Under the pieces are notes generated by a model that was given only the letters and a program-made list of their open reading frames with translations, was not told the DNA's origin and ran no database searches. A stretch of DNA of 64,000 nt from Flammeovirga sp. SJP92 (lineage in GTDB: Bacteria > Bacteroidota > Bacteroidia > Cytophagales > Flammeovirgaceae): the NCBI RefSeq assembly GCF_001583495.1, contig NZ_LQAQ01000020.1, forward strand, positions 1-64,000, in the 5' to 3' direction. Position numbers and translations under genes: made by a program. This document shows, piece by piece, positions 1-64,000 of this stretch (its first letter is position 1; each line of letters begins with the position of its first letter).

Positions 1-99
1 GCCTGCTACGCTAAACATTAAAAGTGATGATGTAAAAAGATCATAACAATGTATCAAAACCGATACTGTAATCATACTTCACACAAACACGTAGCAGGC
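1..99. repeat. 10-bp inverted repeat at the window edge
   Basis: GCCTGCTACG at 1-10 is the reverse complement of CGTAGCAGGC at 90-99, so the first 99 bases can form a long-loop stem. The left arm touches the window edge, so the element may extend further. No gene is visible in bases 1-153. Confidence 0.4.
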
Positions 100-153
100 T
101 ACGTGGCTACGGGAGTTTACAACATCATACTAAACTTAGACTAAACCTGAAAC

Positions 154-200
154 CAGGGACACGAATGTGAAGCGAAAGCATCATCCGTGTCCTAGAAATT
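154..200. repeat. Copy of the AAGCG hairpin repeat family
   Basis: GGGACACGAATG, then GAAGCGAAAGC, then CATCCGTGTCC form an imperfect hairpin. The same core recurs near 15.9, 19.0, 30.4, 45.1, 52.7, 54.1 and 58.7 kb. It lies just upstream of the alcohol dehydrogenase, and an ATG inside it (167) is in frame with that gene; that is why the longer start was not used. Confidence 0.6.
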
Positions 201-232
201 ATTTTGATAAAAAAGGTATAAAAAATAAAACA

Positions 233-1246
233 ATGAAAGCATCATTATACGAAGGAAATCAAACCTTCACTGTTGTTGAAAAAGAAATAGAAGCACCTGC
301 TGCAGGTGAGGTGAGAATTAAAGTAGCCTATTGTGGGGTGTGCGGTACCGATGTACATATTTATCATGGTATGATGGACAAGCGTGTCAGCATTCCTGTA
401 ACGATCGGGCATGAAATGTCGGGTACGGTAGATGCGGTTGGTGAAGGTGTGGAAGGGTTTCGTGTGGGCGAAAAAATCACAGTTCGTCCATTAGACAACA
501 GAGGTGAAACGCCTGCTGATAAAGGACACAGTCATATTGCAAAAGCATTGAAGTTTATCGGAATTGACAGCCCAGGCGCCATGCAACAATATTGGAATGT
601 TCCTGCTTTCACATTGCATAAACTGAAAGAGGAAACGGACCTTAAGTTAGCGGCACTTATTGAGCCTCTATCAGTAGCTTGCCATGATGTACGCATGAGT
701 AAATTGAAAAAAGGCGAAGTGGCCGTTGTTTTAGGTGGAGGTCCTATCGGTTTGCTTGTTGCAATGGTGGCCAAAAGCAAAGGAGCTAGAGTTATTATTT
801 CAGAAGTGAATGATGCTAGAATTAAAATGGCAGAAGACATGGGCTTTGAAGTAGTCAATCCTGTCATCACTGATTTAGTAGCCTATGTTGACCAACAAAC
901 AGAAGGCGGATTAGCGGATGTTGTATTCGAAGTAGCTGGCGTGCAAGCTTCATTAGATGTAATGACGGAAGTGGCAGGTATCCGTGGCCGTATTGTAATG
1001 GTGGCCATTCATGGAGAGAAAAAGCCCGTGGACCTGTTTAAGTTCTTCTGGAAAGAATTAGAGTTGATTGGTGCTCGTGTCTACGAAAAAGAAGATTACG
1101 AAGAGTCAATCCAATTGATCACAGAAAACAAATACAATTTCGATAAGATCATCACGGGCACAAAACCACTGGATGAAATCCAACAGATATTTGAAGACAT
1201 CGACAACAATCCAACAGGGATGAAATTCTTGATCGACTGTCAATAG
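233..1246 (+). CDS. Zinc-type alcohol/polyol dehydrogenase (MDR family)
   Basis: A 337-aa medium-chain dehydrogenase that should oxidise or reduce a sugar alcohol or sugar acid with NAD(P) in the cytoplasm. The catalytic zinc region is present (CGVCGTD, then GHEMSG), and the Rossmann fold shows GGGPIG near the middle. The four-cysteine structural zinc loop is absent: after VRPLDN there is no cysteine cluster. I start at the ATG at 233 because the in-frame ATG at 167 lies inside a dispersed repeat and the residues between do not look like dehydrogenase. It precedes a KduD-like SDR and a MaoC-type dehydratase, which suggests a sugar-acid or sugar-alcohol pathway; the substrate cannot be read from sequence. 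Confidence 0.85.
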   Translation: MKASLYEGNQTFTVVEKEIEAPAAGEVRIKVAYCGVCGTDVHIYHGMMDKRVSIPVTIGHEMSGTVDAVGEGVEGFRVGEKITVRPLDNRGETPADKGHSHIAKALKFIGIDSPGAMQQYWNVPAFTLHKLKEETDLKLAALIEPLSVACHDVRMSKLKKGEVAVVLGGGPIGLLVAMVAKSKGARVIISEVNDARIKMAEDMGFEVVNPVITDLVAYVDQQTEGGLADVVFEVAGVQASLDVMTEVAGIRGRIVMVAIHGEKKPVDLFKFFWKELELIGARVYEKEDYEESIQLITENKYNFDKIITGTKPLDEIQQIFEDIDNNPTGMKFLIDCQ

Positions 1247-1261
1247 AATTTATTCTATCGG

Positions 1262-1396
1262 GCACCATAGTTAAAACTATGGGCTGGTGATAAACAAACC
1301 ATTCCAAGACTGAAGTCTTGAAGGTTAAAAACGGAAATAACACTTTAGTGTTGTTGGAGTCAATATCACCTGCCCATGACTTCAGTCGTGGTGCAC
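1262..1396 (+). repeat. Four-hairpin REP/MITE-like element, copy 1
   Basis: The element starts GCACCATAG and ends GTGGTGC, so the ends are complementary. Inside are four short hairpins: CATAGTTAAAACTATG, AAGACTGAAGTCTT, AACACTTTAGTGTT and CATGACTTCAGTCGTG. The same order is found at 18461-18592, and in inverted orientation at 43285-43421. There is no coding content. Such arrays are often mobilised in trans by REP-associated tyrosine transposases; none is in this window. Confidence 0.75.
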
Positions 1397-1431
1397 AAAA
1401 CACTTACATCACACAGAAAAAAAATAAAGCA

Positions 1432-2202
1432 ATGAGCGTTTTAAATACATTTAGTTTAGAAGGAAAAGTAGCATTAGTTACAGGTTGTAAAAGAGGTATC
1501 GGCATGGGTATGGCCGTTGCATTAGCGGAGGCTGGTGCCGACATTATTGGCGTAAGTGCCTCTCTTGAAAAAACAGGAAGTAATGTGGAAAAGGCAGTAA
1601 CGGCATTGGGTCGTAAATTCTCTGCTTACACTTGTGATTTCTCCAACCGAGAGTCACTTTATGCTTTCATTAAAGAAGTGAAAGCAGACCACCCCGTTAT
1701 TGATATTCTAATCAACAATGCGGGTACTATCCTTAGAGCTCCTGCAGTAGAACATCCCGACGAAATGTGGGATAAAGTAATTGAGGTAAACCAAAATGCA
1801 CAATTCATCTTAACGCGTGAAATTGGTAAAGAAATGGTGGCTCGTGGCTCAGGTAAAGTGGTATTTACAGCATCACTTTTAACTTTCCAAGGTGGTATTA
1901 CAGTGCCAGGTTATGCCGCTTCAAAAGGAGCAATTGGTCAGATGACTATGGCTTTTGCAAACGAGTGGGCCTCAAAAGGCGTGAACGTAAACGCTATTGC
2001 ACCAGGTTATATCGACACAGACAACACTGAAGCATTACGTAACGACCCAGTAAGATCGGAACAAATCCTAGCACGCATTCCTTCAGGTCGCTGGGGTAAA
2101 CCAAAAGATTTCGCAGGTCCAGCAGTATTCCTTTGCTCGGAAGCAAGTGCCTACATGCAAGGTGCAGTAATGCTTGTTGACGGCGGATGGATGGGGCGTT
2201 AA
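1432..2202 (+). CDS. kduD: 2-deoxy-D-gluconate 3-dehydrogenase (KduD-like SDR)
   Basis: A 256-aa classical short-chain dehydrogenase. It has the TGCKRGIGMG cofactor loop near residue 18, NNAG near 93 and the catalytic Tyr-Lys pair in YAASK. The C-terminal half (NEWASKGVNVNAIAPGY, then IPSGRWGKP) closely follows E. coli KduD as I remember it; KduD interconverts 2,5-diketo-3-deoxygluconate and KDG in uronate breakdown. I start at the ATG at 1432 because the longer frame (from 1318) runs through a dispersed repeat. The gene follows the alcohol dehydrogenase and precedes the MaoC-type gene on the same strand, with repeat-filled gaps. Class is secure; the exact substrate is inferred. Confidence 0.85.
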   Translation: MSVLNTFSLEGKVALVTGCKRGIGMGMAVALAEAGADIIGVSASLEKTGSNVEKAVTALGRKFSAYTCDFSNRESLYAFIKEVKADHPVIDILINNAGTILRAPAVEHPDEMWDKVIEVNQNAQFILTREIGKEMVARGSGKVVFTASLLTFQGGITVPGYAASKGAIGQMTMAFANEWASKGVNVNAIAPGYIDTDNTEALRNDPVRSEQILARIPSGRWGKPKDFAGPAVFLCSEASAYMQGAVMLVDGGWMGR

Positions 2203-2226
2203 ATTAAACAAAGGTACCATTTGTAG

Positions 2227-2247
2227 GGACGTTGTATTGCAACGTCC
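2227..2247. repeat. Short hairpin GGACGTTG-loop-CAACGTCC
   Basis: An 8-bp perfect stem with a 5-base loop, followed by GCGAACCAC. Related hairpins sit at 44843-44864 and 52994-53013, so this is a small dispersed family. It could also act as a weak terminator after the SDR gene. Confidence 0.55.
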
Positions 2248-2327
2248 TCGCGAACCACAACACGAACCACTTTCCGTCTGTCTTCCCTTATACTTAATCC
2301 CTTCATTTTAACTTTTAAAAAACAATC

Positions 2328-2771
2328 ATGCATATAAAATCACAATTTTTCGAAGACTACACACTAGGAGACTATAGAGAAACTCTTGGCAGAACGATTA
2401 CAGAAACAGACTTTGTTGTTCATGCAGGACAAACAGGTGATTTCTTCCCCCACCATATGGATGCGGAATGGTGTAAAACGCAACCTTTTAAGGAACGTAT
2501 TGCACACGGCACATTGACATTTAGTGTGGCCATTGGGATGACCGCAACGGAGATTAATCCAGAGGCATTTTCTAAAGGGTATGATCGTTTACGCTTCGTA
2601 AAGCCAGTACATATTGGTGATACCATTCATGTGAAAGTGACAATTTCTGAGAAATCAGAATCCAAGAAGCCGGAATTAGGTCAGGTGATTGAGCACGTGG
2701 AAGTCATCAATCAAAGAGATGAATTGGTTCTGGTTTGTGATCATATATTGTTAGCAAAGAAAAAAGGGTAG
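2328..2771 (+). CDS. MaoC-type (R)-hydratase-like dehydratase
   Basis: A 147-aa single hot-dog protein. The hydratase motif is visible: [16 protein letters not shown], then PHHMDAEW and RIAHGTLT, which holds the catalytic Asp and His of the MaoC/PhaJ type. Length fits a one-domain MaoC protein (about 140-160 aa). In this neighbourhood of dehydrogenases it probably adds or removes water on a small acid or thioester intermediate rather than serving PHA synthesis, but that is inference. It ends in a convergent gap with the IclR gene, which holds a large palindromic element. Confidence 0.85.
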
Positions 2772-2803
2772 TAGGTTAATTATTAGAATGAGAAAACATG
2801 TTT

Positions 2804-2948
2804 CAAGTGTTAAGCGAAAGCGTCACTTGGAACTATTCTTTGGCGAAGTCTCCCGACTTCGAAATGAATAGATATTTCACTTTTGTGTTTCGAAGTCGGG
2901 AGACTTCGCCAATGTGTCATCACAAGTGACGCTTTCGCTTAACACTTG
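2804..2948. repeat. Nested double inverted repeat between convergent genes
   Basis: The outer arms (2804-2829 and 2923-2948) are perfect 26-bp reverse complements carrying the GTTAAGCGAAAGCG core. The inner arms (2840-2864 and 2888-2912) are perfect 25-bp reverse complements with CGAAGTCTCCCGACTTCG. The RNA would fold into one long hairpin with a small internal loop on either strand. It may block read-through between the two convergent genes. The outer arms relate it to the AAGCG repeat family. Confidence 0.85.
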
Positions 2949-3030
2949 CGATATAAAAAAAAGAAATGCTTGACCTACTACATTTCAACTATCTACATCC
3001 CAACTTGGTGTATATTACATCATTTTGGGA

Positions 3031-3801
3031 TTATTCTTTATCCGAAGGAACACCGCCGATAGAAACATTGATAGCGTCCACAGTATTTAAGATTTCACTA
3101 ATAATATCGTCTTGAGAGACATTCTTTAATTGGGAAGTCAGCCCCGATACCACCAACACGGCCATCACTTCATTATTGATATCATACACAGGCGCGGCAA
3201 AGTCAGTAACCCCTTCCGTCAACGTACTTTTCTGCACAAAACATTTAAGGTCTTTCAAAGCCGACAATTCTTTCTCCAAACCTGCTTTTTCACCTTTCGA
3301 TAACGCTTGGTATTCCTCCGATGCCTCCAAAATTCGCTCTCTTTCCGCTTCCGATTTATGGGCTAAAATAATCTTTCCCGAATTGGTCTGAGTGATTGGA
3401 AATACGCCCCCCACTTCCACAGATAGCGAAATAGGTGTCATGCTCTTCGCTTGGCAAATAATCAGTAGTTTATTCTGGTAGAAAAAGCTCAAGTGACAAG
3501 ACTGATTAATGGTCTGAGAAAGCTGTTCCAAATAAGGCATAGAAGCTTTCACCAAGTAATCAATGGAAGAGTGATGATGGGACAGCTGGAACAAACGTAA
3601 TGTCAATTGATACTTGCCCGAAATAGGCTCTTTATTGATATAACCTCTCTCCTCAAGGCACACCAACATACGGTAAATCTCGTTGGGTTTACGGTTGATC
3701 CCCGTTCCAATCTCCACCTGAGATTGTGGGACCGATTGAGCAGATAAAAATTCTAAAATATCTAATCCTTTGTCGAGTGCGGGAGAGTTATAAGTAGGCA
3801 T
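3031..3801 (-). CDS. IclR family transcriptional regulator
   Basis: A 256-aa protein with an N-terminal winged helix (residues about 5-65, including PALDKGLDILEFLSAQ and RKPNEIYRMLVCLEERGY) and a C-terminal IclR effector domain (about 80-245, with TNSGKIILA and VTDFAAPVYD). IclR proteins usually repress or activate catabolic genes in response to a small acid or aromatic effector. It is divergent from the lactonase gene 138 bp away and convergent with the dehydrogenase/dehydratase genes, so it probably controls this small catabolic locus. Confidence 0.9.
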   Translation of the reverse strand: MPTYNSPALDKGLDILEFLSAQSVPQSQVEIGTGINRKPNEIYRMLVCLEERGYINKEPISGKYQLTLRLFQLSHHHSSIDYLVKASMPYLEQLSQTINQSCHLSFFYQNKLLIICQAKSMTPISLSVEVGGVFPITQTNSGKIILAHKSEAERERILEASEEYQALSKGEKAGLEKELSALKDLKCFVQKSTLTEGVTDFAAPVYDINNEVMAVLVVSGLTSQLKNVSQDDIISEILNTVDAINVSIGGVPSDKE

Positions 3802-3938
3802 ATGCTAAATTTAGTTTCAACAAAAATAAGAAATTGTTCAAATTACAGGGTGTAAATCCTTCAGTATTTTTGAAAGTCTTATTTTCAATTTTATATCACA
3901 AGAATAATAGCTAAAATCAAAGAAACAAACTTAATGAA

Positions 3939-4985
3939 ATGAATTTTTACACATCATCATACACCGAACATGTTGGGCCTGGCCTGTCAGGAAACGGCAT
4001 CGGCATTCAATATTTTAATATCAATCCAACCACTTCCAAAATCACTTTACTGGAAAGTTACGAGACCATCAACCCTGGGTATTTTGCATTAAACTCAAAA
4101 GAAGAATTACTCTATACTTTCCAAGAAAGACAGCAAAACTTAGCTCCAAAATTACTTTGTTTTAAAACCAAGCAAGGAAAATTAGAACTACTCCAATCAT
4201 TAGAAATCAATGGAGGATTACCCTGCCATATTTTACACCTCAAAAAGTACAATTGCTTAATCGTGAGTTGTTATGAAACCGGCAATTTCTTGAAATATGA
4301 TTTAGACGAAAGTGGCATTCCTCTCCCCTTTTCTCAAAACATAAAATATACAGGAGGAAGCATCAATCAAGAACGTCAAGAAGGACCTCACGCTCACTTA
4401 TCCTATTACGACGAAGCCCATGATCTTCTACTTCTAGTCGATTTAGGAAATGATAAAATCTATAGTCTGAAATACCAAAACAATCAGTTCGTACAAACCA
4501 ACGAAGTAAACGTTCCTGCAGGTGGCGGCCCAAGGCATTTGGTACAACACCCTAACAATAACTACAGCTTTGTATCTAATGAAATGACAGGTGAAGTCAG
4601 TCTCCTCAAATGGCAAAACGACGCTTGGCAGTGGATCAAAAACGTCTCCATCATGACGCAAGACCACAATAATGTCGCCTCCGCTTCCGCCATCAAATTA
4701 TCAAAATGCGGTCGATTTGTCTACTGCGGAGTAAGAAGCACCAACAGTATTTCCATCCTAAAATTTGATCCCGAAACAGAAGATTTAAACCTTATCGAAG
4801 AGGTACCGACGCAAGGCATCACTCCTAGAGATTTTGAAATTTCTCCCAACGGAAAACTTTTGATTGTAGGAAATCAAGACTCTGAATCTTTAGTTGCTTA
4901 TTCTGTTTGTGAGGATAGTGGAATGTTGGAGGTTGTAGAGAAAGTGGAAGGGGTGAGGTCGGTTTGTTGTGTGGGGTTTGGGTGA
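3939..4985 (+). CDS. Lactonase family seven-bladed beta-propeller (6-phosphogluconolactonase-like)
   Basis: A 348-aa protein with no signal peptide. It matches the cytosolic Pgl/YbhE-type lactonase pattern: an N-terminal NFYTSSYTE blade, then GGPRHLVQHPN near residue 195, then TPRDFEISPNGK near 293. Length fits the family (330-390 aa). Members hydrolyse 6-phosphogluconolactone or related sugar lactones. The position beside IclR and sugar-acid dehydrogenases supports a sugar-lactone substrate. It is transcribed away from the regulator and followed by a clear terminator. Confidence 0.85.
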   Translation: MNFYTSSYTEHVGPGLSGNGIGIQYFNINPTTSKITLLESYETINPGYFALNSKEELLYTFQERQQNLAPKLLCFKTKQGKLELLQSLEINGGLPCHILHLKKYNCLIVSCYETGNFLKYDLDESGIPLPFSQNIKYTGGSINQERQEGPHAHLSYYDEAHDLLLLVDLGNDKIYSLKYQNNQFVQTNEVNVPAGGGPRHLVQHPNNNYSFVSNEMTGEVSLLKWQNDAWQWIKNVSIMTQDHNNVASASAIKLSKCGRFVYCGVRSTNSISILKFDPETEDLNLIEEVPTQGITPRDFEISPNGKLLIVGNQDSESLVAYSVCEDSGMLEVVEKVEGVRSVCCVGFG

Positions 4986-5008
4986 ATTATAGAAATTAAA
5001 TATTAAAA

Positions 5009-5054
5009 ATGCCAACTGCTAATATGTTATTAAAAGCAGTTGGCATTTTTTTAT
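5009..5054 (+). terminator. Rho-independent terminator after the lactonase
   Basis: GCCAACTGCT (5011-5020) pairs with AGCAGTTGGC (5035-5044) and is followed by a run of T. It sits 26 bases after the lactonase stop and also closes off the defence genes arriving on the other strand. Confidence 0.9.
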
Positions 5055-5097
5055 TTTAGGGAGTAAATAAAATAATAATAAGACTTAAGATAAAGGG

Positions 5098-6954
5098 TCA
5101 AAGATTGACTTCTTTAAAAAATTGGGATATTATTTGTTTTTTAGAATCACCCCAAGGCATAACTTTCTCAACTGGATATGAAATATGTAATACTCTTTTT
5201 GCTCTAGTAACAGCGACATAAGCAGCATTTTTTTCTTCATCTAATTTTTTAGAGTCATTTAATGATGAGTAGTATGGAAAAGTCCCTTCATTCATTCCCA
5301 TTAAAAATACCACATCAAATTCCTTTCCTTTAGCCATATGTACTGTACTCAAGGTCAGAGATACTTGTTCTTTTACCTTAGAATGATCACCGTAACCCAT
5401 CGTAATATATTTTCTAAAATTATGGTAATCCTTTTTCGTGTAGTTTTTACTTCTCGTAAAGTTGCTCCATAACTTTTTAAAATACTCATAATCACCAATT
5501 AGCAACTCATAATCCTTATCATTTTCATCTAAGCTACCAATATATTTTTGTATACTTCTAAAGATTAAAGCAGGTGATTTCTCTTCTTTTAAGATAACTA
5601 AGACCTGTACTAAAAAATCACTTATTTCATTATTTTTCTTTAAATCTGATAAAATATTTATTGCTTTTGTTTCTTCAGTATATTCAATTCTATAAAGGTC
5701 AAGTAACTGTTTATAATGAAATTCATCTCGTTGATTAATAATCACTCTACTACCTAAGTCAAATGCTTTAAAAAATTTAGATTCGAATTGTAAACCATTA
5801 GATGACCCTAATAATTCATAGGATAAATTTCTTTCTTTTAGTTGAGTTATTAATTGATTGAATACATATCGATTTCTAGCTAGTACCACAAAACTATCCA
5901 ATGAAACTTTTTCTACAATGTCATTTAAAAAGGTTTCATTAGATAAGTAGTAATCTATTTTGTCAAGTATATATTTCGCTTCTAATTCTTCATTATCAAA
6001 TTCTTGTAAATCAACATAACCTTCAATTGGAATATTTGCAATTGTGGCTACCTTATCTTTCCTTAATTGATTAGCAAGCTCAACTACTTTTTTCGATGAC
6101 CTATAATTATTTGTTAATGATTTAATAATTATTTCTTTGTGAAATACTTCCTCTAATTTTCTTTTAGAGAAAAAATAAGGACTTGCTCCATTAAATTGAT
6201 AAATACTTTGATTTTCATCACCAAGCATCAATAAATCATCATTAACTAAGTATTTAATAATATTAAAATGTGCAAAGTTTAAATCTTGAGCCTCATCTAC
6301 ACATATATATTTGTAAATCCTTTTATATAGAGATAGAGTTTTTGGATTATCTCTAAATAATTCAAAAACTTTCAATAAAACATCATCATAATCAATTGCA
6401 TTTTGAGCCTGAAGAGCTGATTTATAAGAATTGTATAACCTAATATTTAAAGCCCAATTTGGTTTGTCATTATCTAAGTCTGTTTCTAATTTCCTTTTAA
6501 TTCTACTAAAAAAAGTAAGAGCATTTGAAAAAAAATATTTTTTCTTATTACCTTCTGGTAAATTTATATAAGCTTCTTCAAATTCAGGGTTATCTTGAAT
6601 AAGATCAGCTAAAATAGATTGTTTATCAATATCAGATTCAAAAATATGTGGAACATTCTCATACCCTAACTCACGATATTTTGACTGAATTATATTCATG
6701 CAAAATTCATGTATAGTTCCAATAAATACTTTATCTTCAATTTTATCAATATCACTTAAACGACTATTCATTTCCTCTGCCGCCTTAGCTGTAAAAGTTA
6801 AGCATAGAATTTTACCTTTTACTTTCTTTTCATTAATTAAATATCTAACTCGTTCTGTTAGTACTAAAGTTTTCCCACTTCCTGCCTTAGCAGTAACTGA
6901 TATTAATCCGCTTTCTAGTCGAATTATTTCTTTTTGTTCTTCAGAAAGTTTCAT
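5098..6954 (-). CDS. gajB: UvrD/Rep-like helicase, Gabija GajB-type
   Basis: A 618-aa superfamily 1 helicase. Walker A is TAKAGSGKT near residue 21, the Walker B box is VDEAQD near 218, and motif VI is VAVTRAKR near 580. It starts 2 bases after the stop of the OLD-like nuclease gene, so the two are translationally linked. An OLD nuclease followed directly by a UvrD-like helicase is the defining layout of Gabija anti-phage systems and class 2 OLD loci. GajB is thought to sense DNA ends and stimulate the nuclease. The protein is longer than the first described GajB (about 490 aa), so it may belong to a different subgroup. Confidence 0.8.
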   Translation of the reverse strand: MKLSEEQKEIIRLESGLISVTAKAGSGKTLVLTERVRYLINEKKVKGKILCLTFTAKAAEEMNSRLSDIDKIEDKVFIGTIHEFCMNIIQSKYRELGYENVPHIFESDIDKQSILADLIQDNPEFEEAYINLPEGNKKKYFFSNALTFFSRIKRKLETDLDNDKPNWALNIRLYNSYKSALQAQNAIDYDDVLLKVFELFRDNPKTLSLYKRIYKYICVDEAQDLNFAHFNIIKYLVNDDLLMLGDENQSIYQFNGASPYFFSKRKLEEVFHKEIIIKSLTNNYRSSKKVVELANQLRKDKVATIANIPIEGYVDLQEFDNEELEAKYILDKIDYYLSNETFLNDIVEKVSLDSFVVLARNRYVFNQLITQLKERNLSYELLGSSNGLQFESKFFKAFDLGSRVIINQRDEFHYKQLLDLYRIEYTEETKAINILSDLKKNNEISDFLVQVLVILKEEKSPALIFRSIQKYIGSLDENDKDYELLIGDYEYFKKLWSNFTRSKNYTKKDYHNFRKYITMGYGDHSKVKEQVSLTLSTVHMAKGKEFDVVFLMGMNEGTFPYYSSLNDSKKLDEEKNAAYVAVTRAKRVLHISYPVEKVMPWGDSKKQIISQFFKEVNL

Positions 6955-6956
6955 AT

Positions 6957-8660
6957 TTATATATCTAATGTGTCTTTAATTTCTTGAAACAATTCATCGA
7001 TAATTGTTGGCAATCTAACATCACCTTGACTAATTATTTTTTCAGAATATATTGGGGCTATTTTTGTTTTCTTTTGTCTTAACTTTTCTAATACTTCATC
7101 TCTTGTTAAACGTGTTATTCTTTGAACTGTTGATGGTCTAGCTCTTTCATCTTTACCTACCATCTCTAAATCAATAATACTTTCTTTTAAGAGGTCTAGA
7201 AAATCATCTTCAATCAAATATTCTTCAATATCATAATTTAAACAAAAAACCCTTCCATCATTTTCTAAATTTGAGATATTTGCATTACTTAAAGCAGCAC
7301 TTAAATTTCTTCTAATGTTATCATTATCATAATCTGAAAGTATAAACCATGGTATTTTTAATCCTTCGCAGAAATTTAAGAACGGAAAATATTTTCCTCC
7401 TCCATCAACGCTAATTACATTGATCCCTAATTCAAATAACTCTTTTCCAAAGAATTGTTTTCCTAAAATTGGTAAAGCTTGTTCTTCACTTTCTCCTTCA
7501 ACTAGAATAATAGCATTACTAAAATATAACTCACCTCTTGTGTTTAAAACTTCTCTCTGTATTTTTCTTAAATCTTCGGGAGTAGATCTAACTAATTGGA
7601 TATCATTTATTATAGTACCTAGTTCATTTTTAACAAAAAATCTGACTTCAGAAAGTTGTACTAGAGCTGATATATATGGAGAATGTGTACTTACAATCAC
7701 TTGTCCGTCAACATCACTTAATTGTTTATATAAATGCCTTTGAGCATTAGGATGTAGGTGTGACTCTGGCTCTTCTAATGCTAAAAAATGATTATATGCT
7801 TCCCCTTCTTCTTCAGCAACTTGCTTTTCCCATGAAACAAAAGCTTTAGATGCTAATAACGAAGCCCAACTTCTTGTCCCCATACCTAAGTACTCAAAAC
7901 TAAAATCATCAAAGTGTAGTTTTACTCCCTTGTGTATATCATGAATTTTTTTGGGAAATGGAGATACAGCAACTCCTCCATTAAGATTGCTAATTGTATC
8001 ATTTAAAGATAAAAGGTTATCACTAATGTGAGTTAATACATCACTATTTTCAGTTGCAGAATTATTTAATTCAGTTAACCGATTTTCAATTTCTTGCTTT
8101 GCATCTTCATCCCATTTTATTTGTTGAATTAATTTGCCTAATGGAGATGTTTTTAATTTAATATCCTCTTCAATATCCCTTCTTGCATCAATAAATCGAA
8201 ATGGTAATCCTTTTAATGAAAATTTAATAGCTGCACCTTCTACTCCTTCCCAACCAGCTAGATTTTTTCTATTTATTTCGACTCCTTTTTCAGTAAGACT
8301 AAAAGTACTTCTAAAAATGACTTTTTCATTATCTTCAGTCGCATCGATCGCTTCTCCTCCAAAATATGAAGCCCAAATCTCTCCATCAAATTCTTCAATT
8401 CGCTCTTTATTATCATTAAGTGGAATTATTTCTATGTCAATTTTAATTTCAGAGGCTCTTTCTGAATTTTCATTAATATAAAAATCATCTAATGTAAGTT
8501 GCCGAATATCATTTCCTAAGGCGAAAGATAATGCTCGTAAAAATGATGTTTTACCTACGTTATTCATTCCTACAAGAAGTGTAAAATTTTCTAAAGTTAC
8601 AGTTGCTTCTTTAAGTGATCTAAAGTTCTGTATTTTAACTCTGTTTATTCTTATATTCAT
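6957..8660 (-). CDS. gajA: OLD-like ATPase/TOPRIM nuclease, Gabija GajA-type
   Basis: A 567-aa protein with an N-terminal ABC/SMC-like ATPase and a C-terminal TOPRIM nuclease. Walker A is GMNNVGKTS at residues 31-39, the signature region is LGMGTRSWASLL, Walker B is LALEEPESHLHP, and the His switch is VIVSTHSPY. The TOPRIM residues follow: glutamate in LVEGESEEQ (about 385), SVDGGGK (about 418), the Asp pair in SDYDND (about 443), and a late lysine in SEKII. All expected catalytic motifs are present, so the protein looks functional. Size is close to described GajA (about 580 aa). It heads the two-gene unit with gajB. GajA is a nucleotide-regulated DNA nickase that acts during phage infection (family knowledge). 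Confidence 0.85.
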   Translation of the reverse strand: MNIRINRVKIQNFRSLKEATVTLENFTLLVGMNNVGKTSFLRALSFALGNDIRQLTLDDFYINENSERASEIKIDIEIIPLNDNKERIEEFDGEIWASYFGGEAIDATEDNEKVIFRSTFSLTEKGVEINRKNLAGWEGVEGAAIKFSLKGLPFRFIDARRDIEEDIKLKTSPLGKLIQQIKWDEDAKQEIENRLTELNNSATENSDVLTHISDNLLSLNDTISNLNGGVAVSPFPKKIHDIHKGVKLHFDDFSFEYLGMGTRSWASLLASKAFVSWEKQVAEEEGEAYNHFLALEEPESHLHPNAQRHLYKQLSDVDGQVIVSTHSPYISALVQLSEVRFFVKNELGTIINDIQLVRSTPEDLRKIQREVLNTRGELYFSNAIILVEGESEEQALPILGKQFFGKELFELGINVISVDGGGKYFPFLNFCEGLKIPWFILSDYDNDNIRRNLSAALSNANISNLENDGRVFCLNYDIEEYLIEDDFLDLLKESIIDLEMVGKDERARPSTVQRITRLTRDEVLEKLRQKKTKIAPIYSEKIISQGDVRLPTIIDELFQEIKDTLDI

Positions 8661-9111
8661 TTCTAAAATCAGTTTAGTTTATTATTTCCATACTCTACAC
8701 CTTTATCTCTCTAAAAACCACACTCTAAATTGTATTTATTTGGGAGTTCGAGTTTCTAACTTTGCTATTATAACAAGTCTATTTGATTCTTTTTTTAGAG
8801 TAACATTTTATATGTGTAAGAATAGTTTAACATATTCTTATATGTTTTTTAGCTTGTTATACAGAATTTAAAGATAGTTCAAAAGCAAGATACTTTACAA
8901 CATAATATTTAACAATAAATCAATTGTGTTACCTTTTACGCTATACACCACCCCATTTTACAAACCATATGATGGATAGCATACCATAAACACAAAAAAG
9001 CCCCTCAATATACCATTTTATACAAAGAAATAATCTCAAAAACTTACTTATTCCGATACCTTACAAATAATCAAACTAAACTCTACAGACACTTCCAACA
9101 TGTTCCTTCTG
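8661..9111. other. AT-rich gap upstream of gajA
   Basis: No gene is visible. The stretch is strongly AT-rich and should hold the promoter of the minus-strand gajA-gajB unit, but I could not identify a convincing minus-strand -7 box. A TAACTTTG box near 8757 points the other way and has no gene after it. Confidence 0.3.
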
Positions 9112-9203
9112 TTCCCATTACTATGGGAAAGTGTTTCCCATCTATAGGGGACACCTATTCCCATTACCATGGGACAGTCTTTCCCATGAATATGGGACAA
9201 GTC
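9112..9203. repeat. Four 23-bp tandem palindromic repeats
   Basis: TTCCCA begins at 9112, 9135, 9158 and 9181, an exact 23-bp period. Each unit is a small palindrome of the form TTCCCATNNNNATGGGAC with varied centre. There are no unique spacers, so this is not a CRISPR. It lies between the gajA promoter region and the 3' end of the DUF4469 gene. Possible roles are clustered operator sites or a recognition array. Confidence 0.85.
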
Positions 9204-9287
9204 CAACAAAAAATCCTTCTTACTCACCTTTGATATAACTCATAGGAAAATAAGAAGGATAGCTCTAAAACCTGCTTATAAACTTAT

Positions 9288-10013
9288 TTAGCCAACCACT
9301 AATGTCGATCCAAGCTTTTCGTACCTTGGTTCTTTTAATAGTCTACTTTTACTGAATTGAGTGGCTAACTCTAATTCATAATTACCACTACTCAAAGCAG
9401 GTGTCATAAAAATGACTGTTTTATTTTCATTACTGACTAATTGTGTCACCTTCGTTCTACTCTGATCATCAAGGTTGATGAAGAATAGACCAACTTGATC
9501 TTTATAGTCTTCTGTTCCTTCCACTTTTATTCGATCACCATAAAGCGTAACGGCATTATTAGGTGTAATCTGAGCATTGACTTCACTCGTAAAACTATCC
9601 ACCACTTTTAGTAATACAGGCCCTGTTTTGGCCTGACCCAAGATCGTTACCTTAGTATCTCCTATCAATTCTCTGATGTTCGAAGATAAGTTGACAGTAG
9701 CATTCAGTTGATGCTGTTTCGGGTCAAACACCTCTTCATAAAACACGCCACTAATTCCCAATCGGGCATTGATAAACCCCGTATTGATGTTATATCCTTG
9801 TGCCAAACCCTCACCTTTGACACGGTCAGCACGGTTCAGTAATTCTATAATAGTCTCTGTCTGATATTCTGAACCTTCTTTTTTAATACGGCTCGCAATA
9901 GCCTTATTGTCTAAAGTTCCTTTGCTTCTTACTCTACCGAAATAGTCATTGGGATCGGGAGTGACAGTCAGATCATACAATTGTACGTCTACTTGATTTG
10001 TTTTATTTGCCAT
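9288..10013 (-). CDS. HU-like DNA-binding domain plus DUF4469 protein
   Basis: A 241-aa protein. The first ~120 residues follow the Bacteroidota HU/IHF-related pattern (LYDLTVTPDPNDYFGRV, ADRVKGEGLAQGYNINTG, ARLGISGVF). The C-terminal ~110 residues form the beta-rich DUF4469 part. Such proteins are common in Bacteroidota and are probably nucleoid-associated or cell-surface accessory factors; the exact role is unknown. It lies between the Gabija pair and a TonB-domain gene, with its own gaps on both sides. Confidence 0.75.
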   Translation of the reverse strand: MANKTNQVDVQLYDLTVTPDPNDYFGRVRSKGTLDNKAIASRIKKEGSEYQTETIIELLNRADRVKGEGLAQGYNINTGFINARLGISGVFYEEVFDPKQHQLNATVNLSSNIRELIGDTKVTILGQAKTGPVLLKVVDSFTSEVNAQITPNNAVTLYGDRIKVEGTEDYKDQVGLFFINLDDQSRTKVTQLVSNENKTVIFMTPALSSGNYELELATQFSKSRLLKEPRYEKLGSTLVVG

Positions 10014-10249
10014 GATACTAGTTTGTTTTTAAGTATTCATAAAAATTAAAAAGGATTTGAATCATTTCATCAGCATTCCATTTGTGATGCTTTGCATACC
10101 TTAAGCAGATTTTAGTAACGTTAGTTTTTTGGTATAGCAATGGAGAATCGTTGCAGTGAAATTTGCTTTCTCAAATCTGAAAACAATGACAGTGAATAGA
10201 TTAATGTATTACAAGTGTTTCTATTTGTTGAATGAAATAAATAGATTGA

Positions 10250-10729
10250 TTACCGCAAGCAGATATACATTGGTATTATTATTCGTGATGAAACTTTTAC
10301 TCCATTACACAACCCTACCTCCCAATCTTCCTCAGATAATAATTGATATATTTCTTCTTGATCGAGAATTTCATCATGTGCCATTATACATTGCAAATCA
10401 GCAATTTCACCCTCTCTTGTAACTGTAAAAGTTATAAATATTCTACCTTCAACCCCTAACTTTTTAATGTTAGTGGGGTATTTCATATTCTTTGCTAGCT
10501 TCTTATATAATTGTGGAAGACCTTTTAAAGGTTTTGCAGGCTTATCTACAATATCATATACAACACCAGTCTTTGATGTTTCATAGTGATCATTACAACT
10601 AATAAGATCTTGTTGTGAAAACGCATTTAATGATGAAAAGAGAAGTAATGTGAACAGTATACTTTTTAAGATGATACCATCTATTATATGATCTTTTTCA
10701 ATTACGATATTTCGAACACCCTTTTCCAT
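10250..10729 (-). CDS. Small secreted protein with TonB C-terminal domain
   Basis: A 159-aa protein with a hydrophobic segment (LKSILFTLLLFSSLNAFS) followed by a TonB_C-like domain. The hallmark is MKYPTNIKKLGVEGRIFITF followed by VTREGEI. Residues before the hydrophobic stretch are charged, so the true start is uncertain; no other early Met exists. It lacks the long proline-rich linker and ExbB/ExbD partners of an energising TonB. Stand-alone TonB_C proteins of this type are frequent in Bacteroidota, often with envelope or signalling roles. Confidence 0.7.
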   Translation of the reverse strand: MEKGVRNIVIEKDHIIDGIILKSILFTLLLFSSLNAFSQQDLISCNDHYETSKTGVVYDIVDKPAKPLKGLPQLYKKLAKNMKYPTNIKKLGVEGRIFITFTVTREGEIADLQCIMAHDEILDQEEIYQLLSEEDWEVGLCNGVKVSSRIIIPMYICLR

Positions 10730-10861
10730 GTATGCTAATTTGGTTTGTATGATTTAAACATACAACAAATAATAGTAGCATTCCTCCATAATATGAATGC
10801 AAAGAAAGGGTTGAATACCTTTGTTATAAGAAACATCTGTACTGTTTCACGTATTAATTGA

Positions 10862-11942
10862 TCATAAAAGCTTCTTCAAAGTCTCTGCATCGGGCAAAGC
10901 TTCTTTTAATTCAGGAGGAAGTGTCTCCGATGTTTTGAAAGTGGAAACACCCATTGGTTTTGATAAATCTCTAAAGCTGTATTCTACTTTTTTATTTTCC
11001 TTTTCTTTACATAGGATAATTCCTATCGAAGGGTTTTCATGAGGTTGTTTCACCAAGTCATCCAACGCAGATAAATAGAAATTCATTTTCCCAACATACT
11101 CTGGCTTGAACTTTCCTTTTTTCAATTCAAAGGCAACAAGAGACTGTAAGCTTCTATGATAAAAAAGGAGGTCAATAAAATATTCATCCTCTTCTACTAC
11201 TAATCTATATTGATTACCCATAAAGGTAAAATCAGAGCCTAATGACATTAAGAACTTTCTAATATTCTGAACAATTTCCCCTTCTAATATCCTTTCATCA
11301 ATTTCATCATCTGCATCTTCCACATTTACAAAATCCAATAAATACTGATCTTTAAATGACCTCAATGCTTTATTAGACAACTTTTGTTTCATGGTATGCT
11401 CAAAATTATTAGGCAGTTCATTTTGTAAATGAGATTGGTTTTTAATTTCAGTACGCAAATGACGAACGGACCAGAAGTTTTGGGCTGTTTTGTAGATTAT
11501 AGTATCATCCCGCTTTTTCTTCTTTAATTTTAGTGATAATCTCTAAATGTTGAGAAAAAGAGACGGATAAAAAAGCCTTTAAATCAATATCTCTTAATTC
11601 GGTCGTCAGTGACGAGCTAATTCTATTTTCTCCTTTCTCTAATTTACTCGTCAATGACGAGCAAATTGCATATTCATCTTTCCAAACGTTATAAAAGGAT
11701 CTCATTTTAGAGATATTCTTCCCTGAAAACCCTCTCAACCCCGGTAATTCTTGTTGAAGTTTAGAAGAAATATCCTCCAATACTTTTGCACCCCATTTAT
11801 TATTTTGAAACGCTGTCTCTACTAATTCTCCAATCGTAAAATAAAGACGTAACATCTCTGCATTCGCAATTTTGGCTACGGCATATCTACTTTGTAAAAT
11901 TTGTTGCTTAAGATCTTTAATGAAATTGGCAGGTACTAGCAT
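10862..11942 (-). pseudogene. DUF1016/YhcG-family PDDEXK nuclease, split by a one-base frameshift
   Basis: Two minus-strand frames together make one DUF1016 protein of about 359 aa. The first part (11942-11505) is the N-terminal DUF1016 domain and ends at KIKEEKAG-stop. The next frame continues without a gap as IIYKTAQNFWSVRHLRTEIK, the usual junction of this family, then the nuclease core with YFIDLLFYHRSL and VAFELKKGKF (D...ExK). The shift falls at a G run (plus-strand CCC at 11509-11511): removing one base restores the frame. The second frame has no good ATG start, only TTG at 11458. It is either a recent inactivating mutation or an assembly error. YhcG proteins often lie in defence islands. 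Confidence 0.85.
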
Positions 11943-12040
11943 AAAGTCAATAGTTATATGGTTACAAAAGTAAAGATAGATAAAATAGAACGGATGGTGA
12001 ATATTTTAGAAATGCTAAACTATCCTTGATAGTACAAACA

Positions 12041-12090
12041 AAAAAATGCAAACCGCCCTAACGATACCGTTTAAGCAGTTTGCATTTTTT
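12041..12090 (-). terminator. Bidirectional terminator after the tRNA
   Basis: TGCAAAC (12047-12053) pairs with GTTTGCA (12078-12084), with A-rich and T-rich flanks on both sides. It lies just downstream of the minus-strand tRNA and can also stop transcripts from the plus strand. Confidence 0.8.
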
Positions 12091-12115
12091 CCGAGTAGAT
12101 TAAATACATACCTAG

Positions 12116-12188
12116 TAGCCCCACCGGGAATCGAACCCAGATCTTAAGCGCCGGAAGCTTACGTACTAATCCGTTGTACTATGGAGCC
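12116..12188 (-). tRNA. tRNA-Arg (anticodon CCG)
   Basis: Read on the minus strand, the 73-nt sequence folds as a cloverleaf. The acceptor starts GGCTCCA; the D arm holds ACGGATTAGTAC; the anticodon stem TAAGC/GCTTA encloses TTCCGGC, giving anticodon CCG; the T arm is CTGGG-TTCGATT-CCCGG. The first acceptor pair would be a G-U wobble. CCA is not encoded. The 3' end faces the defence genes at 5-12 kb, the usual side for tRNA-linked island insertion. Confidence 0.93.
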
Positions 12189-12329
12189 ATTTTTTTGTTT
12201 TGTGCGAATATACGACCTTGTGCAGACTCAAACAATAGGATTATTTTCAAATTCAAGGTAAAATGATGTATTTTGTATGAGGTATTTCTTTCTTTTGATC
12301 AATCTAAACGCTGAATTAACTCGTTTTCA

Positions 12330-14087
12330 ATGAGATTCTCTCTTAAACTATATATTTATCTAATTCCTGTTTTTTTATTGCTTTCTAATGAAGCTTTTTC
12401 TCAATGGATGAAAGCGCAGGTGAATCATGACGTATTTATGCGTGATAGTCATGGACCTAATGGACATGTGATGATGACCTTAAAAAACGGGAGAAACTTA
12501 TTGGCACTTCCTATTGACAGTAACGAGTCTTATATACGTGTTTGGGATTATCAGACGGGAAAGCGAGGCTTTGTGTATAAAAAATACCTGACCTTGTATG
12601 AGATTCTGCCTAGGGTAGAGTTGAAAGAGCTTTCCAATCATGGCACGCTGAAACGTGGGGGAACGACCTTGCACTTGGAAAATCAGTTTAAGAAGGATAT
12701 TAATTTTGAATTGGATCAGATTCCGTATCAGTTACAGCCTTATGAGGAAATCACTTTGAGGATTCGTGAGGGGGAACATGGTATTTGGATCAGCCGGGAT
12801 GGTGCGTTTCCTTTTTGGGGAAGTTTGACGCTGGCCGACAGTGCGGAATATGTGCTAAAAATCAATGAAACGGAAGAGGTTTTGGTAAGTGAACTGTATC
12901 CTATTTTATCGCATCAGGATACGGTGCTGACAGAGTATTATTCTGTAGACACGGTAAATGTCACCCCTAAAGTGAGGGTAGATACGGCGAGGATTGTCAA
13001 CAATAAACACCCTCAGGATTTGGAGGAATCGAAATCCAAAATTGGAATCAGAGGATATGTAAAATTAAATGCTATTTATGATTTCAATGGGCTTTCGGAT
13101 GTGGACCGTTTTGTGCCGGTTGAAATTCCTGTTGGTGATGAGCGAAATACCATCGACAGAGGTTTTTATATGGGAGCAAGACAGTCACGTTTGGCGTTTT
13201 ATTCTAATATCAAAGCGAAAACGGGCTATCTGAAAATCTATATTGAAGCAGATTTTGCGGGGGGAAGTACTATTCAGATGCTTTTCCGATTGAGGCAGGC
13301 TTATGCGGAATACGGTTTCCTTACCATCGGACAAACGTGGACCACTTTCGCCAACCTTGAAGCAATTCCTTTGACGGTAGACCGAGAAGGACCGAACAGT
13401 TCTATTGCCATTCGCCAAGGGATGGTCCGGTGGGAAAAGAAAGTGGGATATACGGACAATGAATTTGGTGTGGCTATTGAAACGCCCACTACCGCTTTTT
13501 CGGACTCCATTGCTGTAGATCAACGACAGAAATATCCTGATATTAGTTCCCGTTATAAGGTCAAATATGACAAAGGGCAGGTACAACTTTCTGGCCTGTT
13601 CAGAATCATTTCCCATACAGATATTAACACCAATCATGTCACCAACACGGCCGGTTATGGCATTATGGTGAGTGGTAAACAGTACATCGAAAACAAAGAC
13701 AATATCCTGTATTTTCAAGCGGTATATGGAAAAGGCATCAGCAGATATGTGAGAGCATTTCGAAATTATTCTATGGACGCTTTTGTGAATCCTGCCGATA
13801 ACAGCGTTTTTATTCCTCAAACGTCCGGTGGATATCTTTCATTTGAACACCATTGGTCGGAAAAGCTTTTCAGCAACATTACAGGTGGTGTGACTTGGTT
13901 GGAAAATGCAGAATGGCAAGCGGAAGACAGCTATAAAAGTAGTTACTACGGCAGTATCAATAGCTTTTGGTTCGCCTTCGATCGTATGCAATTAGGGGTT
14001 GGATATATTTATGGAATCCGAAGAAATAAAAACGATGTGCAAGGCTACGCTTCTCGGTTCCAAATGTACATTAGATACGATATTTAA
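12330..14087 (+). CDS. DcaP-like outer-membrane porin with SH3-like N-terminus (first paralog)
   Basis: A 585-aa exported protein. The signal peptide ends near SNEAFSQ. An SH3b-like domain follows (about 30-85, MKAQVNHDVFMRDSH and VWDYQTGKRGFVYKKYL), then a spacer region, then a DcaP-type beta-barrel from about residue 240 (IRGYVKLNAIYDF, GARQSRLAFYS, LRQAYAEYG, TIGQTWTTFANLEA). The barrel ends in an aromatic-rich strand (FQMYIRYDI). DcaP porins pass small anionic molecules. It overlaps the start of a similar gene by one base, so the two form an operon and arose by tandem duplication. Confidence 0.85.
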   Translation: MRFSLKLYIYLIPVFLLLSNEAFSQWMKAQVNHDVFMRDSHGPNGHVMMTLKNGRNLLALPIDSNESYIRVWDYQTGKRGFVYKKYLTLYEILPRVELKELSNHGTLKRGGTTLHLENQFKKDINFELDQIPYQLQPYEEITLRIREGEHGIWISRDGAFPFWGSLTLADSAEYVLKINETEEVLVSELYPILSHQDTVLTEYYSVDTVNVTPKVRVDTARIVNNKHPQDLEESKSKIGIRGYVKLNAIYDFNGLSDVDRFVPVEIPVGDERNTIDRGFYMGARQSRLAFYSNIKAKTGYLKIYIEADFAGGSTIQMLFRLRQAYAEYGFLTIGQTWTTFANLEAIPLTVDREGPNSSIAIRQGMVRWEKKVGYTDNEFGVAIETPTTAFSDSIAVDQRQKYPDISSRYKVKYDKGQVQLSGLFRIISHTDINTNHVTNTAGYGIMVSGKQYIENKDNILYFQAVYGKGISRYVRAFRNYSMDAFVNPADNSVFIPQTSGGYLSFEHHWSEKLFSNITGGVTWLENAEWQAEDSYKSSYYGSINSFWFAFDRMQLGVGYIYGIRRNKNDVQGYASRFQMYIRYDI

Positions 14088-15853
14088 TGATGACCATGAA
14101 GCAGTTTTCATCCCCTACATATCGTCTTTTCATCACTCTTTTAATGGTTTTCATCCATCAAAATACCTTCGGGCAATGGATGCGTTCTACCGTTGAATAT
14201 TCTACACATCTCCGTGATCATCGTTCCATCAACAGCCCTGCCTTGATGCATTTGGAAAAAGGTAGAGACATTTTGGCCCTGCCCTTACACGAGGAAAGTC
14301 AATTTGTAAAAGTGTGGGATTATCAAACTGGAAAAAGAGGTTTTGTATTAAGCAAAGAGCTAGTGTACATTGATACCCTCGCCAAGGCTGACTTATTTGT
14401 TCCCAACTTCCAAGGACATATTCATCGAAAAGAAGCATTGCTTCATATCGAAAACATTGAAGAATATTCCATCATTGTAGAGATAGATCAATACCCTTAT
14501 GAGATTGCTCCTTACAAAGAAATCAAATTGGCTTTACCCGAAGGGCAACATGGCATTTGGGCTTACAGAGATGGTGCTTTACCGTTTTGGGGTGATATCG
14601 AATTAAAAGACAGTTCTGAGTATATCATCCAAATCAAAACAACGGAAGATGAAGATGTGATTATGGCGGATATTCAACCCGTAGAGCATGTGGTAGATAC
14701 CGTAATTGTGGAAAATCGCTATGAAAAGACATTGACTTTCCTTCCAAAAATAAAGATTGATACCACCAAAATTGTAGACAATAAACACCCTCAGGATCTT
14801 GAAATGGCTCAAACCCCTTTTGACATTCGAGGCTACGTCAAACTCAATGGTTTATATGATTTCCATGGTCTGGCTAGAACAGGCGGTTTTCCACCCTACG
14901 ACATTCCAGTGGGTGAAGATAATATTCTGAATCCCGGTTTTTACTTAAGTGCCCGTCAATCAAGATTGGGTATTTCTTCCAATATTCTCACGGACCAAGG
15001 CTACATCAAACTTTTTATTGAACTTGATTTTGTTGGTGGAGGAAATGCATTGGATTACGTTCGACTGAGGCATGCTTATGTCCAATACGGCTACCTCACC
15101 GTTGGGCAAACCTGGACCACTTTCACGGACCTCTACTCTACCCCACTGACAGTTGATAATGAAGGTCCCAGCAGTTCGTCTTCCACCAGACAAGGTGTAA
15201 TTCGATACGAAAAGAAAGTAGGTAAAAGCGACAATGAGTTTGCAATAAGTTTAGAGACACCTACCCGCAATTTCTCTGATACAATTGCCGTTGATCAAAG
15301 ACAATTATGGCCTGATGTTGCTTCTAGATATAAAATCACATTACCTAGAGGTCAGATTCAAGCGGCAGGACTTTTCAGAGTATTATCACAACACAATCCC
15401 GATGATCAAGTAATTTCTAAAATCGGTTATGGATTGATGATTTCGGGTAAAAATTCTTTCAAAGACAAACATAAAATCTACTATCAGATCATTGGAGGCC
15501 GTGGCGTCACCCGATACATTTCAGCCTTCTCTTCTTATAACCTTGATGCAGTAGCAAGCCCTACCAATGATATTTATGTACCGTTTTCTGCTGGTGGTTA
15601 TTTCACCTACGAATATTATTTTAAACCTAATTTATTCCTCAACTTCGTCAATGGCGTCTCTTGGATCGATAATGCCGAGTGGCAACCCGATCATACTTTT
15701 GAGAAAAGTTATTACACCAGTGCCAACCTCTTTTGGTTTCCTTTTGACCGTTGCAGAACGGGGTTAAGTATTGTTCAAGGAGAAAGATTCAATAAAGATG
15801 GGCAAAGAGGCAGTGCTTGGCGATTTCAAATGTATATTCGATACGATATTTAA
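14087..15853 (+). CDS. DcaP-like outer-membrane porin with SH3-like N-terminus (second paralog)
   Basis: A 588-aa paralog of the preceding gene with the same order: signal peptide (ends near HQNTFGQ), SH3b-like part (VWDYQTGKRGFVLSKEL), linker, and DcaP-like barrel (IRGYVKLNGLYDF, SARQSRLGIS, LRHAYVQYG, TVGQTWTTFTDLYS, ending FQMYIRYDI). Its start overlaps the stop of the first copy (TAATG). Several ATG codons are possible at the start (14087, 14090, 14096). The two copies differ throughout, so the duplication is old. Their different barrels may prefer different solutes. Confidence 0.85.
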   Translation: MMTMKQFSSPTYRLFITLLMVFIHQNTFGQWMRSTVEYSTHLRDHRSINSPALMHLEKGRDILALPLHEESQFVKVWDYQTGKRGFVLSKELVYIDTLAKADLFVPNFQGHIHRKEALLHIENIEEYSIIVEIDQYPYEIAPYKEIKLALPEGQHGIWAYRDGALPFWGDIELKDSSEYIIQIKTTEDEDVIMADIQPVEHVVDTVIVENRYEKTLTFLPKIKIDTTKIVDNKHPQDLEMAQTPFDIRGYVKLNGLYDFHGLARTGGFPPYDIPVGEDNILNPGFYLSARQSRLGISSNILTDQGYIKLFIELDFVGGGNALDYVRLRHAYVQYGYLTVGQTWTTFTDLYSTPLTVDNEGPSSSSSTRQGVIRYEKKVGKSDNEFAISLETPTRNFSDTIAVDQRQLWPDVASRYKITLPRGQIQAAGLFRVLSQHNPDDQVISKIGYGLMISGKNSFKDKHKIYYQIIGGRGVTRYISAFSSYNLDAVASPTNDIYVPFSAGGYFTYEYYFKPNLFLNFVNGVSWIDNAEWQPDHTFEKSYYTSANLFWFPFDRCRTGLSIVQGERFNKDGQRGSAWRFQMYIRYDI

Positions 15854-15896
15854 TGCATGCTCTTCATGTATAAGAGTTCTGACGGATGCTATAATT

Positions 15897-16062
15897 TTGT
15901 TAGAAATCAGGAGATTTCTAGTGATCTTTTAGGCACGAATGACGCTGTCGCTTAACATCCGCGCCAGTGGTTCTGATTTCCTATTCCTAGCGCAAATGTT
16001 ATGCAGAGCGTCATTTGTGCTTTAGTGATGAAAAGAAGTCTCTGACTTCTAGTAAAACATTT
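15897..16062. repeat. Paired, inverted copies of the AAGCG hairpin repeat
   Basis: AGAAATCAGGAGATTTCT (a hairpin) is followed by CACGAATGACGCTGTCGCTTAAC, and then by a second, inverted unit (GCAAATGTTATGCAGAGCGTC, ending GAAGTCTCTGACTTC). The double arrangement also occurs at 45086-45236. It fills the gap between the porins and the sensor kinase. Confidence 0.7.
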
Positions 16063-16095
16063 CTACATTAGTGTTATAATTAGTTGAATGAAAGC

Positions 16096-17781
16096 ATGAT
16101 GAAAATCAAAACCACTTTTACCGGTCTCTTTGGAGCAATCATTTTACTCCTCCTTATCCTTTCCCTGCTTTTTCTCGCTTTATTGAGCAACAGAAAAGAG
16201 TTTGGTAAAATGCAGTTCAATCGTCATGAAAGTATAATCGTCAAAAATGAGATTGAAGACAGTAGCCGGGAACTGCATCAACTGTTGTTGCATTACATTA
16301 CAAGTGAAGATGAAAAATACCACCAAGAGTATAACAAGCTAAAAAATAACATTCAACTCATTAGCATTGATACGTTGCGATTGGATCAAACGGAAGAAAA
16401 AAAGATCAAGAAAGGGCTTCAAATGTTAGACCTTCAACTCGAAAAAGAAGCACAAATCCTCCAGCATTATCAGCAATATAATCGTGATTCAGCTTTTCAA
16501 TATTTATATCAAGAAAGTTATTTGCAACTGATCACTACACTTCATCGAGAGTTGGATCAATTTGAAAGTGATATGATACGAAAAACCCAAAATGTTTGGG
16601 AGTTGAACCGAGCAGAAGGCTTCCAATATTTTTATTCCTCCCTTACATTTTTGTTGTTCATTCTGGTCTTTTCATGTATCTCATTTTATCTGATCCGAAA
16701 AAGATTACAGCGACAAGAAGTCATCGATTTTCGTTTCAAGGAAAGTGTTGAAGATCTCAAAAAAGTCAAACAGGAACTAGAGAAAAGTGACGAGCGTTTC
16801 ACATTAGCCGTGGAAGGCACCGGACTTTTGATATGGGATTTTGATACACAAACTAAGATCATCAATTGGTTTCCCAAAGGCTGTAGCTTGTTTGATTATC
16901 CTTATGAAGAGATCATTCCAACGCTGGATTTTCTAAGAGGACATATACATAAAGATGATCTGGAGATTTTACAAAAACAGATCGAACATCATAAAGCCAC
17001 AAGAGAAAAGATTTATTTTGATGCCCGTTTTTATACGAAAGATAAAACGCTGAGATGGTACAGATGTCACGGTGCTCCCGTATATCAGCAAGGGGAACTC
17101 GCACGCATTGTCGGTACTTTTAATGATATCACCGAACAACTCCATCAAGATGAAAAAATAGTGGATGCTATTCTCGAAACAGAAGACAAAGAAAGGAGTC
17201 GTATCTCTCGTGAGATTCACGACAATCTGCAACAAACCATGTCAACGGCCATTCTCAACCTTGAAAAAGTAAGAGCAGAAGCGGTGATTACGAATGAAGA
17301 AGAGGAAAAGCATTTTAATATTGCTTATAGCTATCTCAAAAAAGCCATTCAAGAAAGCCGAACTTTGGCACACAACTTAATGCCAAAAGTGGTCAGTGCT
17401 AATGGTTTGGTATCGGCAATTCAAGCTTTAATTTCTGCTTTGCAAGGCACCACCTCTACGGAAATTCATTTTTATGAAAATTTAGGGGAGGAAAGAGTGA
17501 AACTTTCTGTAGAGATGACGTTGTATAGAATTGTACAGGAAAGTATCAATAATATGATCAAACATGCCGAAGCTTCTCAATGCACCATACAGTTGTTGAA
17601 GCATCCTGATATGATTGTATTAACGATTGAAGATGACGGCGTGGGGTTTGATTTGAATACCAAAGTAGATTCTTTTGGGCTCAATAGTATGAAAACAAGG
17701 GCCAATGCTGTTGGTGCCTATTTCCAGATCTCATCACAAAAAACGAAAGGAACAGAAATCATTTTTGAACTTGGAATATAA
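16096..17781 (+). CDS. NarL-type sensor histidine kinase with PAS domain
   Basis: A membrane kinase of about 561 aa. There is an N-terminal membrane helix (about 9-31), an extracytoplasmic helical region of about 150 residues, a second helix near 190-205, a short coiled coil, a PAS/PAC domain (about 235-345), a HisKA_3 domain with the phospho-acceptor His in SREIHDNLQQ, and a HATPase (ESINNMIKHAEAS, IEDDGVGFD, GLNSMKTRA). I start at the ATG at 16096; a TTG at 16084 is possible. It is followed after one base by its response regulator. The signal is unknown; nearby units with a shared promoter box are likely targets. Confidence 0.9.
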   Translation: MMKIKTTFTGLFGAIILLLLILSLLFLALLSNRKEFGKMQFNRHESIIVKNEIEDSSRELHQLLLHYITSEDEKYHQEYNKLKNNIQLISIDTLRLDQTEEKKIKKGLQMLDLQLEKEAQILQHYQQYNRDSAFQYLYQESYLQLITTLHRELDQFESDMIRKTQNVWELNRAEGFQYFYSSLTFLLFILVFSCISFYLIRKRLQRQEVIDFRFKESVEDLKKVKQELEKSDERFTLAVEGTGLLIWDFDTQTKIINWFPKGCSLFDYPYEEIIPTLDFLRGHIHKDDLEILQKQIEHHKATREKIYFDARFYTKDKTLRWYRCHGAPVYQQGELARIVGTFNDITEQLHQDEKIVDAILETEDKERSRISREIHDNLQQTMSTAILNLEKVRAEAVITNEEEEKHFNIAYSYLKKAIQESRTLAHNLMPKVVSANGLVSAIQALISALQGTTSTEIHFYENLGEERVKLSVEMTLYRIVQESINNMIKHAEASQCTIQLLKHPDMIVLTIEDDGVGFDLNTKVDSFGLNSMKTRANAVGAYFQISSQKTKGTEIIFELGI

Positions 17782-17782
17782 T

Positions 17783-18439
17783 ATGAATACACCTATCAAA
17801 TTAATATTGGTGGATGATCACATCATGATCAGAGAGGGATTGAAATCGTTCTTGCATCAAGACCAATTTCTAATTGTAGGAGAAGCTAACAACGGTCAGG
17901 AGGCATTAGAACTTCTGAAGGAAAACGAAGTCAATGTAGTGGTGACGGATATTATGATGCCCGAAATGGACGGCATTGAATTATCGAAGGCCATCACAAG
18001 AGAATATCCTGATGTGCAGGTACTCGCTCTCACTATGATGAATGAAAATTACAACATCAAGAAAATGCTGAGTGCTGGTGCAAAAGGTTATGTACTGAAA
18101 GACTGTACGCAAGACGATTTGAGAAATGCTATCAAAACTGTTGCTCAAGGAAAACCTTTTTATTCTTCTGAAGTCACCAATATCATTATGGAAGGACTTT
18201 CCAGCATTCCTTCTTCTAAAAAAAGAGTGTCTTCTGAAATCCCATTGACAGGAAGAGAAAAAGAAATACTCCACTTGATCTGTAAGGAATATTCTAATCA
18301 AGAAATTGCCAACGAACTCTTTATTTCTACTAGAACAGTGGAAACTCACAAGAGAAATCTTTTGGAGAAAACAGGTGTGAAGAACGTAGCCGGCCTTGTT
18401 TTATATGCTATTGAACGAAAACTTTTTGATGATTTGTAA
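17783..18439 (+). CDS. NarL/LuxR-type response regulator
   Basis: A 218-aa regulator. The receiver domain shows the acidic pair LVDDH, the phospho-acceptor Asp in VTDIMMPEMDG and a conserved Lys in YVLKDC. The C-terminal LuxR HTH has LTGREKEILHLI and ISTRTVETHKRNLLEKTGV. The ATG at 17783 is one base after the kinase stop; longer starts inside the kinase gene add no domain. It forms a two-component pair with the upstream kinase. Confidence 0.93.
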   Translation: MNTPIKLILVDDHIMIREGLKSFLHQDQFLIVGEANNGQEALELLKENEVNVVVTDIMMPEMDGIELSKAITREYPDVQVLALTMMNENYNIKKMLSAGAKGYVLKDCTQDDLRNAIKTVAQGKPFYSSEVTNIIMEGLSSIPSSKKRVSSEIPLTGREKEILHLICKEYSNQEIANELFISTRTVETHKRNLLEKTGVKNVAGLVLYAIERKLFDDL

Positions 18440-18460
18440 AAAAGAAGGTGAGTTTTTCAA

Positions 18461-18592
18461 GCACCATAGTTAAAACTGAAGGAGATAAACAAAACCTTTC
18501 CAAAACTGAAGTCTTGAAGGTTCAAAGCGGAAACATCACTTTAGTGTTGTTAGAGTCAATATCACCTGCCTATGACTTCAGTCATGGTGCAC
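18461..18592 (+). repeat. Four-hairpin REP/MITE-like element, copy 2
   Basis: Begins GCACCATAGTTAAAACTG and ends GTCATGGTGC. It has the same internal hairpins as copy 1 (CTGAAGTCTTG, ACTTTAGTGTT, ATGACTTCAGTCAT) but has lost the 3' half of the first hairpin, so this copy looks decayed. Confidence 0.75.
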
Positions 18593-18614
18593 AATAGAGC
18601 TACAATTTTTAAAT

Positions 18615-18686
18615 CTAAGGGAAACACGCAAAAATCTAAACTCCGGTTTATACAGACCTATGCCTCAGCACTGTACTCTACCTTTG
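18615..18686 (+). promoter_or_regulatory. Promoter with shared upstream box (A)
   Basis: The -7 box is TACCTTTG (18679-18686), which fits TAnnTTTG. The upstream box GGGAAACACGCAAAAATC, followed by TAAACTCC, begins with CTAAGGG exactly 64 bases before the -7 box. The same box at the same distance precedes the next two units. No clear -33 TTTG is seen, so an activator is likely; the neighbouring NarL-type regulator is the obvious candidate. Confidence 0.7.
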
Positions 18687-18744
18687 TAATATCAAAAATG
18701 AAAAATCGGTTTTAAATATTACAAACAATACAAATAGTACAGAC

Positions 18745-18891
18745 ATGAAAAAGTTCAAATTATTCGTTTTAGTGATCTCATTGTTTAGCCTTTCAACAAT
18801 CACATCTTGTAATAACCAAGATGAGGAATTAGGACCAATCACACCGGAGCATCCGATCGTTGATCCTATTCCTACTCCATTCTCAGAATAA
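18745..18891 (+). CDS. Small lipoprotein, 48 aa
   Basis: A 48-aa ORF starting MKKFKLFVLVISLFSL and carrying a lipobox, TITSC followed by NN. The mature peptide is about 29 residues, acidic and proline-rich (GPITPEHPIVDPIPTPF). It has its own promoter with a -7 box 59 bases upstream and a hairpin terminator 24 bases downstream, so it is a complete transcription unit. Function is unknown. It is placed between a two-component system and a sulfatase and shares their promoter box. Confidence 0.75.
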   Translation: MKKFKLFVLVISLFSLSTITSCNNQDEELGPITPEHPIVDPIPTPFSE

Positions 18892-18915
18892 ATTATAAGG
18901 ATAGAAAATGAAATG

Positions 18916-18947
18916 AAGCCTTCATTACAATTGTAGTGAGGGCTTTT
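18916..18947 (+). terminator. Terminator of the small lipoprotein gene
   Basis: AAGCCTTCATTAC pairs with GTAGTGAGGGCTT around AATT and is followed by TTTT. Its stem resembles the terminator at 19330-19366. Confidence 0.85.
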
Positions 18948-18996
18948 CTGCGTTTAGATTTATCCAAACAAAAAAGAGAAGTAAATTAAATTACCA

Positions 18997-19067
18997 CTGG
19001 CGCGAATGTTAAGCGAAAGCGACATTCGTGCTTTTCAGATCATCAGAAATCTCCCGATTTCTAAATA
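18997..19067. repeat. Copy of the AAGCG hairpin repeat family
   Basis: CACTGGCGCGAATGTTAAGCG, then ACATTCGTGC, and downstream the small hairpin AGAAATCTCCCGATTTCT. It lies between the lipoprotein unit and the next promoter. Confidence 0.65.
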
Positions 19068-19099
19068 TTACGAACATTGAAAACATAGTCTACATCACT

Positions 19100-19171
19100 C
19101 TAAGGGAAACACGCAAAAATCACTTATACCGAAATTACAGAACCAACTCCACTACACGCCTATTACTTTTG
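19100..19171 (+). promoter_or_regulatory. Promoter with shared upstream box (B)
   Basis: A 22-base stretch from CTAAGGG to AAAATC is identical to the one in promoter A. TACAGA also matches at the same offset. The -7 box TACTTTTG (19164-19171) is again 64 bases from CTAAGGG. It drives a short unit ending at the terminator near 19366. Confidence 0.7.
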
Positions 19172-19177
19172 CATCAG

Positions 19178-19366
19178 TAATAAAGAAAAAGCAGTAATTG
19201 AAAACAGTAACTTAATGGTTTTAGTAAGCGAAATCTTCAAGATGCTAAACTTATAAACCGTTTAGACCTGAGTGGTATTACTCGATTCCCATCAACACCC
19301 AGGTTCTAGACATCATAATTAATTGGTTTAAGCCTTCCCTACCTCTGTAGAGAAGGCTTTTTTTTA
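19178..19366 (+). ncRNA. Putative short transcript (small RNA or leader-peptide unit)
   Basis: The stretch between promoter B and a strong terminator has no ORF longer than 13 codons (MVLVSEIFKMLNL from 19215). About 190 nt would be transcribed. The likeliest reading is a regulatory small RNA or an mRNA for a very short peptide, induced with the lipoprotein and sulfatase. The exact 5' end is estimated from the -7 box. Confidence 0.45.
19330..19366 (+). terminator. Strong terminator of the short unit
   Basis: AAGCCTTC (with CC) pairs with GAGAAGGCTT around a TACCTCTGTA loop and is followed by eight T. No gene precedes it within 300 bases other than the 13-codon ORF. Confidence 0.9.
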
Positions 19367-19379
19367 AACTTCAAATCAA

Positions 19380-19451
19380 CTGTGTGATTCACGTAGATTT
19401 CTAAACTCCTGTTTTCCCTCTCAATTCTCCGCCCTGTACACTTTAGTTTTG
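19380..19451 (+). promoter_or_regulatory. Promoter of the sulfatase gene with shared upstream box (C)
   Basis: The 31 bases from 19380 align without gaps to promoter A: TCACG is kept in the first half, and TCTAAACTCC is identical. The -7 box TAGTTTTG (19444-19451) is again 64 bases downstream and 25 bases before the sulfatase ATG. Confidence 0.7.
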
Positions 19452-19475
19452 TATCACAATCAATCAGAAAGAATT

Positions 19476-21002
19476 ATGAAAAAATATCTATTTCTTGTCT
19501 TGCTTTTCGCTTTAAGTGAAATGACTTATGCGGACAAAAAGCCAAACATTATCATGATCATGACAGACGATGTGGCACCACAAGATTTGTCGATCTATCA
19601 TAGAGGATTAGGAGCCGTAAATACTCCAAATATAGATAAGATTGGTAACGATGGAATGATGCTAACGGATTATTACGCACAACAAAGTTGTACTGCAGGA
19701 AGGTCTTCTTTTCTTACGGGTCAGTATCCGATCAGAACAGGATTGACTTCTGTTGGACAACCAGGTTCAAAACTAGGACTTAATGCAAAAGATGTAACAC
19801 TAGGAGAACTATTACAAGATCAAGGGTATGCTACGGCACACTTTGGCAAAAGTCACTTGGGTGACCGAAACGAACATTTACCTACCGTTCACGGATTTGA
19901 TGAGTTTTATGGTTTCCTATATCATTTAAATATGATGGATATGCCAGAACAACCTGAGTTTCCTGATGACCCCAACTTTGTTGGACGACCACGTAATGTG
20001 ATCTACAGTAAAGCCACTACTACTGATGATACTACCGTAGATCCTCGTTGGGGAAAAGTGGGTAAACAAGTCATTGAAGACCGAGGTGAACTAGGCAAAC
20101 TCAGACAAGAAACATTTGATGACGAGGTATTGGAATATTCTCAAAAATGGTTGACAGAAAAGAAAAAAGCAGACGAAAACTTTTTCTTATTCTTCAACCC
20201 ATCAAGAATGCACCAAGAAATCTATGTCAGTGACAAGTGGAGAGGAAAAAGTGGACATAGCACCTACGCAGATGGTCTTTTACACCTTGACTATCTAGTA
20301 GGTGAACTCCTAAACACGTTGGAGGAAATTGGTGAAGCTGACAACACAATTGTGATGTTTACTGCTGACAATGGTGTCAACTTAGCACACTGGCCTAGTG
20401 GTGGTACGGCTTCTTTCAGAGGGGAAAAAGGAACTACTTGGGACGGTGGTTTCAGAGTACCAATGTTAGTAAAATGGCCTAAAAATATTCCTGCAGGAAC
20501 ATGGAGCGGTGAATTATTTACAGCAGAAGACTGGGTACCTACTTTAATGGCGATGATTGGAGAAGACAACATCAAAGAAGAACTTTTAGAAGGTAAAGAG
20601 GTCAACGGAACAGAGTTTAAGGTACATATTGATGGTTATAATCAGATGGATGTCCTTACTCAAAACGGAAAATCGAAAAGACGAGAATTTTTCTTCTATG
20701 CCGAAAACGAACTGCAAGCCATACGTGTAGATCAATGGAAAATCTACCTTGCCGTGAAGGATGAGTGGATAAAAGACTCTGAAAAATTGCCAGGAGGTAT
20801 GATTGTGAACTTAAAGTTAGATCCTTATGAAAGATCTATTGATACTCCAGGGCATTTCTTATGGATGAAAGAGAAAACATGGGTGTTGCCTACAATTGCT
20901 CCTCCATTAAAAGCTTTTGCAGAAAGTATGAAGGATTTCCCTCCAAGACAGAAAGGAGCAGGAATTGGAGCGGCTGCCATCTTAAATCAACTGAATAAGT
21001 AG
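19476..21002 (+). CDS. Secreted type I (FGly) sulfatase
   Basis: A 508-aa arylsulfatase-type enzyme with signal peptide (MKKYLFLVLLFALSEMTYA). The metal-binding start IIMIMTDDVAPQ is present and the formylglycine motif is CTAGR at about residue 72, within SCTAGRSSFLTG. Other sulfatase marks are HFGKSHLG near 130 and MFTADNG near 295. It should remove sulfate esters from marine polysaccharides, or from aryl or glycolipid sulfates, in the periplasm. Maturation needs an anaerobic-type or FGE enzyme elsewhere. It is the last of three units with the same promoter box, so it is probably controlled by the nearby two-component pair. Confidence 0.9.
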   Translation: MKKYLFLVLLFALSEMTYADKKPNIIMIMTDDVAPQDLSIYHRGLGAVNTPNIDKIGNDGMMLTDYYAQQSCTAGRSSFLTGQYPIRTGLTSVGQPGSKLGLNAKDVTLGELLQDQGYATAHFGKSHLGDRNEHLPTVHGFDEFYGFLYHLNMMDMPEQPEFPDDPNFVGRPRNVIYSKATTTDDTTVDPRWGKVGKQVIEDRGELGKLRQETFDDEVLEYSQKWLTEKKKADENFFLFFNPSRMHQEIYVSDKWRGKSGHSTYADGLLHLDYLVGELLNTLEEIGEADNTIVMFTADNGVNLAHWPSGGTASFRGEKGTTWDGGFRVPMLVKWPKNIPAGTWSGELFTAEDWVPTLMAMIGEDNIKEELLEGKEVNGTEFKVHIDGYNQMDVLTQNGKSKRREFFFYAENELQAIRVDQWKIYLAVKDEWIKDSEKLPGGMIVNLKLDPYERSIDTPGHFLWMKEKTWVLPTIAPPLKAFAESMKDFPPRQKGAGIGAAAILNQLNK

Positions 21003-21108
21003 TATTTTATATAAATAAGGAAAAAGGATGTCGATAAAGACATCAACTTAGTTTAGGGTTAAAACCGATGTAAATGATGTAAGCCGAGTGTATTTTATAC
21101 TTGGCTTA

Positions 21109-21492
21109 CTATAATTTTATTTCAAACCTTTCCATCATTCTTTTGATATTACTATCAGGTACATTATGAATTGATTGCCCTCCATGTCTGTTTTCTACAA
21201 TCAAAGAAGAAACTTGATAACCGTACTTTTCAGCCATAGAATAGTAATTTTTCATTTCATCTTCAGTAGTAAAAGTATTGGAAACTACAATCAGTTCCTG
21301 GTTTCTAGACATACAGAGTTTCACCATTTCTTCACATTGTTTGTGGGCAAAAGTGAGTTTTTTAGGATCAAACTGATATTCTCCGTTATCATTGATCATA
21401 AAGTCATCTGCCTCAATAGAACCGCCCATTGCTTGAGCAACTGTTGTCTTTCCTGCACCGGGTAAACCTCTTAGTAATATCAATTTCTTCAT
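21109..21492 (-). CDS. Small P-loop ATPase/kinase (AAA_33, polynucleotide-kinase-like)
   Basis: A 127-aa protein starting with Walker A, LLRGLPGAGKTTVAQ. The rest (SIEADDFM, HKQCEEMVKLCMSRNQELIVVSNTF) follows the short kinase-like proteins related to NEDD4-binding protein 2 and T4 polynucleotide kinase. The substrate is unknown. It is monocistronic, convergent with the sulfatase gene. Confidence 0.75.
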   Translation of the reverse strand: MKKLILLRGLPGAGKTTVAQAMGGSIEADDFMINDNGEYQFDPKKLTFAHKQCEEMVKLCMSRNQELIVVSNTFTTEDEMKNYYSMAEKYGYQVSSLIVENRHGGQSIHNVPDSNIKRMMERFEIKL

Positions 21493-21587
21493 TTGTTAAC
21501 AAAAATAAATAAGAGTTGTATTCAATTTTTAAAGATAAGCAGTAACTTTATATCAGAACTACATCAAAATAAACTTATACCATTTGA

Positions 21588-21650
21588 ATTATTGTTTTGC
21601 GATTACTTCCCTACAAAATTTTTAAATAGAACGGCTATTACACTTTTTGC
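21588..21650. repeat. Remnant of the TIR-bearing 164-bp element
   Basis: TTATTGTTTTGCGATTACTTCC matches the centre of the full elements at 29137, 43089 and 61002, continuing as a diverged AAAATTTTTAAATAGAACGGC. The ends are not recognisable, so this is a decayed fragment. Confidence 0.6.
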
Positions 21651-21747
21651 AGATGTATTCAACATAAACAAACCATAATCAGTAATAAGTTATTTCTGAT
21701 GGAGAACTTAGAAACTAGATTTTTAATGATTACTTCCAAAACAACTA

Positions 21748-22005
21748 ATGGTACGCCTTCAACATATTACCTTTAACAAATTAAGCTTAATCCAAAAAGC
21801 AGAAATCGTCCAGTACTTTTCAGACTTCCTTACCTCCATGTACAAGACCGGTAAAAAATTTGAACTTTATAATTATGACGGTGCCTATATACAGGTCAAT
21901 TATAAGGAAGGGAATAGTATGGAAAACGAAATAGAATCGATCTATGAAATTGATAAGATATCACAATACTGCCCCTCAATTGACTGGAAAAAAATATTGA
22001 AATAA
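21748..22005 (+). CDS. Hypothetical protein, 85 aa
   Basis: An 85-residue protein with no signal peptide. It starts MVRLQHITFNKLSLIQK and ends with IDWKKILK; a few aromatic and acidic residues suggest a small soluble fold. No family is recognised. A perfect terminator follows immediately, which supports a real gene. Confidence 0.6.
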   Translation: MVRLQHITFNKLSLIQKAEIVQYFSDFLTSMYKTGKKFELYNYDGAYIQVNYKEGNSMENEIESIYEIDKISQYCPSIDWKKILK

Positions 22006-22046
22006 AAGGCTTAAACAGTATGTGCTATACTTCTAAGCCTTTTTTA
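22005..22046 (+). terminator. Terminator of the 85-aa gene
   Basis: AAAGGCTTA (22005-22013) pairs with TAAGCCTTT (22034-22042), followed by more T. Confidence 0.85.
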
Positions 22047-22125
22047 TATTAAATGCTCTGCTTTTCTACCCTCATCTAAATTAACGTAATCTTTCAAAGG
22101 AAGAGAAGTTTTAAACATGCCCCGT

Positions 22126-23112
22126 TTACTTTTCAATTAACTTTGCCGAAGCTGCATATTCTTCCACCATGCTATCCACTACTTCTTTTACAGAACGTAT
22201 AGACTTCACGTATTCAATGGATGGGCCTGCACACCATACTGTTTTATAAGTGGCACTGAAAGCCGACTTCTCAAGCATCTTCATACCTTTGTAAAAAGTG
22301 AGCATCTTAGCAAATTTCTTCAACTTTTTGTTTTTATTGAGAAGAGATTCCAGCCAATTTTGTTTGGTTCCGATCTCCTGCATATAAGGTGTATTGATAA
22401 CCGTACATGGTGTTCCTGAAAGCCTCGTGGTCATCACAATATCTTTGGCGCCATAATCTACACAAGCTTGCTTGTAAGCATCGTTGACACCTCCCTCATG
22501 CGTTGCTATAAATGGACTTCCCATAGAAATACCTACCGCACCAAGGTCTAGTTTTTCTTTCCATTGAACACCATTTCCTACTCCTCCAGCAGAAATTACA
22601 GGTATATCACAGGCCTTGACAAGTGCTGGCACCAACTCATTGGCAGAGGTAGGTCCTGCGTGTCCACCTGCTTCTTTGTTGACCGCAATTACTGCGTCAG
22701 CCCCCAATTCCTGTACTTTCAAGGCATATTTGGTATCCACTACATCACAAAAAACTTTGATGCCCAACGGCTTACACTTCTCAATGATTTTCCGTGGAGA
22801 TCCCAAAGAGGTAATGATAAAGTCGACCCTAAGTTCCACGCAAGTATTCAATTGTTCTTGTAGCCGAACATTGGATTTGTTGGCAATGAGATTGACACCA
22901 AAAGGTTTATCACCAATCGCGGCTCTAATCTCATGAATAGCGGCTCTAAATTCTTTGTCGGTTCTATAGTTTAAGGCAGGAACGGTTCCTGTAATACCGC
23001 TTTTGGCGGCTGCAATCAGCATCTCAGCATTGGATACTAAAAACATAGGAGCCATAATTATCGGGTAATCAATACCCAACATTTCAGTTAGTGGTGTGGA
23101 AATTTTTTCCAT
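22126..23112 (-). CDS. Nitronate monooxygenase (2-nitropropane dioxygenase family)
   Basis: A 328-aa FMN TIM-barrel enzyme. The family marks are YPIIMAPMFLVS near residue 17, KPFGVNLI near 69, AGGHAGP near 149, PVISAGGVGNG near 171 and GISMGSPFIATHEGG near 195. It should oxidise nitronates formed from nitroalkanes using O2. Transcription comes from a promoter that holds an 18-bp perfect palindrome just before the start, so a dedicated repressor is likely; no such regulator gene is adjacent. Confidence 0.9.
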   Translation of the reverse strand: MEKISTPLTEMLGIDYPIIMAPMFLVSNAEMLIAAAKSGITGTVPALNYRTDKEFRAAIHEIRAAIGDKPFGVNLIANKSNVRLQEQLNTCVELRVDFIITSLGSPRKIIEKCKPLGIKVFCDVVDTKYALKVQELGADAVIAVNKEAGGHAGPTSANELVPALVKACDIPVISAGGVGNGVQWKEKLDLGAVGISMGSPFIATHEGGVNDAYKQACVDYGAKDIVMTTRLSGTPCTVINTPYMQEIGTKQNWLESLLNKNKKLKKFAKMLTFYKGMKMLEKSAFSATYKTVWCAGPSIEYVKSIRSVKEVVDSMVEEYAASAKLIEK

Positions 23113-23136
23113 AGTGTGTGTTGTATTGGTTGAAAA

Positions 23137-23154
23137 TAGTATGCATGCATACTA
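23137..23154 (-). promoter_or_regulatory. 18-bp perfect palindrome upstream of nitronate monooxygenase
   Basis: TAGTATGCATGCATACTA is self-complementary and ends 25 bases from the ATG of the gene. Position and symmetry fit a dimeric repressor site of the HxlR, MarR or TetR kind; the regulator is not identified. Confidence 0.6.
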
Positions 23155-23552
23155 AATATTTTACTACAATATGGACAATTATAATTGGAAAGTCAACCAC
23201 ACTAGCCTAGGCCTATGTAACTGATCGGGATGGAGGCAACTACATGTGACAGGAATTACATCAACAATATCAAATTTTACAATTGAAAAGCTTGATGATT
23301 TCTTATTAAAAGAGATGTTTCAAACATGCTCTAAAATATAATGGAGAATGAGAGGAACTTGTATTTTAAATTGAATTATATCATCTGCAATAAAAACCTT
23401 TTTGAATCGTGATTGTAATATTGGAGATTTTCAATTTACAGATGAGGCTGACTACCTATAAATGAAGTCCTATTTTTATCCCTTTTTAAATAGTTGTTAC
23501 AGTATTTTAGGGTATTCGATATTCATACACGGGCAGATACATAGATTTGCTC
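23155..23552. other. 398-base gap, no gene
   Basis: No convincing ORF. A stretch near 23310 (TTTCAAACATGCTCTAAAATAT) resembles one near 28350 (TTGCAAACATGCTCTAATATAT), so a minor dispersed repeat is present. The rest looks like AT-rich spacer. Confidence 0.35.
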
Positions 23553-24239
23553 CTACAGTAATCGATCAACAATATCCTGATGGTTATTGCTGAAATATTC
23601 TTTCATATAAGTATCCAACTGATCAAATTCCTCTTTTTCGAATGTTTGTTCTATTTTACCTTCTGAAAAGTGATATATTTTATCAGAAAGCTTTTGTAAA
23701 GCACTAAGTGTATGGGATGCAATAAGGATTATTTTCCCTCTCTCTTTTAAGGTATTGATGATTTTTTCTAAGTCAATTGAAGCTTCAACATCCAACCCTA
23801 GAAAGGGTTCATCAAGGAGGATAATGGGAGCATCAGCACTTAGCAACATCATCAGTGCAAGCCTTTTTTTCATTCCTGTGGAATAATAATCCACAATCTC
23901 ATCTAAAGGTAATTCGAAAATGGTATTCCAACCTTCAATATCAAAATCGGGAAATCTTACTTTAAAAACATTGAGATGTTCCTGGCCTGTGATCATGGAA
24001 TAAAACGTAGGTTTGGCCTCTAAGTAGCCTACCTGCGGTCTTGACAAGACCTCGTTATCCAATAAAGCTTCACCCTTAAAATTTTTCTTCCATTGAGCTA
24101 TGATCTCAAACAAAGTAGTTTTACCTACACCATTCTTGCCCAATACACCTATGATATTTCCTTTTTCAATAGATATATTGATGTTTTGGAGCACTTTTTT
24201 TTCTCCATAAGCAAAAGATATATTTTTTAACTCTAACAT
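23553..24239 (-). CDS. ABC transporter ATP-binding protein
   Basis: A 228-aa ABC ATPase. Walker A is GVLGKNGVGKTT, the signature is YSTGMKKRLALMM (a variant of LSGGQ as in BcrA/CcmA-type exporters), Walker B is IILLDEPFLGLD and the switch is ASHT. It follows two membrane-protein genes (10-base gap to the nearer), so the three form an operon. Transport direction is likely outward; the cargo is unknown. Confidence 0.88.
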   Translation of the reverse strand: MLELKNISFAYGEKKVLQNINISIEKGNIIGVLGKNGVGKTTLFEIIAQWKKNFKGEALLDNEVLSRPQVGYLEAKPTFYSMITGQEHLNVFKVRFPDFDIEGWNTIFELPLDEIVDYYSTGMKKRLALMMLLSADAPIILLDEPFLGLDVEASIDLEKIINTLKERGKIILIASHTLSALQKLSDKIYHFSEGKIEQTFEKEEFDQLDTYMKEYFSNNHQDIVDRLL

Positions 24240-24249
24240 AATATATGTA

Positions 24250-25194
24250 TTAAAAATAATAGGATAATTGTCGATTTGCTCTCTTCCATGACCTTATTCC
24301 CACCACAAGAGGCAATGGTATTAAGAATGGAATAAAGATACTGATGTAGTAGAAGGCAATAATAAAAGTATTCGCCCTAAAATTTGTATCAGGTTCATAA
24401 GTAATATACTTCTGAAGGATCATCAAGAAAAGTACAAAAAACGAACCTAAAAAGAGATAAGCAATCACATAAAACACTTGAAGATAGAAAACCAGGCCTA
24501 TAATCAGCCCAAAACTATTAATCATTAAGAAAAGAAGTGCCATTTGTCTGATCTTCTTTTTTAAAAATGAAGAAGAGGTATCTGCCACAGCATAAAGTAT
24601 TTGCCTTGGCTCATTTTGAGTATAAAAACCAAATATAGAAATACTTGACACCACTATTCCTACCAACAAAAATTCAAATCGAAAAAGTCCCACAACAGCT
24701 AAAACGATGGAAATAATAATTCCCCATGCACCGCCATTTCTCATTCCCGCCTTCCAGTCATAAGCTGCTTTTGAGAATGGAATAGGAATCACAAAGCCTT
24801 GATTTTCCATGGATCTGTTGGTTGGCAAAAAGCTGGCTACCAATGGAAATAGAATGATGAATGGATAGATCGCATTGGAAGGAGAAAAAGCAATTCCCCA
24901 AGTAAATAAAACGACCCAGATGATATTTTCTAAAACATAATATAAAGAAGGAAACTTCATTAACTGCATTAAAATCTTCTCATCTTTTCTGTTCGCTTGT
25001 GCTGCAGAAAGAAGAGATAACAAAGCCGCATCCACAAAAAAGGCGTGCAACTCTTTAATGTGCATTAAGAAAAACTGGTAAAAACAATAGAAAACAAAAA
25101 GTATCACTAACCTTAAGATACCCAAGTCCACTAGAATTCTACCGATCTGTTTTCTTCTTATATTTAGTAAAGATAGAATTAATTTTAAAATCAC
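24250..25194 (-). CDS. Polytopic membrane protein, partner of the ABC ATPase
   Basis: A 314-aa protein with many hydrophobic helices (for example LVILFVFYCFYQFFL, FIILFPLVASFLP, IIISIVLAVVGLF and LFLMINSFGLIIGLVFYL). It has no recognised family motif but its place, 10 bases from the ATPase, makes it the likely permease. It may work as a homodimer. Confidence 0.65.
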   Translation of the reverse strand: MILKLILSLLNIRRKQIGRILVDLGILRLVILFVFYCFYQFFLMHIKELHAFFVDAALLSLLSAAQANRKDEKILMQLMKFPSLYYVLENIIWVVLFTWGIAFSPSNAIYPFIILFPLVASFLPTNRSMENQGFVIPIPFSKAAYDWKAGMRNGGAWGIIISIVLAVVGLFRFEFLLVGIVVSSISIFGFYTQNEPRQILYAVADTSSSFLKKKIRQMALLFLMINSFGLIIGLVFYLQVFYVIAYLFLGSFFVLFLMILQKYITYEPDTNFRANTFIIAFYYISIFIPFLIPLPLVVGIRSWKRANRQLSYYF

Positions 25195-25217
25195 ATTGAT
25201 CTAATTTAATGATAGTC

Positions 25218-25943
25218 TTACCAAGATTGTTGTCGCTCGTAAGTAGACAATGAAACGTGGAGATGGTCTCCTGTACCGTTATGTCTCACAATATTAAACC
25301 CCAAAGTATTAAAATAAATCTGACTAAACCAAATCATCCAGATCGGCCGGCCATTAGTTCTCAGGTCCATGGCATGCACATAACCGGTGTTTTGTACGAA
25401 ATGCAAGGACTGTGATTTAGAGGCTAAACCCATTTTTTGATAATCTTCTGGCTCTCTACTCAAAGAGGTGATCAAGACATCTTTATCAAAAAGCAACAGC
25501 GTTCTTAAGCTGATTTTTAAGAAAGGATGTAATTGTGTATACTCTTGTTTGATCTGATCCGTTTTTGCATTTTTACCAGTAAAAGAAAATAACGCAAAAA
25601 TTGTGTAAGTTATTACGAACAGGAAAATAGTCAGTACAATTCTTTTAATTCCTGTAAAACTGACTTTGTATTTTCTGAAGAAAAGCAGATAGCCCACCAA
25701 CAAATAAAATAGTAAAATCATTGTCATAACCACCACTCCCGCTGAAAGTCCAAACCAAACCGACATGGCATATTCGTGATACATATAGATGCCACTTCTG
25801 ATCATCATTGTAAAAGGTAATACACACAAAAAAAGGAAAAATGTGGTCAGAAAAAGGAATTTGAACAATGCTCCTTTCCATGAGAATTTCTTTGGGGGTT
25901 GTGAGTTTGCTTGATAAGAATGTGATTCGTAATTATAGTTCAT
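25218..25943 (-). CDS. Membrane protein with possible M15/M74-like metallopeptidase tail
   Basis: A 241-aa protein with three predicted membrane helices in the first 130 residues (LFLTTFFLFLCVLPF, VVMTMILLFYLLVGYLLFF, IVLTIFLFVITYTIF). The C-terminal 90 residues include VHAMDLRTNG and GDHLHVSL. Histidine, aspartate and histidine in this order recall zinc ligands of murein peptidases in M15 and M74 (HxxxD and HxH). This is a pattern reading only. It is the first gene of the ABC operon, so it could link export to cell-wall work. Confidence 0.5.
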   Translation of the reverse strand: MNYNYESHSYQANSQPPKKFSWKGALFKFLFLTTFFLFLCVLPFTMMIRSGIYMYHEYAMSVWFGLSAGVVVMTMILLFYLLVGYLLFFRKYKVSFTGIKRIVLTIFLFVITYTIFALFSFTGKNAKTDQIKQEYTQLHPFLKISLRTLLLFDKDVLITSLSREPEDYQKMGLASKSQSLHFVQNTGYVHAMDLRTNGRPIWMIWFSQIYFNTLGFNIVRHNGTGDHLHVSLSTYERQQSW

Positions 25944-26237
25944 TTTCTAGTTTTTAGATCTTTTAAGCCGTAAAGATAAAGAACTTGCTGTTGGCTTTCA
26001 AATGAGACTATATTAATAATTTATGACCAAGAGTCACCCAACTTACTTAGAGGTAGTTACTACGTTATTAATCAAGCCTTCGCTAACCACCCAACAAGTA
26101 TATATTAAGTTTTGAAGTTACTTTTTCTTTTAAAAGTTTAGTGACGTATGGACATTACAAAGTAACGCCCATACTGCGAGTACTAATTTTGTATTTATTA
26201 ACCGTATAATTAATCTGACACCGATTTTTGTTATTTT
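25944..26237. other. Intergenic region upstream of the ABC operon
   Basis: 294 bases with no gene. It should hold the minus-strand promoter of the ABC operon and the 3' flank of the SDR gene. No hairpin terminator is obvious. Confidence 0.3.
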
Positions 26238-27194
26238 TTACAACGCCACCATTTGCCTACTGAGCTTGACAAGCTGATGGGCCGCTTCCATATCTTTTGC
26301 ATGAGGGTTGGGCGAAGTCATTGGCCAACCACCTTTCCTGCATTCTTTATCTCTATACAAAACACTATGCTGGCTAAAATATGCTCCTGAGTGTTGAGGT
26401 GCATCCTCAGAAAGTAATACATGCAGTGAGGTCTGAGCAGACTCTTCATTGCTGTTGGTGATTGAATTTCGAAAAGGATATAAAAAGACTCTAAGTACTT
26501 TCATCATCACACCGCTACCGCCAAAATTACTTCTCGCCCAACCTGGGTGAACAGAAGCTGTGCTTACTCCTGTACCTTTCAGGCGTTCACCAAGTTCCAT
26601 TGCATACAAATTGACCGCCACCTTTGCTTCACAATAAGCATCTACGCCATTGTATTTTCTATTCTTCCAATTGATGTCTTCAAAGTGTACCTTATAGCGG
26701 TTTTTGGCATTTCCAGCATGGCCCACTGAAGATAGAATCCCCACCCTAGCGGGTGCACTTTTTTTCAGTTGCTCCAAAAGGAGTTCTGTCAAAAGGAAGT
26801 GACCGAAGTAACTTACACCAATCGACATCTCAATACCATCTTTGGTGTATTGTGCCTGATCTCCTGAAAACAGAGCGCCAGCATTACACATCAAACCATC
26901 CAACCGGTCATATTTCGCCTTAAACTTTGCTGCAAAATTTCTCACAGATTGCAAGTCGGCAAAGTCCACTTTCATTACTTCGTAACTGCCTTTTAAATCA
27001 CCAAAGGCTTTCGCTTCCTCCTCTCCGGCATCCACTCTTCTACACGCCATAATTACATGGCCACCTTGCTTGATCAACTGTTTTGAAGTTTCAAGCCCAA
27101 CACCTGAATTGGCTCCAGTGACTACATATATTTTACCACTTATATCTTTTTGGAGTGTTTTCTCATCACACCAGATTACATTTTTATTCGCCAT
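26238..27194 (-). CDS. Short-chain dehydrogenase (retinol dehydrogenase/WWOX-like)
   Basis: A 318-aa SDR. The cofactor loop is VTGANSGVGLE near residue 24, the NAG motif is CNAGAL, catalytic Ser is in ILSSVGHAG, and the Tyr-Lys pair is YCEAK. The size and the extended C-terminus fit SDRs of the retinol-dehydrogenase type, whose bacterial substrates are mostly unknown. It is 36 bases downstream of the hydrolase gene on the same strand and is probably co-transcribed. Confidence 0.88.
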   Translation of the reverse strand: MANKNVIWCDEKTLQKDISGKIYVVTGANSGVGLETSKQLIKQGGHVIMACRRVDAGEEEAKAFGDLKGSYEVMKVDFADLQSVRNFAAKFKAKYDRLDGLMCNAGALFSGDQAQYTKDGIEMSIGVSYFGHFLLTELLLEQLKKSAPARVGILSSVGHAGNAKNRYKVHFEDINWKNRKYNGVDAYCEAKVAVNLYAMELGERLKGTGVSTASVHPGWARSNFGGSGVMMKVLRVFLYPFRNSITNSNEESAQTSLHVLLSEDAPQHSGAYFSQHSVLYRDKECRKGGWPMTSPNPHAKDMEAAHQLVKLSRQMVAL

Positions 27195-27230
27195 TTTTCT
27201 TATTTGAAAGTTTAAAAACCGAACAATACA

Positions 27231-28130
27231 TTAATGTCTATCATACCAATCAAGCATCTGCTCTGGATGCTCAGAATAATAGGTATAACCATGAAAACGC
27301 TGTGATGTACCTTCTATCCAAAAAAGTTTTTTATCCTCTACTTCTATTGCATCATAAATGGCTTGAACATCTTCAGGAAATGTCATTTTATCTGCTTTCA
27401 CTTGCGTCACAAACGTAGGTATTTTGATATACTTAGCATCAATAATTGGTGATGAATCCTCAATTCTAAAACCAAACTGCTCACGGTAAACTTCTTCAAA
27501 AGCTTTCTCTCCACTTTTGCCCAAATACATATTCTTACACAGTTTTTTGACAATGGCTTCACCCGAAATAGGCTGTATCAACATCATTGACTTTACGCCT
27601 TCAAAAGCTTCTGGATGTTTTTTCATTGCCACTAAAGTAGAGTTACCACCAAGACACATACTATGCAGATGAATGTTCATATCTTTAGTATCTTCACGTT
27701 GCTTCACATAATTCAGTGAACCTACCACATCTTTATATTCAAAAAGGCTTGGATTATACGCATTGCTTTGGGCAGGTGCACTGAAGCCATGGTTTCTTAG
27801 GTCATATGCCAACACATTGTATCCCGCCTCTGTCAGTGCTTTGTACTTTGGTAAAAAATTCACTTCAAATCCTCCTGCGTTCGTCCAGGGCTTTATATGT
27901 CCCGCATAACCATATCGGTTGCCAGGAGAAAAGTGATTACATATCACTATTTTATTCGATTTATTTTTGGCCGGCATGTACCATCCTTCCAATACAATTC
28001 CATCAATAGAAGTAAAAGAAATATCTTCAAAACGCATCCCGTATTCATCTGGTCTTCTTAAAATCGGTGAACGTCGAACAGTTGCAATCATTGGAACTAT
28101 TCTTTTCATCATCATTCTAGCAATCATCAT
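27231..28130 (-). CDS. Alpha/beta hydrolase with a cysteine nucleophile elbow
   Basis: A 299-aa alpha/beta hydrolase. The core is YNVLAYDLRNHGFS near residue 108 and the nucleophile elbow is LHSMCLGGNST near 155, so the nucleophile is Cys where Ser is usual. A late acid (KADKMTFPEDV) and His (FHGYTYY) complete a triad. Cys nucleophiles are known in dienelactone hydrolases. The first ~20 residues (Met- and Arg-rich) may be a poor start or a membrane tether; several Met starts are possible. It precedes the SDR in an operon. Confidence 0.8.
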   Translation of the reverse strand: MMIARMMMKRIVPMIATVRRSPILRRPDEYGMRFEDISFTSIDGIVLEGWYMPAKNKSNKIVICNHFSPGNRYGYAGHIKPWTNAGGFEVNFLPKYKALTEAGYNVLAYDLRNHGFSAPAQSNAYNPSLFEYKDVVGSLNYVKQREDTKDMNIHLHSMCLGGNSTLVAMKKHPEAFEGVKSMMLIQPISGEAIVKKLCKNMYLGKSGEKAFEEVYREQFGFRIEDSSPIIDAKYIKIPTFVTQVKADKMTFPEDVQAIYDAIEVEDKKLFWIEGTSQRFHGYTYYSEHPEQMLDWYDRH

Positions 28131-28469
28131 TGTTCGTTTTAGTGTTCTTAATAGGAAAATAGAAAATCAAGATGGCAGGAAAGTGCTTTTTAACCTTCTT
28201 GATATTACAAAGGTAGAGTGATGAGAAATGGAAAAAGTATACATATTGAAGCAATAGAGAAACATATTGAAGAAAGGATTGAAGTATCTTCTAAGGCCAA
28301 CGGAGGCACTAATAAACTAATGGGTTGAAAATCCCTAGACGGGACTATTGAGAGTATGTTGCAAACATGCTCTAATATATTCTCTCTATTTTCTTGTAGA
28401 TAAAAACAATCGGCACTATTTTGAATTATTATATCTATAAAAAACTCTCAAACTAATTATTTAAAAGCT
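28131..28469. other. Gap between divergent genes
   Basis: 339 bases separating the minus-strand hydrolase from the plus-strand DUF427 gene; both promoters should be here. A 35-codon ORF (28221-28328) exists, but nothing supports it as a gene. A small repeat (GCAAACATGCTCTAATATAT) is shared with the gap near 23.3 kb. Confidence 0.35.
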
Positions 28470-28751
28470 ATGAAAAAAGCAATTTGGAACGATGTCGTTC
28501 TAGCGGAAAGCGATGAGACCATCGTTATTGAAGGAAATCAATACTTCCCTCCTTCTTCTGTGAAAAAAGAATATTTCTCAGAGACAGCAACACACACTAC
28601 ATGTCCTTGGAAAGGGGAAGCTTCTTATTATACCATTGAAGTAGATGGTCAGAAAAATGTGGACGCGGCTTGGTTTTATAAACAGCCTAAAGAAAAGGCC
28701 AGTGAAATCAAGGATTATGTAGCTTTCTGGAAAGGAGTGAAAGTGGTCTAA
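28470..28751 (+). CDS. DUF427 domain protein
   Basis: A 93-aa single-domain protein with the full DUF427 signature: VLAESDETIVIEGNQYFPP, then THTTCPWKGEASYY, DGQKNVDAAWFY and YVAFWKGV. The family is widespread in aerobic bacteria and has no settled function. Monocistronic, with a terminator after it. Confidence 0.92.
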   Translation: MKKAIWNDVVLAESDETIVIEGNQYFPPSSVKKEYFSETATHTTCPWKGEASYYTIEVDGQKNVDAAWFYKQPKEKASEIKDYVAFWKGVKVV

Positions 28752-28811
28752 TTTTCTGATTTGAAATGAATCATCTGAATTTTAAATCATTCAAATGATC
28801 CAGGTATTTAT

Positions 28812-28852
28812 GAATCCTCTCTAGTTTTAAGTAATAGGGAGGATTCTTTTTA
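28812..28852 (+). terminator. Terminator after the DUF427 gene
   Basis: GAATCCTCTCTA pairs with TAGGGAGGATTC around an AT loop, followed by a T run. Confidence 0.85.
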
Positions 28853-29136
28853 TTTACCCTCCATAACATTACCTACATCAGGTTGATTTACATTATAATC
28901 AAGATAAATTAACAAGCACACTGAAAGCCGTTTTCAATTTCTTTTTATACTCGATAGCAACTTTAAAGCATTACTAACATTCAAAATGACCCTATTTAGG
29001 ACATTATATGTAAAATAAAAAACAAAGATTAGGGTATTACGAATAATATCCTTTAGATTGGCACTCTATCTTCAATCGAAATATTAAAACCTTCTGCATA
29101 AAGGCTAAATAATTAAATAGACAAGAACTCATTATT
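28853..29136. other. AT-rich gap, no gene seen
   Basis: About 280 bases without an ORF or clear signal, ending at a TIR-bearing repeat. Confidence 0.3.
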
Positions 29137-29300
29137 TAAGTACTAAGTCAAAAATAAATCATAGTTAATTCTAATTTATTTCTTTGTGAATACAACGCTA
29201 AAAAACGAATTAATAGTGGTTCTATTGAAAGTTTTTTGAAGGAAGTAATCGCAAAATAATAAATAGAATTAGTATTAGATAATTTTGAATTTGTACTTAA
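29137..29300 (+). mobile_element. 164-bp TIR-bearing MITE-like element, copy A
   Basis: The left end TAAGTACTAAGTCAAAA and the right end TTTTGAATTTGTACTTA are imperfect inverted repeats. Copy B (43089-43251) matches it almost throughout. There is no full ORF, so it is a non-autonomous element. It ends 23 bases before the ATG of the next gene and may supply or break its promoter. Confidence 0.8.
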
Positions 29301-29323
29301 ATATTCAAATCAATTACTTAACA

Positions 29324-30286
29324 ATGAATAAACTCTCTTTTAATGCTACATGGTTACTAGCATTAATACCCATTGGTGTTGTCATCTTTGTCGTTGCTCC
29401 TCAAATCAAAAACACCTACGACAACTTCCAAGAAAGGGTGCTGGAACATCAGACGAATGTATATAAACTTGATGCGTTAACAAGCTTAGACAATCCTACA
29501 ACTAAAGCGAAAAATGAGATCAGCAGGCTAAATATTTTAGTCACTGTACATGGAGAAGCACTCAGGAAAGAACGATTTACTTACTATAAGATCATGAGTA
29601 TGCTTGGTATCATGGCGGTGATGTTTTTAGGTATGTTTGGTTCTAGCTTTTTAACAAGGCGACAAAAGTCTTCTCCCAATAATAAAGAAATCACCTTTCA
29701 CTACGCCAACCCTCTTGAAGATGACATTGGCCAATATATTTCTTGGTCCGCTGTAAAAGGAAGCTCTAGTAATTTTAGGAGTGAATCTCTAAAGAAAACG
29801 AAATTGGGATACAAAATATCCTCTACCAACTATATGAAATTTTTTGCTTGGGGTTTCTTCTTCGTAGGAATCAATCAAGCAGTGTGGACTTTTGTTGAAG
29901 CAATAAAGTACGGCACAGATGAATTGACCATTATGAAAATAGGTGGCCTGTTTTTCACTTCAGGAGGCATCTTTATGATCGTAGGTTTATTTCTTTTAGT
30001 CCTAACAGGGACAAAAGTAATTATAGATACCCAAAATCAACGTATGATTTTTAGTGCTTCAGAAATAATCCCATTCCAGCAAATACATGCCTTACAAGTA
30101 CTCCAGAAAATAAGCCGCAGCTCTTCTTCCTCAAGCAGCTACCCTTGTTATGAAGTGAATTTGGTTACGAAAAAGGGTGAGAGACATAACCTTTTCAACC
30201 ATGGTGATAAAACATTTATTTTAAGCGATATGGCTAAAATCAGTAAGGAACTCCAACTTCCTGTATGGAATAGTGGTGTAGTTTAA
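29324..30286 (+). CDS. Hypothetical membrane protein, 320 aa
   Basis: There are four hydrophobic segments: WLLALIPIGVVIFVVAP, YKIMSMLGIMAVMFLGMFG, FFAWGFFFVGINQAVW and IGGLFFTSGGIFMIVGLFLLV. A soluble stretch after the last one (TKVIIDTQNQRMIF, KISRSSSSSSSYPCYEVNLV) resembles a PH-like beta domain. I use the ATG at 29324 because the upstream in-frame codons lie in a mobile repeat. Family not recognised. Confidence 0.6.
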   Translation: MNKLSFNATWLLALIPIGVVIFVVAPQIKNTYDNFQERVLEHQTNVYKLDALTSLDNPTTKAKNEISRLNILVTVHGEALRKERFTYYKIMSMLGIMAVMFLGMFGSSFLTRRQKSSPNNKEITFHYANPLEDDIGQYISWSAVKGSSSNFRSESLKKTKLGYKISSTNYMKFFAWGFFFVGINQAVWTFVEAIKYGTDELTIMKIGGLFFTSGGIFMIVGLFLLVLTGTKVIIDTQNQRMIFSASEIIPFQQIHALQVLQKISRSSSSSSSYPCYEVNLVTKKGERHNLFNHGDKTFILSDMAKISKELQLPVWNSGVV

Positions 30287-30308
30287 GTTATTGGAAGGCA
30301 TCAAGCAC

Positions 30309-30340
30309 AAAAAAGGCTACCTGACGGTAGCCTAAATTTA
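30309..30340 (-). terminator. Terminator shared by convergent genes
   Basis: GGCTACC-TGAC-GGTAGCC, with A6 on the left (a T run on the minus strand). It suits the minus-strand Rieske-GltB transcript best and may also end the plus-strand membrane gene. Confidence 0.8.
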
Positions 30341-30356
30341 TTATAAATACTAAGAC

Positions 30357-30450
30357 AAAGTTAAGCGAAAGCTTCATTCATGTCTTACAAGTCATCAAAA
30401 GTTCTCCTAATTTCTAAATATCATCAATATTCGAAAATTTAGTTTACAGT
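30357..30450. repeat. Diverged copy of the AAGCG repeat family
   Basis: GTTAAGCGAAAGCTTCATTC, then TCATCAAAAGTTCTCCTAATTTC and finally the tail GAAAATTTAGTTTACAGTGTG, which also follows the copy at 54.1 kb. It fills the space between the terminator and the Rieske-GltB stop. Confidence 0.6.
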
Positions 30451-30454
30451 GTGA

Positions 30455-32059
30455 TCAATGTCCTGCAAATCGGATCTGTGTCAATTGATGTGTTTTATAA
30501 TCCATCGTAGATAAATCAGAGAAATTGAATTCTGTGAAGTCTCGATGACCACAAGCCCTTGCCACCACTTTCATTAACCCCGTAGTAGCTTCAAAGAAGT
30601 TGGACAATTGCTGAGCAGACTTTTCCATTTCCAACCGAGCTCTTAAATGATCCTTCTGAGTGGCAATTCCAACAGGACAATTGTTAGTAGAACAAGCTCT
30701 CATACCCAAACAACCGATGGCTTGCATGGCCGAATTGGAAACGGCAATTGCATCTGCCCCCAGCATCAAAGCTTTGGCAAAATCATCTGCTACTCTTAAT
30801 CCACCCGTAATAATTAGTGTTATCTCTTTTGCTCCCATTTTATCCAAATGACGTCTTGCTCTAGCTAATGCCGGAATGGTCGGTACATTGATATTATCTT
30901 TTAAAATATTTGGAGCAGAACCCGTTCCACCTCCTCTTCCATCAAGGATGATATAATCTACTCCAACGGCCAAAGCGAAGTCAATATCTTCTTCAATTCT
31001 TGATGCGGCCATTTTAAAACCAATAGGAATTCCACCTGTCTGCTCCCTTACCTCATTGGCAAATTTTTTATAGTCTTCCACTCCGTGAAAATCAGGAAAT
31101 GTAGCCGGAGATATCGCCGATTGTCCCTTTTCCAGACCTCTTACCTTTGCTATTTCCTCCGTTACTTTTGTTCCTGGAAGATGGCCTCCTGTTCCTGTTT
31201 TAGCTCCCTGCCCTGCTTTAAAATGGAAAGCCTGTGCCTTTTTCACTTTCTCCCATGAAAAACCAAATTTACCTGAAGCCAGCTCATAAAAATACCTTGA
31301 ATTAGCCTGCTGCTCTTCGGGTAACATTCCTCCTTCCCCGCTGCAAATTCCCGTTCCTGCTTTCTCAGCTCCCATTGACAATGCAATTTTTGCTTCTTTT
31401 GACAGTGCGCCGAAGCTCATATCCGATACAAAAATGGGGATATCTAACTGCAAAGGCTTCTTCGCTTTTTTTCCAATCACAGTAGAGGTTGTCACTTCCT
31501 CCTCATCCAACAAAGGACGGCGGGATAATTGAGCTGGTAAAAACTGAATTTGCTCCCACCTTGGCAAAGTAGTGCGGTCTACCCCCATGGAAGAAGAAGG
31601 GCCGTGTTTACCGATTTTCTTCAAACCATTCTTAGCCAACTGCTGTATATAACTGGTGTAAGGCTCTGTCTCTTCAGGATGCGTATCAGCATACTGCCCC
31701 AGATAATCCTCTCTGTTAAAAGGTTGTGGAAATGCTTCTAAATAGGCATTGATCTCATCTTCATCCACATACAAGATACCCTCTTCAATCAGTGCTTGAA
31801 ACTTATGCAATGCTTCTTCATTATTGTATTCACTTACACCCGTATCATACCGGTAATCCCATCCATGAAGACCACAAATAAGGTTATGCCCACTGATACT
31901 TCCATCAGACATCAGGGCTCCTCTATGCAGACAGCGTCCGTACAAAACAGAGACTTCTTCTCCATAACGGACCACCACCAAGTCCAATCCATTGACTTGA
32001 AATCCCACTGGCTTTTTTTCAGGAAGCCCAGCAACTTCGGTAAGTTTTACTTTTTTCAT
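30455..32059 (-). CDS. Rieske domain fused to glutamate-synthase-type FMN domain
   Basis: A 534-aa protein. Residues 1-105 are a Rieske [2Fe-2S] domain with CLHRG near 43 and CGLHGW near 62. Residues about 155-515 are the FMN/3Fe-4S part of glutamate synthase (GltB domain 2): IFVSDMSFGALSKEAK, GICSGEGGM, GQGAKTGTGGHLPG, ILDGRGGGTGS and the Cys cluster GCLGMRACSTNNCPVGIATQ. There is no amidotransferase domain. It probably passes electrons from a ferredoxin-type chain to an FMN-bound substrate; the true reaction is unknown. Fusions of this kind occur in Bacteroidota but are not well studied. Confidence 0.85.
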   Translation of the reverse strand: MKKVKLTEVAGLPEKKPVGFQVNGLDLVVVRYGEEVSVLYGRCLHRGALMSDGSISGHNLICGLHGWDYRYDTGVSEYNNEEALHKFQALIEEGILYVDEDEINAYLEAFPQPFNREDYLGQYADTHPEETEPYTSYIQQLAKNGLKKIGKHGPSSSMGVDRTTLPRWEQIQFLPAQLSRRPLLDEEEVTTSTVIGKKAKKPLQLDIPIFVSDMSFGALSKEAKIALSMGAEKAGTGICSGEGGMLPEEQQANSRYFYELASGKFGFSWEKVKKAQAFHFKAGQGAKTGTGGHLPGTKVTEEIAKVRGLEKGQSAISPATFPDFHGVEDYKKFANEVREQTGGIPIGFKMAASRIEEDIDFALAVGVDYIILDGRGGGTGSAPNILKDNINVPTIPALARARRHLDKMGAKEITLIITGGLRVADDFAKALMLGADAIAVSNSAMQAIGCLGMRACSTNNCPVGIATQKDHLRARLEMEKSAQQLSNFFEATTGLMKVVARACGHRDFTEFNFSDLSTMDYKTHQLTQIRFAGH

Positions 32060-32374
32060 TGTGTTGTTTTTGGGTTGATAAGATATAGTTATTATGAGTA
32101 GAATGAGGGAAGAAATAGTCTATATCATTTTCCGATTGAATATCAAAGTGAAATCCCCTTTCTGCTCCACTCCTCATGCAAAGTATCGATTCAATAATTT
32201 ACATATTCTTTTGCTAAAAAGAATCCTTATGTACCAGGAAAAAAATAATCGAACATTTTTAATGTTATTACCTCCCATTTCACACCCGGTAAAAATCTAA
32301 TTTACAATATATTATAGTCTTGTGTTTGAAATTTTGATAGCACATGACATTTTGCACATTCAATAAACAATCAC
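32060..32374. other. Intergenic region upstream of the Rieske-GltB gene
   Basis: About 315 bases without a supported gene; a 68-codon ORF on the plus strand looks random. It should hold the minus-strand promoter. Confidence 0.3.
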
Positions 32375-32402
32375 AAAAAAAGGCTACCATTAAGGTAGCC
32401 TG
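32375..32402 (-). terminator. Terminator of the 67-aa membrane protein gene
   Basis: On the minus strand GGCTACC-TTAAT-GGTAGCC is followed by T7. It starts 5 bases after the stop of the small gene at 32407. Confidence 0.9.
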
Positions 32403-32406
32403 TTCA

Positions 32407-32610
32407 TTAATATTTTTGGTTGGGAGTCAAAGTTTCTAACTCCTCTTTTTCTAGATCTTGTTCTTCTACTTGTTGTTCAACCTTTACTTCTTCTTTCACT
32501 TCCTCCTCCTCTTCTACTTTGAAAGATAATAAGACGATAGGAATACAAATAAGCATCACAATTGACCACAATGTAGTGCCAAGCATTATTTTGATATTTT
32601 TCATTTTCAA
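32407..32610 (-). CDS. Small membrane protein with acidic coiled tail, 67 aa
   Basis: One N-terminal membrane helix (GTTLWSIVMLICIPIVLLSF) and a very acidic tail of repeated EEV/KVE/EEE that ends with PNQKY. A strong terminator directly follows, which makes the minus strand the real one; the open frame on the other strand is a low-complexity mirror. No known family. The tail may be cytoplasmic or may bind cations or basic proteins. Confidence 0.65.
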   Translation of the reverse strand: MKMKNIKIMLGTTLWSIVMLICIPIVLLSFKVEEEEEVKEEVKVEQQVEEQDLEKEELETLTPNQKY

Positions 32611-32756
32611 TCGCAGTTCATTTCACTAAATCATATCATTAAAGAAATTTAATTTACAATTACGGGGAATCAAAGAAGAATGTTTCATTATTATAATTTT
32701 ATAAGAAAATTGACTTTTTTTGAAAGATAAGAGTACTTTGATGTTTTACTCCATCA

Positions 32757-33611
32757 ATGAGAAGTATGAACCAAAAGAACGCCAAAAAATTCTTATTTGA
32801 GACATTTGCATTACATCCCAAGGATGTTTTTCACCTTGCCCGTACAAGTATTGATCATCATGAGGATCTGATTATGCATTATCATGATTACTACGAGTTT
32901 TTTGTCATTTCTGAAGGAGAGGGAATTCATATGATCAACAATGAGGAGTTTACCATTCAAAAAGGATCTGCTTATTTTATACGTCCCAGTGATGTACACA
33001 CCTTTAAAAAAACTTCCAAAGAGGAATTAGTAATTACTAATTTGGCCATTAAAGCCCACTGCATCCCCCACTATCAGCAACGCTATTTCGAAACTCCCAA
33101 TCAGTGTTTCTGGAATGAGGACCCACTTCCATTTTCTTACAGCTTCAGTGAGAGTCAGCTTCAAACATTATTAGGACACTTGGAACAAATGAGTATCAGT
33201 GAAAACTCTCTACTCACTTTAGACCTTTTGCTTCTGCATCTCTTTGCTTTACTACAAAAACGTCCATACCAAGACGGCCAACTTCCTCCTTGGCTCAACT
33301 ATACACTACAAGAATTCCGCTCACCTCATTATCTTAAAATGGGAATTGTTGGTTTTATTCAACTTTCCCAACGCTCAGGTGATTATATCAACAGGGTAAT
33401 CAAAAAAACATTTCAAAAGACACTTACTGAACTTGTTTTAGAAGAACGCTTGAACTTTGCTGCACATCAGCTTGCTATGACCAATGCCACTATCAAAGGA
33501 ATTTATACCAATGCTGGATTTGAGAATCACAGTTACTTTTTCCGTGTCTTTAAGAAGAAGTTTGGTGTAACGCCTTTACAGTATAGAAATAAAAACCATA
33601 AGGTGATATAA
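32757..33611 (+). CDS. AraC family regulator with cupin sensor domain
   Basis: A 284-aa regulator. The N-terminal half is a cupin-like sensor (HYHDYYEFFVISEGEG, HMINNEEFTIQKGSAYFIRPSDVH). The C-terminal half is the double AraC HTH (YINRVIKKTFQKTLTELVLEE, then GIYTNAGFENHSYFFRVFKKKFGVTPLQYR). The layout is like ChbR and other sugar-responsive AraC proteins. Target genes are not clear; the nearest divergent gene is the small membrane protein. Confidence 0.9.
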   Translation: MRSMNQKNAKKFLFETFALHPKDVFHLARTSIDHHEDLIMHYHDYYEFFVISEGEGIHMINNEEFTIQKGSAYFIRPSDVHTFKKTSKEELVITNLAIKAHCIPHYQQRYFETPNQCFWNEDPLPFSYSFSESQLQTLLGHLEQMSISENSLLTLDLLLLHLFALLQKRPYQDGQLPPWLNYTLQEFRSPHYLKMGIVGFIQLSQRSGDYINRVIKKTFQKTLTELVLEERLNFAAHQLAMTNATIKGIYTNAGFENHSYFFRVFKKKFGVTPLQYRNKNHKVI

Positions 33612-33748
33612 TAATTATACATCAAAAGAGAAATGCTTTATAATATACTAAAGTGCAGTAATGTTGCAACATTATAACATTTGAAGAATTACTGTAAGCA
33701 TTACTAAAAATGGAAACATCAAAGTTTTTTAAACACTGCCTCTAACCA

Positions 33749-34795
33749 CTAGAACAGAACACCTCCCCCCAATCGAAACACACCGTTCCCATCAGTTCTC
33801 ACATTGATAAAAGCTCGACTCTTCTTATAATATTCATAGTTCAAACTCACACCGCCAATCAACGTAGAGCGGCTTTCGATATTCTGTCCATTTTCTATAA
33901 AATAAGTAGAGAATCCTGCTTCTACTTTCGGATAAAGTTTGGTAGGAATTAGTCTATAATCAAATAAGATAGGAAAGTGCAATTGATATTTTTTCTCTTC
34001 ACCAATGTGGTATTCAGAAACTAGTATTTCTGCCTGTATTGAAAAACGCTCATAAATGCCCGGTATATTTTGAATATTAACTGCCTCTCCTATAAAATAG
34101 CTTGGAGATGACTGATAATTATGTGTTCCATCCTCATCCAACAACAAGGTTTGGCCTAATCGCCCTCCTGTAACTCCAAAATTAATTTTGAGGGGTGTTT
34201 GTTTTTTTTCATAAATAATACACTCTTGGTCAAAACATACCTTATCATGATAGGTTTTAGCAATTTTGATAAAGGAATCATGAGAGTACTTTAGATTATT
34301 TACTTGATGTACCATTTTAGCATCCGCTAGAAGATAATTCATCAAATGTATATATTCTTTGAGCTCCTTTCTGTACGTTATCTTGCCATTGTCTACCACT
34401 TTTTCAGTGTTCTTCAGCTCATGTAACTCCCCTTCTTTTTGAATGTAATACCGGCCTTTTGCACCTTTATAAAAATAGATATTTACCGCACCACTGATTA
34501 GTACCTCCAAGAAAACCTGCTCTTCCTCCCCTTTCAGCTCAAGCGAGCTAGAAATATAATATTTTCCATCTACAAACCGGTAACCTTCTATCTCTCCAGG
34601 CAAATACCTCTTCTCAATAGATTGTTCATTAGTTCTAAAATCACATTGTGCACTATTAAACCTAGAAGCACGGTAATCAATTTGACCGTATACTTTCTTT
34701 CCTGATTTTTCGATAATATAGCCTGCCCTCCAGTCGTCCTGTGCGAAGGAATCAAAGCTCAGTAACAATAGTAAAATTGTAATCGTATTTCTCAT
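33749..34795 (-). CDS. Exported hypothetical protein with possible C-terminal beta-barrel
   Basis: A 348-aa protein with a signal peptide (MRNTITILLLLLSFDSFAQ). The first half (GYIIEKSGKKVYGQIDYR, RYLPGEIEGYRFVDGKYY) follows a family common in Bacteroidota without known function. The second half has alternating strands and ends in GNGVFRLGGGVLF, typical of a small outer-membrane barrel. Likely a surface or envelope protein. Confidence 0.7.
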   Translation of the reverse strand: MRNTITILLLLLSFDSFAQDDWRAGYIIEKSGKKVYGQIDYRASRFNSAQCDFRTNEQSIEKRYLPGEIEGYRFVDGKYYISSSLELKGEEEQVFLEVLISGAVNIYFYKGAKGRYYIQKEGELHELKNTEKVVDNGKITYRKELKEYIHLMNYLLADAKMVHQVNNLKYSHDSFIKIAKTYHDKVCFDQECIIYEKKQTPLKINFGVTGGRLGQTLLLDEDGTHNYQSSPSYFIGEAVNIQNIPGIYERFSIQAEILVSEYHIGEEKKYQLHFPILFDYRLIPTKLYPKVEAGFSTYFIENGQNIESRSTLIGGVSLNYEYYKKSRAFINVRTDGNGVFRLGGGVLF

Positions 34796-34821
34796 CGTAT
34801 AATGTTCTTACACTATAATAT

Positions 34822-34850
34822 TAAGTTTGCTTGCAGTAGTTAAAATACAT
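34822..34850 (-). repeat. Short trace of the gene-array repeat
   Basis: AAGTTTGCTTGCAGTAGTTAAAATA resembles the centre of the repeats at 36.9, 40.6, 41.9 and 44.7 kb. Weak, listed for completeness. Confidence 0.35.
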
Positions 34851-34873
34851 GGAAAGAAGCAAAGGGAGTGTTT

Positions 34874-34902
34874 GGTACACCATAGTTAAAACTATAGTAC
34901 AC
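34874..34902. repeat. Single hairpin related to the four-hairpin element
   Basis: GGTACACCATAGTTAAAACTATAGTACAC is the end hairpin of the four-hairpin family standing alone. It may be a solo end left by excision. The remaining gap to 35134 holds no gene. Confidence 0.6.
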
Positions 34903-35134
34903 AATATTATCTCTTCACTTTATTCCACATAATTGTCTGCTTTGAAACAGCTAAGTATCAATAATTGATGAGAACAAAAAACAATGCTTTTTGTAATTGG
35001 TCTATAAAATAATTTTCCCCTTGTATTGGTTTAATATTTTTGCTTTTGGGGTATGGTCGGGCTTAGTTTTGAAACCTATTCAAGTTCTAGGTAATGTTGA
35101 TGCTCAACGCCTTGAATAGATATGGAAGACTTAT

Positions 35135-35704
35135 TTATTTATCTACTACTCTAAACCATTTACATGCCCTTCTCTCTAGACCTCTGATATAATCAATTTT
35201 CCCATAATTATCTTCAATCCCCTCAGAAGCAAAAAAGCAATGTTTCCTTGATGCACCAACAACACCCTTAAATTGCCATATTTGTCTTCTTGGAATATTT
35301 TGAATGTTATATCTCAACCCTAACCAATCTGCTCCGTGAGTATACCATTCTCCGTCATTCAATGATTTTATAGCATCCTCATAACTCGGGTTATTTATAT
35401 CATCATTTTCTTCTATCTGGGCTCTTTTGGCCATTGCCGCAAAACACAAATTGGCATAGTCAAAAACTTCTTTGTTTTCACCAAGAATAAATTTTGATCC
35501 GGTTGTAGCTAACTCTAATTCCTTTTTTGAAAAAGATAATTCGAATTCATCTCTCATGGTTACTTCGCACAAGTCATCATCCCATGTGTGATGAAAAATT
35601 TTATCAATCCCAAATATTTGGATTCCTGCTTTAATAATTGCTATTGAAACACAATTACCTGTACCACCTTGTTTAAATGCTTTAATTAATTCCTTTGTTT
35701 CCAT
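35135..35704 (-). CDS. Hypothetical protein, possible papain-like cysteine peptidase
   Basis: A 189-aa soluble protein. Near the N-terminus, FKQGGTGNCVSIAIIKAG resembles the Cys-helix start of calpain/papain folds (Q...GxC). A His in ASRKHCFFASEG and a later Asp near DNYGKIDYIRG could complete a triad. No family is recognised, so this is a pattern reading. It lies in the unknown-gene array, after a gap with a strong terminator. Confidence 0.5.
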   Translation of the reverse strand: METKELIKAFKQGGTGNCVSIAIIKAGIQIFGIDKIFHHTWDDDLCEVTMRDEFELSFSKKELELATTGSKFILGENKEVFDYANLCFAAMAKRAQIEENDDINNPSYEDAIKSLNDGEWYTHGADWLGLRYNIQNIPRRQIWQFKGVVGASRKHCFFASEGIEDNYGKIDYIRGLERRACKWFRVVDK

Positions 35705-36043
35705 TGTATATGTTTTACTCTAAGTACTATCATTATCAAAAAATTGAATTCAATCAATCACTTCAACGAAAAAAAACACTTTATCTAAGAGTGTTCGGTT
35801 CTGAAGAGGCATGTATTTTATGAGTTACAAACTATTACCTAGTAACCCAAGTCATTATTTTAAATTTCATTGAGTGTAATATTATATCATTACTCATTCT
35901 TTCATCAAAAGGATGTAACACAAAGAAAAAGATAGGCTAAACTACATGTTCCAACAACCATAATTTCAATTTCGGAAATAGAATCAAGTTTATTTATCTT
36001 TAAATGACATAGTTAGTTACATTTCTTACGTATAACGGTTAGT
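35705..36043. repeat. Gap with a diverged array repeat
   Basis: No gene. GGATGTAACACAAAGAAAAAGATAGGCTAAAC near 35912 parallels CTTATAACATAAAACAAAATAGGCTAACG at 39.69 kb, so a diverged array repeat seems to lie here. TATAACGGTTAG at about 36031 resembles simple-site boundaries seen in some cassette arrays, but no paired site is clear. Confidence 0.35.
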
Positions 36044-36069
36044 ATAAAGGGTGTTTTAACACCCTTTAT
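36044..36069 (-). terminator. Strong hairpin after the gasdermin-like gene
   Basis: ATAAAGGGTGTT-TT-AACACCCTTTAT, a perfect 12-bp stem with a 2-base loop, 22 bases beyond the stop of the gene at 36091. Confidence 0.85.
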
Positions 36070-36090
36070 ACAGTAGTACTTAGCTATATT

Positions 36091-36792
36091 TTAAAAGAAA
36101 TCTCTATTGTCAGTGATTTGCTTTAGATTGCTGAATACACCTCTATCATAATCTATTTTACTGCCTTTAATTGCTATAGGAAAATATCCATTTGTACTGG
36201 CGACCATTTTAAGGCTTGTTTCACTTTCCATACTAAACCCAAGTTCAGCTTTTGCTATTTCATTAAAACTTGCCACCAGATCGGCATCAAGATTAAATGA
36301 AGTTTCGATAACAACTTCGAGGTTTTTGGCAAACATTACACCAGTTAAAATGATGATATTATTTCTATTAGCATTTTTCAAAAGTCTTCGGTTAGAATGA
36401 TTAAAGTCAGCATTACTAAAATACTCTATGAGCTCACCAATAGGGTATTCTTTGGTTATGGCATTATTATAACTAATAGTGACTTTTTTTCCTTTCTTTA
36501 ACTTAGCAGATACTTCTAAGTCACCCATTCCAAGAGTTTCTAAGATATTTTCTAAAACTGATATACCAATGTTGAACGAATACTCATCCTTTTTGGAAGT
36601 ATTTACATCCAAGGCTTCAGCTTGAACCATATTCAAATTATCAGAACTTGAAAAAGCATGAGAAAGATGCTCATAATAAAGCTCAGCTTCATTGAAGGGT
36701 CTTTTTAACCATAATTGTAATGGTTTATGACTTCTTAGCGGACCGTCAATTAGATCGTACCCTTGATGCTTTAAGAATTTTTGTAATGACAT
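36091..36792 (-). CDS. Hypothetical protein, possible bacterial gasdermin-like
   Basis: A 233-aa soluble beta-rich protein. Its pattern (FLKHQGYDLIDGPL, LQLWLKRPFNEAELYY, ISVLENILETLGMG, VTISYNN, FSNADFN, RRLLKNANRNNIIILTGVMF, KIDYDRGVF) matches, as far as I can recall, proteins annotated as bacterial gasdermins. Those are about 250 aa, pore-forming and released by a partner protease. It has no cysteine near the start, which described gasdermins often use for lipidation, and no clear C-terminal inhibitory tail. The next gene on the strand is a possible cysteine peptidase, though a terminator separates them. The call is tentative. Confidence 0.4.
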   Translation of the reverse strand: MSLQKFLKHQGYDLIDGPLRSHKPLQLWLKRPFNEAELYYEHLSHAFSSSDNLNMVQAEALDVNTSKKDEYSFNIGISVLENILETLGMGDLEVSAKLKKGKKVTISYNNAITKEYPIGELIEYFSNADFNHSNRRLLKNANRNNIIILTGVMFAKNLEVVIETSFNLDADLVASFNEIAKAELGFSMESETSLKMVASTNGYFPIAIKGSKIDYDRGVFSNLKQITDNRDFF

Positions 36793-36878
36793 AATTTTGA
36801 TGATTAATTTAAAGTTTAGTATGAATAATTACCACTAATATTCTCTATACACCATTGTGTCATATTAAATATAATTGA

Positions 36879-37050
36879 TTACACCATGGCATATATCTAA
36901 TACACCCTTACACCACAACATCAAGTCTTTAGCTGGTTTTAAAAATAAGTTAGCTTGCTGTTTTAGTTTTCTATGTAAGAGATGCTTCAATATAAGCGCT
37001 TTGTTAATAACATCAAATAAAATGAATGATAAATTTGTATTTCACTTTAG
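36879..37050 (-). repeat. Gene-array repeat, copy R1
   Basis: About 172 bp closely matching 41808-41993: ACACCATGGCATATATCTA, TCAAGTCTTTAGCT, AGCTTGCTGTTTTAG, AATATAAGCGCTTTGTTAATAACATCAAA and a TTTGTATTTCA end. It starts 23 bases after the stop of the upstream gene (minus-strand sense). Confidence 0.8.
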
Positions 37051-37072
37051 AAAAAATTACATACGATACTCG

Positions 37073-38035
37073 TTAGTCATTTTTGATTACTGCTCCGCCC
37101 CATTCTACTAGGACTGATCCTTTTCTTTGGATCTTCGGTAATTTTGATTCAGGCAATGAGCCAATGTTCTTTTTTGATGCTTTTTTAAACTCCATGTACA
37201 CTCTTAGGTGAGTGTCAAATTGGGGAACACAGGAGATAAAGGCTGTGTTATCTATATTGTCGTTGATTCTGAAATGGATGAAGCTGATTTCATTTTTATT
37301 CAATTCGGGTAGCCAATAGGCAATGAAATCGTTGGCTTCTCTGTCTGTTAGTCCGATGTGACTGAGTTTAGATTGTAAAAACGGTATGTAATCTGCTCGC
37401 CTTACATAAAAACCTGATTTGTAATCGTAGTGTTCTTTACTGAATGTATAGGTTCCATCCCAAAATAAGTATTCATGTTCTCTTCCATCCTTTGTGTCTA
37501 TTAGTTTTCCGTCAGGAGAGGCTTTCACTGTCCAGCCTTTATCGTATTTTGGATAGGTATTCAGTAATTTACCTTTAAAATCTAATGTCAATTGAACGGT
37601 TTGTTCTTTTTCTGGATAGAGATAGATGATCGGTTTTGCTATAAGCACCGGAATATCATCCACCATTACAGAGAAATTCCTTTGAGATAAAGTATCGAGC
37701 TTGATAATATAATTGGAAGACAAATGCCTGCTGTAAAATTCAAGGTATTTATATCTCTTCAACTGTTTTTGACGTATCGTGAATTTGAAATTGTTGCTTT
37801 CTTTCGCTTTGAAGATCTTCTTTTGGACCGCATCCTGTTTTAAAGATTTTAAGAGATAAACTTTAAACTTCTTCAATGCAAGAGTATCCGTTTGTTCGGG
37901 CGTATCAAAGTTTATAAACGTTCTTTTTCCATAAAATACCTGACCGGTAAGCGTCATCTCTTCTTGTGCTTGCACTTTGCCTGAAAATGCAATGATAAAG
38001 CAGAACAGTGGGAATAGTATTAATTTTGATTTCAT
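37073..38035 (-). CDS. Exported conserved hypothetical protein (KPIIYLYPEKE family)
   Basis: A 320-aa protein from the ATG at 38035, with signal peptide (MKSKLILFPLFCFIIAFSG). The middle carries the conserved block KPIIYLYPEKEQTVQLTL, YPKYDKGWTVKASPDG and EYLFWDG, known from many uncharacterised bacterial secreted or lipoproteins. I moved the start downstream of the longer frame because the upstream codons lie in a mobile-element relative. Function is unknown. Confidence 0.75.
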   Translation of the reverse strand: MKSKLILFPLFCFIIAFSGKVQAQEEMTLTGQVFYGKRTFINFDTPEQTDTLALKKFKVYLLKSLKQDAVQKKIFKAKESNNFKFTIRQKQLKRYKYLEFYSRHLSSNYIIKLDTLSQRNFSVMVDDIPVLIAKPIIYLYPEKEQTVQLTLDFKGKLLNTYPKYDKGWTVKASPDGKLIDTKDGREHEYLFWDGTYTFSKEHYDYKSGFYVRRADYIPFLQSKLSHIGLTDREANDFIAYWLPELNKNEISFIHFRINDNIDNTAFISCVPQFDTHLRVYMEFKKASKKNIGSLPESKLPKIQRKGSVLVEWGGAVIKND

Positions 38036-38052
38036 AAAAATGATAAGTGTAC

Positions 38053-38194
38053 GTACTAAGACAAAATTATTTAATCCTGATTCCAATTTTTGTTTTGAGA
38101 TTCCTCCCTTAAAAAAACGGTCAATAGAACCACTATTTATTCATTTTTTTGAGTCGCACTCACAAGAAATTATCAATTATTTTGGCTTAGTACT
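38053..38194. mobile_element. Diverged relative of the TIR-bearing element
   Basis: Ends GTACTAAGACAAAATTAT and GGCTTAGTAC match the element ends. The centre keeps CGGTCAATAGAACCACTATT. It sits 17 bases upstream of the signal-peptide start at 38035, so it may now be part of that gene's promoter. Confidence 0.65.
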
Positions 38195-38239
38195 CAGTAT
38201 TTGAAAAATCCCTACAGCATCACACTAAATTCTTTCATT

Positions 38240-38330
38240 CACCTCAATTCGTTTGCTTGTTGCTTTAGTTTTCTACAGAGGATGCTTGAATTTAAATATT
38301 TTATACATAACACAAAATAAAACACTCCGC
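38240..38330 (-). repeat. Gene-array repeat, copy R2
   Basis: TTCGTTTGCTTGTTGCTTTAG, GAGGATGCTTGAATTTAAAT and CATAACACAAAATAAAACA align with R4 and R6. It begins 34 bases after the stop at 38364. Confidence 0.7.
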
Positions 38331-38363
38331 AAATTAAAAGACAACTCCTTATTAATAAGTAGT

Positions 38364-39587
38364 CTAATCACAACCTGTTACACCACCACCGTACATTTTA
38401 TAACTCTTCCAATCCGGATATTTTAAATAAGTAGAAATCCCTCCATAATTCTTATTTACAAATCCCAATATGTTATGTGTTGTTCCATTGATGTAAAAAG
38501 GTGAAAATTCAAAATGAGCCAGTTCTTCAAAATCATCGATAAAATCAATGGTATCACTTTTATTATTCCAAACAGCAAAAACATTTGTGTAAAAGAGTCC
38601 ATCTTGTTGAAAGTAACAGTAATCACCGTAAATGACATTCATAAAAACAAAAGTGGTATCACCTAATGTCAATTGTTTGCTTTGTTTATCAATAGGAGGT
38701 TTTGGGGGATCATAGTCGTCCTCTAATTTTTTCATCGATTGAACCAATAGAGAATCATATTCGGTCATTTTGGGATGGTGCATCAACTTTTGAAAAGCTT
38801 CTTCCGTAATATCATCGTCTTCACCTTCTGTATTCCAAGTGAAATGGAAATCATTTTGCAAGTGTGCCACAGCTCCTTCCATATCAGGATCTAAATCTAG
38901 TTTTGCGGCAATTGTCATACGTCCCGTACTCATCAACTCTTTGGCGATATCAATTTCTGACCAATTTTCATTCTGCCAACGTACAATGTATCCCCAATAA
39001 GGAGTTGCAATATTGACAGCCAAAAACTCCTCAATTTTTGCTTTCGTTTGACGGCCGTCCCTATCGTAAACCACAAAATCTTTTCCCCTTAAATAGCTTA
39101 ATTGAGCCGGCAGTTTTTTCTGATCAAATTTAGCTTTCACGAGGAATGCCTCAACTTCAACACCTTCATAACCGATCACCTCCGTTACCTCATCCACTTC
39201 AAACGTTGTCAGCATATACTTCCCACCCATAATAATAAAATGATTATCCAGAATGTAGGCATCTGTATCTTTATATTTCCCTGAATACTTTACATAACTT
39301 TTAAACCCTTGCTGATTTAAATCCTTGGATTGAGCCTTTGCCTGTTGTTGCGTTTCATGGGTTAAGACATTAATATACCAACCAGGATTGAGATTGTCGT
39401 ATACTGAGGAATTCAAAATTTGCGTCTTAAAGTCATAACGTTTCTGAGATAGGACAGCGTCCTGCAAATTGTCCGCACCACTGAGTATCACCAACCATTT
39501 CTCATTCACATTTTCAACTTGTGCATACGCCACAGTATTCAAAAGAATGATAAACCATGTAATAATCACTTTCATTTTACTTTTCAT
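38364..39587 (-). CDS. Exported hypothetical protein with SPOR-like N-terminal region
   Basis: A 407-aa protein with signal peptide (KVIITWFIILLNTVAYAQ). Residues about 28-105 (KWLVILSGADN, PGWYINVLTHETQQQAKA, GFKSYVKYSG) resemble SPOR peptidoglycan-binding repeats. The rest is unrecognised, with an acidic linker (EGEDDDITEEAF) and a GYVGGG-like end (YGGGVTGCD). Probably periplasmic. Confidence 0.6.
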   Translation of the reverse strand: MKSKMKVIITWFIILLNTVAYAQVENVNEKWLVILSGADNLQDAVLSQKRYDFKTQILNSSVYDNLNPGWYINVLTHETQQQAKAQSKDLNQQGFKSYVKYSGKYKDTDAYILDNHFIIMGGKYMLTTFEVDEVTEVIGYEGVEVEAFLVKAKFDQKKLPAQLSYLRGKDFVVYDRDGRQTKAKIEEFLAVNIATPYWGYIVRWQNENWSEIDIAKELMSTGRMTIAAKLDLDPDMEGAVAHLQNDFHFTWNTEGEDDDITEEAFQKLMHHPKMTEYDSLLVQSMKKLEDDYDPPKPPIDKQSKQLTLGDTTFVFMNVIYGDYCYFQQDGLFYTNVFAVWNNKSDTIDFIDDFEELAHFEFSPFYINGTTHNILGFVNKNYGGISTYLKYPDWKSYKMYGGGVTGCD

Positions 39588-39628
39588 CGTTTGCCTGCTT
39601 TAGTTCTTACTTTATCACACCTATTAAA

Positions 39629-39717
39629 AACAATATCTTCTTGCTGTGTTTAGTTTTTATAGGCATTAGCTGAAGGTAAATCATTTACTTATAACATAAA
39701 ACAAAATAGGCTAACGA
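39629..39717 (-). repeat. Gene-array repeat, copy R3 (diverged)
   Basis: ATCTTCTTGCTGTGTTTAG and ACTTATAACATAAAACAAAAT keep the order seen in the other copies. At the right end CTAACGAAAGAG mirrors TTTCGTTAAT nearer the previous stop, a short inverted pair. Confidence 0.55.
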
Positions 39718-39792
39718 AAGAGATTTTTATATGAGTTTTAAACTTATTTAAAATAGGGTTACTACTTATTTCGTTAATAGCAAAACTGAATA

Positions 39793-40509
39793 TTAGTTAC
39801 AAGACTTTAATCGTTCTATTTGATTTTTTTGTTCCTCCCTTACGTATATTTCCAGTTTTTCATTATCAAGCTTCCCATCGGCTTTGCGTTCAAGGTTTTC
39901 TAAGTGGTCTACAATAGAAGGTTCGTTATCAATAAACTTACTTAATGGATATACCGGAATTTCCCTATCAAATTCCAATAAGAGCATCTGATGCATAGAT
40001 GACCAAATTGTTTTGATTCCTCTTCGACCCCAATATCGATCATCCTTTGTATGATTAGTTGAAAACCTTAGCCAGGTTATAATTTTTGAAATATCCTTTA
40101 AGTTTTCATAAGGATATAAACCTACTGAATACTTTGGTCCAATATTACTAAAAACTCCCCTTAAAGAATCTATTACTATTGATAGGTCTTTTTGTGTTGC
40201 TGCAAAATCTTGATCAGTTGGATTACTTAAGTGAGTGTATTGAATTGATTGTTGAACAGCAGGTATTAAAATAGCCCACAGCTCTCTGAGTGCAGACAAA
40301 TAACTAGCTCTCCTTTGGAAACAAAAACCTAACCACGCAGCAGGAATAGCAATTACAAAAGGTACCAAATCTTTAAAGGTTTGATAAACCACATTTACAC
40401 TTCCAACCTTATCAGGAAATAGTATTCTTAAACAAATTCCTACAATAACTGCACATGAATAGAAACATACTACAATAACAGTCCACTTACGTAATGTTTT
40501 CCGTGTCAT
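39793..40509 (-). CDS. Hypothetical membrane protein, 238 aa
   Basis: Two N-terminal membrane helices (WTVIVVCFYSCAVIVGICL and LVPFVIAIPAAWLGFCF) and a long soluble C-terminal part rich in charged residues (HLENLERKADGKLDNEKLE). No family recognised. It is one of the single-gene units in the array. Confidence 0.6.
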   Translation of the reverse strand: MTRKTLRKWTVIVVCFYSCAVIVGICLRILFPDKVGSVNVVYQTFKDLVPFVIAIPAAWLGFCFQRRASYLSALRELWAILIPAVQQSIQYTHLSNPTDQDFAATQKDLSIVIDSLRGVFSNIGPKYSVGLYPYENLKDISKIITWLRFSTNHTKDDRYWGRRGIKTIWSSMHQMLLLEFDREIPVYPLSKFIDNEPSIVDHLENLERKADGKLDNEKLEIYVREEQKNQIERLKSCN

Positions 40510-40554
40510 ATCAACATATTTAGTTTTAGATAAGATGAGGAATCTCTCACACTA

Positions 40555-40690
40555 AGACTTTAGCTAAATTCAAAATTATGTTCGCTTGTTATTTTAGTTT
40601 TTTGTAAGAGATATTTGAATTTAAAAAATTAATGAATAACACAAAACAAAACGAATTCAGAATTTGTATTTCGTTTTCAACTCACAAACA
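40555..40690 (-). repeat. Gene-array repeat, copy R4
   Basis: GACTTTAGCTAAATTCAAAA, TTCGCTTGTTATTTTAG, TTTTTTGTAAGAGATATTTG, AATAACACAAAACAAAACGAA and TTTGTATTTCGTTTTCAA. The remaining 196 bases up to the next gene show nothing. Confidence 0.8.
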
Positions 40691-40886
40691 GATATAAATT
40701 GCTTTTAAGAGGTGAAAAATGTGTATTCTAGCTAACTTTTGGAAAAAAAGTATAAGATAGGAGAGAATGGGGAAATCAGTTAGGAGAATTATGATAAGAA
40801 TGCTTAGCCTCTATTTTCTTAAAACTTGATCCACTGTCCCAGCATTTATTTACGAGACAGCTTTTTTATCTAGTAAGTCATTTTAT

Positions 40887-41750
40887 TCAAATTTCAAATA
40901 TCCTAATCTCAACTCCTTCGGGTAGAATTGAAAATTTAGATTTTATTTTTTGTAATCTGTTTTCTAAAATATTGCGGTATCCACTTTGAACTCCTATTGC
41001 AAATACAATATTTATTTTTTTGTTCTTAAAGTTCCCCTCATTAACAATAAAAACATCTTTCATAAGTTGCTCTGCTCTATTTTGAAAACCTTTTCCTATT
41101 AACCCAAACGGAGGATTCTTTACATCGATGAATGTGATTTTGTTTTGCTTTTCGTTCACTCCATCAATTGTAATTGGAGAAGAGTTTTGAAAATTTATTG
41201 ATACATTTCTTTTAACAGGACTACCTAATTCTAATTCAATACTATCAAGTATTGTATTTTCAACATTAAGATATTGTTCTTGAATATTCTTTGCGGTATT
41301 TGAAGCAAGGTCAACAAGATTTTTTATATTGACACTGTTATTCTTTTCATCAGATATTTTAATATTATTATTTTCCTCAATCTGAGTTTTTTCCTCTTCG
41401 TTCAATTCTTCTGTTACATCTAATTCTTGAGATATTTTAAATCCTTGATAAGCACCTGGTAAATAAGAAACCACAAAGTTATTTTCATCTTTAAAGTTAT
41501 TTTCATCTTTATAGTCACCTGGGCCATATAACTTTTTGTGATGATATACTACTAAGTACAAGAATGCTACTAATACGATGATAGGAAATAACACCAAAAA
41601 ACTTATTAATATAAACCTTTCTGTCTCTCCCAAACATTTCGTGGATGTCATTACAATTGAACTACAACCATAAATAAGACTAATAAATAGACCAATTATA
41701 CCAAGAGGGTTTTTAGTAAATCCGACAGCGTTTGTCATGAATTCTTTCAT
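40887..41750 (-). CDS. Membrane-anchored protein with possible PDDEXK-like C-terminus
   Basis: A 287-aa protein from the ATG at 41750. Two membrane helices (PLGIIGLFISLIYGCSSIV and FILISFLVLFPIIVLVAFLY) are followed by a soluble part. KDENNF occurs twice in a row, encoded by a perfect 18-bp tandem duplication at 41476-41511. The C-terminal region ITIDGVNEKQ, KITFIDVKNPPFG and IVFAIGVQSG resembles a restriction-type D...D-x-K core, so a nuclease is possible. No family call. Confidence 0.5.
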   Translation of the reverse strand: MKEFMTNAVGFTKNPLGIIGLFISLIYGCSSIVMTSTKCLGETERFILISFLVLFPIIVLVAFLYLVVYHHKKLYGPGDYKDENNFKDENNFVVSYLPGAYQGFKISQELDVTEELNEEEKTQIEENNNIKISDEKNNSVNIKNLVDLASNTAKNIQEQYLNVENTILDSIELELGSPVKRNVSINFQNSSPITIDGVNEKQNKITFIDVKNPPFGLIGKGFQNRAEQLMKDVFIVNEGNFKNKKINIVFAIGVQSGYRNILENRLQKIKSKFSILPEGVEIRIFEI

Positions 41751-41807
41751 AATCTTATAATGCCTATAAAAATTAGATAAACACCACAATGCGACTTTAA
41801 TATATTT

Positions 41808-41993
41808 TACACCATGGCATGCATATCTATTATTAATAATCCTTACACCAATACACCAAGTCTTTAGCTAAATTTCAAAATATATTTGCTTGCTGTTTTA
41901 GTTTTTTTGTAAGAGATGTTTCAATATAAGCGCTTTGTTAATAACATCAAACAAAACGATTTGAAAAATTTGTATTTCATTTTCAATTCGTGA
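41808..41993 (-). repeat. Gene-array repeat, copy R5
   Basis: Highly similar to R1 over about 170 bp, including ACACCATGGCAT, ACACCAAGTCTTTAGCTAAA and AATATAAGCGCTTTGTTAATAACATCAAA. The gap on to 42150 is otherwise featureless. Confidence 0.85.
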
Positions 41994-42150
41994 GCAAATG
42001 CAATTTTATTTTGAAAGAGCGGAAAATGAGAAGCTTGAACTAACTTTTAGAAAGTTGGGGCATAAAAAAATCCCAGAGAAGGGACGGAGATAAGGAAGAA
42101 TAAGAAATCAGTTAGAGAAATTGGGGTGTGAAAGGGGAATTAAGCGACGT

Positions 42151-42720
42151 TTAGACGCACTTCTTCTGTTCCAATGTGTTGATTGGGTTTTTCCAGAGGG
42201 TAAATGGTGTTGCTTCTTTGATCAGTTCACGCATCCAATAGTATTTTGGACCGGGTTGGAGTTCTTGTACTCTTATAAGGCGGAAATGCTCCATCCAAAG
42301 ATCGTAGTATTCCCAATCGTCTTGGTGATGGTAATACTTTTTGCCGATGCGATAGGCGTACCATTTTTTAAGATAGACAAAGTCATAGTCTTTGCCTTTC
42401 AGTTTGAGGTCATAATACTGATCTGAAAGCCAATAGATATATTTTCTTTCGGCGTAGAGTTCGTATTTGTTTTTTCGGTAGGGATGCGGTGTAAAGGGGT
42501 TCTTCTTTTTGGAACCTACCCACTTTTTTCGGGCGAGGTACAACTTATGAGCGTACTCTGCATTGTATTTTTTGGTTACAGGATGCGTATTGCGTTTGAG
42601 CTCGCGGTAAATGGTGGAAGGCGAGACTTCCAAGCCCTCTGCAATTTCTGCAACGGTAAACCGCTTGTCTTCGATTAAGCTTTGGATCACTTTTCTATGG
42701 TAGAGTTGAAGGTTTTTCAT
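42151..42720 (-). CDS. IS30-type HTH protein without transposase core
   Basis: A 189-aa protein. The N-terminus has an IS30-like helix-turn-helix: FTVAEIAEGLEVSPSTIYRE followed by LKRN. The remaining ~140 residues are rich in Tyr, Lys and Trp (RKYIYWLSDQYYDLKLKGKD, YAYRIGKKYYHHQDDWEYY) and lack the DDE catalytic core of IS30. It may be a domesticated transposase domain turned DNA-binding regulator. A 37-aa ORF ends 5 bases before its start. Confidence 0.65.
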   Translation of the reverse strand: MKNLQLYHRKVIQSLIEDKRFTVAEIAEGLEVSPSTIYRELKRNTHPVTKKYNAEYAHKLYLARKKWVGSKKKNPFTPHPYRKNKYELYAERKYIYWLSDQYYDLKLKGKDYDFVYLKKWYAYRIGKKYYHHQDDWEYYDLWMEHFRLIRVQELQPGPKYYWMRELIKEATPFTLWKNPINTLEQKKCV

Positions 42721-42725
42721 CGTTG

Positions 42726-42839
42726 TTAGTCTTTAGGACGAGAATGTTGAGTATCGCCTTTTACAACTTCGGCTTTGGAACTTATGAGTACTGATACGTT
42801 CGGATCGTTAAGCGTATCGTAAAAATTAATAGTTTGCAT
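42726..42839 (-). CDS. Small ORF upstream of the HTH gene, 37 aa
   Basis: A 37-codon frame reading MQTINFYDTLNDPNVSVLIS and then SKAEVVKGDTQHSRPKD. It stops 5 bases before the ATG of the HTH protein and has AGAAAG upstream as a possible ribosome site. The position suggests translational coupling. No family is known, and it could be chance. Confidence 0.45.
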   Translation of the reverse strand: MQTINFYDTLNDPNVSVLISSKAEVVKGDTQHSRPKD

Positions 42840-43088
42840 AGTTGCTTTCTTATAGAATTATTTAGCAGATTTTGGTTGTATAAATTTTGCGAAATATTCT
42901 TCTAAAGCTCACAATTTGTGCTTCATAAACTGACATTATCTTTATTGATGAATAATTTTTATTGGGAAAATGATAAGCGGTTGGGTATTAATATAAGCTT
43001 TGCTCTAAAAAAAAGAATAGCTCGCAGTGACACCTAATGGTAGACTCTACGAACTATTACATTATTAATCAACCTAGTTATTTGCTTT
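42840..43088. other. AT-rich gap upstream of the small ORF
   Basis: About 250 bases with no gene; probably the promoter region of the HTH unit. Next to it lies a mobile element. Confidence 0.3.
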
Positions 43089-43251
43089 TAAGTACAAAGT
43101 CAAAAATAAATCATAGTTAATTCTAATTTATTTTTTGTGAGTACGACGCTAAAAAACGTATTAATAGTGGTTCTATTAAAAGTTTTTTGAAGGAAGTAAT
43201 CGCAAAACAATAAATAGAATTAGTATGAGATAATTTTGAATTTGTACTTAA
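43089..43251 (+). mobile_element. 163-bp TIR-bearing MITE-like element, copy B
   Basis: Nearly identical to copy A at 29137-29300 in the same orientation (TAAGTACAAAGTCAAAA at the left, TTTTGAATTTGTACTTAA at the right). The high similarity suggests recent movement. Confidence 0.85.
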
Positions 43252-43284
43252 GTACTGTGACAAAAGAAATTGAACAATAATTAC

Positions 43285-43421
43285 GTGCACCATGACTGAA
43301 GTCATGGGCTAGTGATACTGACTCCGACAACACTAAAGTGTTGCCTCCGTAATCAACCTTCAAGACTTCAGTCTTGGTTAGGTTGCTGTATCACCTGCCC
43401 ATAGTTTTAACTATGGTGCAC
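43285..43421 (-). repeat. Four-hairpin REP/MITE-like element, copy 3 (inverted)
   Basis: Reverse complement of copy 1: GTGCACCATGACTGAAGTCATG at the left and CATAGTTTTAACTATGGTGCAC at the right, with ACACTAAAGTGTT and AAGACTTCAGTCTT between. It lies directly downstream of the hydrolase gene at 43451. Confidence 0.85.
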
Positions 43422-43450
43422 GAAACACCCGTTTTCATTTGTCCTAGTAC

Positions 43451-44512
43451 TTATATTTTGTTATCAATCCAGTTGAAAACTTCTTCTTTTACTTTTGGAG
43501 GGAAAGAATGCTGTCCATTATTTTCATCAAAGTAAATTACTTCTATGTTATTTTCAACTCCTTTCTCACTGTTGGTGGTCTTTGCTTGTGCAACCATTTT
43601 TTCTGTTGAGGCTACATGTCTTTTACTGTACTCAATCTGCATGTCATTCCATTTACCATACTCACTTTTACCTCTTGTCAACAGCATTGGTCGTGGTGAA
43701 ATACTTGATAAATAGGCAACATCACCTCCTGCTTCTGCTAGTCCAGGGATAACGATAGCTGCAGGTGGTCGTTGGGCACTGTTTTGATCAAAGTAATCTA
43801 AAAACTCTACTAAACCACATGAAGAAACACCTAGTTTGACTCTTTCATCGTAGGCCATAAAGTATAATAAGGCAACACCTCCGCCTGAGTGACCGATTGC
43901 TCCAATTTTACTTTGGTCAATGCAATCCATAGTGTATAAAACATCGGTTGCTCTTGATAAATCGTACGCCATTTTGCCTGGAACAGAGCGTCCTTTCAGC
44001 AAAAGTTGTGCTCCCCAAAATTCAAAAAGCTTCATATCTCTGTCGGCATTCACTTCTAGTGTGTCAGATTCATGTATTCTTCTTCTTTCTGCATGGTTTA
44101 ATCGATCTGGACAAATTACAATATAGCCTCTATCAAAGAGTTCTTTACCGTAATGCATATCTTCTTGTCCTGCAAGTCCTGCCGTTTCAAGTTTTCCGAT
44201 GTGTGAACTGCCACCGTCTTGATGAATGGCAATCATTGCTGGCAGTTTTTTATTTTCAGCTCCATTGGGGACAAAGAGATAAGCCTTGATTCTGTCCTCA
44301 GGTTCATCAAAAACACCTCCGGCAGGTTCACTTAGGTAACTAATTTTATACCTGGTTCCGTTTTCTAGCTTTACCGTTTCTAAGGTATCGATTTGTAATT
44401 CAGGCTTTTCGGGCATAACCCCAAGCAAATCAATTAGTTTTTCGTTTTGTGTTTTTTCTTTTGAACAAGAAAAGAGCATTAGTCCAATGACAATTAGAAT
44501 AGTTTGTTTCAT
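43451..44512 (-). CDS. Alpha/beta hydrolase lipoprotein (dienelactone-hydrolase/esterase-like)
   Basis: A 353-aa lipoprotein (MKQTILIVIGLMLFSC, lipobox FSC). The hydrolase core shows LPAMIAIHQDGG near residue 90, a nucleophile elbow AIGHSGGGVALL near 205, and a final His in NNGQHSFP. It resembles large esterases found with polysaccharide-degrading genes, such as xylan-esterase-like proteins. It lies beside the glycosidase cluster on the same strand but with a 757-base gap, so it has its own promoter. The substrate is unknown. Confidence 0.8.
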   Translation of the reverse strand: MKQTILIVIGLMLFSCSKEKTQNEKLIDLLGVMPEKPELQIDTLETVKLENGTRYKISYLSEPAGGVFDEPEDRIKAYLFVPNGAENKKLPAMIAIHQDGGSSHIGKLETAGLAGQEDMHYGKELFDRGYIVICPDRLNHAERRRIHESDTLEVNADRDMKLFEFWGAQLLLKGRSVPGKMAYDLSRATDVLYTMDCIDQSKIGAIGHSGGGVALLYFMAYDERVKLGVSSCGLVEFLDYFDQNSAQRPPAAIVIPGLAEAGGDVAYLSSISPRPMLLTRGKSEYGKWNDMQIEYSKRHVASTEKMVAQAKTTNSEKGVENNIEVIYFDENNGQHSFPPKVKEEVFNWIDNKI

Positions 44513-44649
44513 TTTCTTAAATATTTACGTTTGTATAGGTTATGATAATAACCTGCTTTCATTTCCACTTTGCACAATATTCATTTTGTACAACCTGTCA
44601 CATTGTAGTTGTTTTTGTACAATAGTTTTGATTCATAATTAGTTATAAC

Positions 44650-44785
44650 TCTTACACTAACCCACCAAATCTTTAGCTAAAATTCAATATAAGTTTGCTT
44701 GCTGTATTAGTTTTTTGTAAAAGTTGTGTGAATTTAAATAATTTATATATAACACAGATATTAAATTCGTATTTCATTTTCAATC
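44650..44785 (-). repeat. Gene-array repeat, copy R6
   Basis: CTTTAGCTAAAATTCAATATAAGTTTGCTTGCTG, then GTATTAGTTTTTTGTAAAAG, TGAATTTAAATAATTTATATA and TTCGTATTTCATTTTCAA. It is the outermost copy, upstream of the hydrolase lipoprotein gene. Confidence 0.8.
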
Positions 44786-44842
44786 TAAATAAGGAAATGG
44801 TTCGTATTGTGGGGCATAACATGGTTTTTATGGTGGTTCGGT

Positions 44843-44864
44843 GGACGTTGCAATGCAACATTCC
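44843..44864. repeat. Short GGACGTTG hairpin, diverged copy
   Basis: GGACGTTG-CAATG-CAACATTCC, same family as 2227-2247. Just downstream, GAGCCACAATGCCTTGTGGCTC forms another hairpin. Confidence 0.55.
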
Positions 44865-44956
44865 TACAAAACCTCTTTCAATCAATGAGATACTTAAATC
44901 GGAAAGATAGCGCTATGTAGAGCCACAATGCCTTGTGGCTCACGAACCATCATAAA

Positions 44957-44990
44957 ACAAAACCTCAAGATAGGTTACCTTGAGGTTTTG
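44957..44990 (-). terminator. Bidirectional terminator after the GH3 gene
   Basis: AACCTCAAG pairs with CTTGAGGTT, with A-rich and T-rich flanks. It is the first clear stop signal downstream of the GH3 gene. Confidence 0.8.
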
Positions 44991-45085
44991 TTTGATTTTC
45001 ACATTTCATTTGAGCATCAGGATATTCACCATATATCAAACCTATTCGATATTTACTTTTTTAAGCTAACATGTGTAGTGTTTGA

Positions 45086-45236
45086 ACTAGAAGTCAGAGA
45101 CTTCTTATGATCTGTCCAGCACAAATGACGCTATCGCTTAACATTTGCGCTAGGTAAGAATCAGAACCACTGGTGCGGATGTTAAGCGACAGCGTCATCC
45201 GTACCTAATGATCACTAGAAATCTCCTGATTTCTAT
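45086..45236. repeat. Paired, inverted copies of the AAGCG hairpin repeat
   Basis: AGAAGTCAGAGACTTCT, CGCTATCGCTTAACATTTG, then the opposite unit GCGGATGTTAAGCG and AGAAATCTCCTGATTTCT. It has the same double layout as 15897-16062. Confidence 0.7.
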
Positions 45237-45269
45237 AAAAATTGTATACGTTATTCTATTGCTTCGTAT

Positions 45270-47927
45270 TTATTTCACTTCAAAAGAAGTTTCCAATCGG
45301 ATATCATCAGAAGCGGCGCCGATCATTACTTTGAAAGTACCTTCTTCTACCACTCGTTTCATTTGTCTATTCCACAAACTTAGATCGTCTGGCGTAAGAA
45401 TGAACTCAATCGTTTTTTCCTCTCCTGCTTTGAGGTATATTCTTTCAAATCCTCTAAGCTGCATTATTGGTGTGGCTACTGAACTCACTACATCTTGGAT
45501 ATAAAGTTGAGCGATTTCTGTACCGTCTACTGCTGAAGTGTTTTTTACTTTTACGCTCACCGAAAGGTTTTCGTCTTTTGCTATTTGAGTTTTTGCTAAC
45601 GAAAGGTCTTTGTATTCAAATGAACTGTAGTTTAGTCCGTGACCAAAGGCAAATAGTGGCGTGCTTGCTTCATCAACGTAATGATGAGATGATGACCTTT
45701 TATGATTGTAATACAACGGAAGCTGTCCTTCACTTCTTGGGAAAGTGATTGGGAGTTTTGCAGAAGGATTTACTTTTCCTGTAAGGATATCTACAGTTCC
45801 CTGCCCGCTCAATTCACCGGCGTACCATGTTTCCAAGATCGCTGTGGCTTGATTCACTTCTTCTGTCAGTACCATTGGACGGCCATTTTGCAATACCAAT
45901 ACTATAGGAGTTCCTGTTTCATGCACTGCATCAATCAATCCTTTATGGTAGGTGCTTAATCGCAAACTTACTTTATCAAGACCTTCACCAGATTCTTCCA
46001 AAGATTCTCCCACTACAATAACCGCTACATCTGATTCCGAAGCCACTTCAACAGCTTCTTCATACATAGAAAATCTACTGACTTCAAGATCTGGCTTCAC
46101 TTGCCAACGCAACCCGATTCCATTGGAGCCTTCCAAACCTGCATGCTCAATTCTGATCTTGTATTGCTCCCCTTTTTCTAATCTGATCGTACGTGTTCGA
46201 GTGACATTCCATGACTCTTCATTCCAGCAATCAATAAATAATTCATCTCCAAAATACATTCTCCCTAAATCATCAGCGACCAAAGCGAAAGTATAATCAC
46301 CTGAGTATTTCGGAACGATATAACCTTCATATTTCGTAGAGTAATTAGATGCACTTACACCTGCCGCAGGACTTAGGTTATGCCAATTTCTGATCAATTC
46401 AGACGTTACTTCTGTCACTACTGCTTCACCTGTTAGGTCAGGCGTATTGAAGAATTGTCTTGTCAATCCACCTTGCTTGTTATCCATTGATACTAAAACT
46501 TCTGGATCAATATGTTCAAACGCATTGGCAGGTAATTTTGGATTCACGTAAGTCACATCATAATTGGTATTTTGAAAGGCTTCTACAATGGATACTCCTT
46601 CTACTTCTTTTGGAGAATAACCTCCTAAATTCACTTCATCAGCCATTTTACCAAGTACTGCAACTTTCTTAATATTGTCAGAAAAAGGTAAGATCTGCTC
46701 GTTGTTTTGCAATAATACAATGGATTTGTGTGCTGACTCTAAGGCTAATTCTTGATGCTCTTGAGTGTGATAACGTTGTTCTTTTAAAGAAGGGTCGATG
46801 TATGGATTTTCAAATAAACCTAATCGGAATTTCACATACAATACACTTGATACTGCTCTATCAATATCTTCCATACTTAGTGTTTTCTCTTCCAAAGCTT
46901 CTTTAACGGAAGTTTCAAATACTTCATGTGAGTAATCATAGAACTGCATATCCAAACCAGCTCTTATAGAATTGGCGATGGCATCTTTTGGAGTGGCAGC
47001 AGTGAAGTGACTGTTTTGTTGCTTAGCAATGGCACCTAAATCTGAAATCACCATTCCTTTAAAACCCCATTCGTCCCTTAATAAATCTTTTAATAACCAC
47101 TCATCTGCAGCGGCAGGAATACCATCCCATTCATGGTAAGCCGCCATGGCTCCTAATGCTTCAGCTTCCTTAAATGCTTTTTCGAAAACATATAAGAAGT
47201 TGGTTCTTGCTTCTCTTTCGCCAATGTATACTGGTGATGTATTGCTACCTCCTTCAGGAATACTATGTACACCAAAGTGTTTTGGCTCTGCTACAATTGC
47301 ATCATCTTTTGTAAGGTCATCACCCTGCATCCCTTTAATGATGGCTACTCCATTTCTTGCCGCTAAATAAGGATCTTCTCCGTAGGTTTCCTGCACCCTG
47401 CCCCAACGTGGCTCTCTACCAATACCCAATACTGGTGAAAGGACCATATGCACACCTACTGATCTTGTTTCTCTACCGACAGCATGACCGATTTTCTCCA
47501 TTAATTCGACATCCCACATACTGCCCATTCCGATAGGTACAGGAAAAGCTGTTGATTTTTTTCCTTGGTAACCGTGCAATGCTTCTTCAATAAAAAGCAC
47601 CGGAATACCTAAACGAGTTTCTTCTACAAAATACTTTTGCACTTCATTGGATAAAGCAGCGTTTTCAGGATAATAATCATGGATGGAACCCACGCTTTTA
47701 TCCCCTAGCATTTGCTTTACTTTCTTTACTTCCAATATCCCTTCTTTGGTAAGATCTCCACCGGAATACATATCCAATTGCTGGATTTTTTCTTCTAATG
47801 TCATTCTTGACACTAAATCTTTCACCCTTGTTTCTATGGGTAAGTTTGCCTTTTTATAGTCGGGCTTTTTATCCGTTACTCCCGCTGATATAAAGAATAG
47901 GGATAGACATAAAATTAGATTTCTCAT
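45270..47927 (-). CDS. GH3 beta-glycosidase with inserted PA14 domain
   Basis: An 885-aa secreted enzyme (signal MRNLILCLSLFFISAG). The GH3 N-domain covers about 30-380, with KHFGVHSIPEGG and the nucleophile Asp in GMVISDLGAIAKQ near 295. The GH3 C-domain is interrupted by a PA14 module (about 500-600, SNYSTKYEGYIVPKYSGDYTF) and followed by a fibronectin-III-like end. PA14 insertion is typical of BglX-like glucosidases. The enzyme should release beta-linked glucose or xylose from oligosaccharides in the periplasm. It is the last gene of the sugar-utilisation cluster. Confidence 0.9.
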   Translation of the reverse strand: MRNLILCLSLFFISAGVTDKKPDYKKANLPIETRVKDLVSRMTLEEKIQQLDMYSGGDLTKEGILEVKKVKQMLGDKSVGSIHDYYPENAALSNEVQKYFVEETRLGIPVLFIEEALHGYQGKKSTAFPVPIGMGSMWDVELMEKIGHAVGRETRSVGVHMVLSPVLGIGREPRWGRVQETYGEDPYLAARNGVAIIKGMQGDDLTKDDAIVAEPKHFGVHSIPEGGSNTSPVYIGEREARTNFLYVFEKAFKEAEALGAMAAYHEWDGIPAAADEWLLKDLLRDEWGFKGMVISDLGAIAKQQNSHFTAATPKDAIANSIRAGLDMQFYDYSHEVFETSVKEALEEKTLSMEDIDRAVSSVLYVKFRLGLFENPYIDPSLKEQRYHTQEHQELALESAHKSIVLLQNNEQILPFSDNIKKVAVLGKMADEVNLGGYSPKEVEGVSIVEAFQNTNYDVTYVNPKLPANAFEHIDPEVLVSMDNKQGGLTRQFFNTPDLTGEAVVTEVTSELIRNWHNLSPAAGVSASNYSTKYEGYIVPKYSGDYTFALVADDLGRMYFGDELFIDCWNEESWNVTRTRTIRLEKGEQYKIRIEHAGLEGSNGIGLRWQVKPDLEVSRFSMYEEAVEVASESDVAVIVVGESLEESGEGLDKVSLRLSTYHKGLIDAVHETGTPIVLVLQNGRPMVLTEEVNQATAILETWYAGELSGQGTVDILTGKVNPSAKLPITFPRSEGQLPLYYNHKRSSSHHYVDEASTPLFAFGHGLNYSSFEYKDLSLAKTQIAKDENLSVSVKVKNTSAVDGTEIAQLYIQDVVSSVATPIMQLRGFERIYLKAGEEKTIEFILTPDDLSLWNRQMKRVVEEGTFKVMIGAASDDIRLETSFEVK

Positions 47928-47990
47928 CTCAGTTTAGTTGTTGTAAAATCGTATTATTTCTGTACTGTCTTTAATTATAAAACATTAAAA

Positions 47991-48012
47991 GCCCACGACT
48001 GAAATCGTGGGC
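47991..48012. repeat. Single REP-like hairpin
   Basis: GCCCACGACTGAAATCGTGGGC is one hairpin of the four-hairpin type. It lies between the two glycosidase genes and may act as an mRNA stabiliser or attenuator. Confidence 0.6.
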
Positions 48013-48039
48013 CGATGATCCTCGGTGGAATTGATTTTA

Positions 48040-49320
48040 TTATTGTTCAAGATTTTCAAAAGCATCAATCACATCCAACAACACGCCAGCAGAACCTCTA
48101 AACATTCCTGATCCATTGGGTTTGTTGTCTTTGGTGTACCATTCAAAGAAGCCCTTGTTTTTGATGACTCTGTCGAACATAGGTTGTGCTTGTTCCCATG
48201 CTTCCTGTTCAAATCCATTGTCGATTAAAGCTGTAATCATTCTTGCTCCAAACCAAGTCCAGTCACCACCATTTTGATAGCCATAAGGATGCATTCCTTC
48301 GTTTTTGAAAGTGCCTTCTGGGTAAACAGGATATAAAGTCAAACCGATAGAAGGTGCTCCTGATTCCTTTACATTTTGAATCATTTTATCCAACTGCGTT
48401 TTGATTTGTGCTTTGTTCAAGAAGCCCGCTTGAATGGCCACTGCTGTTCCTCCATGATAAAACACTTCATCTTCATCAAAATCAGCAGGGAACGGTGAAT
48501 CTGTAATGTAAAGATGTGGGCGATATTTCTGACGTTTTTCATCCCATAAATGCTTTGCTACATTGGCCGTGATGTCTTTTCTAACTTTCATCCACTTTGC
48601 TTGATCGATCTTATCTCCTCCCATTTCAATCAGATTATTTAATGCGATGACGAACATGGCATTGTCATAAATATCAATGGTCAAATGAGAGTTTTCATCT
48701 AACGCTACACCCCAATCGTGTTCGGGCTGTACGTCTCCCCAATCGGCGGTAGTGGCTCCCCAAAGTAATTGGTAATCTTCATCAAAACGTTCGTTTAATA
48801 AAAACTGCATGGAAGCTTCCAAGCGTTGAGCTACGGTTTTTCCTACTACTACCTCCTGTAAAATAGATATATCGCCAGTGGCTTTAATGTAGTTGTAAAC
48901 CGTTTGTACCAAGGATGTTTCCTGGTCTGTTTCTACTGTATTTTTGTGGTAGGCTAAAGTCGGTTTATGAACGCTTTGTGTATAGTAATTCGAATTGAAT
49001 TCTCCTTGAATGGTCACAAATCCATCTGCTATATTTCCGTCTTCTTCTTGAATATAAAAGAAGTTCAATATGTTTTCTTTGATCAATTGATGATCTACAA
49101 CTTTGGCAGATTGGGCTACAAAGGTATTGAAATCTCTAATCCATACTTCTGCATAACCGTCTCCTGCATTGAAACCTGACTTCATCAGATTCAACCCCAT
49201 TTTCTTGATCTCGGGCAATTGCTGATCGCTGGCAATTTGATCGGATAATGTTTCTTGATTTTGTGGGCTTGAGCATCCTATGGCTAAGGAAGCTAGGCCG
49301 ATTAGTAAATAATTCTTCAT
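48040..49320 (-). CDS. Six-hairpin glycoside hydrolase lipoprotein
   Basis: A 426-aa lipoprotein (LIGLASLAIGC lipobox). It has the alpha/alpha barrel style of six-hairpin glycosidases: AEVWIRDFNTFV near residue 57, EHDWGVALDENSH near 209, GGDWTWFGARM near 354 and FEWYTKDNKPNGSGMFRG near 400. Candidate relatives are GH63, GH100, GH125 and amylo-alpha-1,6-glucosidase. I cannot choose between them. It is encoded between the GH3 and sugar porter genes, so it acts on the same glycan or oligosaccharide. Confidence 0.75.
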   Translation of the reverse strand: MKNYLLIGLASLAIGCSSPQNQETLSDQIASDQQLPEIKKMGLNLMKSGFNAGDGYAEVWIRDFNTFVAQSAKVVDHQLIKENILNFFYIQEEDGNIADGFVTIQGEFNSNYYTQSVHKPTLAYHKNTVETDQETSLVQTVYNYIKATGDISILQEVVVGKTVAQRLEASMQFLLNERFDEDYQLLWGATTADWGDVQPEHDWGVALDENSHLTIDIYDNAMFVIALNNLIEMGGDKIDQAKWMKVRKDITANVAKHLWDEKRQKYRPHLYITDSPFPADFDEDEVFYHGGTAVAIQAGFLNKAQIKTQLDKMIQNVKESGAPSIGLTLYPVYPEGTFKNEGMHPYGYQNGGDWTWFGARMITALIDNGFEQEAWEQAQPMFDRVIKNKGFFEWYTKDNKPNGSGMFRGSAGVLLDVIDAFENLEQ

Positions 49321-49390
49321 TCTTTTGTACTGTTGTGGTTGTTTGTGTTGTTGTTTTTATCGTATGGTTTGTGTTGTGGTTCTTGTCAGG

Positions 49391-49447
49391 TAGACACATT
49401 CCTAATCGGATAGACATCTTCCTAATCGGGTAGACACATAGGTCTAC
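49391..49447. repeat. 20-bp tandem repeat with terminal hairpin
   Basis: TAGACACATTCCTAATCGGA, TAGACATCTTCCTAATCGGG and a third partial unit. GTAGAC-ACATAG-GTCTAC then makes a perfect 6-bp hairpin. It lies 3 bases after the porter stop and could trim read-through into the next gene. Confidence 0.7.
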
Positions 49448-49449
49448 CC

Positions 49450-50790
49450 CTACGAGGTCCACATGTTTTCGATTTCCTCTAGGGATTTTCCTTTGGTTTC
49501 AGGAATGTTTTTGATGATGAAAATGACGCATGGTATGCAAATCAACCCGAACAGCAGAAAAGTCAATGTAGCTCCTCCGCTTTCTAATAGCACCGGGAAT
49601 ACTTGCCCGACTACGGCATTGGCTCCCCAAAGAATTAGGGTACTTATGGACATGGCTTTGGCTCTGTATTTTGTAGGAAATACTTCTGCCGCCACTACAA
49701 ATTGTACGGGGCCTAAAGAGAAGGCATAACAAGCAATAAATAATAGGATACTGCCTACAATCCATAATCCATTGGTCAAATCCAAAAAGAACAATACGCT
49801 TGTGGTCAATAAAGCAATCGTCACGCCGATGGCTCCAAATGTCAGTAATGGTTTTCTACCCCAATGGTCAATTTGCTTTAAAGCTAAGAACGTAAACATG
49901 CAGTTCACAATCCCAATGGTCACTTGTCCGCCTAATGAATCTGAAATACTCAAACCTGCTTCTGCTAAAATCGATGGGCCGTAATAAATAATGGCATTGA
50001 TACCGCAAAGCTGTGAGAACATCATCAAGAAAATGGCAATGCCCATTGGTTTCTTCAGCCAACCGTTGAAAAGTGTATTCAAGGCTACTTTCTCTTTGTT
50101 ATTTTCTGGCGTTTCCAAATCAATCACCAATTCCTTAGAAACAGCTCTTGCTTCTTCAATTTGTCCTTTGATCTGCAACCAACGCGGGCTTTTGGGAACG
50201 AAGAACATTCCAATCAAAAATACAATGGCCGGAATCAATTCTACAGCAAACATCCCTCTCCAATATTGACTGACCATCAACTCGTGCCACTGCCCATTGA
50301 ATGAAGTTGTTTTTAAAGCAATATCCTGTACAAGATGATTTGAAAAATATGCTCCAAGAATCCCTAATGTAATAGTCAACTGGTAAATGGTCACCAATTT
50401 TCCTCTGTGCTTTTTGGGGGCAATTTCACTGATATAAAGCGGTGCCACCATGGAAGCAAAACCGATGGCTATTCCTCCCAAAATTCTATAGATCACAAGG
50501 GTTTGAAAACTATCAGAAACCGCACACCCAATAGCTGAAAGCAGGAACAATAAGGCAGAAGCAATCAGAATATTTTTTCTCCCAAAACGATCACTACACC
50601 AACCCGAAACACTTACTCCTAAGATAGATCCCAATAAGGCTGAACTAACAAACCACCCCGTAAGAGCAGCTGTTAGTTCATATTGAGATTGTACAAAAGG
50701 AATAGTCCCCGAAATTACAGCCGTGTCAAAGCCAAAAAGTAGCCCTGCCAATGCTGCAATAATGGTAACGATGATAACTTTTGTATTCAT
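49450..50790 (-). CDS. MFS sugar porter (XylE/GlcP-like)
   Basis: A 446-aa transporter with about 12 membrane helices. Sugar porter marks are FGFDTAVISG in helix 1, SDRFGRKN, PKSPRWL, DHWGRKPLL and PETKGKSLEEIE at the end. It should import a hexose or pentose with protons. The gene is 4 bases downstream of the isomerase gene, so the two are one unit; a kinase and glycosidases lie nearby. Confidence 0.9.
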   Translation of the reverse strand: MNTKVIIVTIIAALAGLLFGFDTAVISGTIPFVQSQYELTAALTGWFVSSALLGSILGVSVSGWCSDRFGRKNILIASALLFLLSAIGCAVSDSFQTLVIYRILGGIAIGFASMVAPLYISEIAPKKHRGKLVTIYQLTITLGILGAYFSNHLVQDIALKTTSFNGQWHELMVSQYWRGMFAVELIPAIVFLIGMFFVPKSPRWLQIKGQIEEARAVSKELVIDLETPENNKEKVALNTLFNGWLKKPMGIAIFLMMFSQLCGINAIIYYGPSILAEAGLSISDSLGGQVTIGIVNCMFTFLALKQIDHWGRKPLLTFGAIGVTIALLTTSVLFFLDLTNGLWIVGSILLFIACYAFSLGPVQFVVAAEVFPTKYRAKAMSISTLILWGANAVVGQVFPVLLESGGATLTFLLFGLICIPCVIFIIKNIPETKGKSLEEIENMWTS

Positions 50791-50794
50791 AAGC

Positions 50795-52564
50795 TTAGCA
50801 TTCTTCTGATTTCACCCATGACTTGATTACTTTCACTCTCTCTCCTGATGTGTTCACTAATTTATAAGTACCACTTGCTGCTGGAACTACAAACGTCTCT
50901 GCGTAGTTCACCTCAAAAGTGTTGTCGTTAGTGATCACCGTAATGCTTTCTCCTTCTACCAAACTCATCACATGGCATTGATTGTTCAACTCCACTTCCA
51001 TTTCATTGTCGAATTCCAGACGGTCCACGGCATAGAAATGCTCTTTGTGTGTTGGTAAATTGATGATTTGATAGTCATCACCTTCTTCCATTACTTTAGG
51101 GTGAGAAATTAAATCCTGTTGCACCTTGTCACCTTTACGGTCAAAGTACAAGTTTTCCATTCCTCTCTTGATGTTCATTGGTCTTGGTTTACCATCTAAA
51201 TCCAAACGTAACCAATCATACATTTTAAAAGTGAAAATATAAGGCGTAGCACTGATTTCGAGTACCATTCCGTTAGTACCCGAACAGTGGATTGTACCGT
51301 TTGGAATCAAGAATAAATCATGCTTCTTCGCAGGATGCACCTGTACATAATTTTCAATTTGAAGCTCTTTTGCATTTTCAAAACTATCCGTCAATGCCGC
51401 TTCAAATTCTTCTGGAACAATATCTTCCTGGAAACCCAAATACACTTTTGCGTCTTCTTTGGCATCCAGCATATAATACGTTTCATCTTGGGTAAAAGTA
51501 TGACCAAAATGCTCCTTCATATATTCAGGTCTTGGGTGACATTGTACCGAAAGATTTCCTCCACCTACGGTGTCTAAGAAATCAAAACGAATAGGGAAAT
51601 CATACCCGAAACGCTCACTTGCTTCACCCAATACATTTTTATTATTATGGAACATCAAAAAGTCAAAAGAAACTTCCAATAAATTGCCGTTGGCTTCAAA
51701 CACAATACCGTTTTCAGGAACAATCAATTCAAATGACCATGCGTAGTTTGGAACATCTTGTGCCAATCCACCAATTTTGTCTTTGATCCATTGACCTCCC
51801 CAAGCACCCGGCTCAAACCAAGGGCGTACTCTGAATGCATTTTTCGACATATCTTCCAATCCTTTACGGAACGTGTCACCATCTGTCCATGTAATGGCAT
51901 CACTTCTTTGCTCATCAATGATATAATCGATTTTTGGAAGAATATCTGCTTTTTGATGGTTTAATACAATCCAATCTACAAAGTACATTCTTTTGTACTG
52001 CGGTTTTGGTGCAATACTTTCCTTAGCACCTAAATTGATCACTCCTGCCGCTCTCGAACGGAACTGGATCTCATTTTTAGGAACATCCAAATACGCCAAA
52101 GTAGCGTTTTCAATATTGATTAAGGAAGCACCACAACCGTAGATCACTGTCAAATAATCTTCTTCAGCTGTAATGGCCTCTAATTTTGATGCATCAAAAA
52201 AGTCATTGATTTTTCCTTCATAAAGCTTTCCGAAAATAGGATCATCTCCGCCTAAGAAAGGTGCAATCATTGTATCAATTTCTTCCTCTGATTTTAATGC
52301 TCCTTCAATATTTACAAAACGGATTTTCGTTAGTCCTTCTGCTTTAAAAGCATCTAATAATTGCGTAGTCACTGCTTCCCAGTTCACTCCCACATATCCA
52401 TCAAGTAGAATACATGAATGCTGTTGCAATGCTTTTGCCAATGAAGTGTAGCCAATATTGATTTCTCCTTCTTTTATAGCATGAGAAGGGTAAATGTTGT
52501 ACATCCCTTTTGATGGTTTATCCACCGAGGATGGCATTAGGTATTGTTTTGTGTTTCTTGTCAT
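50795..52564 (-). CDS. Class I mannose-6-phosphate isomerase-like protein with extra N-terminal domain
   Basis: A 589-aa protein. The C-terminal ~370 residues are a type I phosphomannose isomerase-like cupin: VQCHPRPEYMKEHFGH, EYYVQ-type YVQVHPAKKHDLFLIPNGTIHCSG, and a late beta domain. The N-terminal ~200 residues are a kinase-like or nucleotide-binding-like fold without a Walker A (LLDGYVGVNWEAVTTQLLDAF, FVNIEGALKSEEE). Such ~590-aa fusions are found in Bacteroidota. The likely role is mannose-6-P to fructose-6-P after uptake and phosphorylation. Confidence 0.8.
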   Translation of the reverse strand: MTRNTKQYLMPSSVDKPSKGMYNIYPSHAIKEGEINIGYTSLAKALQQHSCILLDGYVGVNWEAVTTQLLDAFKAEGLTKIRFVNIEGALKSEEEIDTMIAPFLGGDDPIFGKLYEGKINDFFDASKLEAITAEEDYLTVIYGCGASLINIENATLAYLDVPKNEIQFRSRAAGVINLGAKESIAPKPQYKRMYFVDWIVLNHQKADILPKIDYIIDEQRSDAITWTDGDTFRKGLEDMSKNAFRVRPWFEPGAWGGQWIKDKIGGLAQDVPNYAWSFELIVPENGIVFEANGNLLEVSFDFLMFHNNKNVLGEASERFGYDFPIRFDFLDTVGGGNLSVQCHPRPEYMKEHFGHTFTQDETYYMLDAKEDAKVYLGFQEDIVPEEFEAALTDSFENAKELQIENYVQVHPAKKHDLFLIPNGTIHCSGTNGMVLEISATPYIFTFKMYDWLRLDLDGKPRPMNIKRGMENLYFDRKGDKVQQDLISHPKVMEEGDDYQIINLPTHKEHFYAVDRLEFDNEMEVELNNQCHVMSLVEGESITVITNDNTFEVNYAETFVVPAASGTYKLVNTSGERVKVIKSWVKSEEC

Positions 52565-52685
52565 TTTTATATTGATAATGGAATTATTTTGAATCTGTTT
52601 GTTTGTGTTTTCTAAACTGTTTTCACTGAATACTTTAGTGCTTCGTATTAATTACATTGTAAACTAAGTTCTCGCTGTTTATAGT

Positions 52686-52930
52686 TTTTAGAAATCAGGA
52701 GATTTCTGATGACCTGTAGGACACGAATGACGCTTACGCTTAACATTCGCGCCAGTGGTTTTTAACGGCTCAATACATGAAATTCTTCACGCTTTTCCCT
52801 TCAAGGCCGGGGGAGGACCTGTAGGACACGAATGACGCTTACGCTTAACATTCGCGCCAGTGGTTTTTAACGGCTCAATACATGAAATTCTTCACGCTTT
52901 TCCCTTCAAGGCCGGGGGAGATACTACTAA
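52686..52930. repeat. AAGCG repeat with a perfect 105-bp tandem duplication
   Basis: 52711-52815 is repeated exactly as 52816-52920. Each unit holds GGACACGAATGACGC, TTACGCTTAACATTCGCGCCAG and CTTTTCCCTTCAAGGCCGGGGGAG. The exact identity shows a very recent duplication. The preceding hairpin AGAAATCAGGAGATTTCT belongs to the same family. Confidence 0.9.
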
Positions 52931-52993
52931 ATGATGGTCTGATTACAGATAGACAAAGGTTTTATAATTATCTCCGAAAATGCAGTACTGTAG

Positions 52994-53013
52994 GGACGTT
53001 TTCTAAAACGTCC
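52994..53013. repeat. Short GGACGTT hairpin, third copy
   Basis: GGACGTTTTCTAAAACGTCC, then TCACGAACCA, matching the copy at 2227-2247. It lies just after the ROK kinase stop. Confidence 0.6.
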
Positions 53014-53043
53014 TCACGAACCATTTAAGTCGTACAGTCGTAT

Positions 53044-53928
53044 TTATTTTTTCTGTTGTAAAAAATGCAACGCCGCTCCAATCATTGAAGCTTCTTCTGT
53101 ATGAGGGTAGGCGATGATTTCTTCAATATTTAATTGATTTTTTAATGGAGAAGAAAACCTGTCCAATGCATTGGTGATGTTTCCTCCTATGATCATTTTG
53201 GTGGGTTGGAACATTTCGCTCCATGGTTTTAGTGTGGCTGAAAGGTGGCTTCCAAATTCATCAAAAAGTTGTTGGGATGTGATTTTATCAGCTTCTGCTA
53301 CTTCTTTTACACCTTTGATTTTTTCTCCTTCTCTTTTCTCCCATTCTTTCACAAACCAACGGGTAGAAATATAATCTTCTGCAATTCCTTCCTTGTAAGG
53401 TTGGCAATACATCAATCCACCTTTAGGTACTCTGCTGTCTTCGGTGATCAATTGACCGTTTTCAACAAAGCCTGATCCAAAGCCAGTACCAAGCGTCAGT
53501 CCAATGACTTTTTCATTTTTATAATTTTGAGACTGAACGGCCCCCAAAACAAACGCATCGGCATCGTTGAGAAAAGTGATACAAGAAGGATCAGCGATGT
53601 ATTTTTTAAATTTCTCAAAAAGTACTAACCGAATGTTATATCCGAACATACTTTCATACTTCCCTACTCCTTTCATTACACAAATGCCTTCCTCGTAATT
53701 AAAAGGTCCTGGCATAGATAGAGCAATACCCTCAATTGTTCCTGCATGGTTTTCTAATGATTGCTCTAATGCCTTAGTCCAATCTGAAATAATATTTTCA
53801 GCATCTGCCTGACTGTCTACTTTTACAGTGGCTATGGTGTCTTTTAAAATTTGCATGGAAGAAAGTGCAATCACACCACTGCTGATATGACTTCCTCCTA
53901 TGTCTGCTGTTAGTATAAATCTGTCCAT
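53044..53928 (-). CDS. ROK family sugar kinase (lacking the zinc motif)
   Basis: A 294-aa ROK kinase. The ATP-binding start ILTADIGGSHISSGV, DAD in FLNDADAFVLGA and GLTLGTGFGSGF are present. The usual zinc-binding signature (H...C.C...C) is missing: the corresponding stretch is GGLMYCQPYKEGIAED. It probably phosphorylates glucose, mannose or fructose for the adjacent isomerase. It is encoded between the isomerase and the GntR regulator. Confidence 0.85.
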   Translation of the reverse strand: MDRFILTADIGGSHISSGVIALSSMQILKDTIATVKVDSQADAENIISDWTKALEQSLENHAGTIEGIALSMPGPFNYEEGICVMKGVGKYESMFGYNIRLVLFEKFKKYIADPSCITFLNDADAFVLGAVQSQNYKNEKVIGLTLGTGFGSGFVENGQLITEDSRVPKGGLMYCQPYKEGIAEDYISTRWFVKEWEKREGEKIKGVKEVAEADKITSQQLFDEFGSHLSATLKPWSEMFQPTKMIIGGNITNALDRFSSPLKNQLNIEEIIAYPHTEEASMIGAALHFLQQKK

Positions 53929-54001
53929 CGGTTTAACATTTCATTTCTACTTTGTGTAGTGTTGGTACGCTATAAACTAACTTTCAAACTTCCTTCTTCT
54001 T

Positions 54002-54165
54002 CACGCTTTTCCCTTCAATGCTAGGGGGAGTACTACCAAACTAAAATGGTAGAAAGCTCAATGGCGCGAATGTTAAGCGTAAGCGTCATTCGTGTCCTAC
54101 TGATCATCAGAAATCTCCTGATTTCTAGTCACCTTTATGATTCGAAAATTTAGTTTATCGCTAAA
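54002..54165. repeat. AAGCG hairpin repeat, complete copy
   Basis: CTTCACGCTTTTCCCTTCAATG, GGGGGAGTACTACCAA, GCGCGAATGTTAAGCGTAAGCGTCATTCGTG, AGAAATCTCCTGATTTCT and the tail GAAAATTTAGTTTATCGC. It shows that the family contains at least three modules. Confidence 0.7.
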
Positions 54166-54246
54166 TTCTTGCAAAGCGCAAGTAAGCTTCGAAACTGTAG
54201 ACTTATAGCTATTTGATCTTGCTAAAATAGCTCTACAAAACCTACG

Positions 54247-54975
54247 TTATTTATTGATTTCAATCTGATACGTAAAGCGGTCCGCTCTGTAATATCCATG
54301 ATTGATTTCTACTACTCTTCCTCCCGGATCAGAAACAATTCTTGATCGGAACAAGATTGGAGCACCTTCTTCTATTTTTAATAGCTCAGATAATTTCTTA
54401 TCCGCTAACATGGCCGTCAGTTCCTCTGATGATTTTGTCAATACAATATTGAATTTCTCTTCGATGATATCATAAAGAGGTTTTTCAAATTGTTCTTCTT
54501 GATCAAAAGCGACCCTAGGGTGAAACCATGAAATGAAATAAACAAAAGGATCTGTTTGATCACCTCTTAAGCGCGTTAATCGGTGAATCTCTTTGCCTTC
54601 TTCAATAGTGAGAATTTCAGCCGTTAACTTATCTGCATTAACAGTATCATGCTGTACCAAGTAATTTTTAAAAGGAATTCCCTTAGCACTCATTTCTTGT
54701 GTAAAGCTATGCCATTCCGATAATTTCGTTCCGATTTTTCTTTTGGCTACAGTTGTACCTACACCCTTCTTTCGCTCCAATAGTCCTTCTCCTACCAATG
54801 TGTTGATCGCTTGCCTTACTGTATTTCTAGAAACACCCACACGGTTACTGATGTCTACTTCCTTCGGAAAAAGTTTCCCGTTGTCGTATTCGCCTGTGTC
54901 GATTAGTTTTCTTAACTCCTCTTCAATTTGCTTGTGAAAAGGGATTGATGATGTATGGTTAATAAGTATATTCAT
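54247..54975 (-). CDS. GntR/HutC family transcriptional regulator
   Basis: A 242-aa regulator. The winged helix shows LFPKEVDISNRVGVSRNTVRQAINTLVGEGLLERKKG (residues 33-70), and the effector domain is UTRA (about 95-235). It heads the sugar cluster and most likely represses it until a sugar phosphate binds. A palindromic site just upstream of its start suggests autoregulation. Confidence 0.9.
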   Translation of the reverse strand: MNILINHTSSIPFHKQIEEELRKLIDTGEYDNGKLFPKEVDISNRVGVSRNTVRQAINTLVGEGLLERKKGVGTTVAKRKIGTKLSEWHSFTQEMSAKGIPFKNYLVQHDTVNADKLTAEILTIEEGKEIHRLTRLRGDQTDPFVYFISWFHPRVAFDQEEQFEKPLYDIIEEKFNIVLTKSSEELTAMLADKKLSELLKIEEGAPILFRSRIVSDPGGRVVEINHGYYRADRFTYQIEINK

Positions 54976-54981
54976 AATTCA

Positions 54982-55002
54982 TGTTCATATGTTTGAACAT
55001 AT
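54982..55002 (-). promoter_or_regulatory. Palindromic operator upstream of the GntR gene
   Basis: TGTTCA-TATGTT-TGAACA is an inverted repeat with a 6-base spacer (54982-54999), overlapping ATATGTT-TG-AACATAT (54987-55002). It starts 7 bases from the ATG of the regulator. I found no second copy before the ROK or isomerase genes. Confidence 0.6.
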
Positions 55003-55304
55003 CAAAACAAGTTAATAATTCTATTAATGTCAATAGCACACTTTAAGTTTTCGAACTACTTCGTATTTGTTAACAGAAAGAAGAAACTTTATTCAATATC
55101 TCGCTTAAAGTGATATCTTACTATTAATGAACATTTTAAGGCTTTATATAAAAAGAAGTGAGAATTATTTTTACATAAATTAAGCCTTCCATCTTTTTTT
55201 TATATATTTCTAAAAAATCTATTCTCTCATTTGATCGTATACATCGAATGTCAAACATCGGTAGAGTATTACATTAATAAAATCCATTTCCCTTAAAATT
55301 ATTA
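55003..55304. other. Divergent promoter region
   Basis: About 300 AT-rich bases between the GntR gene and the AsmA-like gene, no ORF. It should hold both promoters. Confidence 0.35.
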
Positions 55305-58300
55305 TTGCAAGTGAAAGATCAAACACCAATTGGAAAGCAAATATTAAAATGGTTTGGTTATATCTTCGGAGCTGTTGTAGGTATATTAATCATCGCTGTT
55401 ATTCTATTCTACGCGAATAGAGAAACTATCAAAGAAAAAGTAATGGAAGCCGCCAATCAAGAGCAGAATGGCGACCTTCAAATTGGGCAAATCGGTATTG
55501 CTCCTTTTGAAGATTTTCCCAACTTCACATTACAACTTCAGGATATTGTTTATCATGAAAAGAAAATTGAGGAACGAAAAGAGGACGCCAAGCCTATTGC
55601 CGCTTTGGGCAACTTTTATGTTTCTATCAACATTGTCAAACTTATAAAAGGTGATGTGCATATCGGTGCCATCAAATTAGAGGACGGGGAGGTCAATCTC
55701 CGTGCATACAAAGACAGTACTTTCAACCTTGTAAATGCTTTAGGTATTGACCTGTCAGACACCACCAAAGTGGAAGAAACTGCCGATACCACTCAAAGTG
55801 CTCCTCCAGCTTTTGATATTGCATTGGATGAACTGACTTTGAAAAACATCAAAATTACTGCTTATAACGGAATGACCGAAGTAGGCGTTGGAATGCAGGT
55901 ACATCAAATCACTACTTCTTTAGAGTACAATGCTGATGAAATAACAAATCATCTATTATTTAATGTTGAATTATTGGGCATATTGAAAGAAAAGAAAGTG
56001 CTTTGGCCTAATAAAAAACTTGAATTTACATCAGACCTCCGCTTTGATAGACTGCATAAGTTCATTACCATAGATACTTGTGATGCAATATTAGAAGGTG
56101 CGGCCTTTGCCCTTTCTGGCACTGTTGACATTCCAAACGACATGTATTTGGATCTGGATATTCACGCCTCCCAAAAAGATTTGAATATCATCAACCTTCT
56201 AGCCAATGGTAAAATCGATGTAGAGAAACTTAAATCTAACTATTCGAGTACCCTTGACGGATTGGAGTTTGACGCTAAAATAACAGGTAAATCAGCTTCT
56301 ACTCTTCCAAAAGTAGAAGCCAATGTAGAATTGAAGAAGTTTACCTTAAAGAGCTTAAAAACACCTTATGCTATTAATGATTTCAGTTTCAAAGCTTACC
56401 TTAATACGGGTGACTCTACTGATTTCTCACAGCTGAAGTTTGATTTAAGTCAATTTGTTATCGCATCTACAAATGGTGATACAAAAGGAACACTTTCTGT
56501 TTCCAACGGTATTCAACAACCGCATATTGATTTGCAGTGGGAGGCCAATATGGAACTAGACAATTTCAATGATCTTTTGACAGACCTTCCTATTGACAGT
56601 CTTGGCGGTAAGATTGAATTCCAGGCGGATGTAGCTTATGATATTGATCTTGTAAAGAAGAAATTCTTAAACCTTGATGATGCCGAGCAGAAAATTGCCT
56701 TGAAAGTGAATAACCTTCATTTCAAACACAAACCCACAGGCATGCAACCTCACAGCATGGGTGGTATTTTCTATATCTGGGACAATCACCTTGGTGTAAA
56801 AGACTTGAAAGGACAGCTTGATGGCAGTGATTTCAAATTCAATGGTAATATTGACAATCTTCTTTTCTATGCTTTGGGTATGGAAACTGATATTATTGCC
56901 AATATAAAATTGGAGTCTGAACACCTTATGGTCAAAGAGCTACTGCAGTACTCTGATTCAATTGATTCTAGCTTGGCGGAAAACCTTCATGATATCAATA
57001 TTGATTTCACTTTAAATACGACATCAAAGGGCATCAATGATTATAAATTACTGCCTTACGGAACACTTAAGATCAATGATCTTCAAACTCATTTTGAAAA
57101 TTTCCAACCGATTCACAGTGTAACGGGCCTGATGGGCATCACAGAAAAACACATTGGTGTGAAGTACTTGAAAGGAAATATAGGAAAGAGTGATTTCAAT
57201 TTCCAAGGTGGTTTTGAAGATTATGATGGTTTAGTTTACAAAGATTCTACCATCACTATTAAGTCAGGTTTCAACATTCAATCTAACTCCATGAGAGTGG
57301 TGGACTTCTTCACTTATGGTGACTCGCTGTTGGTACCGAAGACCTTCCAGAATGAAAAGATGAACAACTTCCAAATTGCAGGAGGCGTAGATGTTGTTAA
57401 CCAAGAGCTATTTTCTGGAAAGAAAGTTCCTAATTTCCGTTTATGGATGAAAGGTTTGAAATGGAGATTGAGTATTTCACCTTTATTATTCAGAAACTTT
57501 AAGTTTGAATTAGTCAAGAATGACAACGATATTTTACTGAATGATTTCACCGGAAAAGTGGGCCAAAGTGATATGACTTTCAATGCTCAATTGTACAATA
57601 TCACTGATTCTACTCGAAAAGATTTCTACGGAAAATTCCAAGTAGATGCCAAAATGATCAACTTCAATGAGCTGTTGAAATTGACATTGCCAGCTGAAAC
57701 TTATGAGGCTTCATCAGCTTCAAGGGCACAACAAATTGAAGAAGAAGAACCTATCGATATTTTTGCTATCAAGTATCCTAAATTGGAATTGGATGTGAAA
57801 GTAAATCAAATGAAACTGATGGAAATGGACATCAAAAATTTCAAAGGACAAGTCACTACCTCACCGGATCAAACTATTGCTTTGAATGATGTTCAAGTAC
57901 GTTTGGGAGATATTGGCGGATTGGAACTTTCGGGTATGGCTAATCTTCAAAACCCTCAGCATGTGATCATGGACGGTAATGCAAAACTAAAGAATGTGGA
58001 TCTTTCGCAAGTCGATTTTGAAGTGGAGTATGAAGGAGATGTCATCAATATTTCTGAAAACTTTGATGGTATTTTGAATTCTACCATGAAAGCCAAAGCA
58101 CATATCAATAACGACTTAAGTATTGATATTGCCCAAACCACAGCTGATATTGATATGACTTTATTGAATGGTCGCGTAGTTGATTTTGCCCCACTGGAAG
58201 CTATGGCTACTTACTTCGGCAATAAAGACATGAACAATATCCGTTTTGATACTTTACAGAATAAATTCACAGTAGAAAATGGTATTTTCCATATTCCTCG

Positions 58301-58586
58301 TATGAGTATTGCATCTACGATTGGTCAGATTTATATGTCAGGTGAGCAACACTTGGATATGCAAATGGCGTATATGGTTGAAGTGCCTTTCAGACTTGTT
58401 CGTTCTGTAGCCTGGAATACATTGACAGGTGGCAAGAAGAAAAAAGATGACGAACCTGACGAAATCCAGCAAGATGAAGGCGGTAAATATGTAGCCGTCA
58501 GAATTGAAGGAACGGTTGATGATTATAACATCAAACTAGGCAAAGGAAAGAAAAACAAGAAGAAGGAAAAAGAGAAGAAAGGATAA
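55305..58586 (+). CDS. AsmA-like envelope protein, 1093 aa
   Basis: A large protein with an N-terminal membrane helix (YIFGAVVGILIIAVILFY), the AsmA start (EKVMEAANQEQNGDLQIGQ), a repeating beta-strand body and a C-terminal DUF3971/AsmA_2-like region ending in a lysine-rich tail (KKNKKKEKEKKG). AsmA-type proteins are bridge-like, membrane-spanning lipid-transfer or assembly factors. The start is not ATG: TTG at 55305 or GTG at 55311, because the membrane helix begins only 12 residues later. Monocistronic. Confidence 0.85.
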   Translation: MQVKDQTPIGKQILKWFGYIFGAVVGILIIAVILFYANRETIKEKVMEAANQEQNGDLQIGQIGIAPFEDFPNFTLQLQDIVYHEKKIEERKEDAKPIAALGNFYVSINIVKLIKGDVHIGAIKLEDGEVNLRAYKDSTFNLVNALGIDLSDTTKVEETADTTQSAPPAFDIALDELTLKNIKITAYNGMTEVGVGMQVHQITTSLEYNADEITNHLLFNVELLGILKEKKVLWPNKKLEFTSDLRFDRLHKFITIDTCDAILEGAAFALSGTVDIPNDMYLDLDIHASQKDLNIINLLANGKIDVEKLKSNYSSTLDGLEFDAKITGKSASTLPKVEANVELKKFTLKSLKTPYAINDFSFKAYLNTGDSTDFSQLKFDLSQFVIASTNGDTKGTLSVSNGIQQPHIDLQWEANMELDNFNDLLTDLPIDSLGGKIEFQADVAYDIDLVKKKFLNLDDAEQKIALKVNNLHFKHKPTGMQPHSMGGIFYIWDNHLGVKDLKGQLDGSDFKFNGNIDNLLFYALGMETDIIANIKLESEHLMVKELLQYSDSIDSSLAENLHDINIDFTLNTTSKGINDYKLLPYGTLKINDLQTHFENFQPIHSVTGLMGITEKHIGVKYLKGNIGKSDFNFQGGFEDYDGLVYKDSTITIKSGFNIQSNSMRVVDFFTYGDSLLVPKTFQNEKMNNFQIAGGVDVVNQELFSGKKVPNFRLWMKGLKWRLSISPLLFRNFKFELVKNDNDILLNDFTGKVGQSDMTFNAQLYNITDSTRKDFYGKFQVDAKMINFNELLKLTLPAETYEASSASRAQQIEEEEPIDIFAIKYPKLELDVKVNQMKLMEMDIKNFKGQVTTSPDQTIALNDVQVRLGDIGGLELSGMANLQNPQHVIMDGNAKLKNVDLSQVDFEVEYEGDVINISENFDGILNSTMKAKAHINNDLSIDIAQTTADIDMTLLNGRVVDFAPLEAMATYFGNKDMNNIRFDTLQNKFTVENGIFHIPRMSIASTIGQIYMSGEQHLDMQMAYMVEVPFRLVRSVAWNTLTGGKKKKDDEPDEIQQDEGGKYVAVRIEGTVDDYNIKLGKGKKNKKKEKEKKG

Positions 58587-58591
58587 TAAAA

Positions 58592-58630
58592 AGGAGGAAT
58601 GAAAACATCATATTTCATTCCTCTTTTTTT
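58592..58630 (+). terminator. Terminator after the AsmA-like gene
   Basis: AGGAGGAATGAAA pairs with TTTCATTCCTC around ACATCATA, followed by T7. Confidence 0.9.
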
Positions 58631-58679
58631 ATATGAGTACAACTCTACAAAACAAATGAATAGCATTAAGACATCGCAA

Positions 58680-58810
58680 ACTAATTTCTGATGATCTGTA
58701 GGACACGAATATTACTATCGCTTAACATTCGTGTCAGTGGGCTTTCTACCCCATTCGTTTGGTAGTACTCCCCCGTCCTTGAAAGGAAAAGCGTTAAGAA
58801 TTTCATGAAG
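58680..58810. repeat. AAGCG hairpin repeat, copy
   Basis: TTTCTGATGATCTGTAGGACACG, TATCGCTTAACATTCGTG, TACTCCCCCGTCCTTGAAAGG and AAAGCGTTAAGAATTTCATGAAG. The last module is the reverse complement of the one in the 52.8 kb copy. The rest of the gap to 59036 holds no gene. Confidence 0.7.
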
Positions 58811-59036
58811 TGAACAGTTAAAAATGATTTTGCTGTTTGAACATCTCAAAACGATAAAGTTTTGATCGAGTTATCCTTTCAATAGGCGAGTGGAATGAAA
58901 TTTAGCTTTTGACTTTTTTGCTTCGTTTTTGTGTTAAGACAAAAATGAAGAAGAAGGAAACTTGAAAGTAGATCCTATAAGTGATTGTAAATAGATCAAT
59001 TAAAAATTAACTGAAAATCAGTTTACAATGTAATGA

Positions 59037-59537
59037 CTATTTACAATAACTAAACAGTTTTAGCTTCACATCATCTTGTGTGAAATAATGTCTGAATTCT
59101 AATCCTAGTTTCAAGGCTATCTTTTCTGAAGGGATATTTCCGTCTTCTACAATTGCAAAAATTGGATTCACCTTCCAGTCATTCACTCCATAATCAAACG
59201 CCACCTTAGCGGATTCATAGGCATAACCTTTCCCTTGAAACTTACTGCTCAAAATCCACCCTATCTGAATATCATTTGTATCTGGCAATTGATTTAAATT
59301 GATCAAACCTACCAACTCCTGTGTCCCCTTTTCTCTCACTGCCCAGATGTATCCTTCTTTATTCTTCGCTTCATTGACTTTTCGGTGTAATTTCAAAACA
59401 TGCTCTACACGGCTTAAATTCTGCAAAGGGGAAATATATTTGAAAATATCTTTCTCATTGAAAATTTCTAATATCTCATCGAAATCAGACGGTTGAATGA
59501 TTTCCATTTGAAGTCTTTCTGTTTGCAGGGATAACAT
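59037..59537 (-). CDS. GNAT N-acetyltransferase (RimJ/RimL-like)
   Basis: A 166-aa acetyltransferase of the RimJ/RimL subgroup. The typical start is LQTERLQMEIIQPSDFDEI, the central part is LVGLINLNQLPD, and the acetyl-CoA region is QGKGYAYESAKVAFDYG. The C-terminal AIVEDGNIPSEKIALKLGLE is the usual substrate loop. The substrate may be an amino group on a protein or a small molecule. Confidence 0.88.
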   Translation of the reverse strand: MLSLQTERLQMEIIQPSDFDEILEIFNEKDIFKYISPLQNLSRVEHVLKLHRKVNEAKNKEGYIWAVREKGTQELVGLINLNQLPDTNDIQIGWILSSKFQGKGYAYESAKVAFDYGVNDWKVNPIFAIVEDGNIPSEKIALKLGLEFRHYFTQDDVKLKLFSYCK

Positions 59538-59831
59538 AAATAATGGTGAAAAGTGGTGAATGTTCTATGCTCTAAAAGTAACCAAAATTGTTATTATTTT
59601 AAATCTTATTTTTACTTTCAAATGACCATTTATCAACTTCAACGAATACGAGGGCGTAACAGGGTACACTTTTACAGGATCAATACACTTTAATTCTATC
59701 TTCGCACTTATTTGAAGTTGGTAAGAATTCAGTTTCGCAATACCCATTAAGTTATTGATTGCAATGATTTTATGATATATTTGCCAGAGGCCCAAATTGA
59801 TATTTCATCTTACTATTACCTCTCTTTTTCC

Positions 59832-60989
59832 ATGAAGCAGATCAAACTATTTTTCTTTTTATTTCTACTTTTCAGTCATCCCTATTTGTCAGCGCAAAAC
59901 TTATTTCAAAAGTATTTTATTGACTCAACGGATCATGCTGTGGATGTCAGTAACTTTTTGAATGCAGGTTTTGGATTCCTTCCTGTTCCTATCATTATCA
60001 CGGAGCCTGCAGTAGGTTTTGGAGGTGGCCTTACAGCCATTTATTTTCATGGGAAAAAGAAAAAAAGAGATACACTTGATACGCTCAATCGTTTTGCTCA
60101 AAGTAAAGATTTGCCACCTATCACAACAGGTGCTGCAGGTGCTTATACTGCCAATGGAACTTGGTTAGCGGCTGTTTTTCATCAAGGTTCTTATCATAAT
60201 GACAGGTTCAGATATTTAGGAGCTTTTGCCTACCTCTCCCCTAATCTTACGTTTTATGGTTCAGGTATTATTGATGATGGAGAATACAGTTTCAATATGC
60301 AAGGAATTATGACTTTCCATGAGTTTCTTTTCCGGCCTAAAAAAGATCTTCCTCTTTTCACTGGTATCAATTACCTCTTTTTCAATAATAACATCACATT
60401 TATAGACAATGAACCTGAGACTGAACCTTTAAAAGAAGAAACTAACCTTGGAGGAATGAATGTGGTTTTGATGTGGGACAACAGAAATAATACGTTCACC
60501 CCCACCAAGGGGATTATGACAGCTACTGAGTTTGGTACTTTTAATAAAGCATTGGGCGGTGATAATGATTATTCTAATTTCACCCACAGAACTTATTATT
60601 ATTTACCGATCAAAAAAGAAAAGCTCTTCTCTGGCTATCGTCTGCAATACCAAACGAAATGGGGTAATAATGTTCCTTTCTTCGAACTTCCATTTGTAAA
60701 TCTCCGAGGTATCCCTGCCCTCCGTTATCAAGATCATAATGCATTGGTACTTGAGACCGAGTGGCGATGGCAAATGTTCAAAAGGTGGAGTGCTGTTGGT
60801 TTTGTAGGAACAGGATTCACCGCACCAAAAATACAAGACTTTGATTTTACACAATCTAGAATAGCGGGTGGTTTTGGCTTTCGTTATTTTATTGCTTCTG
60901 ATTATGGTTTACATGCCGGTATTGACATTGCAAGAGGACCTGAAATTTGGGCTTGGTACTTGACTGTGGGCAGTAATTGGTTCAGATAG
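59832..60989 (+). CDS. Omp85/BamA-family outer-membrane beta-barrel
   Basis: A 385-aa exported protein (signal FFFLFLLFSHPYLSAQ). It has only the barrel part of Omp85, without POTRA repeats. The conserved end is VNLRGIPALRYQDHNALVLETEWRW (an LRG-x-P variant of the L6 motif), then RIAGGFGFRYFI and a final aromatic strand. Start at ATG 59832 is chosen for the signal peptide. It may help insert or export a protein or act as a stand-alone channel. A mobile element follows 12 bases after the stop. Confidence 0.85.
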   Translation: MKQIKLFFFLFLLFSHPYLSAQNLFQKYFIDSTDHAVDVSNFLNAGFGFLPVPIIITEPAVGFGGGLTAIYFHGKKKKRDTLDTLNRFAQSKDLPPITTGAAGAYTANGTWLAAVFHQGSYHNDRFRYLGAFAYLSPNLTFYGSGIIDDGEYSFNMQGIMTFHEFLFRPKKDLPLFTGINYLFFNNNITFIDNEPETEPLKEETNLGGMNVVLMWDNRNNTFTPTKGIMTATEFGTFNKALGGDNDYSNFTHRTYYYLPIKKEKLFSGYRLQYQTKWGNNVPFFELPFVNLRGIPALRYQDHNALVLETEWRWQMFKRWSAVGFVGTGFTAPKIQDFDFTQSRIAGGFGFRYFIASDYGLHAGIDIARGPEIWAWYLTVGSNWFR

Positions 60990-61001
60990 AATATTGCATT
61001 A

Positions 61002-61236
61002 TAAGTACAAATTCAAAATTATCTAATACTAATTCTATTTATTGTTTTGCGATTACTTCCTTCAAAAAACTTTCAATAGAACCACTATTAATACGTTTTT
61101 TAGCTTCTATTTATTGTTTTGCGATTACTTCCTTCAAAAAACTTTCAATAGAACCACTATTAATACGTTTTTTAGCGTTGTACTCACAAAAAATAAATTA
61201 GAATTAACTATGATTAATTTTTGACTTAGCACTTAA
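61002..61236 (+). mobile_element. TIR-bearing MITE-like element, copy C (inverted, with 72-bp internal duplication)
   Basis: Left end TAAGTACAAATTCAAAA and right end TTTTTGACTTAGCACTTAA. It is the reverse of copies A and B. A 72-bp stretch from TTCTATTTATTGTTTTGCG is repeated in tandem (start 61033 and 61105), which makes the element 235 bp. It is an exact multiple of three, so it keeps a short open frame open through both copies. Confidence 0.85.
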
Positions 61237-61481
61237 ACTATAATTACCCATAACTATCAATACATTTTTCTAAAAGTCCTTCATGTCCTATAAATCCCCT
61301 AATTACTATATATCATAAATATTTAAAAACTCATTTACAGTGTAATAGCTTCAACCAACATTTAATACCTTATAACCGAAATTTATAAATACCTTCCTCA
61401 CTCACTCCGTTTTACATATTAAAATTTGCGGTTCTTCTTCAAAAGCTCTGCTCTGTTATACCTAAAATTCTTATTGTAAAA
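61237..61481. other. Intergenic promoter region
   Basis: About 245 AT-rich bases. TCTAATTTACAGTGTAATAG-like text near 61326 resembles the tail of the AAGCG repeat family. No gene. Confidence 0.35.
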
Positions 61482-62564
61482 ATGGATTATAAATTAATCA
61501 GCAAAGGTCTCTTGGATACGATCAAAAAGTTGATCTTGGTCTGTACCGGCCTTTATGCTCTCTATCTTTTAAAAGCAGTCATCATTTATATTGCTACAGC
61601 AGGTGTGATTGCATTGATGGCATACCCTTTCAAATCTTATTTAAAAAGAGAATGGCACTTATCCAATACTACAGCCGTAATGGTAGTCATTGGTAGTTTT
61701 GCAATACTCTCATTGCTTTTCCTAAGTCTTTTTATTCCACTGATCATGCAGGAGGCACATAATCTATCTTTAGGAAATATTGCGAAATTTAAAGAGAATG
61801 TAAACGCCGCCTTCGTTGAGATCAATCAATACACATTACGTTACGGAATTGACCTAACGATGTTTAATATCGGTGATGTTATTCATAAGAAAGTAAATAA
61901 TACGCCAAAGGTGTTTACTTCAGTAATCAATTCTATTGGTTCTTTTAGTGTTGGCGTTTTTTCTGTGGCGTTTATTTCCTTTTTCTTTATTAAAGAAAGT
62001 GAGCAAATCGGGAATTTCTTTATTTCTATTATGCCTATTGAAAATGAAAAAGAGATTATGTCCTCTATTATCAAAACGAAGAAACTTCTTTCACGCTATT
62101 TTCTCGGACTGGCAGTACAGATTCTTATTGTTTTTGTAGCTTACCTTGTCTCACTTTTTATCATCGGTGTGAGTAATGCCTTGGTAATTGCTTTCCTTTG
62201 TGCCATTCTTAATTTAATCCCTTACGTTGGTCCTCTGATTGGATTGGGATTGATGGGACTGTTGGCAACCACAGAAAATTTAGGAATGGATTTTAAAACT
62301 GAATTACTTCCATTACTCGGAAAGATTGGAGTAGCTTATGGTTTGACACAATTCATTGACAATAACTTTTCACAACCTATTATTTTCTCCAAAAGTGTGA
62401 ATTCTCATCCCTTAGAAATCTTTATTGTAATCTTCGTATTTGGAACATTGATGGGAATTGTAGGAATGATTTTAGCTGTCCCCATCTACACTGTCATCAA
62501 AGTTGTAATGAAAGAATTTTACCCAGAAAACCCCTTTGTGAAAGCTTTAACAGAAGATATTTAA
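61482..62564 (+). CDS. AI-2E family transporter/permease
   Basis: A 360-aa membrane protein of the AI-2E/PerM family. It has several helices (IIYIATAGVIALMAYPF, VVIGSFAILSLLFLSLFIPL, VFSVAFISFFFI, VAYLVSLFIIG, FLCAILNLIPYVGPLIG). The motif NLIPYVGPLIG near residue 245 and the later HPLEIFIVIFVFG are hallmark family blocks. Members export small molecules or act in Na+/H+ exchange; the name does not prove AI-2 export. Confidence 0.88.
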   Translation: MDYKLISKGLLDTIKKLILVCTGLYALYLLKAVIIYIATAGVIALMAYPFKSYLKREWHLSNTTAVMVVIGSFAILSLLFLSLFIPLIMQEAHNLSLGNIAKFKENVNAAFVEINQYTLRYGIDLTMFNIGDVIHKKVNNTPKVFTSVINSIGSFSVGVFSVAFISFFFIKESEQIGNFFISIMPIENEKEIMSSIIKTKKLLSRYFLGLAVQILIVFVAYLVSLFIIGVSNALVIAFLCAILNLIPYVGPLIGLGLMGLLATTENLGMDFKTELLPLLGKIGVAYGLTQFIDNNFSQPIIFSKSVNSHPLEIFIVIFVFGTLMGIVGMILAVPIYTVIKVVMKEFYPENPFVKALTEDI

Positions 62565-62565
62565 G

Positions 62566-62620
62566 AGAAAGAAAAGGGAAAAGTAATCAGTTCTAAAGTG
62601 CACTTTTCCCTCTTTCTTAG
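62566..62620. terminator. Bidirectional terminator between convergent genes
   Basis: GAAAGAAAAGGGAAAAGT and ACTTTTCCCTCTTTCTT form a long stem, A-rich on one side and T-rich on the other, serving both the AI-2E gene and the T9SS-exported protein. Confidence 0.85.
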
Positions 62621-62637
62621 AGCATATTTGAAAAATC

Positions 62638-64000
62638 TTATTTTATTAACTTCTTCCAAAATTTATGGCCTTCAGAAGACTCTAACAGTAGATAATATAT
62701 TCCGTTTTCCATTGTAGAGAAATCAATTGCTAATTGTGATTGCTGATTTTCTCTTGATAGTAGTTTTTGGCCATTTCCATTAAACAAAACTACTTGATAA
62801 GTAGTATTTTGCCTTAATTGGATATGAAGTTGACTCACCACTGGATTTGGATAAATTTTGATATCTTCCAATACACTTCTGCCTATTGTGATTTTTCTTG
62901 CATTCGATGCATTACATTCGCCGATAGGCTTCCACCAATGATCCGCTGTACCTGGAGTTACATTGTACAAGTTATTGACCACTGATTCATACAGCATTCC
63001 TTGATAACTCACTACATCTCCACTCTGATAAATAGATGGGTACCCTGTATATTCTTCTACTCCATCACAATCTCCTACACTAGCTTTTTCTATTACTGTA
63101 ATGGTCACCGAAACAGAAGCTTGACCACCCTCATTATCCTTCACTGTTGTATTGATTGTATGATTTCCAAATGAAGATGGAGTGAAATCGAATGTAGATT
63201 GATTGAAAGTATTACCATCCACAGTTGATACAATGGAAGTTATTTGACCATCAGTATCATTGGCTATAATGGAAACACTTATTGGAGCCAATACTTGTTG
63301 CTCAATATTCGTATCCACAATAATACTTGCAGTTGGCAACTGGTTTTCTGTTATTTCTTCTTGGAAAAGAATTTGAATATTTTGCGTTGTAGATTGACCT
63401 TTTGAATCCGTTGCAATGGCAGAAAGGATATATTGTCCAAATGCTGTAGGTGTAAAAGTAAATTGTGGTTGCGTGCTGATTTCTTGGTCATCTACTAAAA
63501 TACGCCAAGTAATTAAACCTTTATCATCTGTGCCTTCCACTTGAATACTGACAGCAGAAAGTGAAGTATAAGTGGTGTTATTGGCAGGTGAAATGAAATT
63601 AACAGTCGGTGGATTATCTACTTCTCCACCACCTGAACATGTCCCCAATAATTGCCATGTCGAAGGATCTTGATCAGGTTGATTTCCTGTCGACCACCAC
63701 TTCTGGAAAGTGTAAAGTTGATTGTTATACACCACTCTAATACCATTGGTCTGATAAGTTTTGGTGGCACTCCACTCTTCCACACCAGTACAATCAAAAG
63801 TAAAACCAGGGCAAGTCGCTTTGATTTTCCATACTCCTGCATCTCCAGGAAGATCTGTTTCTTTTGTTTCCCAAGCCGCACTGTACACAATTCCTCCGTA
63901 CACTACTTCTTCTCCACCTGTATACACCTTAGGCTCCCATTCCGTACCACAATTCACTTTAGGATCAATCACATCCACTTCATAATTCAAGGTACTCTGC
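62638..64000 (-). CDS. T9SS-exported protein with chitin-binding-like and Ig-like modules (partial, 5' end outside)
   Basis: The minus-strand frame is open to the window edge, so only the C-terminal part (at least 454 residues) is seen. It contains two chitin-binding-like modules (about WSATKTYQTNGIRVVYNNQLY and EEVVYGGIVYSAAWE), two Ig/PKD-like domains (PTVNFISPANNTTY; PTASIIVDTNI), a third binding module (DVVSYQGMLYES, DHWWKPIGEC) and a T9SS type A sorting domain (IKIYPNPVVSQL, NGQKLLSRE, ending FWKKLIK). The missing N-terminal part probably holds a catalytic domain, such as a chitinase or another glycoside hydrolase. Confidence 0.9.
   Translation of the reverse strand, partial: QSTLNYEVDVIDPKVNCGTEWEPKVYTGGEEVVYGGIVYSAAWETKETDLPGDAGVWKIKATCPGFTFDCTGVEEWSATKTYQTNGIRVVYNNQLYTFQKWWSTGNQPDQDPSTWQLLGTCSGGGEVDNPPTVNFISPANNTTYTSLSAVSIQVEGTDDKGLITWRILVDDQEISTQPQFTFTPTAFGQYILSAIATDSKGQSTTQNIQILFQEEITENQLPTASIIVDTNIEQQVLAPISVSIIANDTDGQITSIVSTVDGNTFNQSTFDFTPSSFGNHTINTTVKDNEGGQASVSVTITVIEKASVGDCDGVEEYTGYPSIYQSGDVVSYQGMLYESVVNNLYNVTPGTADHWWKPIGECNASNARKITIGRSVLEDIKIYPNPVVSQLHIQLRQNTTYQVVLFNGNGQKLLSRENQQSQLAIDFSTMENGIYYLLLESSEGHKFWKKLIK

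Follow-up and report, generated by a model that had tools for sequence, protein, structure and literature searches.

Three neighbouring promoters (A, B and C) in a stretch of DNA from the marine bacterium Flammeovirga sp. SJP92 each carry two tandem palindromes at fixed distances from a -7 box, the distal palindrome starting 64 nt and the proximal one 38 nt before it. The stretch analysed, referred to here as the window, is 64,000 nucleotides long (contig NZ_LQAQ01000020.1, positions 1 to 64,000). The promoters follow the genes of a two-component system, TCS1, and precede a small lipoprotein, a probable small RNA (unit B) and a sulfatase. Judged from sequence comparison, the phosphorylated TCS1 regulator probably binds each of A, B and C in the form of two dimers, with joint activation of the three units. 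The -7 box concerned, TAnnTTTG, is the established one of Bacteroidota. The genes and promoter elements of the locus are as follows.

16096-17781, plus strand: TCS1 histidine kinase (PAS, HisKA_3, HATPase_c), from Pfam, with orthologs in 7 other Flammeovirga genomes
17783-18439, plus strand: TCS1 NarL/LuxR-type response regulator (Response_reg + GerE), from Pfam; nearest structures VraR and NarL
18615-18631, plus strand: promoter A distal palindrome CTAAGGGAAACACGCAA, from pattern scan and matrix scoring
18641-18657, plus strand: promoter A proximal weak palindrome CTCCGGTTTATACAGAC, offset +26
18679-18686, plus strand: promoter A -7 box TACCTTTG
18745-18891, plus strand: 48-aa small lipoprotein, found as orthologs in 8 of the 9 genomes when the own one is counted
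18916-18945, plus strand: likely unit A terminator, an inverted repeat followed by a short T-run, from palindrome search (the terminator scan did not call it)
19100-19116, plus strand: promoter B distal palindrome CTAAGGGAAACACGCAA, from pattern scan and matrix scoring
19126-19142, plus strand: promoter B proximal weak palindrome ATACCGAAATTACAGAA, offset +26
19164-19171, plus strand: promoter B -7 box TACTTTTG
19176-19371, plus strand: unit B, probable small RNA with approximate ends, from fold and conservation in 4 genomes
19380-19396, plus strand: promoter C distal palindrome CTGTGTGATTCACGTAG, from pattern scan and matrix scoring
19406-19422, plus strand: promoter C proximal weak palindrome CTCCTGTTTTCCCTCTC, offset +26
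19444-19451, plus strand: promoter C -7 box TAGTTTTG
19476-21002, plus strand: sulfatase (PF00884), from Pfam; nearest solved sequence 7aj0, an arylsulfatase

An earlier, sequence-only reading of this DNA had reported an upstream box exactly 64 nt before TAnnTTTG at all three promoters, and this offset was confirmed (box starts at 18615, 19100 and 19380, TAnnTTTG at 18679, 19164 and 19444). The identity it had described between boxes A and B is real, with a length of 23 nt (18614-18636 and 19099-19121) and not 22, and TCTAAACTCC is indeed common to boxes A and C, in register. It had noticed neither the weaker second palindrome nor the palindromic nature of the box itself, a 17-bp inverted repeat, CTAmGkG-www-CACGTAG, which is perfect in G008 (CTACGTGATTCACGTAG), imperfect in A and B, and clearer in box C and the relatives. 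The 20-nt box CTAAGGGAAACACGCAAAAA was found twice with up to 3 mismatches, against 0.02 expected per shuffled window.

The genome search for the box at fixed spacing, proposed by the same reading, used the inverted repeat, N48 and TAnnTTTG with up to 3 mismatches on 8.49 Mb and gave 5 matches, against 2 for the reversed control. Boxes A, B and C matched with 1 mismatch and the other two with 3; one of these two, C93:690362, was later read as a TCS3 promoter. Without the promoter spacing the palindrome is not rare, and it is not over-represented in this genome (9 rows at 7 places, reversed control 20); those 9 rows include boxes A, B and C and one TCS2 site. A genus-wide scan of 9 genomes, again with up to 3 mismatches, gave 37 matches and a reversed control of 20, for which mismatches were not listed. 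Nineteen of the 37 lie at the TCS1 locus in 8 genomes, each with at most 2 mismatches, and 2 lie at TCS2 kinase promoters (2 mismatches); the 16 others have 3 mismatches, and at least 4 of them were later read as TCS3 or TCS4 promoters. TAnnTTTG was present at +64 with at least 5 of 6 letters in 19/19 boxes of 8 genomes (exact in 16/19), compared with a background of 0.85% of positions in the same intergenic regions; the 19 boxes are not independent, 12 of them coming from four close genomes.

The distance from the regulator stop codon to the box start ranges from 1 to 175 nt among the Flammeovirga TCS1 loci. Between the regulator and box A a repeat element is found at 18500-18597, which has at least 39 matching places in its own genome, itself included (40 of 62 candidates were scored). 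In G004 the stretch holding this element is missing. The variable gap together with the repeat element indicates that the edge of the module is close to the palindrome itself.

For the second palindrome, offsets from 17 to 47 were scored in 22 promoters, using a matrix of the palindrome derived from the distal sites. Offset +26 was the sole outlier, with a weighted mean of -1.85 compared with -17.5 or lower at the 30 other offsets, and it ranked best in 20 of the 22 promoters. Its score was reached in 0 of 2000 permutations, where orthologs within one clade were permuted together. Proximal sites are highly degenerate; the majority score below zero and so are weak by sequence. The 64 nt is thus a compound of 26 nt from distal to proximal site and another 38 nt from there to the -7 box. 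The sequence-only reading had taken the upstream site to be fixed in helical phase, which is not supported, as related systems have their two palindromes between 22 and 27 nt apart, a spread of about half a turn. Constant across these systems is the 38 nt between the proximal palindrome and the -7 box, so that it is the place of the proximal site that is conserved and not the phase between the two sites. The sigma-A box of Flavobacterium psychrophilum is given at -12 to -5 in PMC9723704; with the box at these positions, which rest on the start sites of another genus, the site centres would fall at about -68 (distal) and -42 (proximal), the proximal site covering about -50 to -34.

Pfam assigns the TCS1 regulator a receiver and a GerE (LuxR-type) DNA-binding domain (PF00072 and PF00196 above cut-off), and the kinase encoded by the adjacent gene has PF07730 and PF02518 above cut-off. 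None of the 25 NCBIfam matches listed, out of 112, reaches its cut-off. The lipoprotein, which the earlier reading had proposed as a unit of the regulon, is a real gene: against G004 and G003 its dN is 0.11 and its dS 1.18-1.35, giving a dN/dS of about 0.09 that is rough, dS being above 1. It has no Pfam match and none among the NCBIfam matches listed. Orthologs in the 7 other Flammeovirga genomes are 72-97% identical for the regulator and 77-97% for the sulfatase. A search for the kinase in 58 genomes, the own one among them, found full-length orthologs in the own genome and in 7/8 other Flammeovirga. Kinase, regulator, lipoprotein and sulfatase are syntenic in 8/9 Flammeovirga genomes. The ninth, G002, has no full-length kinase ortholog, no lipoprotein and 0 promoter matches; its best regulator is 67% identical and corresponds to its TCS2, and it has no sulfatase above 46% identity. 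These results support the proposal of a small local regulon that has a common site and adjoins the genes of a HisKA_3 kinase and a NarL/LuxR-type regulator.

Two candidates for further members were rejected. No box was found upstream of the TCS1 kinase, which speaks against its autoregulation via the box. Upstream of that kinase, at 12330-15853, lie two tandem DcaP-type porins that are 47% identical, and within the stretches examined porins of this type adjoin TCS1 in 5/8 TCS1-bearing genomes. As regulon members they were dismissed, the window scan giving no box near them and the stretches examined of G004, G001 and G006 containing none of these porins.

Paralogous systems were found to use the same geometry to a varying extent. 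The TCS2 regulators (RR2) are 64-71% identical to that of TCS1 (RR1), and TCS2 adjoins a DUF3124 protein and a Na/H exchanger. Its kinase promoter has the palindrome 64 nt before TAnnTTTA in G000 (the own genome), G004 and G005, which makes 3 out of 7 examined TCS2 loci. At the DUF3124 promoter paired palindromes are seen by eye with no TAnnTTTG at the expected place. The TCS2 target promoters (L150:8387-8660, counterparts in L151-L156) likewise show palindromes 20-25 nt apart, by eye, and no TAnnTTTG at 38 nt; this may mean another promoter type or another role.

TCS3 has a Reg_prop kinase and a regulator 54-56% identical, and adjoins the nearest sulfatase paralog. Palindromes like TTAGGTA-www-TACCTAA were found at 64 nt in TCS3 loci of eight genomes, in a scan that required a box at +64. 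The own genome has six TCS3 promoters of the 64-nt geometry within 20 kb. Five of them stand ahead of genes for two proteins that match no Pfam family, of 252 aa (outer-membrane-like by eye) and 153 aa, for a hydrophobic peptide of 35 aa, for an M48 peptidase and for the sulfatase; the sixth promoter precedes a 65-aa frame and then an ATPase gene. This ATPase we take to be MoxR-like. The promoter ahead of the 35-aa peptide (C93:690433, in L239) is followed, after the peptide, by a terminator-like stem seen by eye, an arrangement that echoes the tiny lipoprotein of TCS1. In G003, G004 and G005, TCS4 carries TAAGGG-AAA-CCCTA at 64 nt; in the own genome no such site was found within 554 nt upstream of its regulator.

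The unbiased test of the spacing was a scan of 1.65 Mb of the own genome with a subfamily motif at up to 1 mismatch. It gave 10 occurrences at a distance of 64, against a mean of 1.05 elsewhere, a maximum of 6 at the other distances (at 36) and a reversed control of 0 at 64. This motif was written after inspection of TCS1-TCS3, and the scan therefore tests the spacing and not the motif. Nine of the 10 belong to TCS1, TCS2 or TCS3, and C93:330431 looks like chance; box C is absent from the 10, having more mismatches to the subfamily motif.

A further system, TCS5 (L371:8498-8740, on C15 in the own genome; L379-L386), has a tandem-palindrome promoter directly behind a NarL-type regulator in 9/9 Flammeovirga. 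Its distances are 22 (between sites) and 38 in 9/9 genomes, with a further loose box in G002 and G007. At distant regulator loci eight distinct palindromes (eleven readings), one of them the own TCS5, were picked by hand, and in 6 of the 8 a -7-like box follows the best second site at exactly 38 nt. The inter-site distances of these six are 22, 24, 25, 25, 26 and 27, and two of the six boxes end in A. For the other two palindromes the boxes are loose and stand elsewhere, at 24 and 71 nt counted from the best second site, or there is no box. Left out of the hand-picked set were L361:12447 (1 mismatch, no box in the letters examined) and L362:8080 (a 64-nt match with a poor palindrome, read as chance).

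A systematic two-site scan takes in the hand-picked loci without any choice. In 12 loci from ten genomes of other genera it gave 5 sites at 38 nt against a mean of 0.14 (maximum 2), and in the own genome 7 at 38 nt against a mean of 0.43 (maximum 4, at 64); the reversed control was 0 in both cases. The five sites of other genera come from 4 of the ten genomes (G010, G012, G128 and G184), and the scan gave no 38-nt site in the loci of G140, G082, G148, G130, G009 and G011.

Extension of the rule to NarL-type regulators at large was rejected: 79 loci (17 from other Bacteroidota and 62 from other records), with regulators about 26-44% identical, gave no 38-nt signal. The 17 loci of other Bacteroidota had no 64-nt excess either, and no 64-nt site was seen at L366-L368, which come from three further families of this order. 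A rule for a generic 7-3-7 palindrome (6/7 pairs) at 64 nt is not supported either, with 43 occurrences in 1.65 Mb of the own genome against a mean of 37.4 (sd 6.5, maximum 53). Such a motif-free scan is insensitive, since in a looser form at a distance of 64 it gave 17 against 16.25 on four known Flammeovirga loci. The lack of a motif-free peak at 64 and of a 38-nt signal with low-similarity regulators means that the rule seems to belong to this subfamily.

Besides TCS1, a tandem palindrome lies 1-48 nt after the regulator ORF at four loci, those of G012, G010, TCS5 and G128. From such promoters of other genera behind the regulator gene, and from the synteny, the joint absence in G002 and the geometry at the paralogs, we infer that it is the TCS1 regulator which acts at A, B and C. 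The recognition helix has a Glu in TCS1, TCS2 and TCS4, with operators CTAmGkG and TAAGGG, and an Asp in TCS3 and the G010 and G012 regulators, with TAGGTA/TAGGCG-like operators; TCS5 has an Asp as well. This split would broadly match the two operator types, as a correlation; against a simple Glu/Asp code, a G128 regulator has a Glu and adjoins a TAGGTG palindrome. The regulator tree contains 22 of 31 rows, the 9 left out being loci on the other strand, and several of its joins are weak.

What is observed directly is the palindromes with their two spacings, the conservation of these, the syntenic gene order and the absence of genes and promoters alike from G002. In the mechanism we propose, the TCS1 kinase would phosphorylate the regulator (17783-18439), and a regulator dimer would first occupy the strong distal palindrome centred at about -68. 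A second dimer would then join cooperatively at the weak proximal palindrome, centred at about -42, where it would stand in for the -33 element and contact RNA polymerase with the Bacteroidota housekeeping sigma factor at TAnnTTTG. We infer the binding by the TCS1 regulator, the binding order, activation rather than repression, and the start sites. Two-dimer activation shared by the three promoters would switch on the tiny lipoprotein, the probable small RNA and the sulfatase together.

The palindromes of TCS1 and TCS2 are so alike that cross-binding is possible, and A, B and C might be bound mainly by the TCS2 regulator, or by both, the TCS1 genes being only part of the circuit. Box C and the G007 and G008 boxes are almost letter-for-letter the same as TCS2 sites such as TTACGTGATTCACGTAA, and the identity of RR2 to RR1 (64-71%) points the same way, but G002 retains TCS2 without TCS1 and without any TCS1-type promoter, and the CTAAGGG/CACGCA half-sites of boxes A and B were not seen at the TCS2 loci examined. 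We regard this circuit as quite improbable. The likeness of A and B could also come from nothing but a recent promoter duplication, with a spacing that was inherited and not selected, as might be suggested by their 23 identical nucleotides and by the finding of unit B in four close genomes only. This we consider very improbable indeed: the 64 persists in box C and in the G001, G006, G007 and G008 boxes despite their different letters, the spacers of A and C agree at only 2-7 of 21 positions (five genomes compared), and the paralogous systems retain the 64 spacing. Activation of all three units by the TCS1 regulator is the reading that we prefer.

The nature of unit B, which the sequence-only reading had put forward as a putative small RNA, involves two further features.

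19200-19257, plus strand: 58-nt unit B core, identical in 4/4 genomes, which holds a 13-codon ORF (19215-19256)
19330-19365, plus strand: likely unit B terminator, a stem with T-run, from a predicted fold kept in 4 genomes (the terminator scan did not call it)

Unit B behaves like an RNA gene and is probably a small RNA by its sequence; what complicates the claim is the 13-codon ORF in the core and the restriction to 4 genomes. The fold has a z of -3.19, with 1 of 200 shuffles as stable. A long match was found in 4/9 genomes, the four closest only, and two further 30-nt matches in G003 and G005 were read as chance. Alongside the invariant core, third positions differ by 13-37% in the sulfatase and by 18-37% in the regulator. 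No Rfam family reached its gathering score in window positions 16000-22000 or in 3 of the 9 TCS5 loci. Unit B could instead be the message of a 13-residue peptide and not an RNA regulator, since the ORF is intact in 4/4 genomes within the invariant core. We find this unlikely, because its 13 codons show no third-position change though neighbouring genes differ by 13-44% at third positions (a range excluding the lipoprotein in G005, which is identical), and the invariance runs 15 nt past the ORF on the 5' side. In addition, no ATG ORF of 10 or more codons precedes the terminator in the own genome's TCS5 transcript.

For unit B as a small RNA, the TCS5 unit appears to provide support at the sequence level. 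It measures 122-158 nt from -7 box to T-run in 9 genomes and contains an RNA-like stretch with a 33-nt core, AGATAGCACAATAGTTCATCAGTTACAGAAT, in which one column differs, in G007 only. In its terminator stem, inspection by eye shows one or more pairs that change in a compensating way in G007, and its fold energy is unremarkable, with a mononucleotide z of -1.0 to -2.7. The units behind the G012 and G128 regulators contain only short ATG ORFs, of up to 32 and 21 codons, which precede terminator-like sequences (by eye).

A wider proposal, which we hold tentatively and rate a little short of an even chance, is that Flammeovirga and some relatives possess a subfamily of NarL-type regulators with a weak dimer site 38 nt before TAnnTTTG, replacing the -33 element, and a strong site 22-27 nt upstream of it. 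TCS1, TCS5 and one regulator each in G012 and G128 would drive a dedicated small RNA, located right behind the regulator gene in TCS5, G012 and G128, and the two-component system with its own RNA would be a recurring unit.

The TCS1 regulator has the two-domain architecture of the VraR, NarL and DevR structures, aligned nearly end to end by sequence similarity only. The DevR palindrome differs from that of TCS1. DevR (DosR) of Mycobacterium tuberculosis, of the NarL subfamily, is described in PMC3029386 as binding cooperatively at a primary and a weak secondary site, the promoter-proximal site overlapping the -35 element. A NarL-subfamily regulator with a strong site and an adjacent weak one (here weak by sequence) is common to both; the differences are another sigma factor and -7 box, and here a proximal site 38 nt from the -7 box at the sites found. 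UhpA is a NarL/FixJ-type regulator with a HisKA_3-type kinase, like TCS1, and in E. coli it has strong upstream and weak downstream sites at uhpT, whose promoter is of sigma-70 type. This promoter is also helped by CRP-cAMP, as mentioned in PMC5352689. In the CiaRH system of streptococci the strongest CiaR promoters drive small RNAs (csRNAs), and CiaR binds the direct repeat TTTAAG-N5-TTTAAG, according to PMC8186281. It resembles TCS1 as a two-component system driving a small RNA, and differs in that its site is a direct repeat and not a palindrome. CiaR is not known as a NarL-type regulator.

We propose, from these comparisons, that the mechanism may be of the DevR kind, and that what would set it apart is the fixed 38-nt placement on a TAnnTTTG promoter, common to five paralogous systems. 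According to PMC7366714, no -33 motif was identified in Flavobacterium johnsoniae, which makes the action of activators at such promoters a real question. The 38-nt rule offers a concrete and testable geometry for the contact between response regulator and RNA polymerase in Bacteroidota, makes regulons predictable from sequence, and directs attention to new small RNAs linked with two-component systems. In titles and abstract openings of the open-licence literature, no description of the 38-nt rule was found.

Two minor observations concern the region upstream of box B. A second repeat-like hairpin is present at 19000-19060 and is missing at that place in G004. A 25-nt stretch of the lipoprotein leader (18710-18734) recurs at 19059-19083 with 80% identity, and may be left over from the duplication by which promoter B arose.
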